Positions 1 to 64,000 of a stretch of DNA of 64,000 nt are shown here, in pieces (the stretch's first letter is position 1; every line of letters starts with the position of its first letter). The notes under the pieces were generated by a model. That model saw only the letters and a list, made by a program, of their open reading frames with translations, was not told where the DNA came from and ran no database searches. The stretch is from IMG/VR virus record IMGVR_UViG_3300009428_000006, positions 1 through 64,000 of that record. One strand, given 5' to 3'. The position numbers and the translations under genes were made by a program. Source of the stretch: a virus.

Positions 1-1394
1 AAAGCACCTACACCATCTCCACCTATCGAATCAAAACTATCTTCCGTAAGCTTCGGACTCCCCTTCTCTGTATATTCAGTAGGTGTCCAATCCGTATATC
101 TAGTCAAATATTCGATAACCTGATTGTTAGATCCAAGGTTATAATGGTTCCATTGTATTCTGGTATATGGTCCTGCAACATCAGTCTCATCCATCTTGAC
201 TAGAGGTGGTTCTGTTAATCCTGCATCATCTTCATAACAGTTAGGTCGTCTAGGCTTCGCCTCCTTAGCAGGACGGGCTTTTCTAGCTCGGACAGCCTTT
301 TGTATCACTTTACCATTATCATCCAATACAGCAGGGCTAGAGAAGCGCTCAGGCTCTTCTGGAACATAATCTGTGGCATCTTTGCCTAACCAGTAGTTCT
401 TAACATTCTCACTAGGATCACCATCTTTCTTGAATGGATTCCAAACAGGTGTAGTTTTATTAGCTGCACCCTCTTCCCAGCACCAGCCAAGAGGTATCTT
501 GGATAGGTTAGTATTCTTCAACATACCTTCACAATAAGTTTCAAAGTTTATTGGAGAACCGCATCCATCAAATGATAATCTGAATGGCATATCTGGTAAA
601 AGCTTATCTTCAATATCGGCTAGGTGTTCATCCCACTTCTTAACAAGACTACGTGCATACTTCTCATCAATAGGAAACCCGTGGATTTCTGACCATGAGA
701 TCCAGTATGCTGCATCCATTTCAGTTTGAAGTGGCCCTGTCCAATCGATATTGCACTCTAATCGATCACGTTCTCTCTCTTCTTGCAGGTAATCGTATAC
801 CTCACATTGGATCTCAACATCTCGCCAACAGCGTCTAAACATATCAATTGAAAAGTTTAACCAATCTTCATGTTCAACCTTAAAGCCGTTTCCTAATCTA
901 ATTGCGAAACTTTCCAAACTGTGAGCCCCAGACTTAGAACCTTCTACTAAGTCTCTATCACAGAATTGTGTTGAGCTTTGTACGAATGTATCCCATCTTT
1001 TCTCTCTTGGAACTACACAATCTAAAAGCATCTCCATAAGAGGGAAATCATATTTCATACCAAAGTGCATGACTTGGATTCCAACATGTTCACAGAAACT
1101 TGGTAAAGCACTTAGTGGGAGAAGCTTAGTATCACTTCGTCCGTGTTGTCTATTGTGACGTAGTAGTGCTCTCTTGTGTAACTTCAGCATTTCATCATCA
1201 ATGAAGTCATAACATGCACCACCTGCTTCTGGAATCTTGTAACATGCCATCCACACCCTGTCCACTTTCTTATGGACAATTAGTTGACCGCCTTTCCACT
1301 CTTTCTTATCTTCCAGAAGACCATTAGCCTCAATATCACCACATACTAAGATATCTTTGATGTTATCTGGAAACTTATATTGTACCTCTGCCAT
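1..1394 (-). CDS. Family A (T7 gp5-like) DNA polymerase, N-terminal part, cut by window edge
   Basis: This is the replicative DNA polymerase of the phage. The frame opens with ATG at 1394 behind a GGAGGG ribosome site and stays open to base 1, so only the first 464 codons are present. Residues 17-25 (VCGDIEANG) match the first exonuclease motif of T7 gp5, with the metal-binding D and E. A later HFGMKYD segment fits the second exonuclease motif. Near the left edge the segment ending TDWTPTEYTEKGSPKL matches the gp5 segment just before the polymerase domain. The fingers and palm lie outside the window. It ends the leftward replication cluster that may start at the promoter-like element at 6050. 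The family call is confident; the C-terminal half is unseen. Confidence 0.9.
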   Translation of the reverse strand, partial: MAEVQYKFPDNIKDILVCGDIEANGLLEDKKEWKGGQLIVHKKVDRVWMACYKIPEAGGACYDFIDDEMLKLHKRALLRHNRQHGRSDTKLLPLSALPSFCEHVGIQVMHFGMKYDFPLMEMLLDCVVPREKRWDTFVQSSTQFCDRDLVEGSKSGAHSLESFAIRLGNGFKVEHEDWLNFSIDMFRRCWRDVEIQCEVYDYLQEERERDRLECNIDWTGPLQTEMDAAYWISWSEIHGFPIDEKYARSLVKKWDEHLADIEDKLLPDMPFRLSFDGCGSPINFETYCEGMLKNTNLSKIPLGWCWEEGAANKTTPVWNPFKKDGDPSENVKNYWLGKDATDYVPEEPERFSSPAVLDDNGKVIQKAVRARKARPAKEAKPRRPNCYEDDAGLTEPPLVKMDETDVAGPYTRIQWNHYNLGSNNQVIEYLTRYTDWTPTEYTEKGSPKLTEDSFDSIGGDGVGA

Positions 1395-1444
1395 TACACC
1401 CTCCTCTTAGTTGTTTGGCTTGATTATTATTTAACTAACTACAT

Positions 1445-1720
1445 TCAATGGCTTTTAGTATTGACTAATGAATAATCTACGAATCCACAACAATCTTTCG
1501 ATACAAGTATACCTTCTTTTTCGGCATCCTCTCTTGACATTTCTAAGACCTTTTGTGTATCTTGTGAAACTGTTCCCCAACAAATGCCATCAACCTCTTC
1601 CGACCAACCATCACATGCGTTATCTCTGAAATAATCTAATGAATCTTGAGCTGATTTTTCTGCTTCCAGTGCTGTATCATGTATCTCAAATCCAGCATCT
1701 GGACAATAACTAAAATACAT
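1445..1720 (-). CDS. Hypothetical protein, 91 aa
   Basis: This is a small acidic protein with several cysteines and tryptophans (for example DGWSEEVDGICWGTVSQ). It has a GGAGG ribosome site before the ATG and sits between the polymerase gene and other small leftward genes. The regular alternation of aromatic and acidic residues looks like a compact folded phage accessory protein, but I recognise no domain and assign no function. Confidence 0.7.
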   Translation of the reverse strand: MYFSYCPDAGFEIHDTALEAEKSAQDSLDYFRDNACDGWSEEVDGICWGTVSQDTQKVLEMSREDAEKEGILVSKDCCGFVDYSLVNTKSH

Positions 1721-1750
1721 ACTTTCCTCCTTTTCTCTTAGCTGTTGTGA

Positions 1751-1903
1751 CTATTCCTCTTGAGATAGTTTAAAACCTTCTTCCTCTAAGATATCTTCAA
1801 TGGTACGTACCTTCAGATCTTCTTCCATTGTATTTTCTTCCCTGCCTTCGTAATAGTCCAATGCTCTCAGGATGACCAGTATTTGATCTATCGTTAGTTT
1901 CAT
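1751..1903 (-). CDS. Small acidic protein, 50 aa
   Basis: This ORF starts with ATG at 1903 behind a strong AGGAGG site (CTAAGAGGAGGTAAACTATG) and encodes MKLTIDQILVILRALDYYEG and a Glu-rich tail. The same CTCCTCTTAGTTGTTTGGCT stretch is found upstream of this gene and just before the polymerase gene, so these leader sequences are duplicated. Function is unknown; the translation signal makes the gene credible. Confidence 0.6.
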   Translation of the reverse strand: MKLTIDQILVILRALDYYEGREENTMEEDLKVRTIEDILEEEGFKLSQEE

Positions 1904-1946
1904 AGTTTACCTCCTCTTAGTTGTTTGGCTTATTCTTCTTGAGACA

Positions 1947-2444
1947 TCAAGGCTTCTCTATAAGCCCCAATGCGATACCTATTTCATCCTTTTTCAGATA
2001 TTCTTCCAACTCTTCTGCTGGAACTTTCTTACTTTCAAAACTGACCTCTGGGCATGGTCCAGATAAACTCTCAGATGCTGCACGAAGATATGCCTCTTTT
2101 GCTAAACCCTCATCATAAAACCACTCTGATCCTTTATCTCCTCCAAAGATGCCAAACAGCTCAACCTTACCTATATCTGTTTTCAGCTTCTTGATCTCCT
2201 TAGCCGCTGAGATAGCATATTCCAACTGATCCCTGTCTAAGTGGTTCAAGAATGCATAAGTTCCTTGCTTAGCAATAGATTCATTCTCTAACAACCATAT
2301 TACCGTTTTAGCACCTTGTCACATAGCTGAGTACCTTTCTTTATATTCATCTTCTTTAGACATACTTTCCAAGTGGTTAATTTGATTTTCAATCTCCACC
2401 TTAGCATACTCAGTTATTAAATTGATGATATAAGATTCACTCAT
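1947..2444 (-). pseudogene. Unknown 165-codon gene interrupted by an in-frame TGA
   Basis: The frame starts with ATG at 2444 (MSESYIINLITEYAKVEIEN) with GGAG upstream and would run to 1947. Codon 42, at 2319-2321, is TGA. After it the frame continues as QGAKTVIWLLENESIAKQG to the stop, and no good restart with a ribosome site is seen; the first possible start is TTG at 2294 without a Shine-Dalgarno. Tryptophan at the interrupted codon (SAM-W-QGAKTV) would suit the context, so a TGG to TGA change is the simplest reading. No domain is recognised. It may be a true nonsense mutation, readthrough, or a sequence error. Confidence 0.65.
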
Positions 2445-2456
2445 ACATTATACTCC

Positions 2457-3766
2457 TTATCTAAATTTACTTATCCACGTACACTTATATTCTGCACGAG
2501 TAATAGCTGTGTACATCCAACGTCTCTTCTCGGAAATACGTCCTTTCATATTCTCCTCTATGACAACAATCTCTCCAAATGAACTCCCTGTCCTTTATGG
2601 CAAGTTATGGAATATCCAAATTCAAAGTAATTCTTAGTCAATTTACCTGTCATAGGTGGATGTTCTTTTCCAAGGAAGTATTCAGGATGTACCTGCACCT
2701 TATAGAACTCTTTTCCAACCTCATCAACAAGATCCATAATAAGTGTATTGTTCTCATATACAACATGTTTAACAAAGACTACAAGGCCATTTACTAGTCC
2801 CATCTCTCTGTTGTTACGTATGCATATGAGCCGTTCACCTACTTCTGGAAATGATCCACTGAATCCTCTATAAGTTCGTATCATGTCGTTATAGAGGTGT
2901 CTGGTCTTATTGTAATAACAAATAACAGTATCAGCATTAGCTATAAGATCTTTATCATTAAGAGCATCGCTACCTATCTTAATCATATCTTTCTTAACAC
3001 CATAGACACCTTTGTCTACATTCTTACCAAGGCGTACATCTGTAGCTACTGATATAATACCGCTCTCTAGAGCTTGTCTGTGTACATGTGTAAGCATAAA
3101 GTCAGGCTCTGACATTACGTTAGGACGCTTATCTTTCTTGTCAGTTACAATAGCGCTGAGCTGTCCAATATCACCTAAATATACGATAGGGATACAAAGT
3201 TCTTCCAAGTCTTGTCTCAAATCATTAGCCAACATAGATGCTTCATCTACAACTATAAGATCTGCACCCACTTCATATCTGTCCTTTTTGATAGGGACTA
3301 ATCGATTACCCTCTGGTAGCCAATTATAAAGTAAGTAGTGCAGTGTGTCGGCAGCAACACCCTTCTTACGAAGGACATCTGCTGCTTTACCTGTATACGC
3401 TGCTGACTTGATATGTGGTTTGCTTCCATCTGGATTTTCAAGGTCAGATAATACTAAGCTCATCAGTGTTGACTTACCTGTACCACTATACCCCGATAGT
3501 ACAACAGGCTTAGCCGTTCCACCTATGTTCTGCTGAACAGTCCACCACTCTTTAATACCATTATAGGCTTCAAGTTGATCATCATCCAGATCAGTTACAG
3601 TTAAACGTCTATGAGTCTTGCTGACAGGGGCTGTAACAGCTTCTATCTGATTAGTAGTATCATTGCATTGCTTAAGTAGTTTACGCCTTTCTCTGTCTCT
3701 CCTACGTCTCTCTGTCCTGCGTTGCTGGGTACGTGATGGAGGAGTTGGATTATTTAATTCATTCAA
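2457..3766 (-). pseudogene. SF1 (Dda/RecD-like) DNA helicase with a C-terminal frameshift
   Basis: This is an ATP-dependent DNA helicase probably involved in phage replication or recombination. Walker A is SGYSGTGKS near residue 90-100, Walker B is VVDEAS, and LGDIGQLSAI is the Q-D loop typical of RecD/Dda proteins. The open frame ends early at 2558 after GYSITCHKGQG. In the minus-one frame the expected continuation follows at once (SFGEIVVIEENMKGR, then RRWMYTAITRAE, the usual last helicase motif) and ends with TAA at 2457-2459. One missing base near 2590 (GGGAGTT where GGGAAGTT would keep frame) explains it. No slippery heptamer is seen, so I read it as a lesion or error rather than programmed frameshifting. 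Confidence 0.8.
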
Positions 3767-3778
3767 AGTTCCTCCTTA

Positions 3779-5680
3779 TTAAACCGCTTTATTGTTAAAA
3801 GAGTTTCCTACCTTTGGAATAAAGTCTTCTTTATCCCGTTCCTTGATAGCAGCTTCAACATCTTTCTTATGTAAGCTAGGGTTGTAACTGAACCTGCCAG
3901 TCTTGGTGTTATATTCTAGACAACCTTTGGTTAGTCCTAATGTACCTGTCTCTCGTATCTTCAGCCACCTGATGAAACGGGTATTGCCATAGTCTTCATC
4001 TTCGTTCCATCCTTCGATAGCTCCAACCGAAAATCCTAACTGAATTATAGACTGAGATCCACGTAATAGATTAGGTGTTATCTCTGCGCCTTTTGATACA
4101 TCCTTTTTTGAATCTCCACGATTAATATGTACGACAGATAGGATATGCACAGGCGTATGTTCTACAAATCTGTATATCTTCTCAAGCAAAGTGTCTATAT
4201 CTTTTCGTTCATCATCTGATCCTGTTACAACAAGAGAGATGTGGTCAAGTATAATAAGCTTGCAACCTTTGGCAACCAAATAACGTATCTTGTTCATAAG
4301 GACATCTGGATCAATTGAACCTGAGTGATCCAAGAACATCATATTATCAATGATCTCAGCTTTTGTCTTTAGCTTATCTTCCAGAGGGATTATCCCAAAA
4401 TCCTTACGGTATTCATTAAGGGCAACACTATTATCATATGCAATATATCGCTGTTGACTCTTAACAACCTTCTCTTCTAGGAAAATATTTCCAACCATCC
4501 AACCATGTTCTGTTGACATGTGATGAGCTATAGCTGTTATAAGGCTTGACTTGCCAGATCCTGCTGAACTCGTCAAGATCGTATGCTCAAAAAGTCGCAT
4601 TCCTTGCATCGGATCTTGCAGATTTGGAAAAGGTAAACTATATCCCACCACAACATCTTTCTCTATATCAGCAAGCTCTAAGTCTTTGCCATCAATAATA
4701 TCAGATGGAGAATATTTCTTAGCTCCGAAGTACATTTCACTATAAATATCTATAGCATCTTCACCACCGATCTTAAGAATATCTGACATATCTTTCTTAC
4801 GGTCAGGGTACTCCATGATGTAAAGCTTATCTACACCAATTATCTGAACAGCAGCTTCTAAGCAAGCTTTGCCTTCTGTGTCAATCTTATAGTTATCACC
4901 TGCCCAGAATACTTTCTGGTATCGAGAGATTTCCTCAATATGATGCAGCAATGCTTTGTGAGCACCTTTTGCACCAGATGGTAAAGAAACTACATCTACT
5001 TCAGATCTTTTGATTCGTCTGTTTGTAGATCTGAAATTCATAGCCTTGTGCAATTGATACAAGGATGCACAGTCTTCTTCACCTTCCACGATTAACAATA
5101 CTTGATACTTGCCACTAAGCAAGTTCCAAGCAAACATGTCTGTACCATTTAAAGTACCAACAGCAGCTCCCCAATCTTTAGGCAATTTACGCATTTTATA
5201 TCCATACAACTCATCTTCTAAATAATATGGATAATATCTTGCCAACGCTCTGCCTGATGAAGTGTCGAATTCTGTTCTGATACCAAATCGTCTATCTGTC
5301 TCAGCAGTGATTCCTCGGCGCTTATCTCCTGAGAAGCCTAAATGAGGCATGTCATCCAGCGTCAGACCTTTGTTATAATTATTATAACCTGAACTGCCAC
5401 CATATGATTTGCGAGCTCTACGGCTTGCCTGAGGCTTCTTAGCGGCCTCTACTTCCTCTTTGGTAAAGTGTTTAGGACATCGGTTGCAATACCCCTTACC
5501 GCTTTCAAAGATCATCATGTGATTACCTGTGCTGTCTCCTCCTTTCTCACGGCAAGCAGGGCAAGCTGTGTTACCAACTATCTCCTCACGCTTTCTACTA
5601 GCTCTACGTGAAGTACGTTTCTTAGAGGCTTGAGATGGAGAAATCGCCTCTTCAAATTCATGTGCATTATTTAAAATCAA
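3779..5680 (-). CDS. T7 gp4-like primase-helicase
   Basis: This protein makes primers and unwinds DNA at the phage fork. Residues 40-68 hold a CxxC...CxxC zinc site (CPAC...CNRC) as in the gp4 zinc-binding domain. LLIVEGEEDCASLY near 195-208 is the TOPRIM motif. Walker A SAGSGKSS is at about 372-379 and Walker B LIILDHISLV at about 475-484 in a DnaB-type RecA core. Length (633 aa) is slightly above T7 gp4 (566). The start is TTG at 5680, chosen because AAGGAGG sits five bases upstream. It lies just 5' of the helicase pseudogene in the leftward replication operon. Confidence 0.9.
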   Translation of the reverse strand: MILNNAHEFEEAISPSQASKKRTSRRASRKREEIVGNTACPACREKGGDSTGNHMMIFESGKGYCNRCPKHFTKEEVEAAKKPQASRRARKSYGGSSGYNNYNKGLTLDDMPHLGFSGDKRRGITAETDRRFGIRTEFDTSSGRALARYYPYYLEDELYGYKMRKLPKDWGAAVGTLNGTDMFAWNLLSGKYQVLLIVEGEEDCASLYQLHKAMNFRSTNRRIKRSEVDVVSLPSGAKGAHKALLHHIEEISRYQKVFWAGDNYKIDTEGKACLEAAVQIIGVDKLYIMEYPDRKKDMSDILKIGGEDAIDIYSEMYFGAKKYSPSDIIDGKDLELADIEKDVVVGYSLPFPNLQDPMQGMRLFEHTILTSSAGSGKSSLITAIAHHMSTEHGWMVGNIFLEEKVVKSQQRYIAYDNSVALNEYRKDFGIIPLEDKLKTKAEIIDNMMFLDHSGSIDPDVLMNKIRYLVAKGCKLIILDHISLVVTGSDDERKDIDTLLEKIYRFVEHTPVHILSVVHINRGDSKKDVSKGAEITPNLLRGSQSIIQLGFSVGAIEGWNEDEDYGNTRFIRWLKIRETGTLGLTKGCLEYNTKTGRFSYNPSLHKKDVEAAIKERDKEDFIPKVGNSFNNKAV

Positions 5681-5702
5681 TCAAGCCTCCTTAGTTTATA
5701 TT

Positions 5703-5996
5703 TTACAAAGCTTTCTTCAAGTCTTTCAAGAACTCTACACCTTGTTCCAGATTAGCGCCTAGGTGTTTCCACATCTTAATATCACTCTCAAGAACTTTAA
5801 TCCTTGCATGCACCACTGTGTCTGACTTGGTGATCTTCTCTAGCTGTCCTTTGTAGAAGACTAAATCCTCCTCCATCTCAGACAGTTTAATACTTTCTTT
5901 CTTAATTTTCCCCTCAGTTACGCCTATGAGTGTACTTAGCATTTGTCGCTTAAGTTGTTTCTCTAGTTTAGCACCTTGCTCTTTGCAATCAGTCAT
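5703..5996 (-). CDS. Coiled-coil protein, 97 aa
   Basis: This small, highly charged protein has long heptad-like stretches rich in Lys, Glu and Leu, suggesting a helical coiled coil. It is the first gene of the leftward replication cluster. Its ATG lies about 50 bases beyond the promoter-like element at 6050-6072, with a short GTGGG...CCCAC hairpin in the leader between them. I recognise no family. Confidence 0.7.
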   Translation of the reverse strand: MTDCKEQGAKLEKQLKRQMLSTLIGVTEGKIKKESIKLSEMEEDLVFYKGQLEKITKSDTVVHARIKVLESDIKMWKHLGANLEQGVEFLKDLKKAL

Positions 5997-6049
5997 AAAA
6001 TCCTCCTATTAAAATGTAAAGGTGGGGTACTTTTCCCACTGCTGGTATA

Positions 6050-6072
6050 ATCACATAGGTGCGGTTTAAGGA
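6050..6072 (-). promoter_or_regulatory. Candidate phage RNA polymerase promoter, leftward copy
   Basis: On the minus strand this 23-bp site contains TTAAACCGCACCTATGTGAT. A copy differing at one base lies at 12987-13009 on the plus strand. A length of 23 bp, an AT-rich start, a CGCAC core and TAT just before the expected start resemble T7-class promoters (T7: CGACTCACTATAGGG). Read this way it fires left into 5996-1. The leader then forms a GTGGG/CCCAC hairpin before the first gene. Function is inferred from sequence and layout only. Confidence 0.5.
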
Positions 6073-6203
6073 TTGTTATTTAATATCAATAACTTACAAA
6101 CACCCGTTTTACCCTCTTTTTGATAATGATCACAAACTACACTTAGATTCTCTCTATAATGTATACCTTTTGAAAGTATTTAGAACTTATTTACATAAAG
6201 CTG

Positions 6204-6231
6204 TTGACAGCAATCTGAAAACGTATATACT
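6204..6231 (+). promoter_or_regulatory. Sigma70-type promoter for the RNA polymerase gene
   Basis: TTGACA at 6204-6209 and TATACT at 6226-6231 are separated by 16 bp. This is a near-consensus host promoter 35 bases before the RNA polymerase start, as expected for an early gene read by host polymerase. A second TATAAT at 6155-6160 lacks a convincing -35 box. Confidence 0.75.
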
Positions 6232-6265
6232 TGAACGCATAACCACGTAGGAGGATTTAATTGAG

Positions 6266-8908
6266 ATGAGAGAAAAGCAGTTAGAACTAGAAAAGATGTA
6301 CTTCAATGAAACTACTATCGAAGGTTTTCTAGAGAACTTGGATAATAACCGAGATGCTACAATTCTTGTTGACATGTGTAATCTTGTTGAGGCAGCTATC
6401 AAAAACAAGCATGACACTGTTCAACGTAAGAGAGCATCATTCTTTAAACTTACTAAGGAGTTGGAACATAAAGAAGTTGCATTCATAGGTATTAAAGCTC
6501 TTGTGTCTAGTTTATCAATGGAAGCTTCATTACCTGTGACACGTATTGCAACTAGTATCGGTAACAGTCTTCTTTCTAAAGCAGGGAGATCAGAAGATAC
6601 TTTCTCTAAGGATAAAAAGATTGTAGTTGATTCTGTGTCAGCAGGTATTATGTTATTAGATTTAACATTAGAAGGTCTAAAGCCTCTTAAGTTGTTCCGT
6701 ACAGAACTAGAGCGTATTAGTAAGTCCGTGACAGAGTGGAAAGTCTCTGCAACTGATAATTGGAATACTCTCGTAAATGACAATGAAGAACTATTTGCAA
6801 CTGTTTCAGCTAAGAAGATGCCAATGGTTTGTGAACCTGATGATTGGAAAGACATGATATGTGGTGGATATTTATCAGAAGTTGGTAAAGCAACTAATCC
6901 TTTTGTTAAGGGCAAGCATAAGCATGAGCTTCCAGAGGATGATCGTTTGTTTGCATCTATTAACCATATGCAAAAGACTCCTCACAGGATCAATCAAAGG
7001 ATCTTTGGACTCTACAAGACGCTACAAGCTTCTCGTCCTGATGAGATGGGTAAGTTATTTCTTAATAACCTACCCAAGTCTTTCAATGAACCTTGTCCAA
7101 TTGATAAGGAACTTGATGAACATATCTGGGAGAAGGTAGAAGGTGAAAAGGTTGATAAGAAGACAGGCAAGAAGAAGAAGGCAATGGTTCTTGCTTTCCA
7201 AGATGAAGCCTCTAATGAAAAGCGTAAAGAGTTCTTCAAATGGGTTGACAGGAAAGAAGCATATGTAAAGAAGGTTGCAGGTAAGAAGTCTTTAGATCGT
7301 GCCTTAGAAGCTACCATACAGATTACTGAGATGGTTAAGGAAGAAGATGAGCTATATTGGCCTTTAAGCACAGATGGTCGTAGTCGTGTATATCCTTCTG
7401 CTATGTCAGGTATTAATCTTCAAGGTGCTGATTTTCAGAAGGCTGTTTTGGAGTTCTCTGTAGGTTTACCACTTGATCATGATGGTGATGGCAAGGGTGG
7501 TGAGTATGGTATTATCAAGACCCTTTGTAATCACTGGGGTAACGACTCAGGCAATGGTATCAAGACAGATAAGCTGACTGAACAAGATTCAATAAAATGG
7601 ATCAATGAGAACAATGATTGGATTATTGAATGCTCTGTTAATCCTCTTGAAAAGTGTAAGTGGATGTCTGCTGATAAGCCTTTACAATTCTTAGCTGCTG
7701 CTTTTGAGTGGGCTGCATGGAAAGAATACTTTGCAAAAAATGGTGATTACAAGTTTGTATCTCACTTGCCTGATCCTAATGATGCGAGTTGTACAGGTGC
7801 TCAGATCCTTTCTGCAATGACTAGAGATATTGTCGGAGCTAGACATACAAACTTATGTGCATTACCAGATGCTCAAGATCTCTATATGGCTGTGGCAGGA
7901 AAGGTTCTAGACAACCTTCTAAGCGTTTTTAAAGAAGACCCTATGGCTCAGGATTGGTTAGGTCGAGTTAACGTCTTAGAGCGCCTACAGAACGTCTTAA
8001 ATGGGCAAGAAGATGATATACTTTCATCAAGAACCCAAGAGATGATTATTAGCCGTTCAAAAGAGTTTGACACACTGGAAGAATTATACTTAAATACTTA
8101 TCTAGACTTTGACCGTTTAGAGCAGGTAAGATTAAGCTTTATTATTCGCAACCTTGTTAAGAAGCCAGTTATGGTTAAATTCTATTCAGGTACTCGATAT
8201 GGTAATATCCAACACTGTTCTGAGTTCATTGTTGAGAAGCAGTGGGAGGATAACTTCAGATGTGAAGGGACAGGTCAAGCTGCTAGTTACATGGGTAATA
8301 TGATCTTTGATTCAATCAATCAGGTAATTACTGGAGCTGGTCAGGTGATGGAATGGTTTGTACATGTTGCTGATGTATTGGGTAATTGTGGTAAACCTGT
8401 GAAGTGGACTACACCTATGGGCTTTAAGGCTACAATGGCTAAGTACAAGATGGAGAACATTTTAGTACATGCTGACTTCATGGGTGATGCAAGACTCTTC
8501 ACTGTCAAGCTACCTAAAATGGCTGAGGATAAAAACGGTGTGTTGCAAAAGGTTCTTGATGTAGGTAAAATGAAGTCATCTGTAGCTCCAGATATAGTGC
8601 ATAGTCTTGACAGTTGTCTGGTCCAAGCTGTTGCTTTGAGATGCGAATCTGAGAAGATAGATCACTTATTAATGGTGCATGACTCTCTTGCTGCTCACTG
8701 TTGTTACACTCGAAGATTTAACCGTATTATTCGAGAGGAGTTTATCAAGATATTTGAGGAAGATATCCTTCAGAAGCTTTATGAAGAGTTCCAATCACAG
8801 CTTGATGAAGATCAAAGAAACCTGTTGCTATCACCTAAGCAGTTTGGTATAGTGTATGGAGAGTATGATTTAAATGAAATGTTAAGTAGTGTACACTGCT
8901 TTAAATAA
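6266..8908 (+). CDS. T7-type single-subunit DNA-directed RNA polymerase
   Basis: This 880-residue enzyme matches T7 RNA polymerase (883 aa). The STDGRSRVYP segment near 368-377 fits the DWRGRVY region. Motif A is NDASCTGAQILSAMTRD with catalytic D506. Motif B is RNLVKKPVMVKFYSG, with R628, K632 and Y640 matching T7 R627, K631 and Y639. Motif C is LLMVHDS with D806, matching T7 D812. All catalytic residues are kept. The C-terminus (CFK) differs from the FAFA end of T7. The ATG follows GGAGG and a near-consensus sigma70 promoter. It should transcribe middle and late genes from phage promoters, possibly those at 6050 and 12987. Confidence 0.95.
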   Translation: MREKQLELEKMYFNETTIEGFLENLDNNRDATILVDMCNLVEAAIKNKHDTVQRKRASFFKLTKELEHKEVAFIGIKALVSSLSMEASLPVTRIATSIGNSLLSKAGRSEDTFSKDKKIVVDSVSAGIMLLDLTLEGLKPLKLFRTELERISKSVTEWKVSATDNWNTLVNDNEELFATVSAKKMPMVCEPDDWKDMICGGYLSEVGKATNPFVKGKHKHELPEDDRLFASINHMQKTPHRINQRIFGLYKTLQASRPDEMGKLFLNNLPKSFNEPCPIDKELDEHIWEKVEGEKVDKKTGKKKKAMVLAFQDEASNEKRKEFFKWVDRKEAYVKKVAGKKSLDRALEATIQITEMVKEEDELYWPLSTDGRSRVYPSAMSGINLQGADFQKAVLEFSVGLPLDHDGDGKGGEYGIIKTLCNHWGNDSGNGIKTDKLTEQDSIKWINENNDWIIECSVNPLEKCKWMSADKPLQFLAAAFEWAAWKEYFAKNGDYKFVSHLPDPNDASCTGAQILSAMTRDIVGARHTNLCALPDAQDLYMAVAGKVLDNLLSVFKEDPMAQDWLGRVNVLERLQNVLNGQEDDILSSRTQEMIISRSKEFDTLEELYLNTYLDFDRLEQVRLSFIIRNLVKKPVMVKFYSGTRYGNIQHCSEFIVEKQWEDNFRCEGTGQAASYMGNMIFDSINQVITGAGQVMEWFVHVADVLGNCGKPVKWTTPMGFKATMAKYKMENILVHADFMGDARLFTVKLPKMAEDKNGVLQKVLDVGKMKSSVAPDIVHSLDSCLVQAVALRCESEKIDHLLMVHDSLAAHCCYTRRFNRIIREEFIKIFEEDILQKLYEEFQSQLDEDQRNLLLSPKQFGIVYGEYDLNEMLSSVHCFK

Positions 8909-8918
8909 GAACAAACTT

Positions 8919-8945
8919 GAGGGTGATAATCAAATCCCCTCTTTT
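8919..8945 (+). terminator. Rho-independent terminator after RNA polymerase gene
   Basis: GAGGG and CCCTC form a stem, extended by GAT/ATC, followed by TTTT. It starts about ten bases after the polymerase stop, so it may limit read-through to the next gene. Confidence 0.6.
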
Positions 8946-8971
8946 AATAAATAATAGAAGGAATAACTTAT

Positions 8972-9418
8972 ATGACAAATGCAATCAATAATAACAATAA
9001 CAACGTAACTAACACAACTGGCTGGGAAGTAGAGGATATTTTCTCAGCATCATTCATGTTCCCTACAGCTCACTTTAAATCTCAGGATGAGTTAGAGAAA
9101 ATGGATGAATATGATCGTAACTACTTATTTCAAACCTTAATCGAGACAGGCTCTGACTACTTCACTGATATGGACAAGGAGCGCTTACGTAAGGCTGTTC
9201 ATTCAGATAATAAGCTAAGACTGTACTACAACATATTAAACGCTTTACAGTCTAGCACAGACGCTTTAAATGCCACTCAAGAAAGCTGTCTCAATTCAGA
9301 AGAAGTTGACACAGAAGAAATGATGGATCATAATGGTGTTACAATCAAGGATTCTTATCAAGTTGATGAATACTTAGAAGAGGAAGAATTGGAACAATAT
9401 ATGGCTAAATTTGGGTAG
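8972..9418 (+). CDS. Hypothetical acidic protein, 148 aa
   Basis: The protein starts with an Asn-rich stretch and ends with a very acidic Glu-rich tail. AAGGA precedes the ATG by eight bases. It sits between the T7-type polymerase and the second polymerase-like gene, which would suit a small regulator or polymerase accessory factor, but no motif supports this. A 172-bp gap follows, holding a small AAGGAAA/TTTCCTT inverted repeat at 9496-9522. Confidence 0.7.
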   Translation: MTNAINNNNNNVTNTTGWEVEDIFSASFMFPTAHFKSQDELEKMDEYDRNYLFQTLIETGSDYFTDMDKERLRKAVHSDNKLRLYYNILNALQSSTDALNATQESCLNSEEVDTEEMMDHNGVTIKDSYQVDEYLEEEELEQYMAKFG

Positions 9419-9590
9419 GAAACGATCACAAAATCGAGCTAATTATAGGGTAGTTTTAGAAAGTCAATTTTTAGAGTTGCAAGTTATTGTATTCTAAGGA
9501 AAAAACGGACTTCTCTTTCCTTAACCCATCAATACGGCAGTATTCTTATTAGATAATTTATTAAATCAACTCTTAAAAAAGGAGGTAACA

Positions 9591-11072
9591 ATGAGTGACA
9601 AATTAAGGGAGTATATTAAGAAACCTTTTATCCTAAATACTCACAAAGATGTAAGCATAACTGATATATTTGATATAGTAGAAATAGACTCTGATCTTCA
9701 GTTTGTATTCAAAGATCAAGATGAAAAGTCTTCCTTCTGGTATTCTAACTATGAAGTTAGGAAGCTATATGATTATAACAGTTTAAGTATGGAAGTTATA
9801 TTCAGCAGAGAAGGTCTTCCTTTACGGTGTCATCATGCTTATGCTGAAATCTGTGATAGTTTTAAGGATTATTTGTTACTCACTAGAAAGCTTGTATCAG
9901 ATAGGAAGTTGAAGAATACATTGCTTATGTTCTTTAAAAATATAAGCAGACTTAAGTATCACAACAAATATTCACTTAGGTATAGATCTTGTACTAAATA
10001 CTGGAAGTCAGTAAGTCGCGGACTTAGCAGGTCATACTTTATGGAGTTTATAGAGTTTCTTAAATCCAAAGAAGATGCTGTAAGCTTTACAGGGTTTAGT
10101 TTGTCAGGTGAGGCATCTGCAACTAGCTTACTCATTCTTAATCCCAACTTCATAGATTATTGTAATTGCGATAACCCTGTAAAGATTGAAGAAGAGTTTA
10201 GATCAGTGGAGGGAGATTCAGTAGTTATACATAAGGATCATAATTATGATATTATACTTAGCAAAGAGGAGAAGATGATGGCTGGTAAGCTAGAGAAGAT
10301 GATGGACGTGTACAATGAGAAGCTTAAAGAAGTCACTGTAAAGGCTAATGGCTTTGATGTACCTGAGACGTTCTTTCGAAGAGTATTCTCAGGTGATTTC
10401 TCAAGTGGAGGTAGATTCTATGAAACAAAATCCTCTATTCAGAAGTCTCCTGAGTCGATCAGAAAGACGGTTACGATAGATGGAGAGCCTACAGTAGAGA
10501 AAGACTACAAGTACTTACATGTAGCTATGGCATATGAAGAGAAAGGTATTCAGTTTGAGAAAGATCCTTATGATTTCGATTTAGATATTGAAATAGATGA
10601 GAAAGCCTTGTCTAGATGGTGCAAGACAAACGGGGTTAATAGGGGCGCATATGATCCTGTACGTAACTTTAAGAAGACCGTCTTGCTTGTATTGATGAAT
10701 GCTACAGGTGTGGAAAGTACAATCTCAGGTATTCGCTACAATGTAGCTAAAGATTTCTCTAAGAAGTTAGGCTCTAGTCGTAAGTTTGTAGGGATTGTAA
10801 ATGCACCTGTTAAAGAGACTGTTAAGAAAGCTATGGAGTACCACAAGGATATTTCCGAATACTTTTGTTCTGGTGTAGGTATCAGGTTTCAGAATCTAGA
10901 TTCTAAGATGGTGGAGTATTGTATTTCTCAATTCTTGAAAATGGATGAGGTATTGTTTCCTGTACACGATTCATTGATCATTAAATCATCTTGTTCTGAT
11001 AAAGCAGAGCAGGTAATGACAGATGCTTATGAGTTTGTAATGGGTAGTAAGTTAAATTGTAAGATTAAGTGA
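9591..11072 (+). CDS. Palm-domain polymerase-like protein (family A / single-subunit RNAP fold), 493 aa
   Basis: The N-terminal half (1-260) is unrecognised. The C-terminal half carries a polymerase-like motif order. GGRFY is at 273-277, then VTIDGEPTVEKDYKYLH at about 294-310 with D305 where motif A places its metal-binding Asp. R358-x2-K361 followed by a helix ending in N-A-T-G373 resembles the motif B helix. PVHDS at 457-461 is motif C, with HDS as in T7-type RNA polymerases rather than HDE of DNA polymerases. It is much too short and divergent to be a second T7 RNAP or PolI. I infer a compact nucleotide-polymerising enzyme; the product (primer, RNA or DNA) cannot be told. AGGAGG precedes the ATG. 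The GIY-YIG gene follows eight bases later. Confidence 0.55.
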   Translation: MSDKLREYIKKPFILNTHKDVSITDIFDIVEIDSDLQFVFKDQDEKSSFWYSNYEVRKLYDYNSLSMEVIFSREGLPLRCHHAYAEICDSFKDYLLLTRKLVSDRKLKNTLLMFFKNISRLKYHNKYSLRYRSCTKYWKSVSRGLSRSYFMEFIEFLKSKEDAVSFTGFSLSGEASATSLLILNPNFIDYCNCDNPVKIEEEFRSVEGDSVVIHKDHNYDIILSKEEKMMAGKLEKMMDVYNEKLKEVTVKANGFDVPETFFRRVFSGDFSSGGRFYETKSSIQKSPESIRKTVTIDGEPTVEKDYKYLHVAMAYEEKGIQFEKDPYDFDLDIEIDEKALSRWCKTNGVNRGAYDPVRNFKKTVLLVLMNATGVESTISGIRYNVAKDFSKKLGSSRKFVGIVNAPVKETVKKAMEYHKDISEYFCSGVGIRFQNLDSKMVEYCISQFLKMDEVLFPVHDSLIIKSSCSDKAEQVMTDAYEFVMGSKLNCKIK

Positions 11073-11079
11073 GGAATAT

Positions 11080-11727
11080 ATGAGAATAGAAGATGAAATA
11101 ATAGAGCACTGTCTTTATTACCTAGAAGAGAAGGATACTAAAAAGGCGAAGTCAGAGGATTGTTTAGATGTGTTAGCGGACTACCTTGAAGATTCTGATA
11201 TAGATTTGAAATACATCTATCATGAATTACTTGTAATCCACCTCTTAGAGAATTATAAAACTAATAGATTAAGTCTTATGGAATCTATTTTTAAAAAGGT
11301 AAGTCCTAAACTTTATCACGTTTACAAACTTATGAAAAATGGTAAGGAGGTCTATATAGGCCAATCTATAAATGTGTCAGCAAGGCTTAAAAAGCACCTT
11401 GACAAAGATTTCGATGAAATACTTATCTGCCAGTGCAGGAATAAGGATGAGATGGATAATTTGGAGAACTACTTGATTCTAAAAATACTGCCTAAGTTAA
11501 ATAACAAGGTGTTTTTAGACAAGGCAAGGTGTTTTGAAGAAAATCCTTTTTCTTTTGAATTTAAAAAATTAGAAGATCTTGATTATGATTTCATACCTTG
11601 TATGTGGAACGTTTCTAAATCTGTAGATAGTGAGAAATACTTATACAGGTATCCGTATTTTGTAAAGAACAAATATAACATAACACCTGCTTGGAAACTT
11701 AGATGTAAAGATAAGGAAGAAAACTAG
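11080..11727 (+). CDS. GIY-YIG endonuclease, 215 aa
   Basis: The middle of the protein has LYHVYKLMKNGKEVYIGQS near residues 98-116, followed by an Arg-containing helix (ARLKKHL) and an Asn/Glu helix (NLENYLILKILPKLNN). These are the catalytic Tyr, Arg and Glu elements of GIY-YIG nucleases. The first 90 residues are acidic and unrecognised. It is probably a free-standing homing endonuclease, inserted tightly after the palm-domain gene. The start has GAGGA upstream. Confidence 0.75.
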   Translation: MRIEDEIIEHCLYYLEEKDTKKAKSEDCLDVLADYLEDSDIDLKYIYHELLVIHLLENYKTNRLSLMESIFKKVSPKLYHVYKLMKNGKEVYIGQSINVSARLKKHLDKDFDEILICQCRNKDEMDNLENYLILKILPKLNNKVFLDKARCFEENPFSFEFKKLEDLDYDFIPCMWNVSKSVDSEKYLYRYPYFVKNKYNITPAWKLRCKDKEEN

Positions 11728-11774
11728 TTGACACCAAAAGAAACCTTTAGTAGAATTATATCTATTAAAGGTTT
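11728..11774 (+). promoter_or_regulatory. Sigma70 promoter whose -10 box lies in a 14-bp hairpin
   Basis: TTGACA at 11728-11733 and TAGAAT at 11751-11756 are spaced by exactly 17 bp. The -10 box is inside an inverted repeat whose arms are 11741-11754 and 11761-11774 (14 bp, one G-T mismatch, 6-base loop). The repeat could be an operator or a transcript-end hairpin for the upstream gene. It precedes the ATG at 11814. Confidence 0.65.
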
Positions 11775-11813
11775 TCTCGTTTCTGAGATACCAAATTGTA
11801 AGGAGAGAGTGTT

Positions 11814-12392
11814 ATGTTTAAAAATATGATATCTGCGGCAGCAAATGTTTTTGAGGTTTTTGATAAAGAAGGTAATTATTTACAGGATGTGACTTTAGTT
11901 GATTGTTGTCACATGGGACGCAATATGCAAGAAGTTTATCATTTCCTTCGTGAAGGGTTCGGATGTACCCTCAAGGCTAAGAAAGAGCTTGGTGATAATG
12001 GTCAGGGTTTTATTGACGAGTCAGGTCATTTCTATAATCGTTCTAATGCTTTTAAGATTGCTACTTCTAGTGGACAACCTTTCAACCCAGAGTATATTCT
12101 TCCTACTAAAAGACTTGATAGTAGTTGTATTAGACATTTCCCAGAAGAAGCTAATCTCTACGATTACGGTAAAGAAAACACTTTTAAATATAGTCTCAAT
12201 CAGAAAGTAAGAGTTCAAGTGTTTAATGCTTTTAAAACAGGCGTTATCGTTAAGAGAAGTTCTTACGAAACCAATCTAGGTATTAATTTTAAATACACTG
12301 TAGAGTATGGTGAAGGTCACGGAAATTGCATAGATGTTTGGGAAAAAGATTTGCACCTTATACAAAAATTACATTTTGTAGGTAAAATATGA
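11814..12392 (+). CDS. Hypothetical protein, 192 aa
   Basis: Two parts are visible. The first about 110 residues contain GFIDESGHFYNRSNAFKIA and a closing LDSSCIRHFPEE, a pattern I associate with small phage proteins of unknown role. The last 70 residues (VRVQVFNAFKTGVIVKRSS and a beta-rich stretch) look like a small barrel domain. AAGGAGAG precedes the ATG. It has its own host-type promoter at 11728, so it is probably expressed early. It overlaps the next gene by four bases (ATGA). Confidence 0.7.
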   Translation: MFKNMISAAANVFEVFDKEGNYLQDVTLVDCCHMGRNMQEVYHFLREGFGCTLKAKKELGDNGQGFIDESGHFYNRSNAFKIATSSGQPFNPEYILPTKRLDSSCIRHFPEEANLYDYGKENTFKYSLNQKVRVQVFNAFKTGVIVKRSSYETNLGINFKYTVEYGEGHGNCIDVWEKDLHLIQKLHFVGKI

Positions 12393-12865
12393 GCTTATCA
12401 TTCAGAGAGGGACTGCACTTTCACAGTTGGGACATTGTGCAAGAAAGAGAATACCTAGATTACAAACATGAGGAAATGGGCTTAACATTAAAAGACAGAA
12501 TACGGGTTTGTAAAAAGTGTGGTAAGACAGAAAAGCTAGACACTCACTGTTTAGGCTTAAATCCGCCAGAGTATGTAGAAAGCTGGCATGAAATAAAGAA
12601 AGACTCTTGGAGGAAAGAGGATATGAGTAAACACAGTAATAAGCTCAATATAACCGAGTCAAAACTGTTTAAAGATGTAAGTAGTGTGATTGGTAAGGTG
12701 GCTGCATTAGAAGAGCTTACAAGGGCTTACAGGGGGTATACTCCTGCATCAAACTCTCCCCCGTTTAATTGGCAGGAAGGACTTATAGACGCATTTTGGT
12801 GGTTCGGAACACCACAAGGTGGCGATTATTGGTATGATATCTGGGAGAAGGGTGCTGACACTTAA
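12389..12865 (+). CDS. Hypothetical protein with possible zinc knuckle, 158 aa
   Basis: Residues 40-52 contain VCKKCGKTEKLD, with a later His-Cys pair, that could hold a metal ion. The C-terminal third is rich in Trp, Gly and Tyr (FNWQEGLIDAFWWFGTPQGG). It is coupled to the upstream gene by an ATGA overlap and is the last gene of the rightward cluster. No function can be given. Confidence 0.65.
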   Translation: MSLSFREGLHFHSWDIVQEREYLDYKHEEMGLTLKDRIRVCKKCGKTEKLDTHCLGLNPPEYVESWHEIKKDSWRKEDMSKHSNKLNITESKLFKDVSSVIGKVAALEELTRAYRGYTPASNSPPFNWQEGLIDAFWWFGTPQGGDYWYDIWEKGADT

Positions 12866-12986
12866 GTAAAAATAATAGGGTCATCTAATCTAAAACCTTG
12901 CAGCTTACATACCAATTTTCAACTGGGATCTTGATTAAAATAGTCAAGATCTTTAAAATAGCTAAACTTTTGTTTTATATACATAT

Positions 12987-13009
12987 TCCTTAAACCGCAC
13001 CTATATGAT
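12987..13009 (+). promoter_or_regulatory. Candidate phage RNA polymerase promoter, rightward copy
   Basis: This site contains TTAAACCGCACCTATATGAT and matches the element at 6050-6072 (opposite strand) in 22 of 23 bases. It lies in a gene-free stretch and points towards the RNA region and the structural genes. Its size fits T7-class promoters. Whether it reads right or left is not proven; outward firing from both copies makes the best sense of the gene layout. Confidence 0.5.
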
Positions 13010-13266
13010 AGGATGATTACTATTTAAACTATCAAACCTAAGTATTTAATCAATTAATTGAATCGAATATGAGAGACTATTCGCATTTCACGTAGACTCT
13101 TTAGGTTATATATTAATACTTCCCAATGGACGATCTGATGCTATTTCATGGATAGCTCATAACAAGAACACACAGATGTTTCATTGGTGAGTAGGTGATA
13201 CTTCAAGTTAATATGGAGATTCACTTTTAGGTGCTTGTTGCTTTATGCCGAGTTACCGAATCTTTC
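13010..13266 (+). other. Non-coding leader between promoter-like element and terminator
   Basis: About 260 bases without a credible ORF or ribosome site separate the promoter-like element at 12987 from a strong terminator at 13267. If the element is a promoter, this would yield a short RNA of roughly 300 bases. No tRNA or known RNA family is recognised. Confidence 0.3.
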
Positions 13267-13312
13267 AACACCAACCTCTAATAATAATAACAAGGGTTGG
13301 TGTTGCTTTTTT
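13267..13312 (+). terminator. Strong rho-independent terminator
   Basis: Perfect 10-bp arms AACACCAACC (13267-13276) and GGTTGGTGTT (13295-13304) are followed by GCTTTTTT. It separates the first non-coding stretch from the candidate structured RNA. Confidence 0.85.
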
Positions 13313-13344
13313 AAGGCCCTTAAAGACATTTGCTATAAGTAAGT

Positions 13345-13746
13345 TTTAATAGTTTATTTATAGCGAGCGTTTCGAGTTGGGTGCGCCAGAGGAGCCATTG
13401 TAGGCCAAGCCCTTTACAGAGGGAGGACTTTACAGTAATGCATAGTAAACCGATGACAGCAGGAAAGACTGCAACTATTTAACAAAAAAGGTACTTAGTA
13501 CCAGATACGACTTACGGCTTCTCACGAGTGATTTATTCACCTGAGATTTGCGATTGTTAAATAATTACCATAATGAGGCAGCCCATGCGTAAAAGTACCT
13601 CAGCAAACCTGTAACAAGGTCGAGCCCATGTGCGGTAATGTGTAATTAGGGATATTTCGTAGCAACGTACCAACTGAGAGAGTGCTACCCAGCAGCTTAT
13701 GCTGTATCAGAGCAAGTCTGATCGAAAGTGGTGGTTGGATTTTTTA
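13345..13746 (+). ncRNA. Candidate large structured RNA, about 400 nt
   Basis: No ORF with a ribosome site is present, but hairpins are dense. Examples are CCCT/AGGG near 13410-13423, GCAG/CTGC at 13459-13472, GGTAC/GTACC at 13490-13502, TGAGG/CCTCA at 13574-13602, ACCT/AGGT at 13607-13620, CAGC/GCTG near 13693-13704, and ATCAGA/TCTGAT at 13707-13722. Longer pairings ATTTAAC/GTTAAAT (13477-13483 with 13556-13562) and TAATTAC/GTAATTA enclose sub-branches. The last branch, CCAAC/GTTGG, is followed by ATTTTTTATT like a terminator. Size and ornate folding recall large phage RNAs such as GOLLD or ROOL, but I cannot match sequence to either. Confidence 0.4.
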
Positions 13747-13847
13747 TTATTAACTTAATAAGTGACTAGGGTAGCTCCCGAAAGGACACAATCACAGCTC
13801 TATGTCTTGTCACTTTATCATCTAGAGCTGGACACTGTGAGGTTAAT

Positions 13848-14384
13848 ATGAGTTTTGATTTAAATTGGCTTTTAACGAGGAAGGTCAGAAGTTGTCCTGT
13901 TGAAAGGCTTTTGAGTAAGGTTGAATATGACAAGAACGGGTGCTGGAATTTTACTGGTAAAAAAGATTCTTGTGGATATGGTGTGTTTAAAATTGGTGGT
14001 AGAAGTTTAGGAGCTCATAAAGTTTCATATATACTGCACAAGGGAGATTTTGATCAGACTAAGTTTGAAATGATGCACGAGTGTCATAACAGAGCTTGCA
14101 TAAATCCTTGTCATATAAAGGTTGGTACTCACAGAGAGAACATGAACTATCCTGAGACTAAAGGGAGGATGGTAGGAAGTAAGTACCGTTTGGGTGATAA
14201 TTGCTATACCTTCAACCTCATTGCTAAAAAAGAGGGTGAAACAATGCTCTTCGGATCTAGTTTTCAAGCTCAAAAGCTAGGTCTATCTAGTGGCAGAATA
14301 TCACAATCCTGCAATAATATTAAAGGAAGACTCAGGTATAGAGGTTTTAGATGGGAGTATAAAGGTACTTTATTGATCACATGA
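13848..14384 (+). CDS. HNH homing endonuclease, 178 aa
   Basis: CWNFTGKKDSCGYGVFKI near the N-terminus is followed by AHKVSY and MMHECHNRACINPCHIKVGT, which gives the H-N-H metal-finger of phage HNH nucleases (His, Asn and His with structural Cys). The C-terminal LSSGRISQSCNN looks like a small DNA-binding module. GAGG precedes the ATG. It sits between structured, non-coding flanks, which suggests it has invaded an RNA gene or intron-like element. Confidence 0.8.
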   Translation: MSFDLNWLLTRKVRSCPVERLLSKVEYDKNGCWNFTGKKDSCGYGVFKIGGRSLGAHKVSYILHKGDFDQTKFEMMHECHNRACINPCHIKVGTHRENMNYPETKGRMVGSKYRLGDNCYTFNLIAKKEGETMLFGSSFQAQKLGLSSGRISQSCNNIKGRLRYRGFRWEYKGTLLIT

Positions 14385-14500
14385 CACTCTTAGAGGACAT
14401 CTCCCTCCACAGGGATATGTGGCGTAGTCAGGATCACGACACCTGATGGACTTAGCTTGAGTCGTGAGACTGCTGCTGAGTTATTTTTAATTAGAATTTA
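14385..14500 (+). other. Structured non-coding flank downstream of the HNH gene
   Basis: Three tandem short hairpins are seen right after the HNH stop: GAGG/CCTC, CCACA/TGTGG and TCAGG/CCTGA, and then GACT/AGTC. With the RNA upstream of the HNH gene this suggests the gene lies inside a larger folded RNA. A TGACTA/TAGTCA pair (13763-13768 with 14424-14429) could bridge the gene, but group I core motifs are not convincing. Confidence 0.35.
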
Positions 14501-14514
14501 ATAAGGAGAATATT

Positions 14515-14589
14515 ATGCATGTGATTAAAGAGGGAAGTTTGACTATCTCTACGGAAGACTTTATTGACAATGGATTTATAGGGGTTTAA
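14515..14589 (+). CDS. Possible 24-aa peptide
   Basis: ATG at 14515 follows AAGGAG by seven bases. The ORF ends with TAA at 14587-14589, one base before the next ATG. Only the ribosome site and tight spacing support it; it could be a leader peptide for the following ORF. Confidence 0.35.
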   Translation: MHVIKEGSLTISTEDFIDNGFIGV

Positions 14590-14590
14590 T

Positions 14591-14710
14591 ATGAAAGTTA
14601 AAGGTATGGATAAACTCTTAGAAGAAGGTTTTGAATGTATTCTTGAAATTGAGAGGCTACTCTGTCTTGTAGATTTTAAACTTAAAAATGGAGAGTTTAC
14701 AGGTCCATAA
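14591..14710 (+). CDS. Possible 39-aa protein
   Basis: The ORF starts MKVKGMDKLLEEGFECILEI and begins one base after the preceding stop, so it may be translationally coupled. It has a Leu-rich amphipathic character. No family is recognised. Confidence 0.35.
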   Translation: MKVKGMDKLLEEGFECILEIERLLCLVDFKLKNGEFTGP

Positions 14711-14786
14711 ATATAATAGTGGAATTAAATGATGATTATGGACCATTGGTTGGAGATGATCAGAGATTGGATTATCTAGGATAGAG

Positions 14787-14877
14787 TTTATTGGTGTGTG
14801 ATAACCATCGGCGTAGGATGACCCACAAGCCCGTGAATATCGATAAGAGTTGTTTTTATTATCACACAACCAATAAA
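14787..14877. repeat. Long inverted repeat, 18/19-bp arms, 54-base loop
   Basis: TTTATTGGTGTGTGATAA (14787-14804) pairs with 14859-14877 with one bulged base. The loop is itself GC-richer than the surroundings. It lies in a 300-base gene-free stretch before the terminase genes. It is too AT-rich and lacks the U-run of a normal terminator. Confidence 0.7.
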
Positions 14878-14944
14878 TTTTAAGCAGTCCTGTCCTCTTA
14901 CGCTTGATTACAAGTATTGATAACAGCCAACTGCTGACAAATAT

Positions 14945-14991
14945 GCCTTTCAAGCCTATCATATGAAGCTCAAATCGTAAAGGCTTTTTTT
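14945..14991 (+). terminator. Probable rho-independent terminator before the terminase operon
   Basis: GCCTTT (14945-14950) and AAAGGC (14979-14984) are followed by seven T. The loop is long (28 bases). It ends the non-coding region, 30 bases before the small terminase ATG, so structural genes would need read-through or phage polymerase. Confidence 0.5.
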
Positions 14992-15020
14992 ATAACAACC
15001 ATAACCTACAAGGAGGAACT

Positions 15021-15590
15021 ATGGCTAAAGCTACTAAAGCTAAAAGCGGTGCTGGCTTTGCAGGTATGGACCCTGAACAAGCAGATGCTATTAGGAAGAA
15101 AGGTGTTGCAGCTAGAAAGCGTAACAATGAAATACGTAATCAAAGAATAGCTGAAGCAGATAAGCTACGTGATGAAGCACAGAGACTTCAAGAAGAGGCT
15201 GAACGTTTAAGGCAAGAGGCTGATGATATAGATGGTGAATACACATCTGATCGTTCTAAGAAGAAAAAAGAGGCTGCACTAGTGGCCGAAATAGATGAAC
15301 GATTCCGTGACTCTGTAAGTGCTCAATATCTCAAGATGATTAAGCAACATGCTATTCTAAGAGGGCTTACAGCAGATGAAATAGTTACACCTTCTATGCT
15401 TGCTATGGATATATTAGCAGATCCTAATACCAAATTGAAAGAGAAGCAGGATGCTCGTAGGGAGCTAATGCAGTTTGAGAACTCTAAGCCTGTTGCTAAG
15501 ACAGATGAAACATCTGATGTGGTTGGTAGTGCGGAGGAGGAGATTGCTAAGTTAATGGTGAAGGCAGAAGAATCTTCTCCTAAAAGATAA
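15021..15590 (+). CDS. Probable terminase small subunit
   Basis: The 189-residue protein starts with a Gly/Ala/Lys-rich segment, then a long charged coiled coil (about residues 35-80), a helical middle (FRDSVSAQYLKMIKQHAILRG) and an acidic tail. The family is not clear by motif. The role is inferred from position: it is the first structural gene, upstream of the large terminase, and has the size and helical, oligomer-forming look of small terminases, which bind the packaging site. AAGGAGG precedes the ATG. Confidence 0.55.
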   Translation: MAKATKAKSGAGFAGMDPEQADAIRKKGVAARKRNNEIRNQRIAEADKLRDEAQRLQEEAERLRQEADDIDGEYTSDRSKKKKEAALVAEIDERFRDSVSAQYLKMIKQHAILRGLTADEIVTPSMLAMDILADPNTKLKEKQDARRELMQFENSKPVAKTDETSDVVGSAEEEIAKLMVKAEESSPKR

Positions 15591-15603
15591 TCAAGGAGGT
15601 CTT

Positions 15604-16275
15604 ATGAAATCAAGAGACAAACCTTGCCCTGTTGGAGAAGTTTTCGGAAAGTTAACAATACTTAAAGAGATCGAGCCTCAATACAGAGGCAAGGTCAGAT
15701 ACAGAAGAGTGAGAAGGGTTTTAGTGTCTTGCTCTTGCGGTAGCGGAGAGAAAGAAGCGGATCTAAAAGATGTCAGATTAGGTAAGGCCACCTCCTGTGG
15801 ATGTGCAAGGTGGGATAAGATAATCAAACACAGTGAATCTCGAACGCCTCTGTAAAAGCAATATACAAACATGAAACAAAGATCTAGGAAAAGAAAAGAG
15901 ATAGGAGATGATTGTAACGTGTTTCCAGAGTGGCTAGAGGGAGATGGTAAAGGTTATCTTTCCTTCAAGAAATGGTCGCTAGAGAATGGATATGAAGAAG
16001 GTGTCACCTCTCTTTGCAGAAACGGAGACAAAGGGAATTACGAACCCGATAATTGCAGATGGGCAACTGCCCAAGAAAATACAGAAGAAGCTATTGCGAA
16101 AAGGTTTCTAGTAAAAAGGGTGGAAGATGGTGACTGGAAAGAGATTTACAATTTAGCAAAGTTCTCCAGAGAAAATAATCTGTTAGCAGGATCAATGCAC
16201 AATGTTAAGATAGGAATAGCGACTCAACATAGAGGCTGGATGTGTAGACCATTAGAGGAGAGGGAAGATGTCTAA
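15604..16275 (+). pseudogene. Homing-endonuclease-like gene interrupted by an in-frame TAA
   Basis: The frame from 15604 (AAGGAGG upstream) encodes a zinc-ribbon-like N-terminus, GEVFGKLTILKEIE with SCSCGSG and SCGCARW, typical of phage homing nuclease N-terminal modules. TAA at 15853-15855 interrupts codon 84. The same frame continues KQYTNMKQRSRKR, then FKKWSLENGYEEG and NYEPDNCRWATAQEN, the usual catalytic end of this family. In relatives the interrupted position is a Tyr (RTPL-Y-KQYTNMKQ). It is inserted between the small and large terminase genes and overlaps the latter by eight bases. Confidence 0.75.
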
Positions 16276-17632
16276 TAATGCACTCTCCTCTGGATCATTT
16301 AAACACCCTTATAGTTTAAAGACGGCAAGATGGATAAGAGAAAAACTTATCATGGAGCAATCTGAAAGTAAAAGGTCAGCATTCTTGAAAGATCTTGAGT
16401 CGATGTTTGGAAACAGGTATGCAGAAGTTCTAAGATACATCTCAAATGATATAAGAATTTTTCTCAGAGACGATCAACTGACACCTCCTTACGAAGATAA
16501 GTCTTGGGTAGGGGCTATATGGTGTACAGGTCGCGGTTTCGGAAAGAGTTATTGTGGAGCGGCTGCCGTTATAGAATTTGCTATACAGACACCAAATGCA
16601 CGTATAGGCCTCTTAGGCCCAACGTTTGCCATGTCCAAGCAAAACATGATTCAAGGCTCATCAGGTATATTAGGACTTTCCCCTATAGGATTTAAACCCA
16701 AGTACAATAAAAGTGATGGTACTTTAACTTGGCCCAATGGTGCCACAGCTAAAGTCTTCTCAGCAGAGAATGGTGACCGTGTTCGTGGGGAAAACTTTCA
16801 TCTTGTTTGGTCAGATGAGTGGGCGTTCTTCAAGAGATCAGCAGGAGATGATGATATATGGGACAATGCTAAGAAGGCACTACGTGCTGGCAGGTATCCT
16901 CGATATGTAATAACCACCTCCCCTCGCCCTATAAAGGGTTTGAAAGATCTCTACAAAGACTCCAAAAAAGAAAATTCCAACATAAGATTTACCACAGGAA
17001 CCACCTTTGATAATTATTCATTGCCACAGTCTTTCATAGATGAGGTTAAGCTTGGAGAAGGCACAAGCCTTTATAACCAAGAAATACTTGGAATGATCCT
17101 AGAAGAAAATCTTGGTGCCATTTTCTCATATGAATCCATCGAAAGGATTAATCTTGATGATGTAGGACTTGATCCTGATAAATATGATGAACGCTATCTA
17201 AAACTAGTAAAGTCTATGGACTCTATAGTTGTAGCTGTCGATCCTAACGTGGTTGAAGATATTAACTCAGATGAGACAGGTATCACAGTTGTAGGTAGGA
17301 AGAATGACAAAGGTTATGTATTCAAAGATGCCTCTCGAAGAGGTAAGATATCTGAGATATATAGAGACATCGTAAGACTATATTATGAATACAATGCAGA
17401 TGCTGTAATTATAGAAACCAACAATGGTGGTGACTTTATACCAGCAGATATTTTCAACATCGACCCAATGGTAGTTGTTAAGAAAGTATTTGCATCCAAA
17501 GGTAAACGTGCTCGTGCAGAACCGATTGGTTTACTATACGAGAGAGGTAAGATATACCATGTAGGTATTCATCGAGACCTTGAAGCACAGATGTGTGAGT
17601 ACAATCCACAGGTGCATAAGAAATCGCCAGAT
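16268..17632 (+). CDS. terL: Terminase large subunit, exon 1 (455 codons)
   Basis: This is the packaging motor ATPase and nuclease. Walker A-like CTGRGFGKS is at 86-94. Walker B VWSDEW, with acidic D-E, is at 180-185. The first nuclease Asp is D325 in VVAVDPN, and VIIETNN follows near 380. Translation then reaches HKKSPD and runs into intron sequence, which closes the frame at 17701. Joining D455 to exon 2 gives SPD-RLDSLVWGL, the expected third nuclease motif, in frame and without gap. The joined protein is 524 aa, normal for TerL. The ATG lies within the end of the upstream nuclease gene. Confidence 0.92.
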
Positions 17633-18865
17633 TATGTTATCGGTCTGGTATCATTAGAAATAGTGATAATTGTAATCTCTCTAATGCAGGAACATCCTTA
17701 GAGCTTTAAAGTACTGTTCACAGATAGTAATATACTGTGTTCACCATTTTGTAACGGAAGTGGGTATAGTGAAAACCTTTAAAGATTGGATAACCAATGC
17801 AGCAAAGTCTCTCAAGAAGAGATGGGCTCAACGACTAACACCTTTAAGGTGTGTAGGTTCCAAGTGGAATCGAAACGGGAGACTCTTAACACGTAATGGT
17901 GAAGATGAAGATATAGTCTGACCTTTATGGAAACATAAAGATGTAATAGGAGCATAAATTATGGACAAAGAAAGAGCAATGGAATTGTACCAAAAGGGTA
18001 GTAAATCTTATAGAAGGATTTATCAACTATGGACAGGAGCTTCTGATGATGAAATATCAGGAATGCATATACATCATAAAGATCATGACCACAGTAATAA
18101 TCATCCAGAGAACTTAGAGTTACTTACTCCTGATGAACATGCTAAGAAGCATGGTTTTATTAACAACTTTGTAATGGCGCAATCTAGAGCGGTAGAAAGA
18201 GCTGCACACCCAGAAGTCAGAAAGCGGGTAGCTGAGAAGATCAGGGGCGAAAATAATGGCAGTTACGGAATATCATTTAGAGATCGTTTTTCTACTGAAG
18301 AGGAATATGAAGCTTTCTGTGTAAAATACAGAAGAGGTAAGAACAATTCTCAATATGGAAATGTAGGAAGGATCTCAGGTGACAAGAGTCCTATGAGGAA
18401 ACTGACACCAGAGCAAAAATAAGCTTGGAGATTAAAGATATCAAAACCTGTCACAGAAGAAGCTTTGATCAATTTAAGGGAAGCAGCCAGAAAGCCTGAG
18501 AGAAGAAAAAAGATATCTGAGAAAATGAAGGGTAATACGTCTAACCAAGTGTTTCAAGATAAGATCAGAAACATGGATGAGGTAGAGCTTGAAAACTATC
18601 TTAAAGATAAGAAACCTTCTTTCATAACTTATGTCAACAATCTTATAAATCCTCCAGAGAAGAAAAAGCCATACGTAAAGCCTCCTCCTAAAACAAAGGA
18701 ACAATCAGAACGAGATCTTATACTTAGATTGAAAGCACTTTCTGATGAAGAGTTCCAAAACAAGATAGACGGAAAAGGTAAGAAATACGTAAACAAGTTA
18801 ATAAAATTAAGAAACACACCTATTACAACTGAGGGATAAACTAAACTCAGTAACAAAGAAAAAAG
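17633..18865 (+). ncRNA. Group I intron in the large terminase gene
   Basis: The 1233-base intervening sequence begins after a U (17632) and ends with a G (18865), as group I introns do. Core elements are visible: GGCTCAACGACTAA near 17825-17838 and GAAGATATAGTCTGAC near 17907-17922, whose GACTA/TAGTC pair fits helix P7. The nuclease gene sits downstream of the core, in a P9-side loop. The exon junction is fixed by TerL homology (SPD then RLDSL). Boundaries are therefore well supported, though splicing itself is inferred. Confidence 0.85.
17961..18839 (+). pseudogene. Intron-encoded HNH homing endonuclease with in-frame TAA
   Basis: The gene starts with GGAG and ATG at 17961. The HNH motif is MHIHHKDHDHSNNHPENLELLTPDEHAKKH split over residues 33-62 (HHKDHDHSNN then NLELL). 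TAA at 18420-18422 ends the first frame at codon 154 after LTPEQK. The same frame continues AWRLKISKPVTEEA, then NUMOD-like repeats (REAARKPERRKKISEKMKG) to 18839. A Gln codon (CAA) with C to T change would restore it. Intron homing nucleases often decay, so loss is plausible; the N-terminal HNH part alone might still act. Confidence 0.75.
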
Positions 18866-19075
18866 CGATTAGATTCCCTAGTTTGGGGACTAACATACTT
18901 ATATCCAAGTTCCATGAGAGGTATGTTTGACAGTGATACTGTAACTGACTCTATGGATACTGGTTCAAAAACTAAAGTTACCGACTTGTATGAAGAATTA
19001 TATAGTCAAGTTGATAACGCTTATAATCCATATAGTTTGATTGGCTTTGTGGATGATGAAGATGTCTTCATGTGA
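18866..19075 (+). CDS. terL: Terminase large subunit, exon 2 (69 codons)
   Basis: Codons CGA TTA GAT TCC encode RLDS, then LVWGLTYLYP, which is the last conserved nuclease segment of large terminases, with its catalytic Asp. It ends with TGA at 19073-19075, 25 bases before the portal ATG. It has no start of its own and is meaningful only when spliced to 16268-17632. Confidence 0.88.
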   Translation, partial: RLDSLVWGLTYLYPSSMRGMFDSDTVTDSMDTGSKTKVTDLYEELYSQVDNAYNPYSLIGFVDDEDVFM

Positions 19076-19100
19076 AGATATTAAATAAAGAGGAGGATTA

Positions 19101-20645
19101 ATGGCTGAAAGCAACAATGACCCACTAAATACCCTCATTGATAGTCCCGTATTAGATAACGGGAAAGTCCCGAAGCCAGCAGGTGAATCTGATGGTTATG
19201 TAGATTGTAGCCTCTACACGGACGAAAGAAACCCCATACCTAGTCTAAAAACTATAGGTGGAAAGGTTGAGGTATTTAACCAGATGCAGATTAACTCTAC
19301 AATCTCTGGTATTATACTTGCTTTTAAATCATTATGTCAAACTCCTAAACTTATTGTAACTGAAAACCCAGATGACCCTGATAGGGAACGGGCAAGTAAG
19401 CGAGCTAAGTTCTTAGAGGAATGTCTTGATGATATGCAGACACCATTTTCTGATGTAATTGCAGAGATACTTGATATGCTCGCTATGGGCTTCAAGATAA
19501 TGGTTCCTCAATTCAAGGCAAGAACAGGTTACGATAATAATCCTAGTTTTAATAGTAGATACTATGATGGCAAGATAGGTTGGAAATCCTTCCTACCAGT
19601 CAACCCTAAGACTATTTACAAGTGGAACTCTCCAAGAGGGACAGGCTTCCTAGGGTTAACAGGTATCACACAATTATCACCATACGATGCAAAAGAGGTA
19701 GAAATACCTCGCTCTCGTATGTTGTTATTTAGAACTACTGCATCTAACAATGATCCAACAGGTAAGAGTTTACTTGAAGGTGCATACTTAGATTGGCTTG
19801 ACTTAGTTGATGCTAACAAGATACAGATGACAGGTCTCCGTAGGAGCCTTGAGGGTATACCATATGCTCGTATTCATTCTAAGCTAGCCAATGATGCTAA
19901 GAATAACAAGTCCGCTGCTGCGGCTGTACAGGCCGTTAAAAAGGCTGTTCTTAATATTGATGCACGTAAGGATGAAGCATTTATCCTACCAGCAGATAGA
20001 GATGAGCATAATAACCTATTAGCTGAAGTCCGTATTATGGGCTCAAGTGATGGTGGTGGTAACTCTAAGATCCAAGATGCTAAGATTATCATTGATCAGA
20101 AAGAGCAGTCAATAGCTCGTTCAATGCTTGCACAGTTCATGACTATTCAAGGTAAAGGTGGTTCATATGCGTTAAGCAAGAATCAGTCTGAAGTATTCAT
20201 CAATTCACTTCGTGGAATAATGATCCAAATTCAAGGTATTATGAACAATGAGGCAATCCCTCGTTTGTTTGCTATTAACCGTGAAGGTGTTTCAAAGGGA
20301 GATCATTTCTTACCTAAGATTACATTCTCAGAATTTGTTAAAGATGATGTTACAGAGTTCTTTGGTGCATTGCAGAAGTCTATTGAAATGGGTGTGTTTG
20401 AAGTAACACCTCAGATTCAGAACAAAGCAGCTCAGGTTCTCGGTGTTGATAACTCAGGACAGAAGGAAGGACTAGAAAGACGCTTAAAAGAAAAGGAAGA
20501 GTTTAAGAAACAAACTCAAGCCAGTAGTGTTGATAGTGCGGACAGCTCTGATGGTATAGACCCTCCTGTGAATGATAATGATATTCCAGATACAAAAGCA
20601 AGTGACATTACAGATGATACTCTGAAAAACATCTTAGATGAATGA
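19101..20645 (+). CDS. Portal protein
   Basis: This 514-residue protein follows TerL and precedes the protease and capsid genes. NSTISGIILAFKSL near the N-terminus and the stem-like YLDWLDLVDANKIQ with SLEGIPYARIH agree with phage portal proteins, which form the dodecameric DNA entry ring. The C-terminus is acidic and polar. AGGAGG precedes the ATG. Confidence 0.85.
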   Translation: MAESNNDPLNTLIDSPVLDNGKVPKPAGESDGYVDCSLYTDERNPIPSLKTIGGKVEVFNQMQINSTISGIILAFKSLCQTPKLIVTENPDDPDRERASKRAKFLEECLDDMQTPFSDVIAEILDMLAMGFKIMVPQFKARTGYDNNPSFNSRYYDGKIGWKSFLPVNPKTIYKWNSPRGTGFLGLTGITQLSPYDAKEVEIPRSRMLLFRTTASNNDPTGKSLLEGAYLDWLDLVDANKIQMTGLRRSLEGIPYARIHSKLANDAKNNKSAAAAVQAVKKAVLNIDARKDEAFILPADRDEHNNLLAEVRIMGSSDGGGNSKIQDAKIIIDQKEQSIARSMLAQFMTIQGKGGSYALSKNQSEVFINSLRGIMIQIQGIMNNEAIPRLFAINREGVSKGDHFLPKITFSEFVKDDVTEFFGALQKSIEMGVFEVTPQIQNKAAQVLGVDNSGQKEGLERRLKEKEEFKKQTQASSVDSADSSDGIDPPVNDNDIPDTKASDITDDTLKNILDE

Positions 20646-20653
20646 GGTGATTT

Positions 20654-20956
20654 ATGAGCGGATTTTATTATGATATTAGATTAGTTGATTTAGATCTCAA
20701 CCCATCTCAATTGAATAAGATTAGAGATTATGTCAGAGAAAAGATCCGTGATGTCGCTGCTGTTGATTCGGGGGAGTTTCTAAGAAGCTTAGCTACCCGA
20801 TGGAATAAGAGTACAAAGATACTCACTATTTATTCCCCTCTATCTTACTCAGGTTATATAGAAAGTGGGAATATCAATTATATGTACCATAAAGAGAAGG
20901 TCAAAAAGGCATTAAGTTCTATGGGGCTTAAGCCATCACCTATTCGGTACTATTAA
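20654..20956 (+). CDS. Hypothetical head-region protein, 100 aa
   Basis: The gene begins eight bases after the portal stop with GAGG. The protein contains LTIYSPLSYSGYIESG, which resembles the central piece of small head-closure proteins where a loop says edge of a ring. It is too short for a firm family. By position it is a minor head or neck component. Confidence 0.55.
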   Translation: MSGFYYDIRLVDLDLNPSQLNKIRDYVREKIRDVAAVDSGEFLRSLATRWNKSTKILTIYSPLSYSGYIESGNINYMYHKEKVKKALSSMGLKPSPIRYY

Positions 20957-20966
20957 CGGAGGTTAT

Positions 20967-21362
20967 GTGTCAGTAATCATACCAGATATCCGTGAGTTTG
21001 ATGAAGAGAAACGACATGTGTTAGGGCCAGTCCTTATCCCTGATCGGTTTGACCTTCACAATGATGGATTATCTAAGAATGAGGTTGAGTATGCTTGCCA
21101 TTATTATAACAAGAATCATTTTGGAAGCTGTGACTTAAATCACATGTTGCAAGTAGACTGTGCAAGGGTTATTGAATCATACATCTTAGAGGTCGATTGT
21201 GAGATTGACGGAGAAACCTTAGTAGCAGGTACGTGGATGGCTAAGACTGAGATTGATAGAACGCATGTCGGAGACGTAGTGTGGGAAATGCTTATCACAG
21301 GAGAATTGGCAGGATATAGTCCTGAGGGCTCAGTTTTTGAGCATAAGGTATTAGAGGAGTAA
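20967..21362 (+). CDS. XkdF-like prohead protease domain protein
   Basis: The start is GTG at 20967, chosen because CGGAGG lies just upstream. The sequence contains VLGPVLIPDR near the start, GLSKNEVEYACHYY, ESYIL, GTWMAKTEID and LITGELAGYSPEG. These segments fit the XkdF-type serine protease fold used for capsid maturation. At 131 aa it is a single protease domain. The next gene begins three bases after its stop and may be the scaffold it cleaves. Confidence 0.7.
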   Translation: MSVIIPDIREFDEEKRHVLGPVLIPDRFDLHNDGLSKNEVEYACHYYNKNHFGSCDLNHMLQVDCARVIESYILEVDCEIDGETLVAGTWMAKTEIDRTHVGDVVWEMLITGELAGYSPEGSVFEHKVLEE

Positions 21363-21364
21363 TA

Positions 21365-22657
21365 ATGGCTGTAGAGCATAATATCCAACAGATTGATGAA
21401 GAAGGTACAGCAGGTAATGTATTATCTGACTATCAAGTACACACAATCAGTCTAGTTGGCAAAGGCGCGTTAGGTCGTAATATTACTAAGTTAAAAAGTA
21501 ATGAAGAATTTATAGAAACTGAGGAGGGAAAAGCTATCATGTCAAAGATTGATAAAGCTAAAGCTCTCGATGCAGAACAGGCTGAATTAGAAGCAGTTGC
21601 TTCAGAGGAAGTTGTTGAGACTGAAAAGTCAAAGTCTGCTGAAGAGCAAACCCCAGATGTTGAAGCTGAGGTGTCTGAGGACGCACCAGAAGAGACTTCA
21701 GAGGTTGAAGCTGTAGTTGAACAGACTGAGGAAGAAAACCCCTCAGAGGATATTACAGAAGCATCAGAGGAAGAATCTGAACCTGTTGAGAAAGCTAAGG
21801 CTAAAGACAAGGCAAAAGAGGAAGACGAAGATGAGGAAGAAAAAGTAGAAGCTGATCCAGAAGGTGAAGAAGAAGATGCAAAGAAAGCGGTTGAACCGAA
21901 GAATGAAGATGAGAAAGTTGAGAAACAGAAAATGTACTCAATGGACGAATATCTAGAAGCATCTAAATCAGCACTTGATGGTATATCTAAGTTGGTTAAA
22001 GAGATCAAAGCTAAAGCGCCTGAAGCAGAATCTTGGGAAGTGTTTGATGTTATATACGATACCGTTTACACAGTAGATGTGGCAACTTGGTATGATGATA
22101 CAGCCACATGGAACAAGGTATGGGATGAGGTATGGGATGAGGTTAATACTCGTACATCTAAAGCTAAATCTTTAAAAGTAGCTGAAGAAGCAACTCTTGA
22201 TGACAAGTTAAAAGCACTTGAAGTTTCAGACCCTGCACTTGCAGCCTTATTCCGTGAGAATAGTCAGAAAGCTTTACATGCTGAACAAGAACGTGAAGCT
22301 GTTATCCGAGCTAAAGCTCGTGAAGAAGGTGCTGAGAAATACAAACGCATCAGCTCTGAAGAGTGTACTACTGATCAGATCACAGACACAATGATTGATT
22401 TGGAAGTTTCTAATCCAGAAGCTTATTCTATTATTGCAAAAGCTTTGGATAATGCATCGGTAATTACATCTGCTGGTGAGTTATTCCGTGATGTAGGTAG
22501 TTCAGATACCGTCAACACAATGAGCCCAGATGAATTTGTAGAAGTCAAATCTAAGTCTTTAGCTGCTGAGAAAGATAAAGCAGGTGAGTCTTATAATATG
22601 GCTGCACTTCGTGCAACTGTACGTCAATCAGATGAATACGTAGCTAACTACGCTTAA
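21365..22657 (+). CDS. Probable capsid scaffold / protease-associated protein
   Basis: The first 45 residues (YQVHTISLVGKGALGRN) resemble the segment that follows the protease in XkdF-like proteins. A very acidic Glu/Ala/Lys-rich stretch (about residues 60-190) follows, then a helical C-terminus ending before the capsid gene. Extended helical, highly charged proteins at this place are scaffolds that guide shell assembly and are removed by the protease. A direct repeat encoding KVWDEVWDEV is seen near residue 255. The assignment is by layout and composition. Confidence 0.6.
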   Translation: MAVEHNIQQIDEEGTAGNVLSDYQVHTISLVGKGALGRNITKLKSNEEFIETEEGKAIMSKIDKAKALDAEQAELEAVASEEVVETEKSKSAEEQTPDVEAEVSEDAPEETSEVEAVVEQTEEENPSEDITEASEEESEPVEKAKAKDKAKEEDEDEEEKVEADPEGEEEDAKKAVEPKNEDEKVEKQKMYSMDEYLEASKSALDGISKLVKEIKAKAPEAESWEVFDVIYDTVYTVDVATWYDDTATWNKVWDEVWDEVNTRTSKAKSLKVAEEATLDDKLKALEVSDPALAALFRENSQKALHAEQEREAVIRAKAREEGAEKYKRISSEECTTDQITDTMIDLEVSNPEAYSIIAKALDNASVITSAGELFRDVGSSDTVNTMSPDEFVEVKSKSLAAEKDKAGESYNMAALRATVRQSDEYVANYA

Positions 22658-22702
22658 TGTCATTTGTAAATAAAAATAATAATAACAATAAAGGAGACAT
22701 TA

Positions 22703-23836
22703 ATGTCTGAACAAGTAAATAAAGCTAAAGCCGTTGTTGGTGGTGAAGCTGGTGTAAACGGTCTATCTTCAGTTCACGTAGATAAGCCACTTTCTGATTT
22801 TTCTGTAAAAGTTGTACAAGATGATACACACTTTAAAGCCCGTCAGATCCTAAGTAACTTTAACTCTAAGCATCGTCAAGATATGTACTACTTCTATGAA
22901 CCTGCATATTTCATGATCAATCAGGTTAAAGAACGTGCAGAGGGTGCAGAAGCAGCTAAGGCTAAATATGGCGTAAGTCGTAAACCATTCACTACTAAAG
23001 TATATGCACTTAAGCAGCCAGTTACAGATGAGACTGTAGCAAATGCTGATAAGCCTATTGATCGTATCTATGAAGATGCAGCTCAATTTGTTACTCGTCA
23101 GTTCCTTCTTAACAAAGAGAAGAAAATGGCTGAAGCTATCCTAGCTGATGGTGTATGGGGTACAGATTGGACAGGCCAAGATGCAGCTCTTACTGATCCA
23201 TTAGCTGTTGTAGAAGCAGGTGCTTTCCAGAAGTTCACAGCAGCAACATCTAAGCCTTTAGATGTATTAGATGAAGCTATGCAGACTATCCAGCTTAAAT
23301 CAGGCTTACGTCCTAACACAATGGTACTAACACGTACTGTATGGACAGCCCTTAAGCGTAATGCTTCAATCAAGACCACTAAGCTATATACTAACGGTAA
23401 CTCTGGTTCTGATGATGCTATCATGGATACTATCGCCAGCCACCTAGGTATCATGGCCTCTGACATCTATGTATTAGATGTGGTTGAGCCAGCTTCAGCA
23501 GCTACAATTGATGGCACTACTTACCAAATCACTACTGATGCAGAAGGCTATGCAACTAATGCTGCTGGTGACACAACTCTTGCTAATCAATTTATTGGTG
23601 GTAATGGTATCTTACTTATGCATGTAGATAAGACTTCAAATGGTCAATACTCAGCAACTGCTGCAGTATGTGCTCAGTGGACTGGTTTATACCCTGATGG
23701 TGGTGAACTAGGTAATACTGTGTTTAAACGCTACCACATGGAAGAATTTAGCTCTGAGTTCATCGAAGGCCGTACAGCCTTTAGCTACCATATCGTAGCA
23801 CCTGCATTAGGTTTATTCTTAAAAGATGTAATCTAA
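22703..23836 (+). CDS. Major capsid protein
   Basis: This 377-residue protein forms the shell. It has the look of an HK97-fold coat protein: an extended N-terminal arm, a helix with DAAQFVTRQFLLNKEKKMAEAIL, then GLRPNTMVLTRTVWTALKRN, a typical backbone-helix and domain-A pattern. It follows the scaffold gene, uses codons like a highly expressed gene, has AAGGAG upstream, and is followed immediately by a strong terminator, as major capsid genes usually are. Confidence 0.88.
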   Translation: MSEQVNKAKAVVGGEAGVNGLSSVHVDKPLSDFSVKVVQDDTHFKARQILSNFNSKHRQDMYYFYEPAYFMINQVKERAEGAEAAKAKYGVSRKPFTTKVYALKQPVTDETVANADKPIDRIYEDAAQFVTRQFLLNKEKKMAEAILADGVWGTDWTGQDAALTDPLAVVEAGAFQKFTAATSKPLDVLDEAMQTIQLKSGLRPNTMVLTRTVWTALKRNASIKTTKLYTNGNSGSDDAIMDTIASHLGIMASDIYVLDVVEPASAATIDGTTYQITTDAEGYATNAAGDTTLANQFIGGNGILLMHVDKTSNGQYSATAAVCAQWTGLYPDGGELGNTVFKRYHMEEFSSEFIEGRTAFSYHIVAPALGLFLKDVI

Positions 23837-23860
23837 TAGCTTAAAGCTATAATAAATTAT

Positions 23861-23896
23861 GGGCAAGATGGGAACTCCTGTCTTGCCCTATTTTTC
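23861..23896 (+). terminator. Terminator after major capsid gene
   Basis: GGGCAAGA and TCTTGCCC pair over a short loop and are followed by TATTTTT. It lies 25 bases after the capsid stop and would set capsid mRNA level above downstream genes. Confidence 0.85.
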
Positions 23897-23909
23897 GTAA
23901 GGAGTAAAA

Positions 23910-24407
23910 ATGAGCTTAAAAAGAGAAAATCGAGAGTATGATCCTTGGAACACAGGTACACTCTATGTTCTTAGTGAAAAGCTAATCGCAGATGGATATG
24001 AATTAAAGTTCGGTGACGCATATCCAGAGTATTGCCACTTAGCAGTCATGCACACGCATTTCAACAATGGTGTGATAGGTACTAAAGAAGAGCTTGACAG
24101 TCTACAAGGTCATCCTTTAAAGTTGTATATTGACAATGGTTTTATGATGCCAATTGCCATGTTTGTAGCTAACCCATATGAAGCAGTACCGCCTTCAGAG
24201 TTTAATCCTAATATTGATGCAAGTGCATTAGATGAAGATGAAGATAAATTCTATATGGAAAATGCTGAACTACTGAAGAACAAGAAAGATTTGATAGGCT
24301 ATGCAAAGCAATTTAAAATTAACCTACCTAATAAGACTACAGTTAGCATCAAAAAGATGTTAGAGATTTTAGAACAGGAAGCCAAGAAAAAAGGTCTCCT
24401 TGATTAA
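23910..24407 (+). CDS. Hypothetical head/neck protein, 165 aa
   Basis: The gene follows the capsid terminator with AAGGAG. The body contains PLKLYIDNGFMMPIAMFVANP, and the last 40 residues (KKDLIGYAKQFKINLPNKT) look like a small helix-extended-loop-helix module near a lysine-rich end. It may be a decoration or head-completion protein. No family is recognised with confidence. Confidence 0.6.
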   Translation: MSLKRENREYDPWNTGTLYVLSEKLIADGYELKFGDAYPEYCHLAVMHTHFNNGVIGTKEELDSLQGHPLKLYIDNGFMMPIAMFVANPYEAVPPSEFNPNIDASALDEDEDKFYMENAELLKNKKDLIGYAKQFKINLPNKTTVSIKKMLEILEQEAKKKGLLD

Positions 24408-24416
24408 GGAGTACTT

Positions 24417-25184
24417 ATGTCTACAGTTTTAGATATCCCAGAAAGGGATGGACAAGATGGTGCTACACAGTTAGCATATCTAAGATCATATTTAAAAGAT
24501 ACAGAAATAGGGAACTATACATATAGTGACAATCTTCTTATTGAACTGCTGGTAGAAAGTGACCGTGTAGCTGTGTGGCAAGACCTGACAGGCTACTTAG
24601 GAGAAACCCCTTGGAATTACACCACTACAGCACCAATAAGCTATGAGAGTCGTATAAGGATGCTCACAGGTGACACAGATGAAGGTGCTCTTAGGTATAC
24701 TGATTATGACTTACAGGTATTCTTAGAAACTATCCCCCTGCGTTACATTGTTAAACTTATAAACGCAGAGGGAGACGATAGTGTCACTTATCCTACTAAT
24801 GATGTTAACAATCCTATTTATATTGTGCGGAGATACCTCGGAGACACAGATACCAATAATGTGAAGTATAGAGATGCAGACATAACTCAAATGTTATTCA
24901 ACTCTAGACTAGATCCTTTTGCATTTGTTGCAGAAGAGTTATCAAGATCAGCAGGAGAGGTTGTAAGTGATTCCGTTGCATCTGGTGGTAATGATCTTGC
25001 CTCCTTAGATGGTATCTCATTTAGTGAAGAGGGGAAAAGGACAGATAATCTAGTCAGTGATATATCTTTCATCCAGTCTCAAGCCATCACTTCTGTTTAC
25101 TTTAAAAATCCCGTATACGGTTTCTGGATAGACGGTGAGAACCTTGTTGATACAGAATGGGAGAAGTCTTGGTATGGCATATAA
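24417..25184 (+). CDS. Head-tail connector protein with three internal repeats
   Basis: Three copies of a helix-loop-helix unit are visible at about residues 20-46, 78-104 and 135-161. Each has the form R-x2-L-x-D-T plus a Tyr-x-Asp and a hydrophobic helix (LKDTEIGNYTYSD, LTGDTDEGALRYTD, LGDTDTNNVKYRD). Connector proteins of the gp6 type begin with one such unit. Tripling is unusual. By position it closes the portal. Confidence 0.65.
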   Translation: MSTVLDIPERDGQDGATQLAYLRSYLKDTEIGNYTYSDNLLIELLVESDRVAVWQDLTGYLGETPWNYTTTAPISYESRIRMLTGDTDEGALRYTDYDLQVFLETIPLRYIVKLINAEGDDSVTYPTNDVNNPIYIVRRYLGDTDTNNVKYRDADITQMLFNSRLDPFAFVAEELSRSAGEVVSDSVASGGNDLASLDGISFSEEGKRTDNLVSDISFIQSQAITSVYFKNPVYGFWIDGENLVDTEWEKSWYGI

Positions 25185-25563
25185 TAGAGAGGCTTCTCAA
25201 GTTCAAAAGGCTATTCTAAGAGCAGGAGATGGAGCAGAAGCTGTTTTTAAAACAACAGGAGGTACTGACCCTATTACGGGATTTCCTGACGGCACAGGTC
25301 GAACAGAGGTTCTCAACTTTGTAGTTGTCAACTATTCTAGAGAAGATATAGCAAATCCTGCCCTTGCGAATGGTATGCTGAAAATCTTAGTATCACCTTT
25401 AAAAGTTAGTGGAGAAAGTATTACAGATTTTGTAGACCTAGTGGAAAATAAGGGTCTGAAAATCACCTTGCCAGATGGTAAGAAGTTTACAGCTAAGTAT
25501 TCACAAATAACCAGAGCAGATGGTGTCACACCGATTCTTGCTCGTATATTTCTAGGAGCATAA
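25174..25563 (+). CDS. Neck / head-completion protein, 129 aa
   Basis: I chose ATG at 25174 (MAYNREASQVQ) over the longer GTG start at 25135 because it gives a normal short overlap (11 bases) with the connector gene. The protein is beta-rich with ITDFVDLVENKGLKITLPDGKKF and an ending like small stopper proteins. Role is inferred from its place between connector and tail-terminator genes. Confidence 0.6.
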   Translation: MAYNREASQVQKAILRAGDGAEAVFKTTGGTDPITGFPDGTGRTEVLNFVVVNYSREDIANPALANGMLKILVSPLKVSGESITDFVDLVENKGLKITLPDGKKFTAKYSQITRADGVTPILARIFLGA

Positions 25564-25564
25564 T

Positions 25565-26074
25565 ATGTCAGTATTTGTAGACCTAGATATTAGGTTAAAA
25601 CTGAACACACACTTATACACACTAGGAACAGAGACAGGGGATAATGGCAAAAGTCGTCAACTGGATACATCTGTATATGGATTTCCAGCTTTCCCCACAG
25701 CAGATATATTTGTAGCGGAAGGAGAGAGAGCAGAGAATAAGCCACAGGATAAATCTTGGGTGGAACACTTTTTAGTAAAATCTCCTCAAACAATATACAC
25801 ACCTGCTGGTTGCGGTATCTCAAGAAAAGCATACCAGTATGGTATATGGGTAAAGACACCTTTAGAATATGGATCTGTTTACAATGAAATGATAGCAGGT
25901 CTTATTGAAGAGCACTTCCCCAACAACATGCACATATCTTTAGATAATGGCAATACCCTTACAATTTTAAAAACATATCAACAAGCTACTGTGGTTACTG
26001 ATAGTGACTCAGGTAGGATGTTTAACAGAGTTTTCATAGATTGTGAGAACTACTTTAATAATAATAATAAATAG
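25565..26074 (+). CDS. Probable tail terminator protein
   Basis: The 169-residue protein has a QYGIWVKTPLEYGSVYNE segment followed by LIEEHFPNN, resembling tail terminators of the DUF4128/gpU-like group, which cap the tail tube. It directly precedes the tail tube gene, where such genes lie. It ends in an Asn run. Confidence 0.65.
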   Translation: MSVFVDLDIRLKLNTHLYTLGTETGDNGKSRQLDTSVYGFPAFPTADIFVAEGERAENKPQDKSWVEHFLVKSPQTIYTPAGCGISRKAYQYGIWVKTPLEYGSVYNEMIAGLIEEHFPNNMHISLDNGNTLTILKTYQQATVVTDSDSGRMFNRVFIDCENYFNNNNK

Positions 26075-26085
26075 GAGAATATTCT

Positions 26086-27324
26086 ATGGCAACACTCTTT
26101 AAGGGTGATAACTCTACAATTACATTAGTAGAGGAAGATCAGGGTTGGGCAAAACCACCTTCAAGTTATGCAGGTGGCAAGTTCTTCCAGAATAATGATG
26201 GAAGTTTCGATGAGACACGTGGTACTATTGAATCAGAAGCGAGTACACCTAATGCACAGTTAGACAGTGTTCGACTTGGTAATAAGAATGTAGCAGGTTC
26301 ATTTCCTGTTGAGATTGACCCTGAGAATTACACAGCATTGCTGGAATCCGCTTTGTATGGTGAAGCAACATTAAGTGGTACAGATGTAAGTCTTACCGCA
26401 GTAGATGTTTCTGGTACTAAGAAATTTGAACTTGTAATCCCAATGACAACAGGTGAGCAAGCTACAGCAGGTATCTCTGTAGGTACTATCTTTAATCTTG
26501 TAGTAGAAGCACCACTGGCAAGCCTTTCAGATATTGCAGTAGTTGAATCTGTTACAGCTACAGATGTCACATTCTACTGCCCAGCTCAGAAATCAGAAAC
26601 ACTTGCAACTACCTCTGTAGATCTTACAGTTGAGTCTATTGAGAATATCCGACCTGATCGTAGTATTAAATCTTTCAATGCAGAAGAGATTTTGTATTCA
26701 GAGGATGGTGCAACTATTGCACGATTTATGACAGCAGGTTGTGTAGTTTCTGGTGTGTCTTTTGATCTTCCTTCTGATGCGTCTGCTAAGGCAACATTTT
26801 CAATGTTAGCATCAGGAAAATATGCAGGTCAAGAGTATAGTACATTTGATCCTACACTAACAGACAGTACAGATGCACACACAAGTGTATTGCCTCACGT
26901 AAAATATGACCCACTTGTACTTCAAGATGGTGAATTAATTTCTAACGAAACTAATACACGTTGTATTTGGATGTCAGGGTCTGTGGGTATTGAAAATGGC
27001 ACAGAGACTCACTTCGTAGGTTGTGATTTTGATGCAATTGGTACAGTGTCTGGTAAGTTACGAATCACACTTGACTATGAAGCATTGTTCCAAAGTGAAG
27101 ACGACTTCGTATCTTTCCGAAATGAGAAATACAACAAAGTACTTCTTAAATTGAAAGACCGAGCAAGTGATAAATCTTTAATTATCTATCTGCCAGCCTT
27201 TAAAGCTACAGCGTACACATTGAATAATCCAAACTCTGGACTTGTAACTGCGAGTATCAGTGGCATGGCTACAGTTGATGCAGGAGCTGGAGACAGCCTT
27301 GTTATTGGTGTTTTAAATGGCTAA
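26086..27324 (+). CDS. Major tail tube protein
   Basis: At 412 residues, this follows the tail terminator and precedes the tail chaperones. The N-terminal half contains SEASTPNAQLDSVRLGNKN and GSFPVEIDPENYTALLESAL, typical of long siphoviral tail tube proteins in which an initial loop and a beta-barrel are seen. SCVSG-like repeats in the C-terminal half suggest an added domain. It overlaps the next gene by eight bases. Confidence 0.8.
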   Translation: MATLFKGDNSTITLVEEDQGWAKPPSSYAGGKFFQNNDGSFDETRGTIESEASTPNAQLDSVRLGNKNVAGSFPVEIDPENYTALLESALYGEATLSGTDVSLTAVDVSGTKKFELVIPMTTGEQATAGISVGTIFNLVVEAPLASLSDIAVVESVTATDVTFYCPAQKSETLATTSVDLTVESIENIRPDRSIKSFNAEEILYSEDGATIARFMTAGCVVSGVSFDLPSDASAKATFSMLASGKYAGQEYSTFDPTLTDSTDAHTSVLPHVKYDPLVLQDGELISNETNTRCIWMSGSVGIENGTETHFVGCDFDAIGTVSGKLRITLDYEALFQSEDDFVSFRNEKYNKVLLKLKDRASDKSLIIYLPAFKATAYTLNNPNSGLVTASISGMATVDAGAGDSLVIGVLNG

Positions 27325-27742
27325 TTCACTTTCAGCGGCTATTAAGGCTACTGTTCGTGAACTGGAGATGATCAAGCAAGACTTGATCATCTCTCATCAA
27401 GTGACTATGTATGAGATTGGAGAGAGGCTTGTTTATTATACACCCTTGAAGACAGGTCTCGCCTCTAATAATTGGAATGTTACAGCAGACGGCACAACAG
27501 AGGCAGAGAGAGGGGCAGGGTTTGAAGGCGGAAAAGGTCTATCATCTTTAAATGCGATTTCATACCAAGTCAAAGATTTATATAAGAAACCAGAATCACT
27601 GTTCTATAATCCTGTAGACTACATATGGGATCTAGAAGCAGGTAGTTCAAGACAGGCTCCTAATGGAATGGTGACACCAACAGTTCCTCAAGTGGAGAAT
27701 ATTTGGATATATAATTTACAGAAGAACGGATTAATAGGATAA
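27317..27742 (+). CDS. Minor tail/neck protein (HK97 gp10-like), 141 aa
   Basis: The sequence has a long N-terminal helix followed by YYTPLKTGLASNNWNV and DYIWDLEAGSSRQAPNGMV. The TPLKTG and late LE-x-G-S patterns fit the gp10-like family, which joins heads and tails. Location between tail tube and chaperones is slightly unusual but seen in some siphoviruses. Confidence 0.65.
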   Translation: MANSLSAAIKATVRELEMIKQDLIISHQVTMYEIGERLVYYTPLKTGLASNNWNVTADGTTEAERGAGFEGGKGLSSLNAISYQVKDLYKKPESLFYNPVDYIWDLEAGSSRQAPNGMVTPTVPQVENIWIYNLQKNGLIG

Positions 27743-27753
27743 GGAAACATTTA

Positions 27754-28233
27754 ATGGCAAAGTTTGCAATTAGCGGAACACAATTCCGAACAGTTAAGAA
27801 AGATATCAAATTAGATATTATAGGTAAAGATGGCAAGGTACAAAAAGACACTGTGGTAGGTTGGGTAGAGATTCGAGGAGAAGATGATCCTATTTATCAA
27901 AAGCGAGTAGCTCCTCATATCATTGCTTATCAAGAAGATACTGAACTTGCTCGTAAAGAGATTCAAGAGATCAAAGAGAAAGCTGAAAAAGATAAAGTAG
28001 AGGATGTTGATATTAGTGTTCCTCAGGAGAAGTTTAAAGAAGCCATTGAGAGCTTCATGAGAGAGGCTGTAATTGCATCAATTGAAAAATGGGATGAAGG
28101 GTTCTTTGAAGGTGAATACTCTCCTCAGAGAGCTTCTGAGTTGTTCTCAGACCCAGCTAATAATCACATCTATAACCAACTAGCAGCTCTTATTAAGGAT
28201 AGAGAGGCTTTTTTGCCAAGTGCAAGTGCATAG
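27754..28233 (+). CDS. Tail assembly chaperone, unshifted form (gpG-like)
   Basis: This 159-residue protein lies directly before the tape measure gene. It is helical and charged, with FKEAIESFMREAVIASIEKW. Near its end the mRNA carries the slippery heptamer T TTT TTG at 28209-28215 in the correct phase. It ends at TAG 28231-28233. As in lambda gpG, it should bind the tape measure during tail assembly. Confidence 0.8.
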   Translation: MAKFAISGTQFRTVKKDIKLDIIGKDGKVQKDTVVGWVEIRGEDDPIYQKRVAPHIIAYQEDTELARKEIQEIKEKAEKDKVEDVDISVPQEKFKEAIESFMREAVIASIEKWDEGFFEGEYSPQRASELFSDPANNHIYNQLAALIKDREAFLPSASA

Positions 28234-28589
28234 TTGTAGAATGGATAGAATTACACGCTGCACTTGATGTTCCAGTAAGGAAAGGTAAGAAAGTACATGT
28301 TGCCAGAAATGCTCATAAACTCAAAGAAGAGAAGTTTGGTGAAAAGTCTGACTTGTTAGAAAGAGAGCGTAATCTAGACATTTCAGATGTAGGATCATTG
28401 ATTGATCTTTTCTGGGATGTGCATTACCTTAGGGAGCAAAGTACGGACTTAGGAGTCCCTTCTTTTAATCCTACCAAGATGAGGGATCACTTTGAACTCT
28501 CAGGCAGGAAGGTGAGTAAATGGGAATACAAAGTTCTAATGGAAATGGATCTTGCATATAGAGCTACAGTAATAGATAATTATAAATAG
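27754..28589 (+). CDS. Tail assembly chaperone, -1 frameshift fusion (gpGT-like)
   Basis: A -1 slip at 28209-28215 (T TTT TTG) changes frame at the last G. Translation then reads AKCKCIVVEWIELHAALDVP and goes on through LERERNLDISDVG to TAG at 28587-28589. The joined product is 278 aa. The downstream part has no ribosome site of its own. It is the classical siphoviral G/GT arrangement and the fusion would recruit the tail tube protein to the tape measure. Confidence 0.82.
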
Positions 28590-28600
28590 GAGCAAAGCTT

Positions 28601-31600
28601 ATGGCTCAAGAAGCCGAACTCAGGATTAAGCATGACAGCGTTGAGAAGACAACATCGGCAATTGATGCTTTAATAAGCAAGCTTGATCAACTAGACAAAG
28701 GTCTTGATAAATTAAGTACCGAGAATAAAGCACAAGAAGCTTCGCAAACTAAATTAAATACAGCACTAAAGGCAGCAGAGATTGCTAGGAAGAAAGCTGT
28801 AGACATGTTAGGATTGCACCAACAAGGTCTTCACAAGCTCAGTGATGCGTATGCAACTGAGCAAGCAGCTATAAAAGCTAGAGAAGTCGCTGCTAAGAAA
28901 GGTATAGAAACAGGAAGTAAAGAATATGACATACTTCTCAACAACATCAAGGCAACAGAGTTAGCAACAACAGCTTCTAAGAGATTAGCAGCAGAGCAAG
29001 CTCAGAAAGTCGCTGAGATGACTAAATCACAAAAGGCAGCAGAGCTAGAGGCACTAGCTCAAGGCAAGCAGACAGCCGCTGAGAAGGCTCAGGAGAAAGC
29101 ACTAGCATCCTCTAATATAGCCAGAGAAACGGCAACAAAGCTTCTCAAGCTAGAAGAGAAAGGTTTAGACAGACTGAGTGATGAGTATGCAGAGGCCAGA
29201 GGAGAAATCCTTGGAATTGAAAGGGCTAAGCAGAAAGGACTTAAAACAGGATCTGATGAATACAACCAGATAGTAAAGAATACCAAAGCCATAGAGCAAT
29301 CTACCGCAGCCAGAAAGCGTCTTCAGAAAGAAACAACAGAAAGCACTAAGGGTGCGAGTAAGTTCACTGACGGACTAGATGATATGGCTAAACAGGCAGC
29401 ACTTGTAGATGGACCATTAGGCGGTATAGCCTCACGACTTACAACCTTAAGTACTATTCTTAAGTCTACAGGCGGCATAGGAGGGGCAATAGCCCTAACA
29501 GGCCTTGGTATAGGTGTTGCATTGTTTACCCAACAACTTTCCAGAGGCATAACAACTGCTAAAGAGTCTGAGGTTGCATTTAAAACACTTGAAGCTCAAA
29601 TAGAGGCAACAGGTAATGCAGCAGGGTACTCAGCTACCCAATTAGACATGATGGCCAGAAACATAGCAAGAGGTACTTTAGACAGTACAGATAATGTAAG
29701 AACTAGTATTCAATCTCTCCTGTCTTTTACAAATGTCTCATCTGCTGTGTTTGAAGATGTCATAAGGAAATCTCAAGATATTGCTATTGTGGCTGGTAAA
29801 TCCACTAAAGAAGTTGTTAATCAGCTTGGCAGAGTGCTGGATAATCCCATCTCTAAACTAGAGTCTCTAAAAGAGTTGAGGATTGATCTTGAAAAAGGTG
29901 ATAAGGATCGGATAAAGAGTTTACAAGTAGAAGGTAGACTTTATGAAGCTCAAGAGATAATCCTAAGCAGAATTAATGAAAGGTATGGAGATATAGCTAG
30001 GGCGCAAGCAGACACCTTAGCTGGAGATCTTGATACGGTCAATCAGCAATGGACAGAGTTGTTCGAAACACTAGGAAGAGGGGCTAGTGGCCCACTCAGG
30101 ACAGTTGTTCAAAACTGGTCTCAATGGCTAGAGCTCGCACAACAACTATCAGAGACAGATGTTGAAACCATGCTGAGAAAGCAAAGAAATGAGATGCAGG
30201 GACTTACCAAGACATCAGAAGACACAGCCAAGCAAATAGCCCTAATAGATCAGCGTCTCGAAGAATTGAGTAAGTCAAGTGATGAACTTAGCCTATCAGA
30301 TGAGGTGAAAAGGCTATCGCTAGAGGCAGGGACTGCTGTTGAGGGCTTCCTTAGGATGCAAGCATCTTGGTTTGGAATAGGTGACGGTATAATCTCCGCT
30401 AGAGAACTTTCTGACAGATTTTATACAGATGAGCAGAAAGAATCTATTTCGCTATTAAGACTTAAAGAAGAATTGGTAGAAAAACAGAAACAGCAAAATG
30501 GTGAGTATTCTAACTATGTATCTCTCCTGACAGATGCACAGCAGAAAGCAAGAGAAACTTCTGAACAAGAACTTGAAAAGCAGAAGCAACTTACAGCAGC
30601 CTTCTTGCAGGCAGGGGATACAGCAAGTGACTACTACCTTTCAGTTAAAGCTGGACAAGATGCATTAACAGAGGCTACGAAAAGAGAACTTGCTGTATCA
30701 GAAGAGTCTCTCTCTAAGATTAAGAATGTTATTGCAGGTGGGAAAGAGAATCTTACAGTTCAAGAAAAAGAGCTAAAGATTATTTATGAGAACATCCTAG
30801 CAACATCTGATCTTACTAGGCAACGTGTAACTTACAACACTGTACTTCAAAAGACCAAATCCCTACAAGCGCAGCAAGATGGTCTTGAAAGAGAAGTAGA
30901 ATTATACAAGGCAACGACAAGTGGTATACTTAAGAACTCAGAGGCTTTTATTCAATTATCAGCTAGTATCAAGACGGCTAATGATATAAAAAGGATAAGC
31001 GGAGAAGTTACTGAAGCACAGACTAAGGCTTTGTATCAATAGAATGTAGAATTACTAAAAGCACAACGTAACCAAGCTGTACTTAATGCATTAAAAGCTA
31101 GTGATGCAAATAGTGCAAACGTAGCTACACTTAATAGGCAAATAGAATTACAAAAACTTTTGTCAACAGGTGTTAGTAAGACATCTTCTGAATACATTTA
31201 TGAAGAAGAGCGTTTAAAAGCTCTTAACACTATCAAGACAAATGCAGTAGCTATAGATAGTCAAGAGTATATGCAATTACTTAAGAACGCAGAGGCAATA
31301 GCTGCTAAAAGATCTGAACTACAAAAGTATCAGGACTTAGCAGATGCAGGTATTAGTTTCTCATCTACAGGTGGTGCTCAGATAGAAGGTACACTAAACC
31401 AACTAACATCGGCACTTCCTGATGAACTTATTAAGCTAGACAATCTTGTAGATGTTGAGAATGGTATTTCTCAAGAAATGGTGGATAAGCTAAAAGAAAA
31501 TCTTAAAGCCACTTTCATGGATGAAAAGAATGAAATACTCATTCCATTAGGTTTCTTTGTAGATGAAGAAGGAGCTATTCAGGCAGCAACAGAGTTAAAT

Positions 31601-32377
31601 CTTCTACAGGAGGAATTGCGGGTTCAGGAAAAAGAACTTAAAGAGTTGTGGCAGGAAGAAGATCTTATAACTGAAGAGCAATATCTGGAAAGAAAGAGGC
31701 AGCTAAATGTAGATTATGAAGATAAGATAACCAATGCTAAGATAGCTGCTTGGGAAGCCACAGCAGAAGCTCAAGCATTATCAAGACAAGGGGAGGTGGC
31801 AGGTGTCATATCTAGTGGCGCTAAGATGTTATCAGCGGTTGCAGGTAACAGTAAGAAGTTGGCTAAGATCTCTAAAGCTGCTGCAATCTTTGAAACATCA
31901 ACGGCACTCGTTCAAAGTATAGCTAAGGCATCAGCAGTAGGTTGGCCAGCCAACATACCTATAATAGCAGAAGCGTTTGCAACAGGTACGCAGTTGGTAG
32001 GTCAGGCAAGATCTTTGAAAGAGCCATCTTTTGCTTTCGGTGGTGTAGATATTCAGGGGGAAGGTACAGGCAGATCAGATAGTATCAAGGCAAATATTGC
32101 AAGAGGTGAGTCAGTAATGACAGCCCCTGCCACAGCTAGATATAAGGATACTCTTGAAAGAATGAATGCTGGATTACCTATCAGACAAGGAGGTGGTAGT
32201 TCATTTACATCTTCTCCAGTTATCAATATCCAAGGGGACGCTTCAGAACGGACTGTAGGTCTTATTGAGTCTAAGCTAAGGGATTATGAGAACAGGGTTG
32301 AACAGATAGCTCAGGGTGTCTCTCTGCAGTCTATACAGCAGGAGAATGAAGTCGGTGGGTTCTTGAACCCGATATAA
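28601..32377 (+). pseudogene. Tape measure protein, 1258 codons, with an in-frame TAG
   Basis: The gene sets tail length. Residues 1-240 are coiled coil rich in Ala, Lys and Glu, with two similar stretches (HQQGLHKLSDAYATEQAAI and EEKGLDRLSDEYAEARGEI). A hydrophobic part near 290-310 (GIGGAIALTGLGIGVALF) follows, and the C-terminus has KASAVGWPANIPIIAEAF, as in lambda-type tape measures. TAG at 31040-31042 interrupts codon 814, in ALYQ-TAG-NVELLKAQRNQA. The frame is open on both sides. A CAG to TAG change is the likely cause. The C-terminal piece has no credible start. Because this gene is essential, sequence error, suppression or readthrough should be checked. Confidence 0.85.
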
Positions 32378-32397
32378 CAAAATAAGGAGGAAGATTA

Positions 32398-32784
32398 GTG
32401 GCAATCATTGATCTTCCTTACCAAGATATCATTGATAGAGAATCTGGAGCTACATCTGATAGCTTCGATCTAAATGAGATTGTATATTCTGGTAAGGTAT
32501 CACAACGGACATTTAATGGTCCCAGTATTGAAGCATCTCGAAACTCTATATGGAAAGTCTCATGGAAGCTCTTAGAGTTTGACAAGGGGCAAGGTGTCGA
32601 TCATGATATAGAAGTGGTCAGAGAGTTTTACAAACTGGCGTACATAAATAAGGTAAGGTGGAAACCTTTCGACATACCTCAGACAAGGATCTGGAGGACC
32701 GTACCCAACTCTTATAAAGAGAGTAACACGGCAGGTACAATATTTGAAGCATCATTAAGTTTAGAATACTTATATAACGAATAA
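32398..32784 (+). CDS. Minor tail protein, lambda gpM-like
   Basis: The start is GTG at 32398 with AAGGAGG upstream. RTFNGPSIEASRNSIWKVSW and the ending FEASLSLEYLYNE fit small tail-tip proteins of the gpM family. It follows the tape measure gene and precedes the gpL-like gene, the lambda order. It helps form the tail tip. Confidence 0.75.
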   Translation: MAIIDLPYQDIIDRESGATSDSFDLNEIVYSGKVSQRTFNGPSIEASRNSIWKVSWKLLEFDKGQGVDHDIEVVREFYKLAYINKVRWKPFDIPQTRIWRTVPNSYKESNTAGTIFEASLSLEYLYNE

Positions 32785-32797
32785 AGGAGGAAGGCCA

Positions 32798-33370
32798 GTG
32801 AGCTTAATTACTCATAGAGCAAAAGAGGATCTAGGTGGATTGGTCTACCTACTTACAATTGATATGCGGGATGTGACTGAAGATCCGACACATGTCTTGA
32901 GATTGGTAAATAATTATGGAGAGAATGGAGAGGGTGTTACTTTCCAAACTAACAAGTACACACCTTACCCTTATGAACTAAAGCAGGTTAAGAGATCAGC
33001 ATCTTCAAACACCAATAATGCTAAAATATCATTATCAGATAATGAGGGACTTACTATTTCTAGGTTTATAGATAAAGTAGGGGGCGATCTGCAAGGGGCA
33101 AAAGTGACAGAATTAAAAGTCTACGGAGTATTCTTAGACACATCTCCTGATGCAAACCCCTTGGCCTATGTAAAGAGGCTTGATCACATTGTTGATTACG
33201 TAGAGGATTCAGACACAATAGGGGAGGTAGTTTTAAACACGGTAGATCCTCTTTCTAAAGATGTGGATGTGCCTACTATTTCCTTTACAGCAGGGCTTCC
33301 TAATGGGAGTGTCTCGGCTATTAATATTTTCCCTGCAGTAAACAGGAACATTTCACAAGAGAGAGGATAA
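32798..33370 (+). CDS. Minor tail protein, lambda gpL-like (short form)
   Basis: GTG at 32798 follows AGGAGG. FQTNKYTPYPYELKQVKRS, TISRFIDKVGGDLQGAKVTE and YVKRLDHIVDYVED match the gpL tail-tip fold. It is 190 aa with no cysteine, so the cysteine-bearing iron-sulfur end domain of lambda gpL is missing. The next ATG begins right after its stop. Confidence 0.75.
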   Translation: MSLITHRAKEDLGGLVYLLTIDMRDVTEDPTHVLRLVNNYGENGEGVTFQTNKYTPYPYELKQVKRSASSNTNNAKISLSDNEGLTISRFIDKVGGDLQGAKVTELKVYGVFLDTSPDANPLAYVKRLDHIVDYVEDSDTIGEVVLNTVDPLSKDVDVPTISFTAGLPNGSVSAINIFPAVNRNISQERG

Positions 33371-33371
33371 T

Positions 33372-33686
33372 ATGTACGGATGTGAAGAAGATATAAAGAA
33401 GGAAGCTGTAAACAGATTTCCAGAGGAAATGGTGGGGTACATAAAGAATGGAAAATTCCATGCATTAAAGAACATTTCAACAGATCCTCGGAAAAGATAT
33501 CAACTTTCAGTTGCAGATAAATTACTGGTCTTAAATAATAAAGTAGAGTATCTGGTGCATTCACATCCTAACATGGACCAGCACCCTAGTCAATTAGACT
33601 TACAATCACAAAGATCCACGGGAATCCCTTTCCTAATTATAGGGACAGATGGAAAAAATGTAACAACTATAAAGGAGGTATCATGA
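33372..33686 (+). CDS. JAB/MPN metallopeptidase, N-terminal half of gpK-like protein
   Basis: Residues 63-76, HSHPNMDQHPSQLD, form a complete JAMM zinc-peptidase motif, and an upstream Glu pair (E18/E19) supplies the acid. Lambda gpK fuses such a domain to an NlpC/P60 hydrolase. Here only the JAB domain is present, at 104 aa. It overlaps the next gene by four bases. Its place between gpL- and gpI-like genes supports a role in tail-tip maturation. Confidence 0.82.
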   Translation: MYGCEEDIKKEAVNRFPEEMVGYIKNGKFHALKNISTDPRKRYQLSVADKLLVLNNKVEYLVHSHPNMDQHPSQLDLQSQRSTGIPFLIIGTDGKNVTTIKEVS

Positions 33687-34189
33687 AAAGGCACCCTAGG
33701 AAAAGAGTAGTACAGTTTCATGGTATTTACCAAGAAAAGTATCAAGTTGCTCCTCTGGAAGTATATGCAGACAGTATGTTCAACCTTTTAAGCATTGTTT
33801 TTAAAAGTGCATACCCTGAGCTTCTGAAAGAGAAAGGTTTAAGAATTGCTTTTGAAAATAAAGAAGGTGAACTTACGGAGCTTTTCGATCCTGAACAAGA
33901 GTTACCAGATGAGCAAAGGACAATCCACATTTACCCTGATCCTGAAGGAGCAGAAATACTTACAGTAATAGCCATTGTTATATCTGTAATTTCAATAGGA
34001 CTTTCCTTCCTACTTGCTCCTAAAATAAACACAGACCAAGATACAACATCAGGGTCTAACTGGTCTACACCTGAAAATGTTGTAGGTCAAGGTGGCGCAA
34101 TGCCTGTCATTCTAGGAGAACGAAGAACGGGCAGCAGGGTTGCATCTTTTGGTATAGATTCAGAAATTTATAGGAGCAGATCTTCATGA
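33683..34189 (+). CDS. Tail assembly protein, lambda gpI-like
   Basis: The N-terminal 85 residues look like the ubiquitin-like gpI domain (EVYADSMFNLLSIVF, then TIHIYPDPEGAE). A hydrophobic stretch, LTVIAIVISVISIGLSFLL, is at about 93-111. After it GQGGAMPVILGERRTGSRVA matches the gpI C-terminal region that leads into gpJ. It overlaps gpJ by four bases (ATGA). Confidence 0.8.
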   Translation: MKRHPRKRVVQFHGIYQEKYQVAPLEVYADSMFNLLSIVFKSAYPELLKEKGLRIAFENKEGELTELFDPEQELPDEQRTIHIYPDPEGAEILTVIAIVISVISIGLSFLLAPKINTDQDTTSGSNWSTPENVVGQGGAMPVILGERRTGSRVASFGIDSEIYRSRSS

Positions 34190-37100
34190 TAGATAATAAA
34201 AAACCTGTGAGGTCTTTAGAGCAAAAAACAACTAATACAGGGTTTGACAAACCATCTCTTTATGGTGGTTCAGGACTAATAACCTACGGAAGTGATAGTA
34301 ATGCAAACTTTGTAGATGTAGTTTCTGTAGGCCCAATTGAATCTATTGACGAAATGTATATTAATGATGTTAATTTAGATACAGGAGAGTTCCCAAACAC
34401 AGAGATCTTTGTTCACACAGGAGACAGTGCAACAACAGCGTTTGATGGCAATTTCCCTTACGTGGAGAGAACGTATACACTAGGCAAACAAGCAGAGATC
34501 GTAGAAGGGGATAAGGGAAAGGTTTCTACCACCACATTTACCCGATCAGTAAGTGGGGTAGGTGTTTCTGGTGTTCGTATTAATTTTAACACATCTCAAT
34601 TTGTCCACAGAGACAAAGAGAACAGACGCAAGACAGCAGAGGCTGATTTCACTGTGTACCTCCTAGATGAGGAAGGTAATCGTATTAAATCCTCTAAGGT
34701 TGCCAATTCTAAATACTATGCCTCTAATCCTACATCAGTGGGTTGTACAATCCTTGCCAGAGAAGAGGATGTGAAGAGAGTCTGGGAATATGAAGTGGAG
34801 ATGAAGATCCGTGTCAACTTTTATGGAACTACAGTTTCTGGAACATGGTCTGCTTCTACTATTACAGAGCTTTACAAAGAGACGCAATCTTATGAGAATG
34901 TAGCTATGGTAAGTGGCAATGTTGTCGCTAGAGACCTCTCAGGAAGTTCTCCAAAGAGGGAGTATTTGGTAAAAGGCTATAAGGTAGATGTTCCTGTATA
35001 TATAGGAGAGAACAATCTCTTTCTAGGAGAATTCACCAAGGCAGTTTCATATAGCCATGCTTGGAATGCAATGGCCGTACTCGTAGATGAGAAGTGGGGA
35101 GCTGGACTACCCATAGACAAGATAAACGTAACCAGTTTTGTAGAGTTTGATAAATACATTTCTGAGATAATGGCTGATGGTAGTAAGAGATACAGCCATA
35201 GTCAAGAACTCCTGAAGTCAGATAGCTACTTCAGGATTGCTTCTCAAATTGTTGGCGCTGCAGATGGTAAACTATATGAAGACACAAGTGGAAGGGTTGC
35301 TGTCTCAATAGACAGACAAACAGATAAAAGACGAGTCATTACATCTTATGATATTCTTAATGAGAAAGTTAAAAAGACAACCGTCCCAGAGAAAAAGAAA
35401 ACCAACTATGTAGAGGCAGAGTTTTCTGATAAAACCAATAACTACCAGACAACGATTGTTTCTGTACAAGATGACGGTGCCATTGTTAAGAATGGATTAG
35501 TTCAAGAGAAGCTGCAATTAATAACCTGTAGTGACCCTCTAGAAGCAGACAGAACAATCAAAAAGGTACTTGTTAACTCACAAATTGCTGTAGCTTCTTA
35601 TGCCTTCTCAGTAGGCCACACGCATGAAGATATCCAAATCGGAGAGGTTGTAGAGTTATATGATCGAATTTACTCAAGATCTAACTATTGTGGAAAGACA
35701 AGAGAGGGAAGTACCAATACGAGAATAGAGATAGATCCTAGAACACCTATCAATATAGAGGGTATAACTAATCCTAAAATAGTTTTTGACAATAACCGAG
35801 AAGAGCCTATTGAGGTTGATATTTCAGAGTGGACAGATTCTTACATCATCCTTTCAACCCCCTTGGAAGAAGCTCCACTCTCCTTCACATCTTTTGGTGT
35901 AAAAAGTGGAGACACCTTAGGGTTAAAACCTGTACTTATAAAAGTGCTAGGGATCACCAACAACCAAGGTGTTATTCAAGCAGAGGGTGTTGATTACAAT
36001 GATTCTATATTTTCTCACATAGAGGAGGGCACAGATCTCTTAGTCCCTGTTACTCGAATACTTCCAGATCTCCAAGAGGACATCCAAGGACTCTCTCTCA
36101 CAAAGATTACGGCAGGTATCTCTGCAAACTGGGATGATGCAGAAGAAGGTACATATGTTTATTTCTGGAAGAAGTTTACAGGAGATACGGAGAGAGATCC
36201 TAATAACACAGGCATCTTAGTTACAAGTGGTCAAACAAGTTTGTCAAACAATACGTTACCGCTACCATTAGAACCTGCCAGATATGAGTTTTCTGTGTAT
36301 ATATTAAACGAGTTGACAGGTGAAAGCAGTTCAACAAAAAGTGTGAGTATTAATCTGGATATAACAGATTCTGCCACATCTTCAATCCCTCAGCCAACAA
36401 ACTTTGATACAGAGAATGGCCAAGGTACTTATGAAGGGAGCGGATTCACACTAAAATGGGATCAACAAGTTGGAACAGAATCCCCTTATCTAATGGGTTA
36501 TATCCTCCGTATAACGCAGGGTGGAGACACTTTAGAATATAGACTAACAAGTGACTATAGATCTTATCAAGTAACGTCACAGGCGCTTACAGAAGCATTT
36601 GGTGAGAATTATTCTAGAAGTTTCACAGCAAGACTTATTGCATATGATGATACATTAGCATCTGCACCAACTGTTACAAGAATAGTCAACAATGCTGCAC
36701 CTTTGTCTCCAGAGATAACTGTAAGAGTTACAGGAGATATTTTATTATCTTCTAATAGTGGCATACCCGAAGATGCAATAGGCTCTATTGTTTATGTCTG
36801 GGAAAGTTCAGACATAAATTCAGTTAGACCCTCTACAGCATTAGTATTCCGCAGTAACCAAGTTGCGGAAATAGATCTGCCTAATGACACCTTAATATAT
36901 GATAACAGAGATTATGTGTTTGAGGCAGCTTGGATTGATGGTTTTGGAGAAACAGAAACTAACTATGGAAGAGCCCAAATAGCATTTGGCCCTGATGTAC
37001 TTATACCTGAGCCAATGACCTTAGTAAGAGCCAATGCCTACTCTATCACAGGTATTCAAGTAGAGTTTGAACACGATGGTGTTTGGCTGGAAAAGATGAA

Positions 37101-40100
37101 AGTCTATTACAGAAAAACCAGCGAGTCAGGAGAGTTCCTACTAGATGACAGTTACCTTTTTGAAGGGGATGTACGAGTAAGCTATGATGAAGGGACTCAG
37201 TCAGGTACTTTTATTATCGAAGGGCTGGACTATAACAGTGAGTATGAAATATACACCACAGTTTCCAATATATCTAGTGCAGATTCAGAGGCATCAGGGA
37301 CAGTTGTAGGTATTACAATTCCTTACGCTAACGTGGAAGATATTAGAAATGATATTCTTGAGGTTAGGGATGATATTCTTGATGTAAGAGATCAGGTAGA
37401 TGGTGAATTAAAGCCACAGTTGAACCTTGAGACTTTAAGAAGAGAGGAAAGCGATAGAGAGCTTTTCAATACCACTGCTTCACTTGCTGAGTTCAGAAGA
37501 AACAGTAATAGTGAATTCAATACACTCAGAGACGCTACATTTGAAGTGAATCCCGAAACAGGTACAATAGAGCTGAGAGCATATAACTATGCAGATACTC
37601 AATTTACCCAAGCGGGTATTTTAATTGATGGTGTAGATGCAAAGGTCAGTATTAATGCTGGAAAGATTATAGATCTGGGTACTTCTGTTCAAGACGCGAA
37701 TGCAAGTATAGATGTACTTGCAGGTCAGGTAGAAATAAAGGCAAGCTATACAGAGATGACAGAATATGTAAATGGAGCATTGGATGCAATCATTCCTGCA
37801 TATTCTTTTGGATTCTTCAACAGCTCAGAAGGCTGGTCGGCTGTGAATGGAACTATCACCCAAGGAAATAGCTTTATAAGCACAACTTGGGGCGATATAG
37901 AGAATCAAATGCTCAACTATTCAGCAGATGATAATCCTATTATTACCCTCACAACAAAGAGACTATCAGGAAGTGGTTTCACAGGTAACTTAGTTGTAAC
38001 GTTTGATGGAGGTGCCACAGAGACATACACAGCAGCTTTATCACAAGGGACTGTGGGAGTAACAAATGTTCAGAACTTGAACCTGACAGAAGATGCAACT
38101 TACACTGGAACAGTAACAGGTCTGAGAATCATCTTAGGAGAATCTTCTTCTGATGAGTTTGAAGTATCAAGTATAACAATAGGAAAACCCTCTGCTCAAC
38201 TAGAAGCTCTAGATGGAGTAACCGCACAGGTAAATCAGTTAGGTATAGACGTGGACGCTATTGAAGGTCAACTGACTAGTTTTGTCACTACTGCCTTTTA
38301 TGATGAGAACTCGGTAACACTTAACAATGTAACTCAAGTACTAGATGGTGAGGAAGCTATAATCTCTTTGAGAGCAACCCAGCAAGAGCTTGATAATGAA
38401 GGGACGATCACTAAAGCAAACAGCGCGTCTCTCTGGGTAGATGGAGCAAATGCAACCATACGCTCTAATGTGGTTAGTTTCAATGCAGAAGAGGGTGGAA
38501 TTGATGATCAGATCGAGGGTCTCATTGGAGGATTGAACACAGTTCAACAGGAACTCAGCACAATAGATGGTGCTAAGGTTCGATCTAACTTGGTAAGTAT
38601 AAACAGACTAGATACAAAATCTAAAGACTTAGAAGAGCTACAGTTTTATACAGAACTGAAGATACTTGATCAGAAGAACAGGGATCTCGAATTAGGAGAC
38701 TCAGTTGCAATAGTAGATACTCAACTAAAAGCACTCTCTACAGATCAAGGGGCACTCTCTCAAGAGATACTGGAACTAACTGCAGCATCTGGGACCATTG
38801 AAGGGCAGGTAACGGCGAACTCTACAAGAATACAACAAGCAGAGACAGACATTGAAGGTAATGCATCAGCACTAGCAGCACTCTCGACTAAGGTAGAGAA
38901 TGTTGATGGAGATTTGTCACAAGCAGAACTTCTCCTATATTCTGAGACAAACGGATTAGGTGTTGTTTCAAGCAGGGCATATCTCGGTGTTAGTGAGACG
39001 GTTGATGGAAAGACTACGGTTACAGGTATCACTGCAGATTCCTCTACAAATGGATTACGATTCCAAGGTGATGTGGTTCAATTTGATGACTCCTCTGGTA
39101 ATCCTGCCTTGCAATACAGGGCAGATTTGAACAAGTGGGTATTTACGGGTAACGTTGTTGTAGGTGGATATACTGTTGAATCAGAAGATGATATACGTGC
39201 TTTAGATGGAGACACTATCTATGAGGTCTATCAATATTCTGTAGACGGAAGTACTGCATGGCATGACGATTACACCACAGGTGATCTTTTCAGACGTACA
39301 GCTACTGTTACAAATGGTGTTCTTGGTGCTTGGAGGGATGTATCTCGTATTACAGGAAGAACTCCTGCGATAAGCACTAACCCAGATGGATCGGTAACTA
39401 TTTCTAATGGTACAGAAGAAGCCACAATATATGATGGTGAAAATGCACCTATCCCTACGATAACAGATAATGGTGATGGTACTTACACTATTAACAACGG
39501 TGCTGGTGATGTTGTTACCATAAGTGATGGAGAAACCCCTGTTAAAGGTGTGGATTATTTTGATGGCTTAGATGGTAGTTTTGTAAGTAATATATTTATA
39601 ACTTCTTCTACAGGTGCTCCTGCTACCCCTACGGGAGGTACATTCGATGGCACAACAGAGACATTCCCTACGGGATGGCAAGACACACCTTATTTTGTAG
39701 AAGGTGATATCACTTATATTTCAACAACAAGATATTCTCAGCAAAGTAATGGTAGTTGGATCAAAAGTGGGTGGTCCAATCCTGCTGAATATATTATCAA
39801 AGGTGAAGACGGGGCTGATGGGAAAGATGCTTTAGCTAACCTAATAAACCCAGCAGACGAATGGGTGGTTGGCACTAGTGGCTCTCAGGGTGAGTTTATA
39901 CAGTACGGCTCAGAGTTTAATAATAAAGTTGTTAATATAGAAGGTCCAGAAGGAGTTGTAGAACCTGTTTGGGTGAGTGAAGGTACACAAAGTGCAGCAG
40001 CAGGTGGTTGGTCTAAGACTATTTCAGGTGATCCAACAAAATCTTATAGGTTTTCTGTTTGGGCTTATAGAAGGTCAGAATCTGATAGTCGATTATATTT

Positions 40101-41328
40101 TGGTTGTCAGGGCGCTTTGAACCTAGACTTATCTGCTAATAACAACCCCTACTTTAACAGTGATGTTGGTTTACCAGAGGGGTACAAGTGGTATCTTTTA
40201 GTGGGTATTGTCCACGGCAATAATGGGAGTGCTGCACCGAACACTGATACATCAGGCGTTTATGACCCAGAATCAGGAGCTAGGATACAAGGTTTTTCTG
40301 AATTTGTAAATGATACTTCTACTCCAACCTTGCTTCATAGGGTTTACCGAAGAGAAGCTGCAAACTACTATGATACGCGTTTTGCTCGTCCTAGAATAGA
40401 TTTAATAGATGGTAATGAGCCGAGTATTGCAGAATTAATAGGAAGGACCCCTTTAGATGGTCAATCAGGTGCTGGGTTCTACGGTTCAACTTACTCATCA
40501 ATATCATGGACAACATCAACAGCTAACAGCCGATTCTCTGCGTTAGTAGGTCGTAGTCCTGTTAATCTAGATATATTCACGCAAACTCGTATAGATGGCA
40601 CAGACTCACAAGCTAGACAGTACAACGGTAACTCATGGGTAAGTGTAGCTTTACAAGTGAATGGGTCTATTGTTGCAAGTGGTACTATTGCTGGCGACAG
40701 ATTAATAGCTGGTACAGAGATTAATGCCCCTCGCATAGTTGGCGGTGATGTTATAGGTAGTAAGGTTGCCACAGCGGAAGGTACAACCTCACGCACTGAG
40801 ATTGAAGATGATGGAACATATATGATATGGACAGGAAGTGGCACCAAGACCGATAGCAATGCGACATTCTTTGTAAAAAAAGATGGTACTGGTTTTGTTA
40901 GTGGTAGTTTTTTTGCTGGACAAATAATTGAGACTAAATTCAATCAAGGTACTGATAGTGTATCCGTGATTCATAATAGTGCAGGCAACCAAGTTGAGAT
41001 TACTATTAGTAGTAACGGTAGTGGTACTGTTATAGCCAATAACTCACCATCACCTGTCGGGGCAAGCACGTATACACTACCTTACACGGTAAAAAGAGGC
41101 TCGACTACTTTAGAGGCTGGTAATGTAATTGTCACTAGGGTTGTCGAGTATGATGCGCCAGAGGGCGAGTACACAACAAGGGACTATTATAACTTTAGCA
41201 CAACGGTAGTTGATAATGGTACAGCTAGCGCGGCTTACACGTATAGTGTTGTTATAGGGACTATACCTTTAAGTACGGCAACGGAAAAAACTAGCATAAG
41301 AAGTTATGAGGATTTACTTACATCTTAA
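34186..41328 (+). CDS. Central tail fibre / host specificity protein, lambda gpJ-like
   Basis: This 2380-residue protein begins SLYGGSGLITYGSDSNANFVD-like (residues about 24-45) and VDVVSVGPIESIDEM, as in gpJ tail-tip hubs. Fibronectin-like domains occupy the middle (for example KITAGISANWDDAEEG, TYVYFW). Helical spacer segments (EVRDDILDVRDQVDGE) and a J-type C-terminal part (AGDRLIAGTEINAPRIVGGD) follow. The ending after about residue 1880 is rich in Gly, Ser and Thr and probably contacts the receptor. It is about twice the length of lambda gpJ, so the extra spacer domains are phage-specific. Confidence 0.9.
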   Translation: MIDNKKPVRSLEQKTTNTGFDKPSLYGGSGLITYGSDSNANFVDVVSVGPIESIDEMYINDVNLDTGEFPNTEIFVHTGDSATTAFDGNFPYVERTYTLGKQAEIVEGDKGKVSTTTFTRSVSGVGVSGVRINFNTSQFVHRDKENRRKTAEADFTVYLLDEEGNRIKSSKVANSKYYASNPTSVGCTILAREEDVKRVWEYEVEMKIRVNFYGTTVSGTWSASTITELYKETQSYENVAMVSGNVVARDLSGSSPKREYLVKGYKVDVPVYIGENNLFLGEFTKAVSYSHAWNAMAVLVDEKWGAGLPIDKINVTSFVEFDKYISEIMADGSKRYSHSQELLKSDSYFRIASQIVGAADGKLYEDTSGRVAVSIDRQTDKRRVITSYDILNEKVKKTTVPEKKKTNYVEAEFSDKTNNYQTTIVSVQDDGAIVKNGLVQEKLQLITCSDPLEADRTIKKVLVNSQIAVASYAFSVGHTHEDIQIGEVVELYDRIYSRSNYCGKTREGSTNTRIEIDPRTPINIEGITNPKIVFDNNREEPIEVDISEWTDSYIILSTPLEEAPLSFTSFGVKSGDTLGLKPVLIKVLGITNNQGVIQAEGVDYNDSIFSHIEEGTDLLVPVTRILPDLQEDIQGLSLTKITAGISANWDDAEEGTYVYFWKKFTGDTERDPNNTGILVTSGQTSLSNNTLPLPLEPARYEFSVYILNELTGESSSTKSVSINLDITDSATSSIPQPTNFDTENGQGTYEGSGFTLKWDQQVGTESPYLMGYILRITQGGDTLEYRLTSDYRSYQVTSQALTEAFGENYSRSFTARLIAYDDTLASAPTVTRIVNNAAPLSPEITVRVTGDILLSSNSGIPEDAIGSIVYVWESSDINSVRPSTALVFRSNQVAEIDLPNDTLIYDNRDYVFEAAWIDGFGETETNYGRAQIAFGPDVLIPEPMTLVRANAYSITGIQVEFEHDGVWLEKMKVYYRKTSESGEFLLDDSYLFEGDVRVSYDEGTQSGTFIIEGLDYNSEYEIYTTVSNISSADSEASGTVVGITIPYANVEDIRNDILEVRDDILDVRDQVDGELKPQLNLETLRREESDRELFNTTASLAEFRRNSNSEFNTLRDATFEVNPETGTIELRAYNYADTQFTQAGILIDGVDAKVSINAGKIIDLGTSVQDANASIDVLAGQVEIKASYTEMTEYVNGALDAIIPAYSFGFFNSSEGWSAVNGTITQGNSFISTTWGDIENQMLNYSADDNPIITLTTKRLSGSGFTGNLVVTFDGGATETYTAALSQGTVGVTNVQNLNLTEDATYTGTVTGLRIILGESSSDEFEVSSITIGKPSAQLEALDGVTAQVNQLGIDVDAIEGQLTSFVTTAFYDENSVTLNNVTQVLDGEEAIISLRATQQELDNEGTITKANSASLWVDGANATIRSNVVSFNAEEGGIDDQIEGLIGGLNTVQQELSTIDGAKVRSNLVSINRLDTKSKDLEELQFYTELKILDQKNRDLELGDSVAIVDTQLKALSTDQGALSQEILELTAASGTIEGQVTANSTRIQQAETDIEGNASALAALSTKVENVDGDLSQAELLLYSETNGLGVVSSRAYLGVSETVDGKTTVTGITADSSTNGLRFQGDVVQFDDSSGNPALQYRADLNKWVFTGNVVVGGYTVESEDDIRALDGDTIYEVYQYSVDGSTAWHDDYTTGDLFRRTATVTNGVLGAWRDVSRITGRTPAISTNPDGSVTISNGTEEATIYDGENAPIPTITDNGDGTYTINNGAGDVVTISDGETPVKGVDYFDGLDGSFVSNIFITSSTGAPATPTGGTFDGTTETFPTGWQDTPYFVEGDITYISTTRYSQQSNGSWIKSGWSNPAEYIIKGEDGADGKDALANLINPADEWVVGTSGSQGEFIQYGSEFNNKVVNIEGPEGVVEPVWVSEGTQSAAAGGWSKTISGDPTKSYRFSVWAYRRSESDSRLYFGCQGALNLDLSANNNPYFNSDVGLPEGYKWYLLVGIVHGNNGSAAPNTDTSGVYDPESGARIQGFSEFVNDTSTPTLLHRVYRREAANYYDTRFARPRIDLIDGNEPSIAELIGRTPLDGQSGAGFYGSTYSSISWTTSTANSRFSALVGRSPVNLDIFTQTRIDGTDSQARQYNGNSWVSVALQVNGSIVASGTIAGDRLIAGTEINAPRIVGGDVIGSKVATAEGTTSRTEIEDDGTYMIWTGSGTKTDSNATFFVKKDGTGFVSGSFFAGQIIETKFNQGTDSVSVIHNSAGNQVEITISSNGSGTVIANNSPSPVGASTYTLPYTVKRGSTTLEAGNVIVTRVVEYDAPEGEYTTRDYYNFSTTVVDNGTASAAYTYSVVIGTIPLSTATEKTSIRSYEDLLTS

Positions 41329-41379
41329 CCAATATTGTGCTATAACAGTATTTCAATAATATATTCAGGAGATTAAAGT

Positions 41380-41700
41380 ATGAAAAATTTATCGTTAGCT
41401 GTTATTTTTTCCTCAGCAATACTGACTGGATGCCAATCCACCTTTATAGAAAAAGAGTTTAACAAAGAGGATCAGTGACAAAAGGTTAAAGTTATTAGGA
41501 CGGAGGCGAGTCAATTTTCAAGAAAAGAAGGCTTTAAAAGGAAAGGTAAAGCAGGGGAAGCTAAATACTATTTAAATGACCCAGAAAATGAGTGTAGGCT
41601 AAACATAATGTCTAAAGGTAAAATAAATCTGGATGGTAAATATGCACTAACATTGGGCCATGAACTTATGCACTGCCTTTATGGTGATTATCACAAGTAA
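41380..41700 (+). pseudogene. Small lipoprotein with a metzincin-type zinc site, in-frame TGA
   Basis: ATG at 41380 has AGGAG upstream. The N-terminus is a lipoprotein signal (SLAVIFSSAILTGC, lipobox ending at C18). The C-terminus has HELMHCLYGDYH at residues 94-105, a full HExxHxxxGxxH zinc site. TGA at 41476-41478 interrupts codon 33 (FNKEDQ-TGA-QKVKVIR). No restart with a ribosome site is seen. Trp (TGG) or Arg (CGA) would restore it. It lies after the gpJ-like gene, where lambda has accessory host-surface genes. It would be a membrane-anchored protease or peptidase, if translated. Confidence 0.65.
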
Positions 41701-41753
41701 ACAAATGCACAAGGAAGTGTATACTTTAACTAAACAAAGAGGAGAACAAATTT

Positions 41754-42818
41754 ATGTGGTATACAGCTACATCAGCATCAGTCACAAATGGCTCAGATGT
41801 TGTAACAATAACAACTGGAGATGATATTTCCATTGTTCAAGAAAAATCAGGATTGGTCTTTGAGGACTCTAGTCCTGTTGAAGTACTAAAGGCATATATA
41901 GATACAGGGAGCAATAAGGTAATACAGCTAGCAAAGCCATGGCCTTACTCGACAAAAACAAACCAACCACTAGTAGCCTACCCTACAGATGCAAGTTTTG
42001 CAGAAGCTACAGCAGAGTTAAGACGTGTTATAGATACATTATCAGTTGCTAGCACAGTTGAAGCGCAAGAAGGTGCTGATGACGAAAAGATAATGACACC
42101 TTTGAAAACTAAGCAAGCTATTGACTTTAACACAGGCACAGCGGCTAGCAAGAATATTGTAACAAGCACTACAGATACAACAGCAGGAAGGTTGCTTACT
42201 GTTGGGTATGGTGGCTGGGGTTCAGAAAATGCAGGGCCAAGCGTAGGCGTTGATTTTGGTGATGTTAGGCTTCCTATGATGGTAATTCCTGTTGAAATTT
42301 CAGAATCTACAGGAGATTTGCCAGAAAGTAGCGGCTTTGGCACCCTGCTTCCAATTGCAGGTGTTCAAAATAGCACATCACACCAATGGTACTTTTCTAG
42401 ATCTTCTTCAGAGTTGAATAAGATACTGTTTAGAACAAAAAGATCAACCGCAACCCCTTATGAAGATTGGGTTGAAATGTACCACAGCGGAAACACTAAT
42501 TTTAATGAATTTGGTGGTGACGGCGGTGATGATTGGATAGCTCACGGATGGACTAGGAGTTCGGTAAACTGCTACATTGTACTACCTATAAACTCAAAAA
42601 CATCACCTACAAGTATTACCGTTGAGGGCACTTTTAAGATAATAAGCCGCGCTGGAAACTCTGTTATATCATCTGGTATAAGCGATATTATTATGCGACC
42701 ACAGTCAAGCAATAAAGCTGTATTCTTGCAGGTAAACCCATTAGACAGTGTTCCTGTTGATGAACCAATTATACTTTCTACAGATAGCTCGGATGCAAAA
42801 ATAACGGTGAACTTCTAA
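41754..42818 (+). CDS. Tail fibre protein, 354 aa
   Basis: GAGGAG precedes the ATG. The N-terminus (SASVTNGSDVVTITTGDD) resembles fibre attachment regions. The centre has GTAASKNIVTSTTDTTAGRLL, a common fibre motif, and YHSGNTNFNEFG is a typical distal repeat-like piece. The end is Ser/Thr-rich. It overlaps the next gene by one base. It is likely a side or distal receptor-binding fibre. Confidence 0.75.
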   Translation: MWYTATSASVTNGSDVVTITTGDDISIVQEKSGLVFEDSSPVEVLKAYIDTGSNKVIQLAKPWPYSTKTNQPLVAYPTDASFAEATAELRRVIDTLSVASTVEAQEGADDEKIMTPLKTKQAIDFNTGTAASKNIVTSTTDTTAGRLLTVGYGGWGSENAGPSVGVDFGDVRLPMMVIPVEISESTGDLPESSGFGTLLPIAGVQNSTSHQWYFSRSSSELNKILFRTKRSTATPYEDWVEMYHSGNTNFNEFGGDGGDDWIAHGWTRSSVNCYIVLPINSKTSPTSITVEGTFKIISRAGNSVISSGISDIIMRPQSSNKAVFLQVNPLDSVPVDEPIILSTDSSDAKITVNF

Positions 42819-43324
42819 TGCTAAAATTCATAAATGATAACGACTTTTTGCTAGTCGATAAATACAAGCAAAACGATGACGGCTCGGTAGGTTGGTCTTT
42901 TAAAGATGGTGATACAACTCATAGCGGCTTTTTACGTGAAGGTATGACGCGTGTTGATGGTGAGGATACTGTTGATATTTGGTCTAAATTTCAGACTCAA
43001 TTATCAAAAGGTAAAATTACTGTCGAAGGTGATACAGACGAAGAAATTGCATCGCGTGAAATTGAGCTGTTTAAAGCTAGCCGTCAATCACAATTAGATG
43101 CAGCAATTGTCACAACATCAACAGGTAAAAACTTCGATGCTAATGAGAAAAGCATTCTACGCTTGCACAACGCTGTGACTTATATTAAAGAGCACAGTGT
43201 AGAATCAATCCCTTGGTCAACAGCGGATGTGGGAAGTGGTGTAATGGTTGAATGTACAGCAGCAGAGATGATTGAAGCTCATAAATTAGCTGTTGAGAAT
43301 ATGACAGATATTTGGTCTAAATAA
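42818..43324 (+). CDS. Fibre assembly / DUF4376-like protein
   Basis: The C-terminal half (FKASRQSQLDAAIVTTSTG and FDANEKSILRLHNAV) matches the domain found in fibre-associated proteins annotated DUF4376. The N-terminal part is acidic. It starts at the fibre gene stop (TAATG), which supports joint function, such as chaperoning or tipping the fibre. Confidence 0.65.
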   Translation: MLKFINDNDFLLVDKYKQNDDGSVGWSFKDGDTTHSGFLREGMTRVDGEDTVDIWSKFQTQLSKGKITVEGDTDEEIASREIELFKASRQSQLDAAIVTTSTGKNFDANEKSILRLHNAVTYIKEHSVESIPWSTADVGSGVMVECTAAEMIEAHKLAVENMTDIWSK

Positions 43325-43336
43325 TAGGAGTATAGA

Positions 43337-43729
43337 ATGTCTAACAATATCGTATCTAAGTATACAAAGATATATGAAGTAGGTGATATGGATCCAGCAG
43401 CTATGACTGTTGACTCTAGTCTTCCAAATATAACAATAACAACACAACCACTGAATGTTTCAGCAGGTGACACAGGACCCATAGAGAGCGATCCTAATGC
43501 ACTTTTGACTAAAGAGAATGCAGTGGCTAAGGGCTTAATGACAGGCACTGTGAGCTTGGCTGCAAGTCCTCTAGGAACGTTTGAATTCTATGATCTTCCA
43601 GATGGAGAGATAGACTTAGCAGGTCCCAGCTTTATCACAACAGATATTTTAATGTCAACACTAAAACCTACATTTAATACTATCACTGGATCTACTCATA
43701 TAGCAATTACAATTGTGGGGAGATCATAA
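43337..43729 (+). CDS. Hypothetical tail-region protein, 130 aa
   Basis: The protein is beta-rich and Ser/Thr-rich (LPNITITTQPLNVSAGDTGP) with a compact C-terminal part ending ITIVGRS. It may be an immunoglobulin-like decoration or fibre accessory. TAGGAG precedes the ATG. No family is recognised. Confidence 0.6.
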   Translation: MSNNIVSKYTKIYEVGDMDPAAMTVDSSLPNITITTQPLNVSAGDTGPIESDPNALLTKENAVAKGLMTGTVSLAASPLGTFEFYDLPDGEIDLAGPSFITTDILMSTLKPTFNTITGSTHIAITIVGRS

Positions 43730-43739
43730 GGAGATATGT

Positions 43740-44279
43740 ATGGGTACTACTTCTAATTATGGTGTCCCTATAAGTAAAGAATCTATACAAGGGTATGCTC
43801 AGGAAATGACTGGGTGGGTTACATATTCAGATACAGATCATGATGTGGATAATCCATTCGTCATCCTTTCTGATGAGAGACTTGTAATACCTGATAATGC
43901 TCAAGAAGGGATTAGTTCACAGATCCCTCTCGAAACAGATCCTCTATATAACGGCTTAGATAATAAACTCACTCCTCATGAAAACGGAGATGCTTACTTG
44001 TTGAGGATAAGTTTTAAAAGATATACAACCTCTAACACAGGATATGGAGAAATCACACTTGATATAGGTCAAGACGAACCTATTTTAGATATCCCTGTTA
44101 CATTTCCCATAGGTATAGGTGTCAATAATGCAAGGACATTTGTTGTTACAGAGTTACTGTTTTCAGGAACAGATTTCGTGACAAATGGTGGTCAATTATA
44201 TTATGAAAGTGTTAGAGGGAATACATCAATATATGATATCAGATATATGATATCAAGAATACATAAAGCGAGGAAATAA
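43740..44279 (+). CDS. Hypothetical tail-region protein, 179 aa
   Basis: I chose ATG at 43740 (MGTTSNYGVPISKES) because AAGGAG lies seven bases upstream; an earlier GTG at 43713 lacks one. The protein is beta-rich and contains DIPVTFPIGIGVNNARTF. It is part of a run of four compact appendage-type genes. Function is unknown. Confidence 0.6.
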   Translation: MGTTSNYGVPISKESIQGYAQEMTGWVTYSDTDHDVDNPFVILSDERLVIPDNAQEGISSQIPLETDPLYNGLDNKLTPHENGDAYLLRISFKRYTTSNTGYGEITLDIGQDEPILDIPVTFPIGIGVNNARTFVVTELLFSGTDFVTNGGQLYYESVRGNTSIYDIRYMISRIHKARK

Positions 44280-44887
44280 TGTATGTAATTCAGAAAAATT
44301 ATGGAGAGGTTTTACAAAACTATACCAGTTTAAAAAGTTATATACCTTTTGATCAAGAGCCTGTTGTCAAGTCCGTTGCTAGGCTTGATGGGCTTAGTCA
44401 GTATTGGGTATTGAGCCGAGGTATAACACTATATGTCGGCGATGTGGTTACTTTTAAGATTTCGTACCTCACATCAATATCTCGCGTCGCTGAAATGATG
44501 TTTGGTGATAACGGGGTGAATAGGGCCTCTAGGGTATACATAGACTCAGTTACAGTTGATGACCCTGCGGTTGTAGTAAGAGATAACAAGCTAGAAACTC
44601 TTATAGATGGTGTTGACACTACCCAATTTTCTATGGATGGCGGAACACATACTATCGAGTTTTCTGTAGTAAAAGAGTTTTACGTGGATAGTCTGTGCGC
44701 CAACGATAACGGGGCACAGTATTTTTTAAGTGGCTCAATCCATGAGTTTGAAGTAGAGAGAGGGGGGATAATTGTAAATAACATACCACTTACAAATAAA
44801 GAGCAAGGTGCAAACCAACTTGCAACAGTAGGTGATGTCGATGCGTTCATGCCTAACTACACCGATGATGTATGGGAGAGTGTGTAA
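44279..44887 (+). CDS. Hypothetical tail-region protein, 202 aa
   Basis: The start overlaps the previous stop by one base, so it is likely coupled. Beta-strand character is high, and the repeated element for a lectin-like fold (GLSQYWVLSRGITLYVGDVV) is a guess only. The C-terminal LTNKEQGANQLATVGDVDAF resembles short fibre or baseplate linkers. Confidence 0.6.
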   Translation: MYVIQKNYGEVLQNYTSLKSYIPFDQEPVVKSVARLDGLSQYWVLSRGITLYVGDVVTFKISYLTSISRVAEMMFGDNGVNRASRVYIDSVTVDDPAVVVRDNKLETLIDGVDTTQFSMDGGTHTIEFSVVKEFYVDSLCANDNGAQYFLSGSIHEFEVERGGIIVNNIPLTNKEQGANQLATVGDVDAFMPNYTDDVWESV

Positions 44888-45177
44888 TGTCAATAGCTAA
44901 TCAAAAATACGCATTCGTAACGCCTGAATCTTGGCAAGAGTCACTAATATCTAGATGGCCTGACGCGCCTCTGTATGGTGGCTATCGTTTATTGGTTTTT
45001 ACAAGGAAAGACTTACCAAAGCTTGAAGCAGAATACTCTGATGTTAAGTTCAAGTATCTAGATCCTGATGAAACAATTAGATCAATAAGTGACTTAGAAA
45101 AGGGTCCATTTATATGCAGCCTTACACAAACACAGGAAATAGTTAAGTACTTCAGAGAATTGGAGGAAAATACATAG
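44887..45177 (+). CDS. Hypothetical protein, 96 aa
   Basis: The chosen ATG at 44887 overlaps the upstream stop (TAATG). The protein is a small alpha-beta protein with YGGYRLLVFTRKDLPKLEAE. It ends the appendage gene run, before the lysis genes. No family is recognised. Confidence 0.6.
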   Translation: MSIANQKYAFVTPESWQESLISRWPDAPLYGGYRLLVFTRKDLPKLEAEYSDVKFKYLDPDETIRSISDLEKGPFICSLTQTQEIVKYFRELEENT

Positions 45178-45197
45178 AATAGGATAACGGGAGGAAA

Positions 45198-45713
45198 ATG
45201 CCGACACCTACAGCACAACAGGCTGGTATTTCTTTTGAGGATATAAAGATGATAGTGTGGCTAGTGGGGGTAGTTTTATCTGCCCTTCTAGCTGGATGTT
45301 CTGCCGCATGGTGGTTCAATACCCAACTTTCCAAAACTAGGGAAGATTTATATACCAGAATTAATACAGTAAAGGGTGAGTTGGAGGATACTGCACAAAT
45401 AGTCAGTACCAATGTTACTCATAATAAAGATGACTGTCGTGATACAAAAGAACGTGTCACACTTCTTGAAAGAGATCATCTCCATCAGCAAGAGAAGACT
45501 GATAAGATGGATGAGTCATTAAATATAATCAAGAGTGATCTATCTGCAACAAAGGATAGTGTCATTGAATTAGCCCAAAAGTCAAGAGAAGATACTCTTA
45601 CAATAATGGGAGAGATACGGTCTATGGAAGGACGTAATCAACAACAACTTATGGAGGTAAAGGAGTTCCTAGTTAATGTTGTGAACCAAAATAAGAGAAG
45701 AGATGATAACTAA
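45198..45713 (+). CDS. Single-span membrane protein with coiled coil, lysis region
   Basis: A membrane segment at about residues 18-41 (MIVWLVGVVLSALLAGCSAA) is followed by a long coiled coil to the C-terminus. GGGAGG precedes the ATG. This N-in, C-out layout, next to the lysozyme gene and overlapping it by 11 bases, suits an inner-membrane spanin or an unusual holin. Neither is proved. Confidence 0.6.
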   Translation: MPTPTAQQAGISFEDIKMIVWLVGVVLSALLAGCSAAWWFNTQLSKTREDLYTRINTVKGELEDTAQIVSTNVTHNKDDCRDTKERVTLLERDHLHQQEKTDKMDESLNIIKSDLSATKDSVIELAQKSREDTLTIMGEIRSMEGRNQQQLMEVKEFLVNVVNQNKRRDDN

Positions 45714-46287
45714 AGAAGAATATGAATCACTAGAACGCTCTCAGACGGTCCACAGGACGTTTAATTCACTACTCAGTGTGTTAGTATTAGTTCTTGGTTA
45801 TTTCTTCATACAGGCCGAATTAAAGCCCATATATGAAGACTTATCAGGTATAACTGAGCAGCGTATAGAGAAAGAAGAGACTTCACAGATATTCAATGAT
45901 GAAAGTTTAAGGCTTTGCCAGTACAAAGATTCCTTGGGAAACGCTACAATCGGTGTAGGTCATCTAGTCTTAGAAAGAGATAACTTACCACAATGTATCA
46001 CATCCCATCAGGCAATTGAGCTTTTGATGAAGGATTACAGATATGCTAAGGAGAATGTTGAAAAGCGTTATCCGTGGGCAGAGGGTGAAGGTAAGTTAAT
46101 ACTTGTTAATATGACCTTCCAGTTAGGAGAAAACAGGTTAGCTAAGTTTCAGCAGACACTTCTTCATCTAAAGAATAAGGAATATCAATTAGCAGCAGGT
46201 GAAGTATTAGACTCTGCACTTTACAAACAAACACCTAAGCGTATAGAACGACACGCTGCAAGGATACTGTCATTAAGTAAGACGTAA
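45703..46287 (+). CDS. Endolysin, T4-type lysozyme (GH24) with N-terminal membrane anchor
   Basis: Catalytic triad positions match T4 lysozyme: E67 (NDESLRL), D76 (YKDS) and T82 (ATIGVGH), with spacings of 9 and 6 as in E11, D20, T26. A hydrophobic segment at about 22-37 (LLSVLVLVLGYFFIQA) is probably a signal-anchor, so release may follow a SAR-type path. It cuts peptidoglycan at the end of infection. Confidence 0.88.
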   Translation: MITKEEYESLERSQTVHRTFNSLLSVLVLVLGYFFIQAELKPIYEDLSGITEQRIEKEETSQIFNDESLRLCQYKDSLGNATIGVGHLVLERDNLPQCITSHQAIELLMKDYRYAKENVEKRYPWAEGEGKLILVNMTFQLGENRLAKFQQTLLHLKNKEYQLAAGEVLDSALYKQTPKRIERHAARILSLSKT

Positions 46288-46298
46288 GGAGGTGTAAT

Positions 46299-46721
46299 GT
46301 GTTTAAACCTATCCTGTTAGCCCTTACAGCTCTCCTGATGGTATCTTGTGCCTCTCTTAATCCTTTAGATATTCTCAGCCCAGATAAGCCTAGTTTAGAG
46401 GTTAATGCCCAAATCGGCAAGACTAATGAGCAGGAGAAGAACAATATCAAGGTTGAGGAAGGCAAGACTGAGGTCAAGCAGGAAGCTGATTCAATAACAA
46501 ATGATACTAACTATACAGCAGATAAGATTGAGAATATAACCCAAGGGATGTCTAAACTAGAGTTGTTATTATTTGCACTCTTAGCAGGATGGGCAATACC
46601 TACTCCAGCGAAGACATTTGAATTTGTTAAGAGAGTTGTATCGGATACTATAAATATATTAATTGTAACACCAGTCAAAGGGTTTGCAGGTTTTATATTA
46701 AAAGTGCTAGGAAGAAAGTAA
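46299..46721 (+). CDS. Candidate unimolecular spanin (lipoprotein with C-terminal membrane segment)
   Basis: The start is GTG at 46299, with AAGGAGG correctly spaced. The N-terminus is a lipoprotein signal (LALTALLMVSC, lipobox Cys17). A long charged helical region follows, then hydrophobic segments at about 88-106 and 118-136. A lipid-anchored N-terminus plus a C-terminal membrane span is the plan of unimolecular spanins, which join the outer and inner membrane. The position after lysozyme agrees. Confidence 0.55.
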   Translation: MFKPILLALTALLMVSCASLNPLDILSPDKPSLEVNAQIGKTNEQEKNNIKVEEGKTEVKQEADSITNDTNYTADKIENITQGMSKLELLLFALLAGWAIPTPAKTFEFVKRVVSDTINILIVTPVKGFAGFILKVLGRK

Positions 46722-46729
46722 TAATATAT

Positions 46730-46758
46730 GCCCAACCGTAATTGGTTGGGCTATTTTT
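46730..46758 (+). terminator. Terminator between convergent late and early blocks
   Basis: GCCCAACC and GGTTGGGC pair over a 6-base loop and are followed by TATTTTT. It separates the rightward lysis genes from the leftward gene ending at 46765. Confidence 0.9.
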
Positions 46759-46764
46759 CGAAAA

Positions 46765-47280
46765 TCACTTCTTAAGGTCTTTCTTGTAGAACAAATGATT
46801 GTCAATAGTCACCACAACATTATCTTCACTCGCCCACACAGGACTTACCTTCTTACTGTGATAGAATAAACTACCCTCTGTAATATCCACATAGTGATAA
46901 TCTTCATCTTTAATCCCCAGCAAGTATACACTAATATGTAAGACCTTCAACCAAGAATCTCTATCATATACTTTATCAGACTTACCATCTTTGTGCCAAC
47001 TGAATTGCCAAGGTTGATATACAACATCAACTATTCCATCAGGAAACCTTCCTGAATCAGACCTGTTAAGCGTCACAAACCCTACAGATAAGGCACCAGA
47101 CTGTGACTCTCCACGAGCCTCCCAATATATGTTACAAGCAAGTGCTGTCAAAGGTGTCTGTCTGTCTTTGTAATCGCAATCATGTATGTACTTTGTAGAG
47201 TCACCAGCATTACATGTCATAGATAGTCCTAGAAGTAATGCTGCTAGACTGTAATCGATTATCTTCCTTAAGTTGAGCAA
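46765..47280 (-). CDS. SleB-like cell wall hydrolase with signal peptide, TTG start
   Basis: I chose TTG at 47280 because AAGGAGG lies just upstream. The longer ATG frame from 47337 would start inside a terminator hairpin. From TTG the N-terminus is a clean signal peptide (SLAALLLGLSMTCNA). The body has ALACNIYWEARGESQSG, which carries the catalytic Glu, then VTLNRSDSG and QPWQFSW, the SleB/Hydrolase_2 pattern. It is on the strand opposite the lysis genes and in the early block, so it may act early or serve cell-wall remodelling. Confidence 0.8.
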   Translation of the reverse strand: MLNLRKIIDYSLAALLLGLSMTCNAGDSTKYIHDCDYKDRQTPLTALACNIYWEARGESQSGALSVGFVTLNRSDSGRFPDGIVDVVYQPWQFSWHKDGKSDKVYDRDSWLKVLHISVYLLGIKDEDYHYVDITEGSLFYHSKKVSPVWASEDNVVVTIDNHLFYKKDLKK

Positions 47281-47290
47281 ACGTACCTCC

Positions 47291-47325
47291 TTAAAATAAA
47301 AGCCCTTAGAACGTGTCTGAGGGCT
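47291..47325 (-). terminator. Terminator/attenuator before the SleB-like gene
   Basis: AGCCCT and AGGGCT (47301-47325) pair and, on the minus strand, are followed by TTTATTTTAA. It lies between the 47334 gene and the hydrolase start, so it would reduce hydrolase expression from the upstream operon. Confidence 0.65.
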
Positions 47326-47333
47326 TCTGTGTA

Positions 47334-47639
47334 TCATCGGTGAACAACATCACCTATTTTTAATTTCAATGCAGCTTCTTTGGTCAGGAACATTTCATCT
47401 GTCATACCTGTGATTCGGTAATTATCAGCTTTCTGAACCTTAATCAATCTCCACCACATATCATGTTCTTTAAAAGGCTTAGTAATAATCTCAATCACCT
47501 TATAAGCCCGTCTATCCTCAGGAGGTTTGTAAGCTATGGGGTCAACAACTTTACGCTGCTTAGCTGTACGTACATTCTCTGCATTGGCAGGAATTACATA
47601 GCCCTTCTTAAAACCTCTTTTACTTGTTACGCCCATCAT
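47334..47639 (-). CDS. Hypothetical basic protein, 101 aa
   Basis: ATG at 47639 with GGAGAAGT upstream is preferred to the longer frame. The N-terminus is Lys/Arg-rich (VTSKRGFKKGYVIP). A following KVIEIITKPFKEHDMWWRLI suggests a small beta-domain. It overlaps the upstream gene by 20 bases. Function is unknown. Confidence 0.6.
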   Translation of the reverse strand: MMGVTSKRGFKKGYVIPANAENVRTAKQRKVVDPIAYKPPEDRRAYKVIEIITKPFKEHDMWWRLIKVQKADNYRITGMTDEMFLTKEAALKLKIGDVVHR

Positions 47640-47859
47640 ACTTCTCCAAAATGTCTTTAAACTTCTCGCAAAGAACTCTATGTTTAGAATCAAATAGACA
47701 GGAAGTGTTTTCTCCTAGATGAAGAGTATATATCGAAATCAGATCATCTAAAAGATCATCCCATTCTTCTACAGCATCTTCTATAAATCTTTCAACACTT
47801 AAGTCAGGAAACCCATCTAAAGTTGTTTCTGCAAGTATTCTCAGTTTTTCATGACTCAT
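47620..47859 (-). CDS. Hypothetical protein, 79 aa
   Basis: The chosen start is ATG at 47859 (MSHEKLRILAETT), inside the end of the upstream gene. The protein is acidic and helical. No motif is recognised; tight overlaps on both sides mark it as part of an operon. Confidence 0.55.
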   Translation of the reverse strand: MSHEKLRILAETTLDGFPDLSVERFIEDAVEEWDDLLDDLISIYTLHLGENTSCLFDSKHRVLCEKFKDILEKYDGRNK

Positions 47860-48037
47860 AACAAATATCTTTCTTATCAACCTGTTTATATTTTAAAACG
47901 AAAACTTCACCACTGTCCATATCAAACGCTGAGGTCAAAGTACCTTCTCCTCCTTCATCTTTCAAACTGGTAATGTATAAACGTCTTCCTACTAAATCTG
48001 TTAGTTCAAATGTCTGAACTTTTGATAAACTAAACAT
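47849..48037 (-). CDS. Hypothetical protein, 62 aa
   Basis: This small protein begins MFSLSKVQTFELTDLVGRRL and reads like a short beta-barrel (SAFDMDSGEVFVLKYKQV). It follows the SbcC-like ATPase gene by ten bases with AGGAGG before the ATG. No known function. Confidence 0.6.
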   Translation of the reverse strand: MFSLSKVQTFELTDLVGRRLYITSLKDEGGEGTLTSAFDMDSGEVFVLKYKQVDKKDICYES

Positions 48038-48047
48038 AATAATCCTC

Positions 48048-49388
48048 CTACTTAATAGTTAAATCTGTCTCAGCAACTCGTGACACAATGAATTGCAAAT
48101 CAGACTTGTTAGCTTGCTTAATAAACTCAGCATATGTAGTCTTGTCTAAAGCTTCGCTGTTGTCAATAAGAATTAATCCTAAATCACCTGCTGACAGCTT
48201 AGCAAGTTCGATTGCCAATTTAACACGGCTTGCTGTATTGAGTGTTTCAAATGGTACACCATCTAACGTCAGAATGCTATCTTTAATCTCTAAACCTTCT
48301 ATAGGAAGATTAGAACACAAGTCTTGCTTATAGTTCTGTAAGCTCTCTAGTGCACCTGTAAAGCCATCAGACTGTTTCTGATACTCTTTCACCTTAGCTT
48401 TCCAATCGTTCACCTGACGCTGTGTGTTTGCGTATATGCCTAGTTCTGACAACTCTTTAGACAACTGCTGATTACGTTCTTGTAAATCATCAGCCTTGGC
48501 TAGTTCAGCTTCAACAGCAGCCTCAGCTTTCGTGTCACGCTCTGTAGAGAGACTTCGTAAGTCACCCTGTAGGCTAGCCTTGTTTTCTTTTAAATCATCA
48601 ATCTGTTCGAGGAGCTTTTGAATATCAGCCTCTACAGCTAACACTTCATCCTCTTTAGCAAGTAATCGCTCTGAATACTCTTGACGAACATTACGACCTA
48701 CTTTACGAGATGCAGATTTAATATTCTCCATAGCTTCATTGTTTTGTGCAATTTCATCTTCAATCTCAGAAGTGCTAGGAATTACCTCGGGCAATGTAGC
48801 TTGTAATTGCTCATAAGTTGTCTTGGCTGTTTTAAGATCACGATTGATACCTGTACGCTCAGTGAAGATTTCTTTAGTAGCTTGATCAAGAATCGTCAGT
48901 GCATGTTCATCTGTATCCCAAGTTTTACCTGTGTATTCTTCCATTAGCTTATTATCCACAGACATAGGTGTAGCTGCTAGTACAACATCAACTAACTCTT
49001 TTGGATTAGCACTCAGAAGTGAGAGAGGGTTAACACTGTTAGGATTAAATAAACCTTTAAGCAGTTTAGCTGGTGATGACAATGTACTATAGCTATCTGT
49101 GCCAGCAACCTTACCTTGCAATTTAAGCTTATCACCTTTCTCAGTATACTTACGCTCAAGCTTCATATCACCTAAGTCTAGAGTGACTTGACCTGAATCT
49201 TCACCATTGCGTAGTAAGCGGGTGTAATCTGAGATACCTAAGGCAGCTTTTACTGACTCTAGTACACTTGTCTTACCTTGACCATTTGTGCCACTAATTT
49301 CAACTACATTACCTGTAGGTGTGATTTCTAGATCCTCAATGCCTAATAAATTACTGATATTGATTTTACTTACTTTTAAATTACCCAT
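48048..49388 (-). CDS. SbcC/Rad50-like ATPase
   Basis: Residues 33-41 (GTNGQGKTS) are a Walker A in the N-terminal SMC/RecF style (INISNLLGIEDLEI before it). A long coiled coil spans about 185-345. The C-terminus has LGLILIDNSEALDKTTY, a Walker B-like strand. The size (446 aa) is small for SbcC (over 1000) but close to short phage versions. Such proteins work with an Mre11-like nuclease in DNA end processing. The nearest metallophosphoesterase is at 57290. Confidence 0.75.
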   Translation of the reverse strand: MGNLKVSKINISNLLGIEDLEITPTGNVVEISGTNGQGKTSVLESVKAALGISDYTRLLRNGEDSGQVTLDLGDMKLERKYTEKGDKLKLQGKVAGTDSYSTLSSPAKLLKGLFNPNSVNPLSLLSANPKELVDVVLAATPMSVDNKLMEEYTGKTWDTDEHALTILDQATKEIFTERTGINRDLKTAKTTYEQLQATLPEVIPSTSEIEDEIAQNNEAMENIKSASRKVGRNVRQEYSERLLAKEDEVLAVEADIQKLLEQIDDLKENKASLQGDLRSLSTERDTKAEAAVEAELAKADDLQERNQQLSKELSELGIYANTQRQVNDWKAKVKEYQKQSDGFTGALESLQNYKQDLCSNLPIEGLEIKDSILTLDGVPFETLNTASRVKLAIELAKLSAGDLGLILIDNSEALDKTTYAEFIKQANKSDLQFIVSRVAETDLTIK

Positions 49389-49651
49389 TATTGTATCTCC
49401 TCTTCAACCAATGCTTCCAACTCTTCAAGTACCAATGACTCTAAAGGTTTTTTCAGATCCTCCAAAGAGTCAGGGTGATAGCCTATTCCAATCATATATC
49501 CAGCATTAAACATAGATCCCTCTGTTGATTTAAGAAAATCTGTATACTCTTCTAATGGTATCCCCATGTTATTATCGTCTACCATTTTGTGCATCCCTTC
49601 GATGGCTAATTTGATATATTGCTTGATATCTAGCTCTGGTAAGTTCTTCAT
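49388..49651 (-). CDS. Hypothetical acidic protein, 87 aa
   Basis: The protein is Glu-rich at its end (LVLEELEALVEEEIQ) and mostly helical. Its stop overlaps the ATPase start (TAATG), so the two are probably co-expressed. No family is recognised. Confidence 0.6.
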   Translation of the reverse strand: MKNLPELDIKQYIKLAIEGMHKMVDDNNMGIPLEEYTDFLKSTEGSMFNAGYMIGIGYHPDSLEDLKKPLESLVLEELEALVEEEIQ

Positions 49652-49654
49652 ATC

Positions 49655-50212
49655 CTAAATCTCCTCTGTTCGTTCATCTAAGGCTTTCTTAGCCAATGTC
49701 TTTAATTTACTAATCAACGTCTTCTTCTTAACCGTTGAGATATATTCTATATCAGGTGAGATGTTGATGTCAACCATTGCTTGATTAAATATTTCAACAA
49801 ATCCATCAATATTATAGAGAGGTTCTAATCGACTCATAACTTGGTCTACATTATAACACTCACCTTTATCTGTCTCAATCATGTAAGGAAGTTTACTTGT
49901 AGTAGCCACAGGAGCTTGGAAGGAGCGCTGTACTGGATGTTCGTTACTTACCCTTATACTTTGTACTGGTTGCTGAGAAGCCTCGTCTGAGCTTGCCACA
50001 GGAGCTTCTGGTACATTACCTTGCAGAATATCCATCACCTTCTGAGTAGACAGAGGATTACGTCCGCAAATGTTCTTACCCTCTGGTGTATTGAGTAGCC
50101 ATTCTACTTCGTCATTCTTGAAAAAGGACATCCACTTATTCACAGGCATATCATTTACTCCACAGATGTGAAGCATTAGCTCTCCTTGGCGTTTGATGTT
50201 TGGTGTATTCAT
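49655..50212 (-). CDS. Hypothetical protein, 185 aa
   Basis: I prefer ATG at 50212 (MNTPNIKRQGELM) over TTG at 50221; AAGGAG is placed for either. The middle is Pro/Ser/Gln-rich and probably disordered. The ends are helical (TLISKLKTLAKKALDERTEE). It may be a DNA-binding or scaffold protein for the neighbouring DNA-metabolism genes, but this is a guess. Confidence 0.6.
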   Translation of the reverse strand: MNTPNIKRQGELMLHICGVNDMPVNKWMSFFKNDEVEWLLNTPEGKNICGRNPLSTQKVMDILQGNVPEAPVASSDEASQQPVQSIRVSNEHPVQRSFQAPVATTSKLPYMIETDKGECYNVDQVMSRLEPLYNIDGFVEIFNQAMVDINISPDIEYISTVKKKTLISKLKTLAKKALDERTEEI

Positions 50213-50226
50213 GTTTAACAATCTCC

Positions 50227-50781
50227 TTAATTATAATAAACTTTAATTGCTGTACAACCGTGACTTCTGAACATTGTATTGTTCTTCTCACAATCATCTA
50301 TGCAGACAATGTTACTTGGTTCTACAATCTCAGTCAAGCTTTTTATGAAACCTTCTTTCATATTTACAGGCTCAAGGTGGTTATCAGAATGACGCATAAA
50401 TATCATATCAAACTTCACTCCCCATTCTTTAAGCTGCTTTTTAAGTATCTCAGCGGCTTTCTGAGAGTATGTACAAGAAGTTAATACCATTACAGCATGA
50501 TCACCATAGAACTTGTTAGCTACGCTTATATTGCCCCAGAGAGGTGTGTCTGTATCTGATGCATCATTAAACTTTGTCCAAGCTGCATTTGCATTCCCTT
50601 CTGAGAAACACTTGATGCGCTCTTCTTCTGTTGGGATAAGGTGCAGACGGTCTTTAGCCTGTCTCACACAGCCATCTATGTCTAGTACCAAAGTCTTCTG
50701 ATTCAGTATGTTAAGTAATGATTGTGATGATGGTGATTCTACATCATACTCTGTGCCGCTGATTGTGATTAATTTAAACAT
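50227..50781 (-). CDS. HAD-family phosphatase (polynucleotide or nucleotide 3'/5'-phosphatase type)
   Basis: Residues 32-38 (VLDIDGC) are HAD motif I with both Asp. MVLTSCTY near 98-105 is motif II, and IVCIDDCEKN near 158-167 is motif IV. The arrangement recalls the 3'-phosphatase domain of T4 PseT and phage 5'-deoxynucleotidases. Beside DHFR and thymidylate synthase it probably acts on nucleotides or DNA ends. The first Met follows GGAG. Confidence 0.75.
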   Translation of the reverse strand: MFKLITISGTEYDVESPSSQSLLNILNQKTLVLDIDGCVRQAKDRLHLIPTEEERIKCFSEGNANAAWTKFNDASDTDTPLWGNISVANKFYGDHAVMVLTSCTYSQKAAEILKKQLKEWGVKFDMIFMRHSDNHLEPVNMKEGFIKSLTEIVEPSNIVCIDDCEKNNTMFRSHGCTAIKVYYN

Positions 50782-51271
50782 TGTTATTCTCCTTCTTAAG
50801 TCTTAAATATTTGTGTATTTCAAATCCTGTATAATTTGTTTGATGATGTGACCATTCATTTTTGAAAAGGAAAGTTCCTTTATAATAAGTGTCTGCCTCT
50901 GGAAAGATCTTATAAATATATGTCCAATATACCGTCTCCACATACTCCTCAAACAACTTATAGATCTCAGCTCCACCAATAATAAATACATCTTCTGTCT
51001 CGGCAATCTTGAGAATCTTTTTATAATCATTACATCGTAAGAAGCCTTCACAACCATTTTCATAAGGTTGGCGAGTCATTATAATATTCACCCGATTAGG
51101 CAATGGTTTTCCATTTGGTAAACTGGCTGCTGTCTTTGAGCCCATCACAACCACCTTACCATCTGTCACCTTCTTGAAGTGCTTCAAGTCCTCAGGGATG
51201 TGCATCAGTAGCTGATTGTTCTGGCCTAATTCTCCATTTAAGCCTGTTGCTAATATCATAGATAATGGCAT
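50774..51271 (-). CDS. Dihydrofolate reductase
   Basis: The enzyme makes tetrahydrofolate for thymidylate synthesis. LSMILATGLNGELGQNNQLL at the N-terminus, PEDLKHFKKVTDGKVVVMGS (substrate and NADPH loop) and VFIIGGAEIYKLF (the late GG dinucleotide-binding motif) are classical. Length (165) is normal. It overlaps the HAD gene by eight bases and starts at the upstream stop (TAATG). Thymidylate synthase is encoded nearby at 52976. Confidence 0.92.
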   Translation of the reverse strand: MPLSMILATGLNGELGQNNQLLMHIPEDLKHFKKVTDGKVVVMGSKTAASLPNGKPLPNRVNIIMTRQPYENGCEGFLRCNDYKKILKIAETEDVFIIGGAEIYKLFEEYVETVYWTYIYKIFPEADTYYKGTFLFKNEWSHHQTNYTGFEIHKYLRLKKENNNV

Positions 51272-51558
51272 TATTTATTCTCCTTTTTGATCTTTTCAAA
51301 TTCTTCACAATACCAATTATAAATGTCATCCAAATTCAAGTAAAGTACCAGATCAGAAGCATCTTCGTCAAGTGTAATTACAACTTTAGCCACGTGTCCT
51401 GAAAAGTGTACTTGGGTAATTTCATAGTCAAAAATAAGTGTACGTTTTCTTGATAAAAGTTTCTTGAAAGAGTCTTCACGTTGGAAAACACATTCAATTA
51501 GTGTCTTAGTTGTTTTCTGCATTTGCACAAAATCATTAGGTGTAATAGTTGGTTTCAT
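51271..51558 (-). CDS. Hypothetical protein, 95 aa
   Basis: This small alpha-beta protein shows FDYEITQVHFSGHVAKVVIT and LNLDDIYNWYCEEFEKI. It is coupled to both neighbours by one-base overlaps (ATG and stop). No family is recognised. Confidence 0.6.
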   Translation of the reverse strand: MKPTITPNDFVQMQKTTKTLIECVFQREDSFKKLLSRKRTLIFDYEITQVHFSGHVAKVVITLDEDASDLVLYLNLDDIYNWYCEEFEKIKKENK

Positions 51559-52136
51559 TATTCTTCTCCTTTTAAAGTCTTCTTCAATTCAGACATCATA
51601 CCTGAATTTGAAATATGTGCAAGTACATTGTTAAACGTTTTCTTAATCTTCACTCCCGACTCTTTATACATCGCAGATACCCACCAGTCTAAATCAGAAA
51701 TCACTTTGTCTTGCTTTTGAATGATAGACAATTGTGTGTTTAGCGTATTTGAAAGAAGACTAACAAGCATCTCTGGATTTCTAGCTAAGTATGTTTTAGC
51801 TGTAATCTTATCTGTGTATACCTCTGGAAGAAGTGGAAGTATTGCTTTTAAATCTACAGTTCCTAATCTTTCTCCGAACAAGTTAGATTTCACAGGATTA
51901 TCATACCCATTCTCAGAAGAAAGAAGTAGAGACAGTGTAACCTTTTCTCCTGATGTAAGTCGCAAGGCAGAGATACATATGGTACAAAGTTCACCTTCAA
52001 GTCTCTTAGAAGACGCTGTGATGCTGATTTTAACAGAGCAGTCACTCCCACTTGTTGATGTAGCCTTAGAGAGGATATTACATCTTTTGTTAAACTCTAA
52101 GTTAAAAGTTTCGAGATCATATTTTGATTGATACAT
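51558..52136 (-). CDS. Hypothetical protein, 192 aa
   Basis: It is the first gene after the promoter at 52172-52200. The N-terminal 85 residues are beta-rich (VKISITASSKRLEGELC), and the C-terminal 100 are helical. It may be a DNA- or nucleotide-related early protein since the operon then has DHFR and a phosphatase. No motif is recognised. Confidence 0.6.
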   Translation of the reverse strand: MYQSKYDLETFNLEFNKRCNILSKATSTSGSDCSVKISITASSKRLEGELCTICISALRLTSGEKVTLSLLLSSENGYDNPVKSNLFGERLGTVDLKAILPLLPEVYTDKITAKTYLARNPEMLVSLLSNTLNTQLSIIQKQDKVISDLDWWVSAMYKESGVKIKKTFNNVLAHISNSGMMSELKKTLKGEE

Positions 52137-52171
52137 AGTTAAATTACTCTTTGTTCGTTGTTGGTGAGGTG

Positions 52172-52200
52172 ATTATGAGGGAAGGTGATGAGGTTGTCAA
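52172..52200 (-). promoter_or_regulatory. Sigma70-type promoter for the DHFR operon
   Basis: On the minus strand TTGACA (52195-52200) and CATAAT (52172-52177) are 17 bp apart, 36 bases before the ATG at 52136. It splits the leftward block into separate host-read units. Confidence 0.75.
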
Positions 52201-52259
52201 CACCTTATTTGGAATTAATTTATAGGTATTTCCAATCTGGGAAATTTTTAGATTTACAC

Positions 52260-52979
52260 CTATGTGTCACAGTCCCTTTTGAAACTTGGTAATATTTTGG
52301 CAACTTCTACCATGTTCTTGAATACTTTACCTTCAATCGAGACACCTACCCAACAGCTCTTGTTCTCCTTCCCCGTATGAGCTCTCCTCAATTTTTCTTT
52401 AGTCTCCTCTGAATGAGATTTTCCAAAGAAAGCGTTCCTCTCTCCCTACCTGCTACTTACATGGCAGTTGAAGCATAAAGAAGATGTTTTCTTCTTATCC
52501 TCACCACATTCGCATTTGTCCCATATCAGATTGTAATCTGTAGCAATACCACCTTTCCAGTTAGGGTTATAACTTCCCCTAAAATCAACATTTCTCCAAG
52601 GATCCTCTTCTCCCTCTAAACTGTGTAATCTTTTCATAGTGTCTGATATTCTTGTTTTAATCTCCTCTTTGAGTGGGTGGTTTGTAAAATTATCACCACC
52701 TACTGCGGATCTCCCTATATTGTAAAGAGTCCCCTCTGTAGCATGGTCTAGTACCATTTGCTCATGCTCTTTGTATAAAGGACCACTATATGTTACTTGT
52801 ATCTCAAAATCTGCTTCACAACAATTGTTGTAGTCTGCTTGAAGATTCATGTTATGATGGGTATTCATTTTCAGATAGTATTTATGCTCTGACCATCTTT
52901 TATCAACATTTGTTGTTGATCCTACATATCCCCTACCTGTTCTTTTGTTAATTATTTTGTAAGTGTAACCTACCATCAT
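52260..52979 (-). pseudogene. GIY-YIG homing endonuclease with in-frame TAG
   Basis: ATG at 52979 overlaps the thymidylate synthase end. GYTYKIINKRTGRGYVGS (residues 4-21) is the GIY-YIG motif, with an Arg helix (VDKRWSEH) and Glu (KEHEQMVL). TAG at 52446-52448 interrupts the frame after CHVSSR. In the same frame GERNAFFGKSHSEETKEKLR and VSIEGKVFKNMVEVAKIL follow, which are the usual NUMOD and IENR DNA-binding repeats, up to TAG at 52260-52262. A CAG to TAG change is likely. The N-terminal nuclease alone would remain if the TAG is real. Confidence 0.78.
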
Positions 52980-53815
52980 GCCACCATCTCAAACAAGATC
53001 TTGCCCTGATGCTTATAGTTAGAGATTGTAAAGTAGTCTCTTGCATGATTAGGTAGTAAAAGATCATCAAAGGTTTTAACCCAATCAGAGATTTCTATAT
53101 TAGCTATTACTTTATCAGGCAATCTAGATAGTTGTTCTCTCACAGCCGCTACATGTGAACCATAGATATGAACATTCACCATATTATGTTTAACCTTCCC
53201 AGCTTTAAGACCTGTGATATGAGAGAAAAACTTAAGTAATAAATAACACTGTAGACTATTAAAATTAAGACCACATCCATAATCGACGGAGCGTTGATTA
53301 CTCTCCAGATGAAGTGTGTCGCCTATAATTGTAAATGTGTGACGATACATACAAGATCTTAGTGCCGCTTTGCTAAACAATTCAGGTTTCCAAAAGTCAA
53401 TAACAAGTCCACGATCGTCACAGTGGTTATTTAGTTTATTAAATAATTCAGGAAGTTCACTAGGATGAAGACCTGCTCCGTAAACAGCACCTAAATGGTT
53501 TTCACCAAGACGATGTGGATTGTTAAGCCAAGCCTCTGTCTCATTGGCATTCCCATACCAAGTCTTAGACCCAATATTATCAAACTGATCTGCCCACTCA
53601 TATCTTCTTAAATATCCCAGCATCTCAGCCCAAGCACTTACTGGAAAAGATTGCTTGGTGGTTAACAAAGGAGGAGGATTGTTGCCTACATCATAATAAA
53701 ACGTGTGTTCTGGGATTGTAATGCAAGTTTCTCCTGTTCTTTTGTTTAAAATGGGTGTCCCTTCTTTTAAGATCTTCTCACCAAGATCCAAATACTGCTC
53801 TTCATAACTTTTCAA
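52976..53815 (-). CDS. thyA: Thymidylate synthase (ThyA type)
   Basis: The enzyme turns dUMP to dTMP using methylene-tetrahydrofolate. The catalytic Cys155 is in ALRSCMYRHTF. QRSVDYGCGLNFNS (about 174-187) binds dUMP, with the invariant RS-x-D and Asn. VHIYGSHVAAV fits the final active-site loop (HxYxxH). Length is 279 aa, close to E. coli ThyA (264). It is intact, unlike the intron-split td gene of T4, but a GIY-YIG gene follows directly with a four-base overlap. Confidence 0.92.
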   Translation of the reverse strand: MKSYEEQYLDLGEKILKEGTPILNKRTGETCITIPEHTFYYDVGNNPPPLLTTKQSFPVSAWAEMLGYLRRYEWADQFDNIGSKTWYGNANETEAWLNNPHRLGENHLGAVYGAGLHPSELPELFNKLNNHCDDRGLVIDFWKPELFSKAALRSCMYRHTFTIIGDTLHLESNQRSVDYGCGLNFNSLQCYLLLKFFSHITGLKAGKVKHNMVNVHIYGSHVAAVREQLSRLPDKVIANIEISDWVKTFDDLLLPNHARDYFTISNYKHQGKILFEMVA

Positions 53816-53816
53816 A

Positions 53817-53999
53817 TCACTTCTCCTCTGAAATAAGATAATTGATATAACTTACACATTCCGACACACATCCTCCTTTGGAAGGATCCCCTACTGAATG
53901 CTTTAAGTCACCATCATGAAAAATATCACCGTAGAAGTTCTCACTCCCTTGAGACACTTCAATGACATATCCTTTATAAATTATAATATCATCTAACAT
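53817..53999 (-). CDS. Hypothetical protein, 60 aa
   Basis: ATG at 53999 follows GAGGAGAAGTGAA and overlaps the end of the upstream gene. It reads MLDDIIIYKGYVIEVSQGSE and looks like a tiny beta-hairpin protein. It precedes thyA by one base and is probably translated with it. Confidence 0.6.
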   Translation of the reverse strand: MLDDIIIYKGYVIEVSQGSENFYGDIFHDGDLKHSVGDPSKGGCVSECVSYINYLISEEK

Positions 54000-54000
54000 T

Positions 54001-54798
54001 TCACTTCTCCTCAATTTTCTTAAATAATTGACACATCATATCATAACTCAAATCAGCTTTCACCGAGAAAGTATCTAAAGCTTCTGACATGATAACTGTA
54101 GTGCAAATAAGATTACTCAAATCAACCTTAGCCGTCTTATCTTTAATCCATAATGCACGTTCTCTTACATCTTCAGGAAGTGGTCGTTTAGTTACTTCAC
54201 ACTTCTTACGAGTAAGGGTACGTTTAAATTCTGAGAATGTCAACTCCATGTTTACTTTTAAGTCTACAAGAAGTTGCTTACCAAACTTAGAATACATTTC
54301 AGCAAGATATACTTCCTCTAGCTTTTCCTGCAATTCTCTGTGAGCCTGAGCTGCTTTCATGTTCTCTTGGTGCAATGTATCACCTAAAGAAAGATACGGC
54401 TTCTGAGCCTCTCTGAGAGCCTCTGTGTTGGACAACAATTTACCTATTCGAGCAATCACAGAACGGTAAGCAAGGTCTGCATCTTCAATGTTGTGACCTA
54501 ACTGGAAATAGTTATTCTTGAGCATGTTCGCTGTGCTATTGGTCCAAACGCAGTTACTGAGTGAATAACCTTTAGAGTCATCTAGACGCTCAATGGTGGG
54601 TCGGTTGTCCCACAGTTGCCCTTTCTTTGGTGCATCATACTCAAACTGCTTATTAGAATAGAAACAGTTTACAGACTCTTTGAGCTTGTAGAATCGGTAA
54701 TACTCTTCTAATGTGAAGTCGAAACTAATAGCTCGTGGGATACAAGAGGCTTTCTTGTTCTCATACTGATCCACGATATATTTAGGAATATCTGTCAT
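54001..54798 (-). CDS. Protein with two degenerate HNH-like halves, 265 aa
   Basis: Residues 24-95 contain FTLEEYYRFYKLKESVNCFY, then RPTIERLDDSKGYSLSNCVW with a late N-x3-KNN. Residues 180-250 have a similar layout: LTFSEFKRTLTRKKCEVTKR, then DKTAKVDLSNLICTTVIMSE. Both halves show the strand-helix spacing of HNH fingers, but some catalytic His are missing. A coiled-coil linker separates them. It may be a DNA-binding derivative of an HNH enzyme; activity cannot be judged. Confidence 0.5.
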   Translation of the reverse strand: MTDIPKYIVDQYENKKASCIPRAISFDFTLEEYYRFYKLKESVNCFYSNKQFEYDAPKKGQLWDNRPTIERLDDSKGYSLSNCVWTNSTANMLKNNYFQLGHNIEDADLAYRSVIARIGKLLSNTEALREAQKPYLSLGDTLHQENMKAAQAHRELQEKLEEVYLAEMYSKFGKQLLVDLKVNMELTFSEFKRTLTRKKCEVTKRPLPEDVRERALWIKDKTAKVDLSNLICTTVIMSEALDTFSVKADLSYDMMCQLFKKIEEK

Positions 54799-54799
54799 A

Positions 54800-55150
54800 T
54801 CATTTAGCTCCTTTCATCTCTTTAGTCCAATCCACAACACATACGTTGTACCATGCATTCTTAAATGATTTGATTGCGTCTTCTTGATCATTGTTGAAGA
54901 ATGAAGACTCAACACGCTTTGTTCGAAAAGATGCTAATAACATAGGACGAATGATAGGAGCTTTACGAAGAATATCTGTAACAGCTTCATGTCCCATGTC
55001 ATTTGTCTTGTGACGTAAGATTGCGGCTCTCTCAGCGAAACGTGCTTCCATAATACATAGCTTGTGAATCTTTTCTTTAGTATCCTCTGAGATTGCTAAG
55101 GCATGTGTAGATGCTAAAAGTGCTGCTGTCAATATAATTGATTTAATCAT
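54800..55150 (-). CDS. Secreted (periplasmic) protein, 116 aa
   Basis: A clear signal peptide (IKSIILTAALLASTHALA) occupies residues 2-19. The mature part is helical and basic with two Cys (CIMEARFAERAAI and NVCVVDW) that could form a disulfide. It lies in the early block and may act on the cell envelope, for example in superinfection exclusion. That role is a guess. Confidence 0.65.
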   Translation of the reverse strand: MIKSIILTAALLASTHALAISEDTKEKIHKLCIMEARFAERAAILRHKTNDMGHEAVTDILRKAPIIRPMLLASFRTKRVESSFFNNDQEDAIKSFKNAWYNVCVVDWTKEMKGAK

Positions 55151-55161
55151 TGTTTAATCTC

Positions 55162-55632
55162 CTAGTTAGTTAATGATTCGATAGTATACACCTTTTGCAG
55201 AGATTGCAACACTTTTATTGAATTAATTAAATTATCATAATCCTCAGGAGAATTGATTACATATTCTGAATCTTCCCAAAGGAAGACTACACCCTCTTTA
55301 TGGATGCACAGAGAGCCGTCAACAGTTTTACAATCATCAATAAGGTGTTGGTATGGCAATTGTGATTCAGACTGTTCTGGTAAGGCTGCGGAACTCTCAG
55401 AGGGAGATTCATTTGTAACCTCTTTGAAGAATTTGAATTCATAAGGAGAGATAAGTCCTAGGTCTGAGATATTCTCGTTTATTAGCATACCATTATGATT
55501 GATCTCTCCAATGAAGAATTCACAACCTACATCCTCTAGGATTGAACTGTTACAGGCATGGCTACTGAGATAGCCTTCTTTGTCAATAAGTTTAAATGTA
55601 CGTAGTTGTGAATCGTTGTTAGTTGTGGTCAT
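55162..55632 (-). CDS. Hypothetical protein, 156 aa
   Basis: This is the first gene behind the promoter at 55680-55708. The N-terminal half has DVGCEFFIGEINHNGMLINE. The middle is Ser/Glu-rich and likely flexible. The rest is acidic. AGGAGAA precedes the ATG. No family is recognised. Confidence 0.6.
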   Translation of the reverse strand: MTTTNNDSQLRTFKLIDKEGYLSSHACNSSILEDVGCEFFIGEINHNGMLINENISDLGLISPYEFKFFKEVTNESPSESSAALPEQSESQLPYQHLIDDCKTVDGSLCIHKEGVVFLWEDSEYVINSPEDYDNLINSIKVLQSLQKVYTIESLTN

Positions 55633-55679
55633 AGTTGTTCTCCTATCTAGTAGTGACAGTATTTCCTGCCGATATGAGA

Positions 55680-55708
55680 ATATTAATATAAGAAGATTAT
55701 GGTGTCAA
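55680..55708 (-). promoter_or_regulatory. Sigma70-type promoter, leftward
   Basis: On the minus strand TTGACA (55703-55708) and TAATAT (55680-55685) are separated by 17 bp, about 48 bases before the ATG at 55632. The 195-bp gap to the next gene also holds a terminator at 55787-55820 for the upstream unit. Confidence 0.8.
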
Positions 55709-55786
55709 TAGTTAATTTGATAATTCACAGGATATTGTGAAAATAGTTGGAAATGGCAGATTATTGGAAAGTTTTCATAGTGGATT

Positions 55787-55820
55787 GTGAAAAGGCACAG
55801 AGGGGGGCTTGCTGTGCCTT
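55787..55820 (-). terminator. Terminator of the upstream leftward unit
   Basis: AAGGCACAG and CTGTGCCTT form a 9-bp stem around an 11-base loop, followed on the minus strand by TTTTCAC. It lies seven bases past the stop of the SLOG-type gene. Confidence 0.8.
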
Positions 55821-55826
55821 GAAGTA

Positions 55827-56393
55827 TTAGTTAAAGAAGTTAAGTATTCTATTCAAGCCCTCAACTGTATTTGTATTGTACACAGGTATATCATTATCCA
55901 GTGCAAGCTTCATTGCTGTCCTAGTGCCACCCTTCACCAGTGGATTTTGATTACTTTCAGGAACTCCCCAGAGAACTACAAAATCACTAGGGGAATTAAG
56001 ATCCTTTCCTAAGATTTGATAAGGATTTCTACCATGCAACAATTTAGCTGCATCAGAACACTTGTCCGAAGCAGGGTGAAGGTTTTCTGCTAGAGCTAAT
56101 CCATCTTCTCTATTATCAAAGTCCTCAACACAGAGTATGCCATACCTATTCTTGTTCTTACCACTAAAACCCTGCCAAGGTATATATACCTCTTGCAAGT
56201 CCTCTACCAAAGTGCGAGGTGATCCAGCCTCTCTTATGAACCTTTTAACACCCTCTTCAAGACAAGCATCTGCGCCTCTGGCTGCACCTGAGCGGCCTTT
56301 GAAACCTTTACTGGCAGCTTTGTATGCAAATTCAATAAGAACCTTCTGGGCGCTCACTGGAGTGCTTCTGCTACCTATCATTGTATAGATCAT
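55827..56393 (-). CDS. DprA/SLOG-type nucleotide-binding protein
   Basis: I chose ATG at 56393 (MIYTMIGSRSTP) because GGGAGAG lies upstream; the longer frame starts inside the previous gene. YTMIGSRSTP and GRSGAARGADACLEEGV form the Rossmann-like ligand site of DprA and related SLOG proteins. FVVLWGVPESNQNPLVKGGT and DIPVYN complete the fold. Phage members are of unknown role; nucleotide-signal sensing or ssDNA handling are possible. Length is 188 aa. Confidence 0.7.
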   Translation of the reverse strand: MIYTMIGSRSTPVSAQKVLIEFAYKAASKGFKGRSGAARGADACLEEGVKRFIREAGSPRTLVEDLQEVYIPWQGFSGKNKNRYGILCVEDFDNREDGLALAENLHPASDKCSDAAKLLHGRNPYQILGKDLNSPSDFVVLWGVPESNQNPLVKGGTRTAMKLALDNDIPVYNTNTVEGLNRILNFFN

Positions 56394-56394
56394 G

Positions 56395-57228
56395 CTAAGC
56401 TCTCCCGTGATTAATATGGAAACCATATAATCTTTCTGCATCTTTCCTCGCGGAAACAGCTTCTTCTATTGTACAAAACTCACCTAAGTGTATGCTCTTA
56501 TAGTCTACCGTGATAGTTGCTCTGAACTTCTCACCTGATCTGCACACACCTATGTATCCTGTTTTATTATTCTTAGATACTCTTGTGTTTCTATTGTTCT
56601 CAGTTGAAGTAGCTATTCTCAGGTTAACTCTTCTATTGTCCAATGGATCACCATTTATATGATCAACTATTTCACCTTCTTTAGGTGAGAGAATCAATCT
56701 ATGTAACAAAGACATCTTTCCTCCACCTGTCCTGCTTGCAACATATCCCATATTGGTCTTGTGCCAGAAAAATGGAAACACGTATTTGTAATAATCAGTC
56801 TTGTCTACTTTGATTTCAAAATAGTTTTCTTCTGAGGAATTAAATATCTTAATAACAAGGTGTTCTCCAGACCCTTCTGAGATTTCTCTTACCTGACATC
56901 CGCAGACATTCTTTCCTTGGGAAATATCTGTAGCCTTCAGTTCTAAGAAAGATCCGCAATTCTTACAAACACAGTCATAGTATCTTTTACTTTTATAACT
57001 GTAGAGATATTTACCTACAATGACCCTCTCTTGCTCTGTGTTCGCTATGTTTGTATAGCAATAGCAACTTCCTTTATATCTATTCACTTCTGCCGAGATC
57101 ATAGTCTTTTCTTTCTCTCTTCCGCAAGGACATAATACATTCCAAGCAATTTTGCCTTTCCTGTTTTCTGCCCTACTTATAACCATTAACCCGTTTACTT
57201 CTTTCCCTGTTAAGTCTTCACACTGCAT
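56395..57228 (-). CDS. HNH homing endonuclease with zinc ribbons and AP2-like domain
   Basis: The first 135 residues carry Cys pairs in CPCGREKEK, then CVCKNCGS and VCGCQ, like small zinc-ribbons found in phage homing nucleases. SLLHRLILSPKEGEIVDHIN and NRRVNLRIATSTENNRN give the HNH finger (H near 190, N near 205). The C-terminal TGYIGVCRSGEKFRATIT and DAERLYG resemble the AP2 DNA-binding domain. It appears intact and free-standing, abutting the SLOG gene. Confidence 0.82.
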   Translation of the reverse strand: MQCEDLTGKEVNGLMVISRAENRKGKIAWNVLCPCGREKEKTMISAEVNRYKGSCYCYTNIANTEQERVIVGKYLYSYKSKRYYDCVCKNCGSFLELKATDISQGKNVCGCQVREISEGSGEHLVIKIFNSSEENYFEIKVDKTDYYKYVFPFFWHKTNMGYVASRTGGGKMSLLHRLILSPKEGEIVDHINGDPLDNRRVNLRIATSTENNRNTRVSKNNKTGYIGVCRSGEKFRATITVDYKSIHLGEFCTIEEAVSARKDAERLYGFHINHGRA

Positions 57229-57289
57229 ACTTCCTCTCCTCTTGAATAAAGGCCCTAGTCATGAAGAGCAGGGTCTTGGAATATTGAAC

Positions 57290-58351
57290 TTATTTCTTAT
57301 AATACCTACTTTTGAGATAGGCAAGATCTACAAACATAGGATTGAAGCTGCCATTCTTCACATTGTGTTGGACAACAATTCCTCTCCAGTGATGGTTGCC
57401 CTGATAGCCTTTATACCCCTCATCATGCTCATAGTATGCACCTGCAATTATTGCCCACTGCTGAGTCCCTGATGCGGGAAGAAATCTTGTTGCCACATCC
57501 AGTGTTTGCTTGTGTCCCATGCAGAAACTCTCTCCTACATTTTTAAGCACATTCATAGCCATACCACCATACGGCTTCCCTGACATAGGGTTTGCCATAA
57601 AGTGGCAATAACTCACACCGTTAACAACTACAGGCTTCAAGAAGTCGTATACTTCCCACCCCATGTCTTTGTATCTTAAGTTGTCATAGCTAAGAAACCC
57701 TTCTAGCTCTGGATTATCATTAACATGACGCATAATCCGTTCTTCGTGATTTCCTAGTGTTATCAGCATCTTAGGCTTATATTGTACTTTGCCCGTTTCC
57801 TCTCGCTGCTTATCTTGTAACTCCTTCAAAGGACGTAAAAGACGGTTCATGCCTTCTATAGATGCCTCTATATCCTTTTGTACACGTTTGCCCTCTGCTT
57901 TGCCTTTACCTTTGTCATAGGAAGATAGACTAGGCATGTCTGCATGATCACCTATATGGATGATGACTTCTGGACGCTTGTCTATAATATAATCACCTAA
58001 CCATTCAAGATATGACATATCTATATCAGGTTTACACTGAGTATCTGGTATCATAAGATGAGTGACATCCTCTCCTACCTCTGTGACAGTTTCTATATTG
58101 TACACATCCTTTTTAATATCAAATATATTTTTTAAGGTAGATTTGACAACCACAGACTTAGTAACCTTTACCACACACCCTTCTTCCTCACCCAAGTCAA
58201 TAATACCCTTGCGAATATAATATCGAATAGTACTCTCCCGACTCTCCTTACCAAGCACCTCACGAGCAGCACCACGAACTGTGCCACCATTACGTAAGTG
58301 TTCTTCAATCTTAACAATCTGCTCTTCAGTTAATTTAATCTTCTTGCTCAA
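57290..58351 (-). CDS. Calcineurin-like metallophosphoesterase with N-terminal helix-turn-helix
   Basis: The start is TTG at 58351, with GGAG seven bases upstream. Residues 8-48 (LTEEQIVKIEEHLRNGGTVR, GAAREVLG) look like a homeodomain-type helix-turn-helix. The catalytic domain has IPDTQ (D103), GDHAD (134-138), LGNHE (199-203) and late His residues. Together they bind two metals and hydrolyse phosphoesters. A DNA-binding front and nuclease-like back suggest action on DNA, maybe with the SbcC-like ATPase at 48048. Confidence 0.8.
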   Translation of the reverse strand: MSKKIKLTEEQIVKIEEHLRNGGTVRGAAREVLGKESRESTIRYYIRKGIIDLGEEEGCVVKVTKSVVVKSTLKNIFDIKKDVYNIETVTEVGEDVTHLMIPDTQCKPDIDMSYLEWLGDYIIDKRPEVIIHIGDHADMPSLSSYDKGKGKAEGKRVQKDIEASIEGMNRLLRPLKELQDKQREETGKVQYKPKMLITLGNHEERIMRHVNDNPELEGFLSYDNLRYKDMGWEVYDFLKPVVVNGVSYCHFMANPMSGKPYGGMAMNVLKNVGESFCMGHKQTLDVATRFLPASGTQQWAIIAGAYYEHDEGYKGYQGNHHWRGIVVQHNVKNGSFNPMFVDLAYLKSRYYKK

Positions 58352-58371
58352 AATGTTCTCCTTAGTTGTTA

Positions 58372-58773
58372 TTATTTTACTTTTATAAACCGATCTTTTA
58401 CCTGAGCCTTGGAATAAATGTTTCCACCAATAATGAAGTCATATTCATTAAAAGCGTACTTTATCACTTTATATTCCTTTTTAGAAGCATCAAGTTTATT
58501 AATAACAATATCACCAACACTGATACCACCTTCAAACTTTTTGATCTTCTCATCCAACTCATCACGCTGCTCCTTAAGTAAATCTAGTTCAGACTTTAAT
58601 TTGCGGTAGCAATACTCATCATAGAAATATAGAACCCCTGTTTTTACCATCTCAGTATTATGCCAAGATGTGTTAGAAAATATCTCAACCTCACCACCAT
58701 CCAGCACATGTTCAACTAGTTCTACTTGTTCAGCACGAGACAGTTCACCAAACTTCTTATATTCTTCACTCAT
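58372..58773 (-). CDS. Hypothetical protein, 133 aa
   Basis: ATG at 58773 overlaps the stop of the upstream gene (TGATG). It has a coiled-coil centre (LKSELDLLKEQRDELDEKIK) followed by a small beta-domain (VGDIVINKL). The order resembles DNA- or protein-binding adapters. No family is recognised. Confidence 0.6.
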   Translation of the reverse strand: MSEEYKKFGELSRAEQVELVEHVLDGGEVEIFSNTSWHNTEMVKTGVLYFYDEYCYRKLKSELDLLKEQRDELDEKIKKFEGGISVGDIVINKLDASKKEYKVIKYAFNEYDFIIGGNIYSKAQVKDRFIKVK

Positions 58774-58973
58774 CAATCTTCTCCTTTTCCGTTACCTTCT
58801 TTGACTAACTCATACAGTTTACATTCTAATTCTATGTGTGACATCAGTAATGCGTGCAGAAAGCCATTACCTGTCTCATTCTTCCAAAGTTCTCCATGTC
58901 TAAATATCTCTATATTTCCATTATCATAAAGTACTTCATATTTACCATTTTCTAGTGGCAGTGTAAACTTCAT
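58773..58973 (-). CDS. Hypothetical protein, 66 aa
   Basis: ATG at 58973 overlaps the stop of the tiny upstream peptide (TGATG). The sequence KFTLPLENGKYEVLYDNGNI looks like a beta-hairpin start. Function is unknown. Confidence 0.55.
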   Translation of the reverse strand: MKFTLPLENGKYEVLYDNGNIEIFRHGELWKNETGNGFLHALLMSHIELECKLYELVKEGNGKGED

Positions 58974-59050
58974 CAATCTTCCTCCTCCTCATTAAAAGAT
59001 AATAGAAATATTAGTAGCCATATGACTAATGTAAAGTATACAGCACTCAT
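58973..59050 (-). CDS. Tiny membrane peptide, 25 aa
   Basis: AGGAG lies eight bases before ATG 59050. The peptide is MSAVYFTLVIWLLIFLLSFN plus an acidic tail, one membrane span. Its TGA overlaps the next ATG, which supports real translation. It may modulate a host membrane protein. Confidence 0.5.
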   Translation of the reverse strand: MSAVYFTLVIWLLIFLLSFNEEEED

Positions 59051-59060
59051 TGTATTTCTC

Positions 59061-59291
59061 CTACTTATTAAATATAAATTTATCAGTTCTGCCCTTGTCT
59101 AATACATATTCAAGCAGTCCTTCTTCTAAGTTGTGACCATTAAAGCATACTCCTTTTACGAGTGCAAGTCTTTTCTCAAAATCAGGATCAACCTTCTTGG
59201 GCTTAGGCTTGCAATCATGATCAGCTAGGTGATACTTTCCATTAGTTTTCTCCCACTTTACAAAGTCTCCACATTCACGACAGTTTGGCAT
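59061..59291 (-). CDS. Hypothetical protein with possible zinc finger, 76 aa
   Basis: The N-terminus PNCRECGDFVKWEK, then HLADHDCK, provides C-x2-C and H-x4-C that could hold zinc. The C-terminal half is charged. It overlaps the upstream membrane protein gene by 17 bases. No function assigned. Confidence 0.6.
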   Translation of the reverse strand: MPNCRECGDFVKWEKTNGKYHLADHDCKPKPKKVDPDFEKRLALVKGVCFNGHNLEEGLLEYVLDKGRTDKFIFNK

Positions 59292-59436
59292 AAAACAATC
59301 TCCTAAGTTTTGTTACGCACTCTTCACAGACTACCTGTAGTGAGCACACAGCAACGATAATGAAAAAGATGACACATAGTACCAGTGCAGCTAGAAAGAA
59401 GCTTACAGTTGCACACAGGGCTTTTAAAGGGTGCAT
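59275..59436 (-). CDS. Small membrane protein, 53 aa
   Basis: ATG at 59436 with GGAGGCGG upstream is preferred to the longer frame, which would run through the preceding gene. The protein has one long hydrophobic span (about residues 10-32) and a short Cys-containing tail. Topology and role are unknown. Confidence 0.5.
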   Translation of the reverse strand: MHPLKALCATVSFFLAALVLCVIFFIIVAVCSLQVVCEECVTKLRRLFYAKLS

Positions 59437-59437
59437 A

Positions 59438-59665
59438 TCACACCGCCTCCCAATCATATATATTCTTAATCTTCTTAGCCACAAAGCTTCCCATTGAATC
59501 AGCACCTTTCAATTCATCAATTACATCTACTGGTACACTTGCATAGCAATACACTTTATCATTATATTTAAACTCAATCATCAATTCTTCCATTTCATGA
59601 TTATACATGATGGTTTTAATATTGCTAGAGTTTGCTGTGATGTGTTCAATATTTGGATTAGTCAT
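59438..59665 (-). CDS. KTSC-domain protein, 75 aa
   Basis: The sequence SNIKTIMYNHEMEELMIEFK, followed by KVYCYASVPVDVIDELK and GSFVAKKIKN, matches the KTSC domain, a small fold found alone in many phages. Known KTSC proteins have no agreed role. It overlaps the upstream gene by eight bases. Confidence 0.75.
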   Translation of the reverse strand: MTNPNIEHITANSSNIKTIMYNHEMEELMIEFKYNDKVYCYASVPVDVIDELKGADSMGSFVAKKIKNIYDWEAV

Positions 59666-60104
59666 TTAGTGAGCCCTCTTTTGTACGAATAAGATAGAGT
59701 TCGTCTTCTCCATATACACTTCTGAATCTTCCATAGTCATACCATATGCCATCCAGCTCTACAAACAGTGTTTCACTATACATATGATCTTCTAAATTAG
59801 TCACCAGATAAGCACCTCTTGTGAATTCCTCATCAGTAGAGTTAACTATTTCTACCTTATCACCTTCTTTCATTTTAAGCTGCTTCCAGTTCTCTTTCGT
59901 GATACGCTCTCTTGCCTCCACAGCAGGACTGTAATCAACTTTCTTCAACTTAGGCTGTGATAGCTTAGGTATTGTGGTTAAACGTGACAGAGCTACTGTG
60001 TGAGCCTCTAAAATAGATTCTGCATGATGTAATTGCTTCTTCAGTTTTGCAACTACTTCTTTATCCTGCTCAATTGTTTCTAATAAGTTGTATACTTGTT
60101 TCAT
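59658..60104 (-). CDS. Hypothetical coiled-coil protein, 148 aa
   Basis: A coiled coil (residues 5-45) is followed by a domain with KEGDKVEIVNSTDEEF and TRGAYLVTNLED, suggesting a small beta-barrel. AGGAGAA precedes the ATG. No family is recognised. Confidence 0.6.
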   Translation of the reverse strand: MKQVYNLLETIEQDKEVVAKLKKQLHHAESILEAHTVALSRLTTIPKLSQPKLKKVDYSPAVEARERITKENWKQLKMKEGDKVEIVNSTDEEFTRGAYLVTNLEDHMYSETLFVELDGIWYDYGRFRSVYGEDELYLIRTKEGSLND

Positions 60105-60107
60105 AGT

Positions 60108-60350
60108 TTATTCTCCTAATTTAGCAACCACTTGTTGAGCTTTTTCTGGTGTCAGTTTAAATGTAATCCCATTACTAATACATAGTCCTAGAAATTCATC
60201 TGCCTTCATCTGATCTAGTCTTGTTAGAATAGTTTTCTCACATCCTCCAACCATTGCCAGTAGTCCTGCTAGATTAGCTATTTCCCATTCAGCTTTTGAA
60301 GTCTCCTCTGAAGGATATCTCTTTTCAATTATTGACATAATACTTAACAT
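60108..60350 (-). CDS. Hypothetical protein, 80 aa
   Basis: The protein is mostly helical (EWEIANLAGLLAMVGGCEKT). AGGAG is correctly spaced to ATG 60350. Its stop lies close to the next ATG. Role unknown. Confidence 0.6.
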   Translation of the reverse strand: MLSIMSIIEKRYPSEETSKAEWEIANLAGLLAMVGGCEKTILTRLDQMKADEFLGLCISNGITFKLTPEKAQQVVAKLGE

Positions 60351-60352
60351 AC

Positions 60353-60880
60353 TTATTCTCCTAATTTATAACACTGATTTAATCTCTTTTCAGATAGATA
60401 CTCGATCAATACATCTCGGCCTATCACGTAGCCTTCTTTAGTTGTCTTCAACTTAGTACGGTAATGATCGTTGTTCAACCCTCTCCAGTACAAGCACATA
60501 TCATACATCTGACCTGTCACCTTTGTCAATGTATCTTTGATAAAGATGTAAGTAGTGATATCTTTATTAACACGTTCATACTTAATTTTAAGGTGACGGC
60601 TTAAAGAGATAGGCTTAGTTGTTGCACCTAACAAGCTCTGATCAAACCCAGACTTATTTGTACACCACCTGTAACCTTGCATGTTATCTGGAACAATTGT
60701 ACAATCTTTTAAATCAAATGAACCTATATTAGTAAAGTAATAGCCTCTTTTAATATCCTTGGGAGTTAACACATGGTAAGAGTTTTGCAATACACGCGGC
60801 CTATTGGCTCGATTTTGATACTTGGAAAGAAGTACATCCTCTTTCAATTTTACTATTTGTCCTACTAGGAAATTGTTCAT
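60353..60880 (-). CDS. Hypothetical basic protein, 175 aa
   Basis: This Lys/Arg/Tyr-rich protein (KYQNRANRPRVLQNSYHVLT, LSRHLKIKYERV) is beta-rich. A positive charge suggests nucleic acid contact, but no motif proves it. AAGGAGAA precedes the ATG. It is the second gene from the promoter at 61060. Confidence 0.6.
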   Translation of the reverse strand: MNNFLVGQIVKLKEDVLLSKYQNRANRPRVLQNSYHVLTPKDIKRGYYFTNIGSFDLKDCTIVPDNMQGYRWCTNKSGFDQSLLGATTKPISLSRHLKIKYERVNKDITTYIFIKDTLTKVTGQMYDMCLYWRGLNNDHYRTKLKTTKEGYVIGRDVLIEYLSEKRLNQCYKLGE

Positions 60881-60890
60881 AGTTTTCTCC

Positions 60891-61028
60891 TTAACTTAAT
60901 TCAATACGCTCTAACAGGTCTTCATATTTCTCAACCATATCTGGATTGCAATTCTCTTCTTTCAGTTTTTTAATGAAGTACTCAAGTGCTGCCTCTATTT
61001 TAAACTTTTCATAGTAATCAAACTCCAT
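60891..61028 (-). CDS. Small acidic helical protein, 45 aa
   Basis: ATG at 61028 follows GAGGAG. The sequence begins MEFDYYEKFKIEAALEYFIK and is charged and helical throughout. It is the first gene behind the promoter at 61060-61088, which makes it a probable early product. Confidence 0.55.
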   Translation of the reverse strand: MEFDYYEKFKIEAALEYFIKKLKEENCNPDMVEKYEDLLERIELS

Positions 61029-61059
61029 AATACTCTCCTCAATAATTAATTTCACATCC

Positions 61060-61088
61060 AATATAATTTAATTGTGATTTTCTGTCAA
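61060..61088 (-). promoter_or_regulatory. Sigma70-type promoter for the leftmost early block
   Basis: On the minus strand TTGACA (61083-61088) and TATATT (61060-61065) are spaced by 17 bp. It would start the leftward early transcript at about 61053. Confidence 0.85.
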
Positions 61089-61221
61089 CAACAAAATCAC
61101 CTAATCTGGATCTGCCCACAAATCACACCCTAGGGTACATAAAAATTTGCCAGAGCGATCTTAGTAAAACTCAAAATCTCAATTCATTTTCAGTTTCCAG
61201 AATCAGTAAAATTCTGACTTA

Positions 61222-61240
61222 AATGAGAATCATTCTCATT
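61222..61240. promoter_or_regulatory. Fur-box-like palindrome
   Basis: AATGAGAATCATTCTCATT is a near-perfect palindrome. It matches the 15-bp Fur core TGATAATNATTATCA at 13 of 15 positions, with the G/C variants common in gammaproteobacterial sites. No iron gene is adjacent in the window, so function is unknown. Confidence 0.45.
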
Positions 61241-61281
61241 ACGCTGGAATGCTAATGCGATTAGCTATCATTTAGATTTAA

Positions 61282-61320
61282 CTTTGTAAACGAGAATAGT
61301 TTAGCTTTGTAAATGAGAAT
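61282..61320 (+). repeat. Direct repeat, 16 bp, 23-bp period
   Basis: CTTTGTAAACGAGAAT and CTTTGTAAATGAGAAT differ at one base. Both end in the GAGAAT half-site of the nearby palindrome. They could be iterons or a weaker repressor site. Confidence 0.65.
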
Positions 61321-61739
61321 TAATCTTGTTTACTGGCGATCGCCCACCCTTCATTCCTCCTGAAAATGATTAAATCATTTGGACGTTAAAGGGAAGCGCT
61401 GCCCGTGTGGTTTGGGAGACTTTCAGCTTTAAGCTGATATAACCAAGTATATAGATCTTGTCGAATAGTGCAAGCGGTTTATACAATTTATTTGTAATTA
61501 ATTTAAATCAAATATAACAAGCTGTAAGCGGCTGTAACGGGCCTTAGTTAGATAGATAGGTCATTGCATTAGATTATTATTAAAAGGCTCAGGATCGGTT
61601 ACAGGACGCTTGATTAGGTTATTGATAATCATTTACATTAACAGAATATCGCCCACTCTCTATTGATTCCAAGAGCTTTAAACTTAAGTTTGCGTTATCT
61701 GCCGAGCCGCCTTCTAACCTGTTATCTGTTACGAACTAT

Positions 61740-61771
61740 AAGCCCTTACACTTTAAATTGCAAGGGCTTTT
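61740..61771. terminator. Possible bidirectional terminator
   Basis: AAGCCCTT and AAGGGCTT pair, with TTTT on the plus side. It lies 10 bases past the stop of the leftward 55-aa gene and would shield the control region from its transcript. Confidence 0.55.
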
Positions 61772-61781
61772 GTTGATTAAT

Positions 61782-61949
61782 TTAATATTGACCTGTAGGT
61801 AAATAATCACTATTAACCAACCTTGTTAAAACTGCCTCTGCATTAGGTAAAACTTTAATACCTTCTACACCAATCGATTCTAAAAGCTTTACATCATTAT
61901 AACCCGCTACAGGTGATGCATACTTAAAACTACTTTTCATAATAAACAT
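61782..61949 (-). CDS. Small protein, 55 aa
   Basis: The ORF starts MFIMKSSFKYASPVAGYNDV and ends LPTGQY before TAA at 61782-61784. A weaker internal ATG at 61940 is possible. It sits right behind a near-consensus promoter (61993-62022), which supports expression. No family is recognised. Confidence 0.6.
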   Translation of the reverse strand: MFIMKSSFKYASPVAGYNDVKLLESIGVEGIKVLPNAEAVLTRLVNSDYLPTGQY

Positions 61950-61992
61950 AATCTTTACCCTTTTAAATAATATTCTCTGTTTGTGTACCGCT

Positions 61993-62022
61993 ATTATATA
62001 AACAAACGTTTTACCCTGTCAA
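61993..62022 (-). promoter_or_regulatory. Sigma70-type promoter for the 55-aa gene
   Basis: On the minus strand TTGACA (62017-62022) and TATAAT (61993-61998) are both perfect and separated by 18 bp, 44 bases before the ATG. Confidence 0.85.
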
Positions 62023-62133
62023 CAAAGATCACCAATATTATTAAAAATAATTCTTTAATAAAATTGTTTTCAATAGTTTAAAAATAGTGTACCTTTATAC
62101 GTATTGAAACAACTTAAACAAAGGCTTTATATT

Positions 62134-62358
62134 ATGAAACAGATTAATCCAACTTATGATCAGGTGTCTTATATTATAGACAGGTTTAACCTCGCACAAT
62201 GCTACAACGGTGCAAACAGTGAACATTACCAAAACTATGATCACTGTTACTTTTACACCTGTTCACGTTCGCCACAGGGCCACATGGTTACGCATGTATG
62301 TGATAATTTAGCAAATGTTATCAAACAGGATAAATTAATTTCACATTTAATTAAATAA
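62134..62358 (+). CDS. Small protein, 74 aa
   Basis: ATG at 62134 is preferred to TTG at 62104 because AAAGG lies near it and other genes here have the same TTATTATG or TATTATG start context. The protein is rich in Tyr, His and Asn (NSEHYQNYDHCYFYTCSRS). It begins the rightward series of tiny genes. Function unknown. Confidence 0.6.
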   Translation: MKQINPTYDQVSYIIDRFNLAQCYNGANSEHYQNYDHCYFYTCSRSPQGHMVTHVCDNLANVIKQDKLISHLIK

Positions 62359-62362
62359 AAGC

Positions 62363-62390
62363 TTGCGTTTAAATTATAACACTGTATATT
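62363..62390 (+). promoter_or_regulatory. Sigma70-like promoter
   Basis: TTGCGT (62363-62368) and TATATT (62385-62390), spaced 16 bp, precede the 43-aa gene. The -35 box is imperfect. Confidence 0.5.
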
Positions 62391-62436
62391 AGTATTCATC
62401 GGCTCACAGGGAGCCACTATTTAAAGGGGTTTTATT

Positions 62437-62568
62437 ATGAAAAAGATAGACAACGTTTGGCATATATGCCGTGATGGTTGGGTTTTTGAAGTTGCAACAC
62501 AATCAGAAATAGTTGAACATGTGTTTAACGGGTTAACTTTACAAGAGTTTGAAAAGAGTTTTAAATAA
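62437..62568 (+). CDS. Small protein, 43 aa
   Basis: ATG at 62437 with AAAGGGG upstream encodes MKKIDNVWHICRDGWVFEVA and a helical end. A GGCTC/GAGCC hairpin (62401-62415) lies in the leader. Its compact size and own promoter suggest an early host-takeover peptide; the role is inferred only. Confidence 0.6.
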   Translation: MKKIDNVWHICRDGWVFEVATQSEIVEHVFNGLTLQEFEKSFK

Positions 62569-62572
62569 ACAC

Positions 62573-62601
62573 TTGCAATTATAATCTACTTGGATTAAAA
62601 T
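62573..62601 (+). promoter_or_regulatory. Sigma70-like promoter
   Basis: TTGCAA (62573-62578) and TAAAAT (62596-62601), spaced 17 bp, precede the 86-aa gene. A TGGCT/AGCCA hairpin follows in the leader. Confidence 0.6.
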
Positions 62602-62652
62602 TTAATAACTGGCTGGCAACGGGTTAGCCACTTTTAAGAATAAGGTTTTATT

Positions 62653-62913
62653 ATGCAAACTTTCGAAGATGTTAACGGCGTTGTGGTTGGTGGTTTTTCT
62701 TGTAAAGTCTGCTTGATTGATCCTAACGGGAGTATAGTTAACTATAAAATAGTACCTGACAGTGCAGACTTTAAGTCTATAGCCGATGATATGAAATTTA
62801 AAATTTTATCAGAAAAGCTCGGTAATGGCCAGCTACTGAGGGATCGCCCTGACTTAATCAGATCTTTACACGGGACAGGTAACTGGGAATTAAAGATTAT
62901 ATCTTTAAAATAA
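62653..62913 (+). CDS. Small protein, 86 aa
   Basis: The sequence GVVVGGFSCKVCLIDPNGSI, then VNYKIVPDSADFKSIADD, suggests a small alpha-beta fold. It has the shared GGTTTTATTATG start context. No family is recognised. Confidence 0.6.
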   Translation: MQTFEDVNGVVVGGFSCKVCLIDPNGSIVNYKIVPDSADFKSIADDMKFKILSEKLGNGQLLRDRPDLIRSLHGTGNWELKIISLK

Positions 62914-62928
62914 ACACCAAAAAAGCGG

Positions 62929-62958
62929 TTGACAGCTCCCAACGTTAACCGCTACAAT
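62929..62958 (+). promoter_or_regulatory. Sigma70-type promoter with overlapping palindrome
   Basis: TTGACA (62929-62934) and TACAAT (62953-62958) are spaced 18 bp. AGCGGTT and AACCGCT (7-bp arms around 62924-62953) overlap the -35 region and could bind a regulator. Confidence 0.7.
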
Positions 62959-63000
62959 TAACACTCAATCAAAAATTATATTATTAAAAGGTATTACATT

Positions 63001-63267
63001 ATGAATACATTAAAATTCTCTACCCGCCAACAGATGCGAACTTTTGTTAAACGTGTTAACCTATGCACAGGTAAAAAGCTTTTCAAGTCTACAAGCGGGA
63101 AAGATGGTTGCGGATCTTGGTTAGCTCACAAGGTTATTAAAACAAACACATTGCAAGCTCCTTCAAAACCTGCTAAAGTTCAATCACTAGCTTTTAATGT
63201 TCACGGCTCGGCTATAGTAGTGACTCACAAGCGTTCTATAGCGGCTAGAGTGGCAGTAATCGCTTAA
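63001..63267 (+). CDS. Small basic protein, 88 aa
   Basis: It is Lys/Arg-rich (STRQQMRTFVKRVNLCTGKK), likely to bind nucleic acid or an acidic partner. AAAAGG lies upstream. The end (GSAIVVTHKRSIAARVAVIA) is hydrophobic-basic. Function unknown. Confidence 0.6.
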   Translation: MNTLKFSTRQQMRTFVKRVNLCTGKKLFKSTSGKDGCGSWLAHKVIKTNTLQAPSKPAKVQSLAFNVHGSAIVVTHKRSIAARVAVIA

Positions 63268-63280
63268 CTAATACAATGAC

Positions 63281-63312
63281 AGCCTTGTGACGTTTAAACA
63301 GCTCACAGGGCT
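63281..63312 (+). promoter_or_regulatory. 10-bp leader hairpin
   Basis: AGCCTTGTGA and TCACAGGGCT pair along ten positions with one T-G. It lies 31 bases before the ATG at 63344 and is the strongest of the hairpin leaders in this gene series. Confidence 0.65.
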
Positions 63313-63343
63313 ACACAATAACGATTTAAAAGGATGGATTGAA

Positions 63344-63502
63344 ATGGGTAGAGTATCACCAATGAAACGAACAAAAAACACAGCTAAAACGGTACGAATT
63401 GATCGCAAACGTACACGCAAGGGCCAAGATCTAGCAATGCAAGCAGATAGGGCGAATAAACGGGCAGATCAATTTGTAGAGTTTGAAAAAGAAAACGATT
63501 AA
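63344..63502 (+). CDS. Small very basic protein, 52 aa
   Basis: I chose ATG at 63344 (MGRVSPMKRTKNTAKTVRID) because AAAGGA is upstream and a 10-bp hairpin leader lies before it; a GTG at 63287 would be inside that hairpin. The N-terminal half is Arg/Lys-rich, the end acidic. It may bind DNA or RNA. Confidence 0.6.
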   Translation: MGRVSPMKRTKNTAKTVRIDRKRTRKGQDLAMQADRANKRADQFVEFEKEND

Positions 63503-63516
63503 TTCAAAATAAAGTG

Positions 63517-63545
63517 TTGACAGCGTAAACTGTATAAAGTAGAAT
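63517..63545 (+). promoter_or_regulatory. Sigma70-type promoter
   Basis: TTGACA (63517-63522) and TAGAAT (63540-63545), spaced 17 bp, are near consensus and precede the ATG at 63604 by about 60 bases. Confidence 0.8.
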
Positions 63546-63603
63546 TACCTTATTGAAACAAAACGCCACTAACGGCAAATTACATTTTAAAAGAGATATT
63601 ATT

Positions 63604-64000
63604 ATGACTACATTATCAGAAATTCGCAAAACTATCATCATTAACAATGATCACCTAATTAACGCCAAGGCTGCAATCAAATCTATGACTAATGATCCTC
63701 TGTCACACTTCGAAGATGTTATTACAAGTGATTATGAGGCAATGCTAAATGGACATTACGAGGATCATCTAGACGATATAGAATTTCTATGTGGTGAATT
63801 TCTATGTGGTGAATATGCATCGGACTTAATGCAAAAGCATGATCCTGTTATGTTTCGTTGCGGTTTAAATGATTTTGCTGATAGTTTTGATATTATGAAT
63901 TTAGACGAATATATTGATCTAGAATCTGAGGTCGAAGAGTTAGAAAAAGAAATAGCTGGACTTACGGAAGAGTTAGAAGAGTTAGAGAATAACTTAAATT
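63604..64000 (+). CDS. Hypothetical acidic protein, cut by right window edge
   Basis: The frame is open from ATG 63604 to base 64000. It contains LSHFEDVITSDYEAMLNGHY and MQKHDPVMFRCGLNDFADSF, followed by a Glu-rich coiled coil. Two adjacent in-frame copies of a 15-base unit give EFLCGEFLCG. It is an early-type product with its own promoter; the end is not visible. Confidence 0.65.
   Translation, partial: MTTLSEIRKTIIINNDHLINAKAAIKSMTNDPLSHFEDVITSDYEAMLNGHYEDHLDDIEFLCGEFLCGEYASDLMQKHDPVMFRCGLNDFADSFDIMNLDEYIDLESEVEELEKEIAGLTEELEELENNLN

Follow-up and report, generated by a model that had tools for sequence, protein, structure and literature searches.

A modular RNA locus in the structural-operon leader of a phage, with an int-alpA-family leader as a likely bistable switch

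Does the structured noncoding sequence beside the HNH gene of this phage encode one large RNA or several unrelated ones? The window, by which we mean the whole stretch of DNA that was analyzed, is 64,000 nucleotides long (positions 1 to 64,000 of a 75,237-base virus record), and in it noncoding sequence (12866 to 13847) is followed by the HNH open reading frame (13848 to 14384), further structured sequence, and the small terminase gene at 15021. A sequence-only reading had described a structured noncoding RNA by the HNH gene, in a leader position before the structural operon, and had likened it to the large phage RNAs GOLLD and ROOL, possibly invaded by the mobile nuclease. Its coordinates, main parts and leader position are borne out. 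Based on sequence comparisons with other phages, we conclude that the region consists of at least four short, mutually unrelated RNA elements in series and a homing-type nuclease gene, which together form an inserted block in front of the structural genes. Our overall reading, to which we give a probability of roughly 0.7, is that the structural-operon leader contains a modular RNA locus, into which the block was inserted, and that E4, the int-alpA-family leader of the HNH gene, is a likely bistable switch. The features of the locus are as follows.

12971 to 13012, + strand: candidate promoter for the single-subunit RNA polymerase that the phage encodes, starting TTTTATATACATATTCCTTAAACCGCACC; function putative, from sequence
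13229 to 13257, + strand: E0, leader hairpin with the conserved loop TGTTGC..TATGCCGA, an ancestral piece of the late leader
13267 to 13312, + strand: hairpin and T run resembling an intrinsic terminator, from sequence; holds the final base common to the relative L199 before the insertion
13312 to 14398, + strand: inserted block (E1, E2, E3, E4 and the HNH gene), about 1.09 kb, without counterpart in L199
13328 to 13475, + strand: E1, structured RNA with a 5' hairpin, several other hairpins, a conserved GCGAGCGTTTCGRGTTGGGTGCGCC and a pseudoknot between a loop and CCGATGAC
13475 to 13566, + strand: E2, structured RNA closed by ATTTAACAA/TTGTTAAAT, with a homologue in phage H101
13564 to 13650, + strand: E3, structured RNA with the core ACCUGUAAYAAGGUCGAGCCCAWGYGCGGUAAUG
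13670 to 13745, + strand: branched hairpin with a CCAAC/GTTGG closure, then TTTTTT; terminator-like in sequence and fold
13760 to 13846, + strand: E4, int-alpA-family leader directly 5' of the HNH gene
13848 to 14384, + strand: HNH endonuclease gene, 178 amino acids
14395 to 14492, + strand: E5, structured RNA 3' of the HNH gene, kept in L199

L199 aligns with positions 12610 to 13311, where the alignment stops at the end of the terminator-like hairpin, and resumes from 14399, with flanks that are 88% and 75% identical; the limits of the block are those of a local alignment of the window with this relative. In place of the block, L199 has 109 unrelated bases, which gave only weak matches (E values of 0.08 and 0.3), and it keeps the structures on both sides, namely, the leader hairpin with the terminator and E5. 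The order RNA polymerase, leader, terminase is common to Colwellia phage 9A, Shewanella phage KASIA and the L054/L055 phages, all of which have a TGTTGC..TATGCCGA hairpin and a further hairpin directly 5' of the small terminase gene and lack the block; in 9A, L054 and KASIA the E0 hairpin has another stem sequence. Counterparts of the promoter-like element lie at the equivalent place in L054 (TTTTATATGGATATTCCTTAAG) and KASIA (TGTATGGATATTACTTAAG), and L199 has a second copy on the opposite strand, compared with just one copy in the window. The block is missing from the more distant relatives too, so the simpler reading of the direction of change is that the window phage acquired it, between the late leader and the terminase genes. 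The leader itself (12943 to 13313) is near-identical in the window and L199, compared with differences of 12 to 25% in the adjoining genes, which may reflect either strong constraint or recent exchange. Upstream of the leader is another clean mobile-gene site: a GIY-YIG gene (11080 to 11727, + strand) is missing from L199, and its flanks join there almost exactly (11072 and 11721).

The nuclease gene is of the mobile type, as had been proposed. Its protein matches HNH_3 (E value of 1e-4) and zf-His_Me_endon (E value of 8e-4), both of which fall under Pfam's curated cut-off; no relative of the protein was found in the PDB. The T run noted earlier is confirmed at 13740 to 13745, at the base of the hairpin closed by CCAAC/GTTGG, for which a homologue was searched and none was found. 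This terminator-like hairpin lies between E3 and E4, and E4 and the HNH gene may therefore sit on a different transcript from E1 to E3.

When phage records are searched with a sensitive DNA method, the region splits into pieces with separate distributions. E1, E2, E3 and E4 are each found singly in unrelated phages, and two modules in one locus were not seen among the loci examined. The parts of E4, all on the + strand, are as follows.

13760 to 13766 with 13809 to 13815: P1
13766 to 13783: core
13784 to 13788 with 13803 to 13807: P2, with its loop at 13789 to 13802
13823 to 13830: site 1
13835 to 13840: site 2, which runs into the Shine-Dalgarno sequence GAGG (13839 to 13842)

Positions 13756 to 13850 match Pseudoalteromonas phage TW1, the core also occurs in Acinetobacter, Enterobacter, Halomonas, Psychrobacter and Vibrio phages, and a pattern scan gave at least 120 viral stretches. 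The same architecture, a core closed by P1 and then P2, is present in 78 non-redundant copies, which were chosen by the core pattern CUAGGNUAGCUCCCGAAA. An alignment of 40 copies has pairing in 95% of its cells and 91 double-change cells, and the covariation score was not reached in any of 500 shuffles, a test in which the copies are partly related; sliding the pairing partners abolishes the covariation. A model built from 40 copies without that of the window has a single match in the window, E4 itself (46.9 bits, E value of 1.6e-9). Twelve of 20 E4 loci exceed the Rfam threshold for int-alpA (RF02996), at coordinates identical to those of E4, and the window copy is itself below the gathering score of that family. 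E4 and its homologues have P1, a UAG, an inner hairpin, CGAAA(A)G and P2 in common with int-alpA, and the P1/P2 architecture with the conserved UAG...CGAAAAG is present. Judged by these sequences, E4 is a divergent member of this known orphan family; the idea that it is a new family was dropped because its homologues match RF02996.

In Rfam, int-alpA is typed as an sRNA and its model has no pseudoknot, whereas E4 appears to be a 5' leader in which the loop has two pairing partners further 3', one of them at the Shine-Dalgarno sequence. An open reading frame starts 69 to 106 nucleotides 3' of the core in all 78 non-redundant copies (core to start codon, 72 to 88 nucleotides, 5th to 95th percentile), and start codons at a set distance in 78 of 78 do not fit a free-standing sRNA. 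This position and the pairing with the Shine-Dalgarno sequence argue for a cis leader and not an sRNA. The genes behind E4 are varied and include DUF1376 (13/75), HNH_3 (11/75), NUMOD4 (3/75) and Rha (2/75) genes. The TW1 leader is 76.5% identical in DNA to that of the window, while the HNH proteins of the two phages are barely similar, so that leader and gene must be exchanged independently of each other.

The P2 loop of E4 is complementary both to site 1, just 3' of P1, and to site 2, at the Shine-Dalgarno sequence. Loops form a mean of 5.25 Watson-Crick pairs with their own site 1 compared with 2.95 (standard deviation, 0.17) when swapped, and 5.21 with their own site 2 compared with 3.53 (standard deviation, 0.12); the sites were located by maximizing pairing, with data and shuffles treated alike, and the copies are partly related, so that these figures are not exact probabilities. 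In the window copy, the loop pairs with either 13823 to 13830 (8 pairs) or 13835 to 13840 (6 pairs, into GAGG). This loop is long (14 nucleotides) and the two pairings have just three bases in common (13795 to 13797), and in this copy they might partly coexist; that the pairings would be mutually exclusive is based on homologues with 6- to 10-nucleotide loops. Since the loop coevolves with two sites, the second of which is at the ribosome-binding site, E4 is most likely a bistable translational switch. Translational riboswitches with a pseudoknot that sequesters the Shine-Dalgarno sequence are a known type, and E4 resembles them in its invariant core and in an alternative pairing that reaches the Shine-Dalgarno sequence. 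It differs from them in that no ligand is known for E4 and that the downstream mobile-element and phage genes have no common pathway.

E1, E2 and E3, for their part, match no Rfam family. Positions 13362 to 13409 of E1 are 94% identical to sequences of Klebsiella jumbo phage N1M2 and of Serratia Petsuvirus phages, and homologues of E1 occur in N1M2/Petsuvirus jumbo phages, enterobacterial prophages, Pseudoalteromonas XI10 and Dasania; pattern scans carry the element into prophages and bacterial contigs. Its covariation extends to 23 pairs, including the pseudoknot, with 15 double-change cells and 0 of 500 shuffles as good, in five sequences only. The 5' hairpin varies in sequence and keeps its pairing in most of six copies. 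An intron end was also considered for E1, since its GTGCGCC resembled a group II start, and was rejected for want of a match or of evidence of exons. E2 (13477 to 13562) has 79% identity with a part of Pseudoalteromonas phage H101 that carries no annotation, and relative to this one homologue it has compensatory changes in three helices.

E3 is far from confined to this phage: positions 13595 to 13648, with bases close by, have matches in 878 phage records, most of them T4-like or Vequintavirus and T4 among them, and a pattern scan gave 26 viral stretches. Its covariation is modest, limited to the closing helix and a short inner helix (14 double-change cells, 0 of 500 shuffles), and the window copy keeps the closing helix only in part. 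In T4-like phages E3 lies 5' of vs.8-type and internal-protein-like genes, often close before genes, and one Klebsiella phage has a second copy 5' of an internal-protein-like gene. In T4 it lies between denV and vs.8. T4 and many well-studied phages thus carry a conserved structured element that is missing from Rfam. A relationship of E3 to the T4 stable RNAs rnaC and rnaD was rejected, because no common core was seen side by side and E3 is located elsewhere. The T4 copy overlaps the annotated 5' end of vs.8 (L058 around 5880 to 5920; T4 record at about 64880 to 64915), and relatives begin vs.8 further downstream than the T4 annotation does, so the vs.8 start may be misannotated in T4.

The positions of E1 to E3 suggest that they are leader or operon-control RNAs. 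A rival reading is that they are cis-acting antitermination or polymerase-binding RNAs that would carry the polymerase through the terminators of long late or tRNA operons, like the HK022 put RNA, which suppresses termination by itself (PMC9378689). HK022 put and these elements are alike in being structured cis elements early in phage operons. Both in the window and in L036-type prophages, E1 directly follows a terminator; in the prophages, by our reading of the translations, it lies between a Q-like open reading frame, which adjoins the IsrJ RNA, and lysis genes; in L041, on the same kind of reading, it is just 5' of lysis genes. It lies upstream of tRNAs in N1M2 and the Petsuvirus phages, as E3 does in Vequintavirus, so that both elements precede tRNA clusters. 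Against this, no sequence similarity to E1 or E3 was found in a 16.7-kb stretch of HK022, which may include put, E1 of the L036 group itself precedes a terminator, and this phage has its own RNA polymerase. We know of no put-like RNA that acts on a phage-encoded RNA polymerase. The action of E1 to E3 on RNA polymerase is putative, and we regard this explanation as unlikely, at about one chance in five. In the Salmonella-type prophage L036, the IsrJ sRNA (L036:845-918) is directly 5' of E1 (L036:920-1110), and both follow the Q-like gene.

Structure had also been predicted 3' of the HNH gene, and noncoding structured sequence is indeed found there. E5 is probably an H-type pseudoknot (TCAGG/CCTGA and TCACGAC/GTCGTGA), and no homologue of it was found outside L199. 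Two tiny open reading frames follow on the + strand (14516 to 14590 and 14592 to 14711, about 24 and 39 amino acids), which are partly conserved in L199, the first with a strong ribosome-binding site. E6 (14784 to 14882, + strand) is very stable, and its core recurs behind a tRNA cluster in Vibrio phage K172; its slot is occupied by a tRNA-Lys(UUU) gene in L199. This exchange, together with the absence of the block from L199, makes the leader a site where RNA cassettes come and go. An orphan abiF-type motif (14946 to 14984, + strand), followed by a T run, is 98% conserved in L199 (L199:8000-8040). It scores 26.1 bits, below the gathering score of 37, and no AbiF gene was found near it. In the terminase large subunit gene there is a group I intron (17621 to 17940, + strand; Rfam, 74.6 bits), followed by an HNH_3 gene (17961 to 18422, + strand), and the KASIA terminase is likewise annotated as split.

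The AbiF-associated RNA neutralizes its toxin (PMC12373285). It is conceivable that the abiF-type motif is a decoy against host AbiF. A further rival reading is that the modules are trans-acting small RNAs or anti-defense decoys that have gathered beside tRNAs like this abiF-type RNA. The abiF-like motif without an AbiF gene, the tRNA-Lys gene in the E6 slot of L199 and the abiF motif directly 3' of tRNA genes in L194, L196 and L197 are consistent with this. However, E4 is bound to start codons, E3 often lies shortly before genes, and E1 to E3 have no known target, and we consider a trans-acting role for the modules rather improbable.

The noncoding size, the phage context and the many hairpins had favored a single large, ornate RNA like GOLLD or ROOL, which an invading HNH gene would have split or flanked. 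The likeness to those RNAs ends with phage context and overall size. cmscan of 12800 to 15050 with E values up to 10 returned no GOLLD, ROOL, HEARO or group I match, only the weak abiF RNA and two chance matches; at Rfam's own thresholds, the sole match is the intron in the terminase gene. The 421-nucleotide block from 13325 to 13745 is not unusually stable (z of -1.28, with 10 of 100 shuffles equally good). Folded singly, E1 (z of -2.4), E2 (-3.3), E5 (-2.7) and E6 (-4.2) stand apart from shuffles, and E3 (+0.6) and E4 (-0.2; pseudoknot) have no excess stability. With whole-block stability unremarkable, the reality of the structures is based on conservation and covariation: the comparison of homologues yields compensatory base changes in E1 to E4, and the region is structured RNA and not a protein-coding remnant. 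The seven hairpins listed earlier came from a single-sequence fold, and that list agrees only partly with the structures backed by comparison. The HNH gene interrupts no RNA and is preceded by its own leader, and L199 keeps E5 while missing all of E1 to E4 and the HNH gene. Together with the separate distribution of the modules in unrelated phages, this makes a single large RNA highly implausible. Equally slim is the chance that the pieces are conserved as signals in the DNA, for recombination or homing, as modules common to unrelated phages and the presence in TW1 of E4 without this nuclease gene might suggest, since compensatory pair changes in E1 to E4 and E4 loop-site coevolution require a constraint on RNA pairing; this is largely refuted for E4, and recombination at the modules could be an additional role.

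In the modular locus that we favor, the ancestral transcript would have run from the conserved hairpin through the terminator-like hairpin to the terminase genes. The block (13312 to 14398) would then have been inserted after the terminator-like hairpin in the window phage, bringing three independent structured RNAs (E1, E2 and E3) along with a mobile HNH gene and the leader that belongs to it, E4. This leader would act in cis: pairing of the P2 loop with site 1 would leave the ribosome-binding site free, probably the on state, and pairing with site 2 at the Shine-Dalgarno sequence would shut translation off, with the invariant core CUAGGGUAGCUCCCGAAA binding a putative signal.

A broader reading, which we offer tentatively and hold at somewhat less than even odds, is that each of E1 to E3 represents a new family of phage leader RNA, that int-alpA RNAs, perhaps forming a riboswitch class not described before, are bistable translational switches in wide use before mobile nuclease, replication and regulator genes, and that the late leader is a docking site that exchanges RNA cassettes, tRNAs and decoy RNAs. 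The orphan int-alpA family gains a testable hypothesis, in which a single loop, pairing with one or the other of two sites, controls in cis how phage mobile genes are translated. If it is true, phage leaders would be a place to find new regulatory RNAs together with the signals that they sense.
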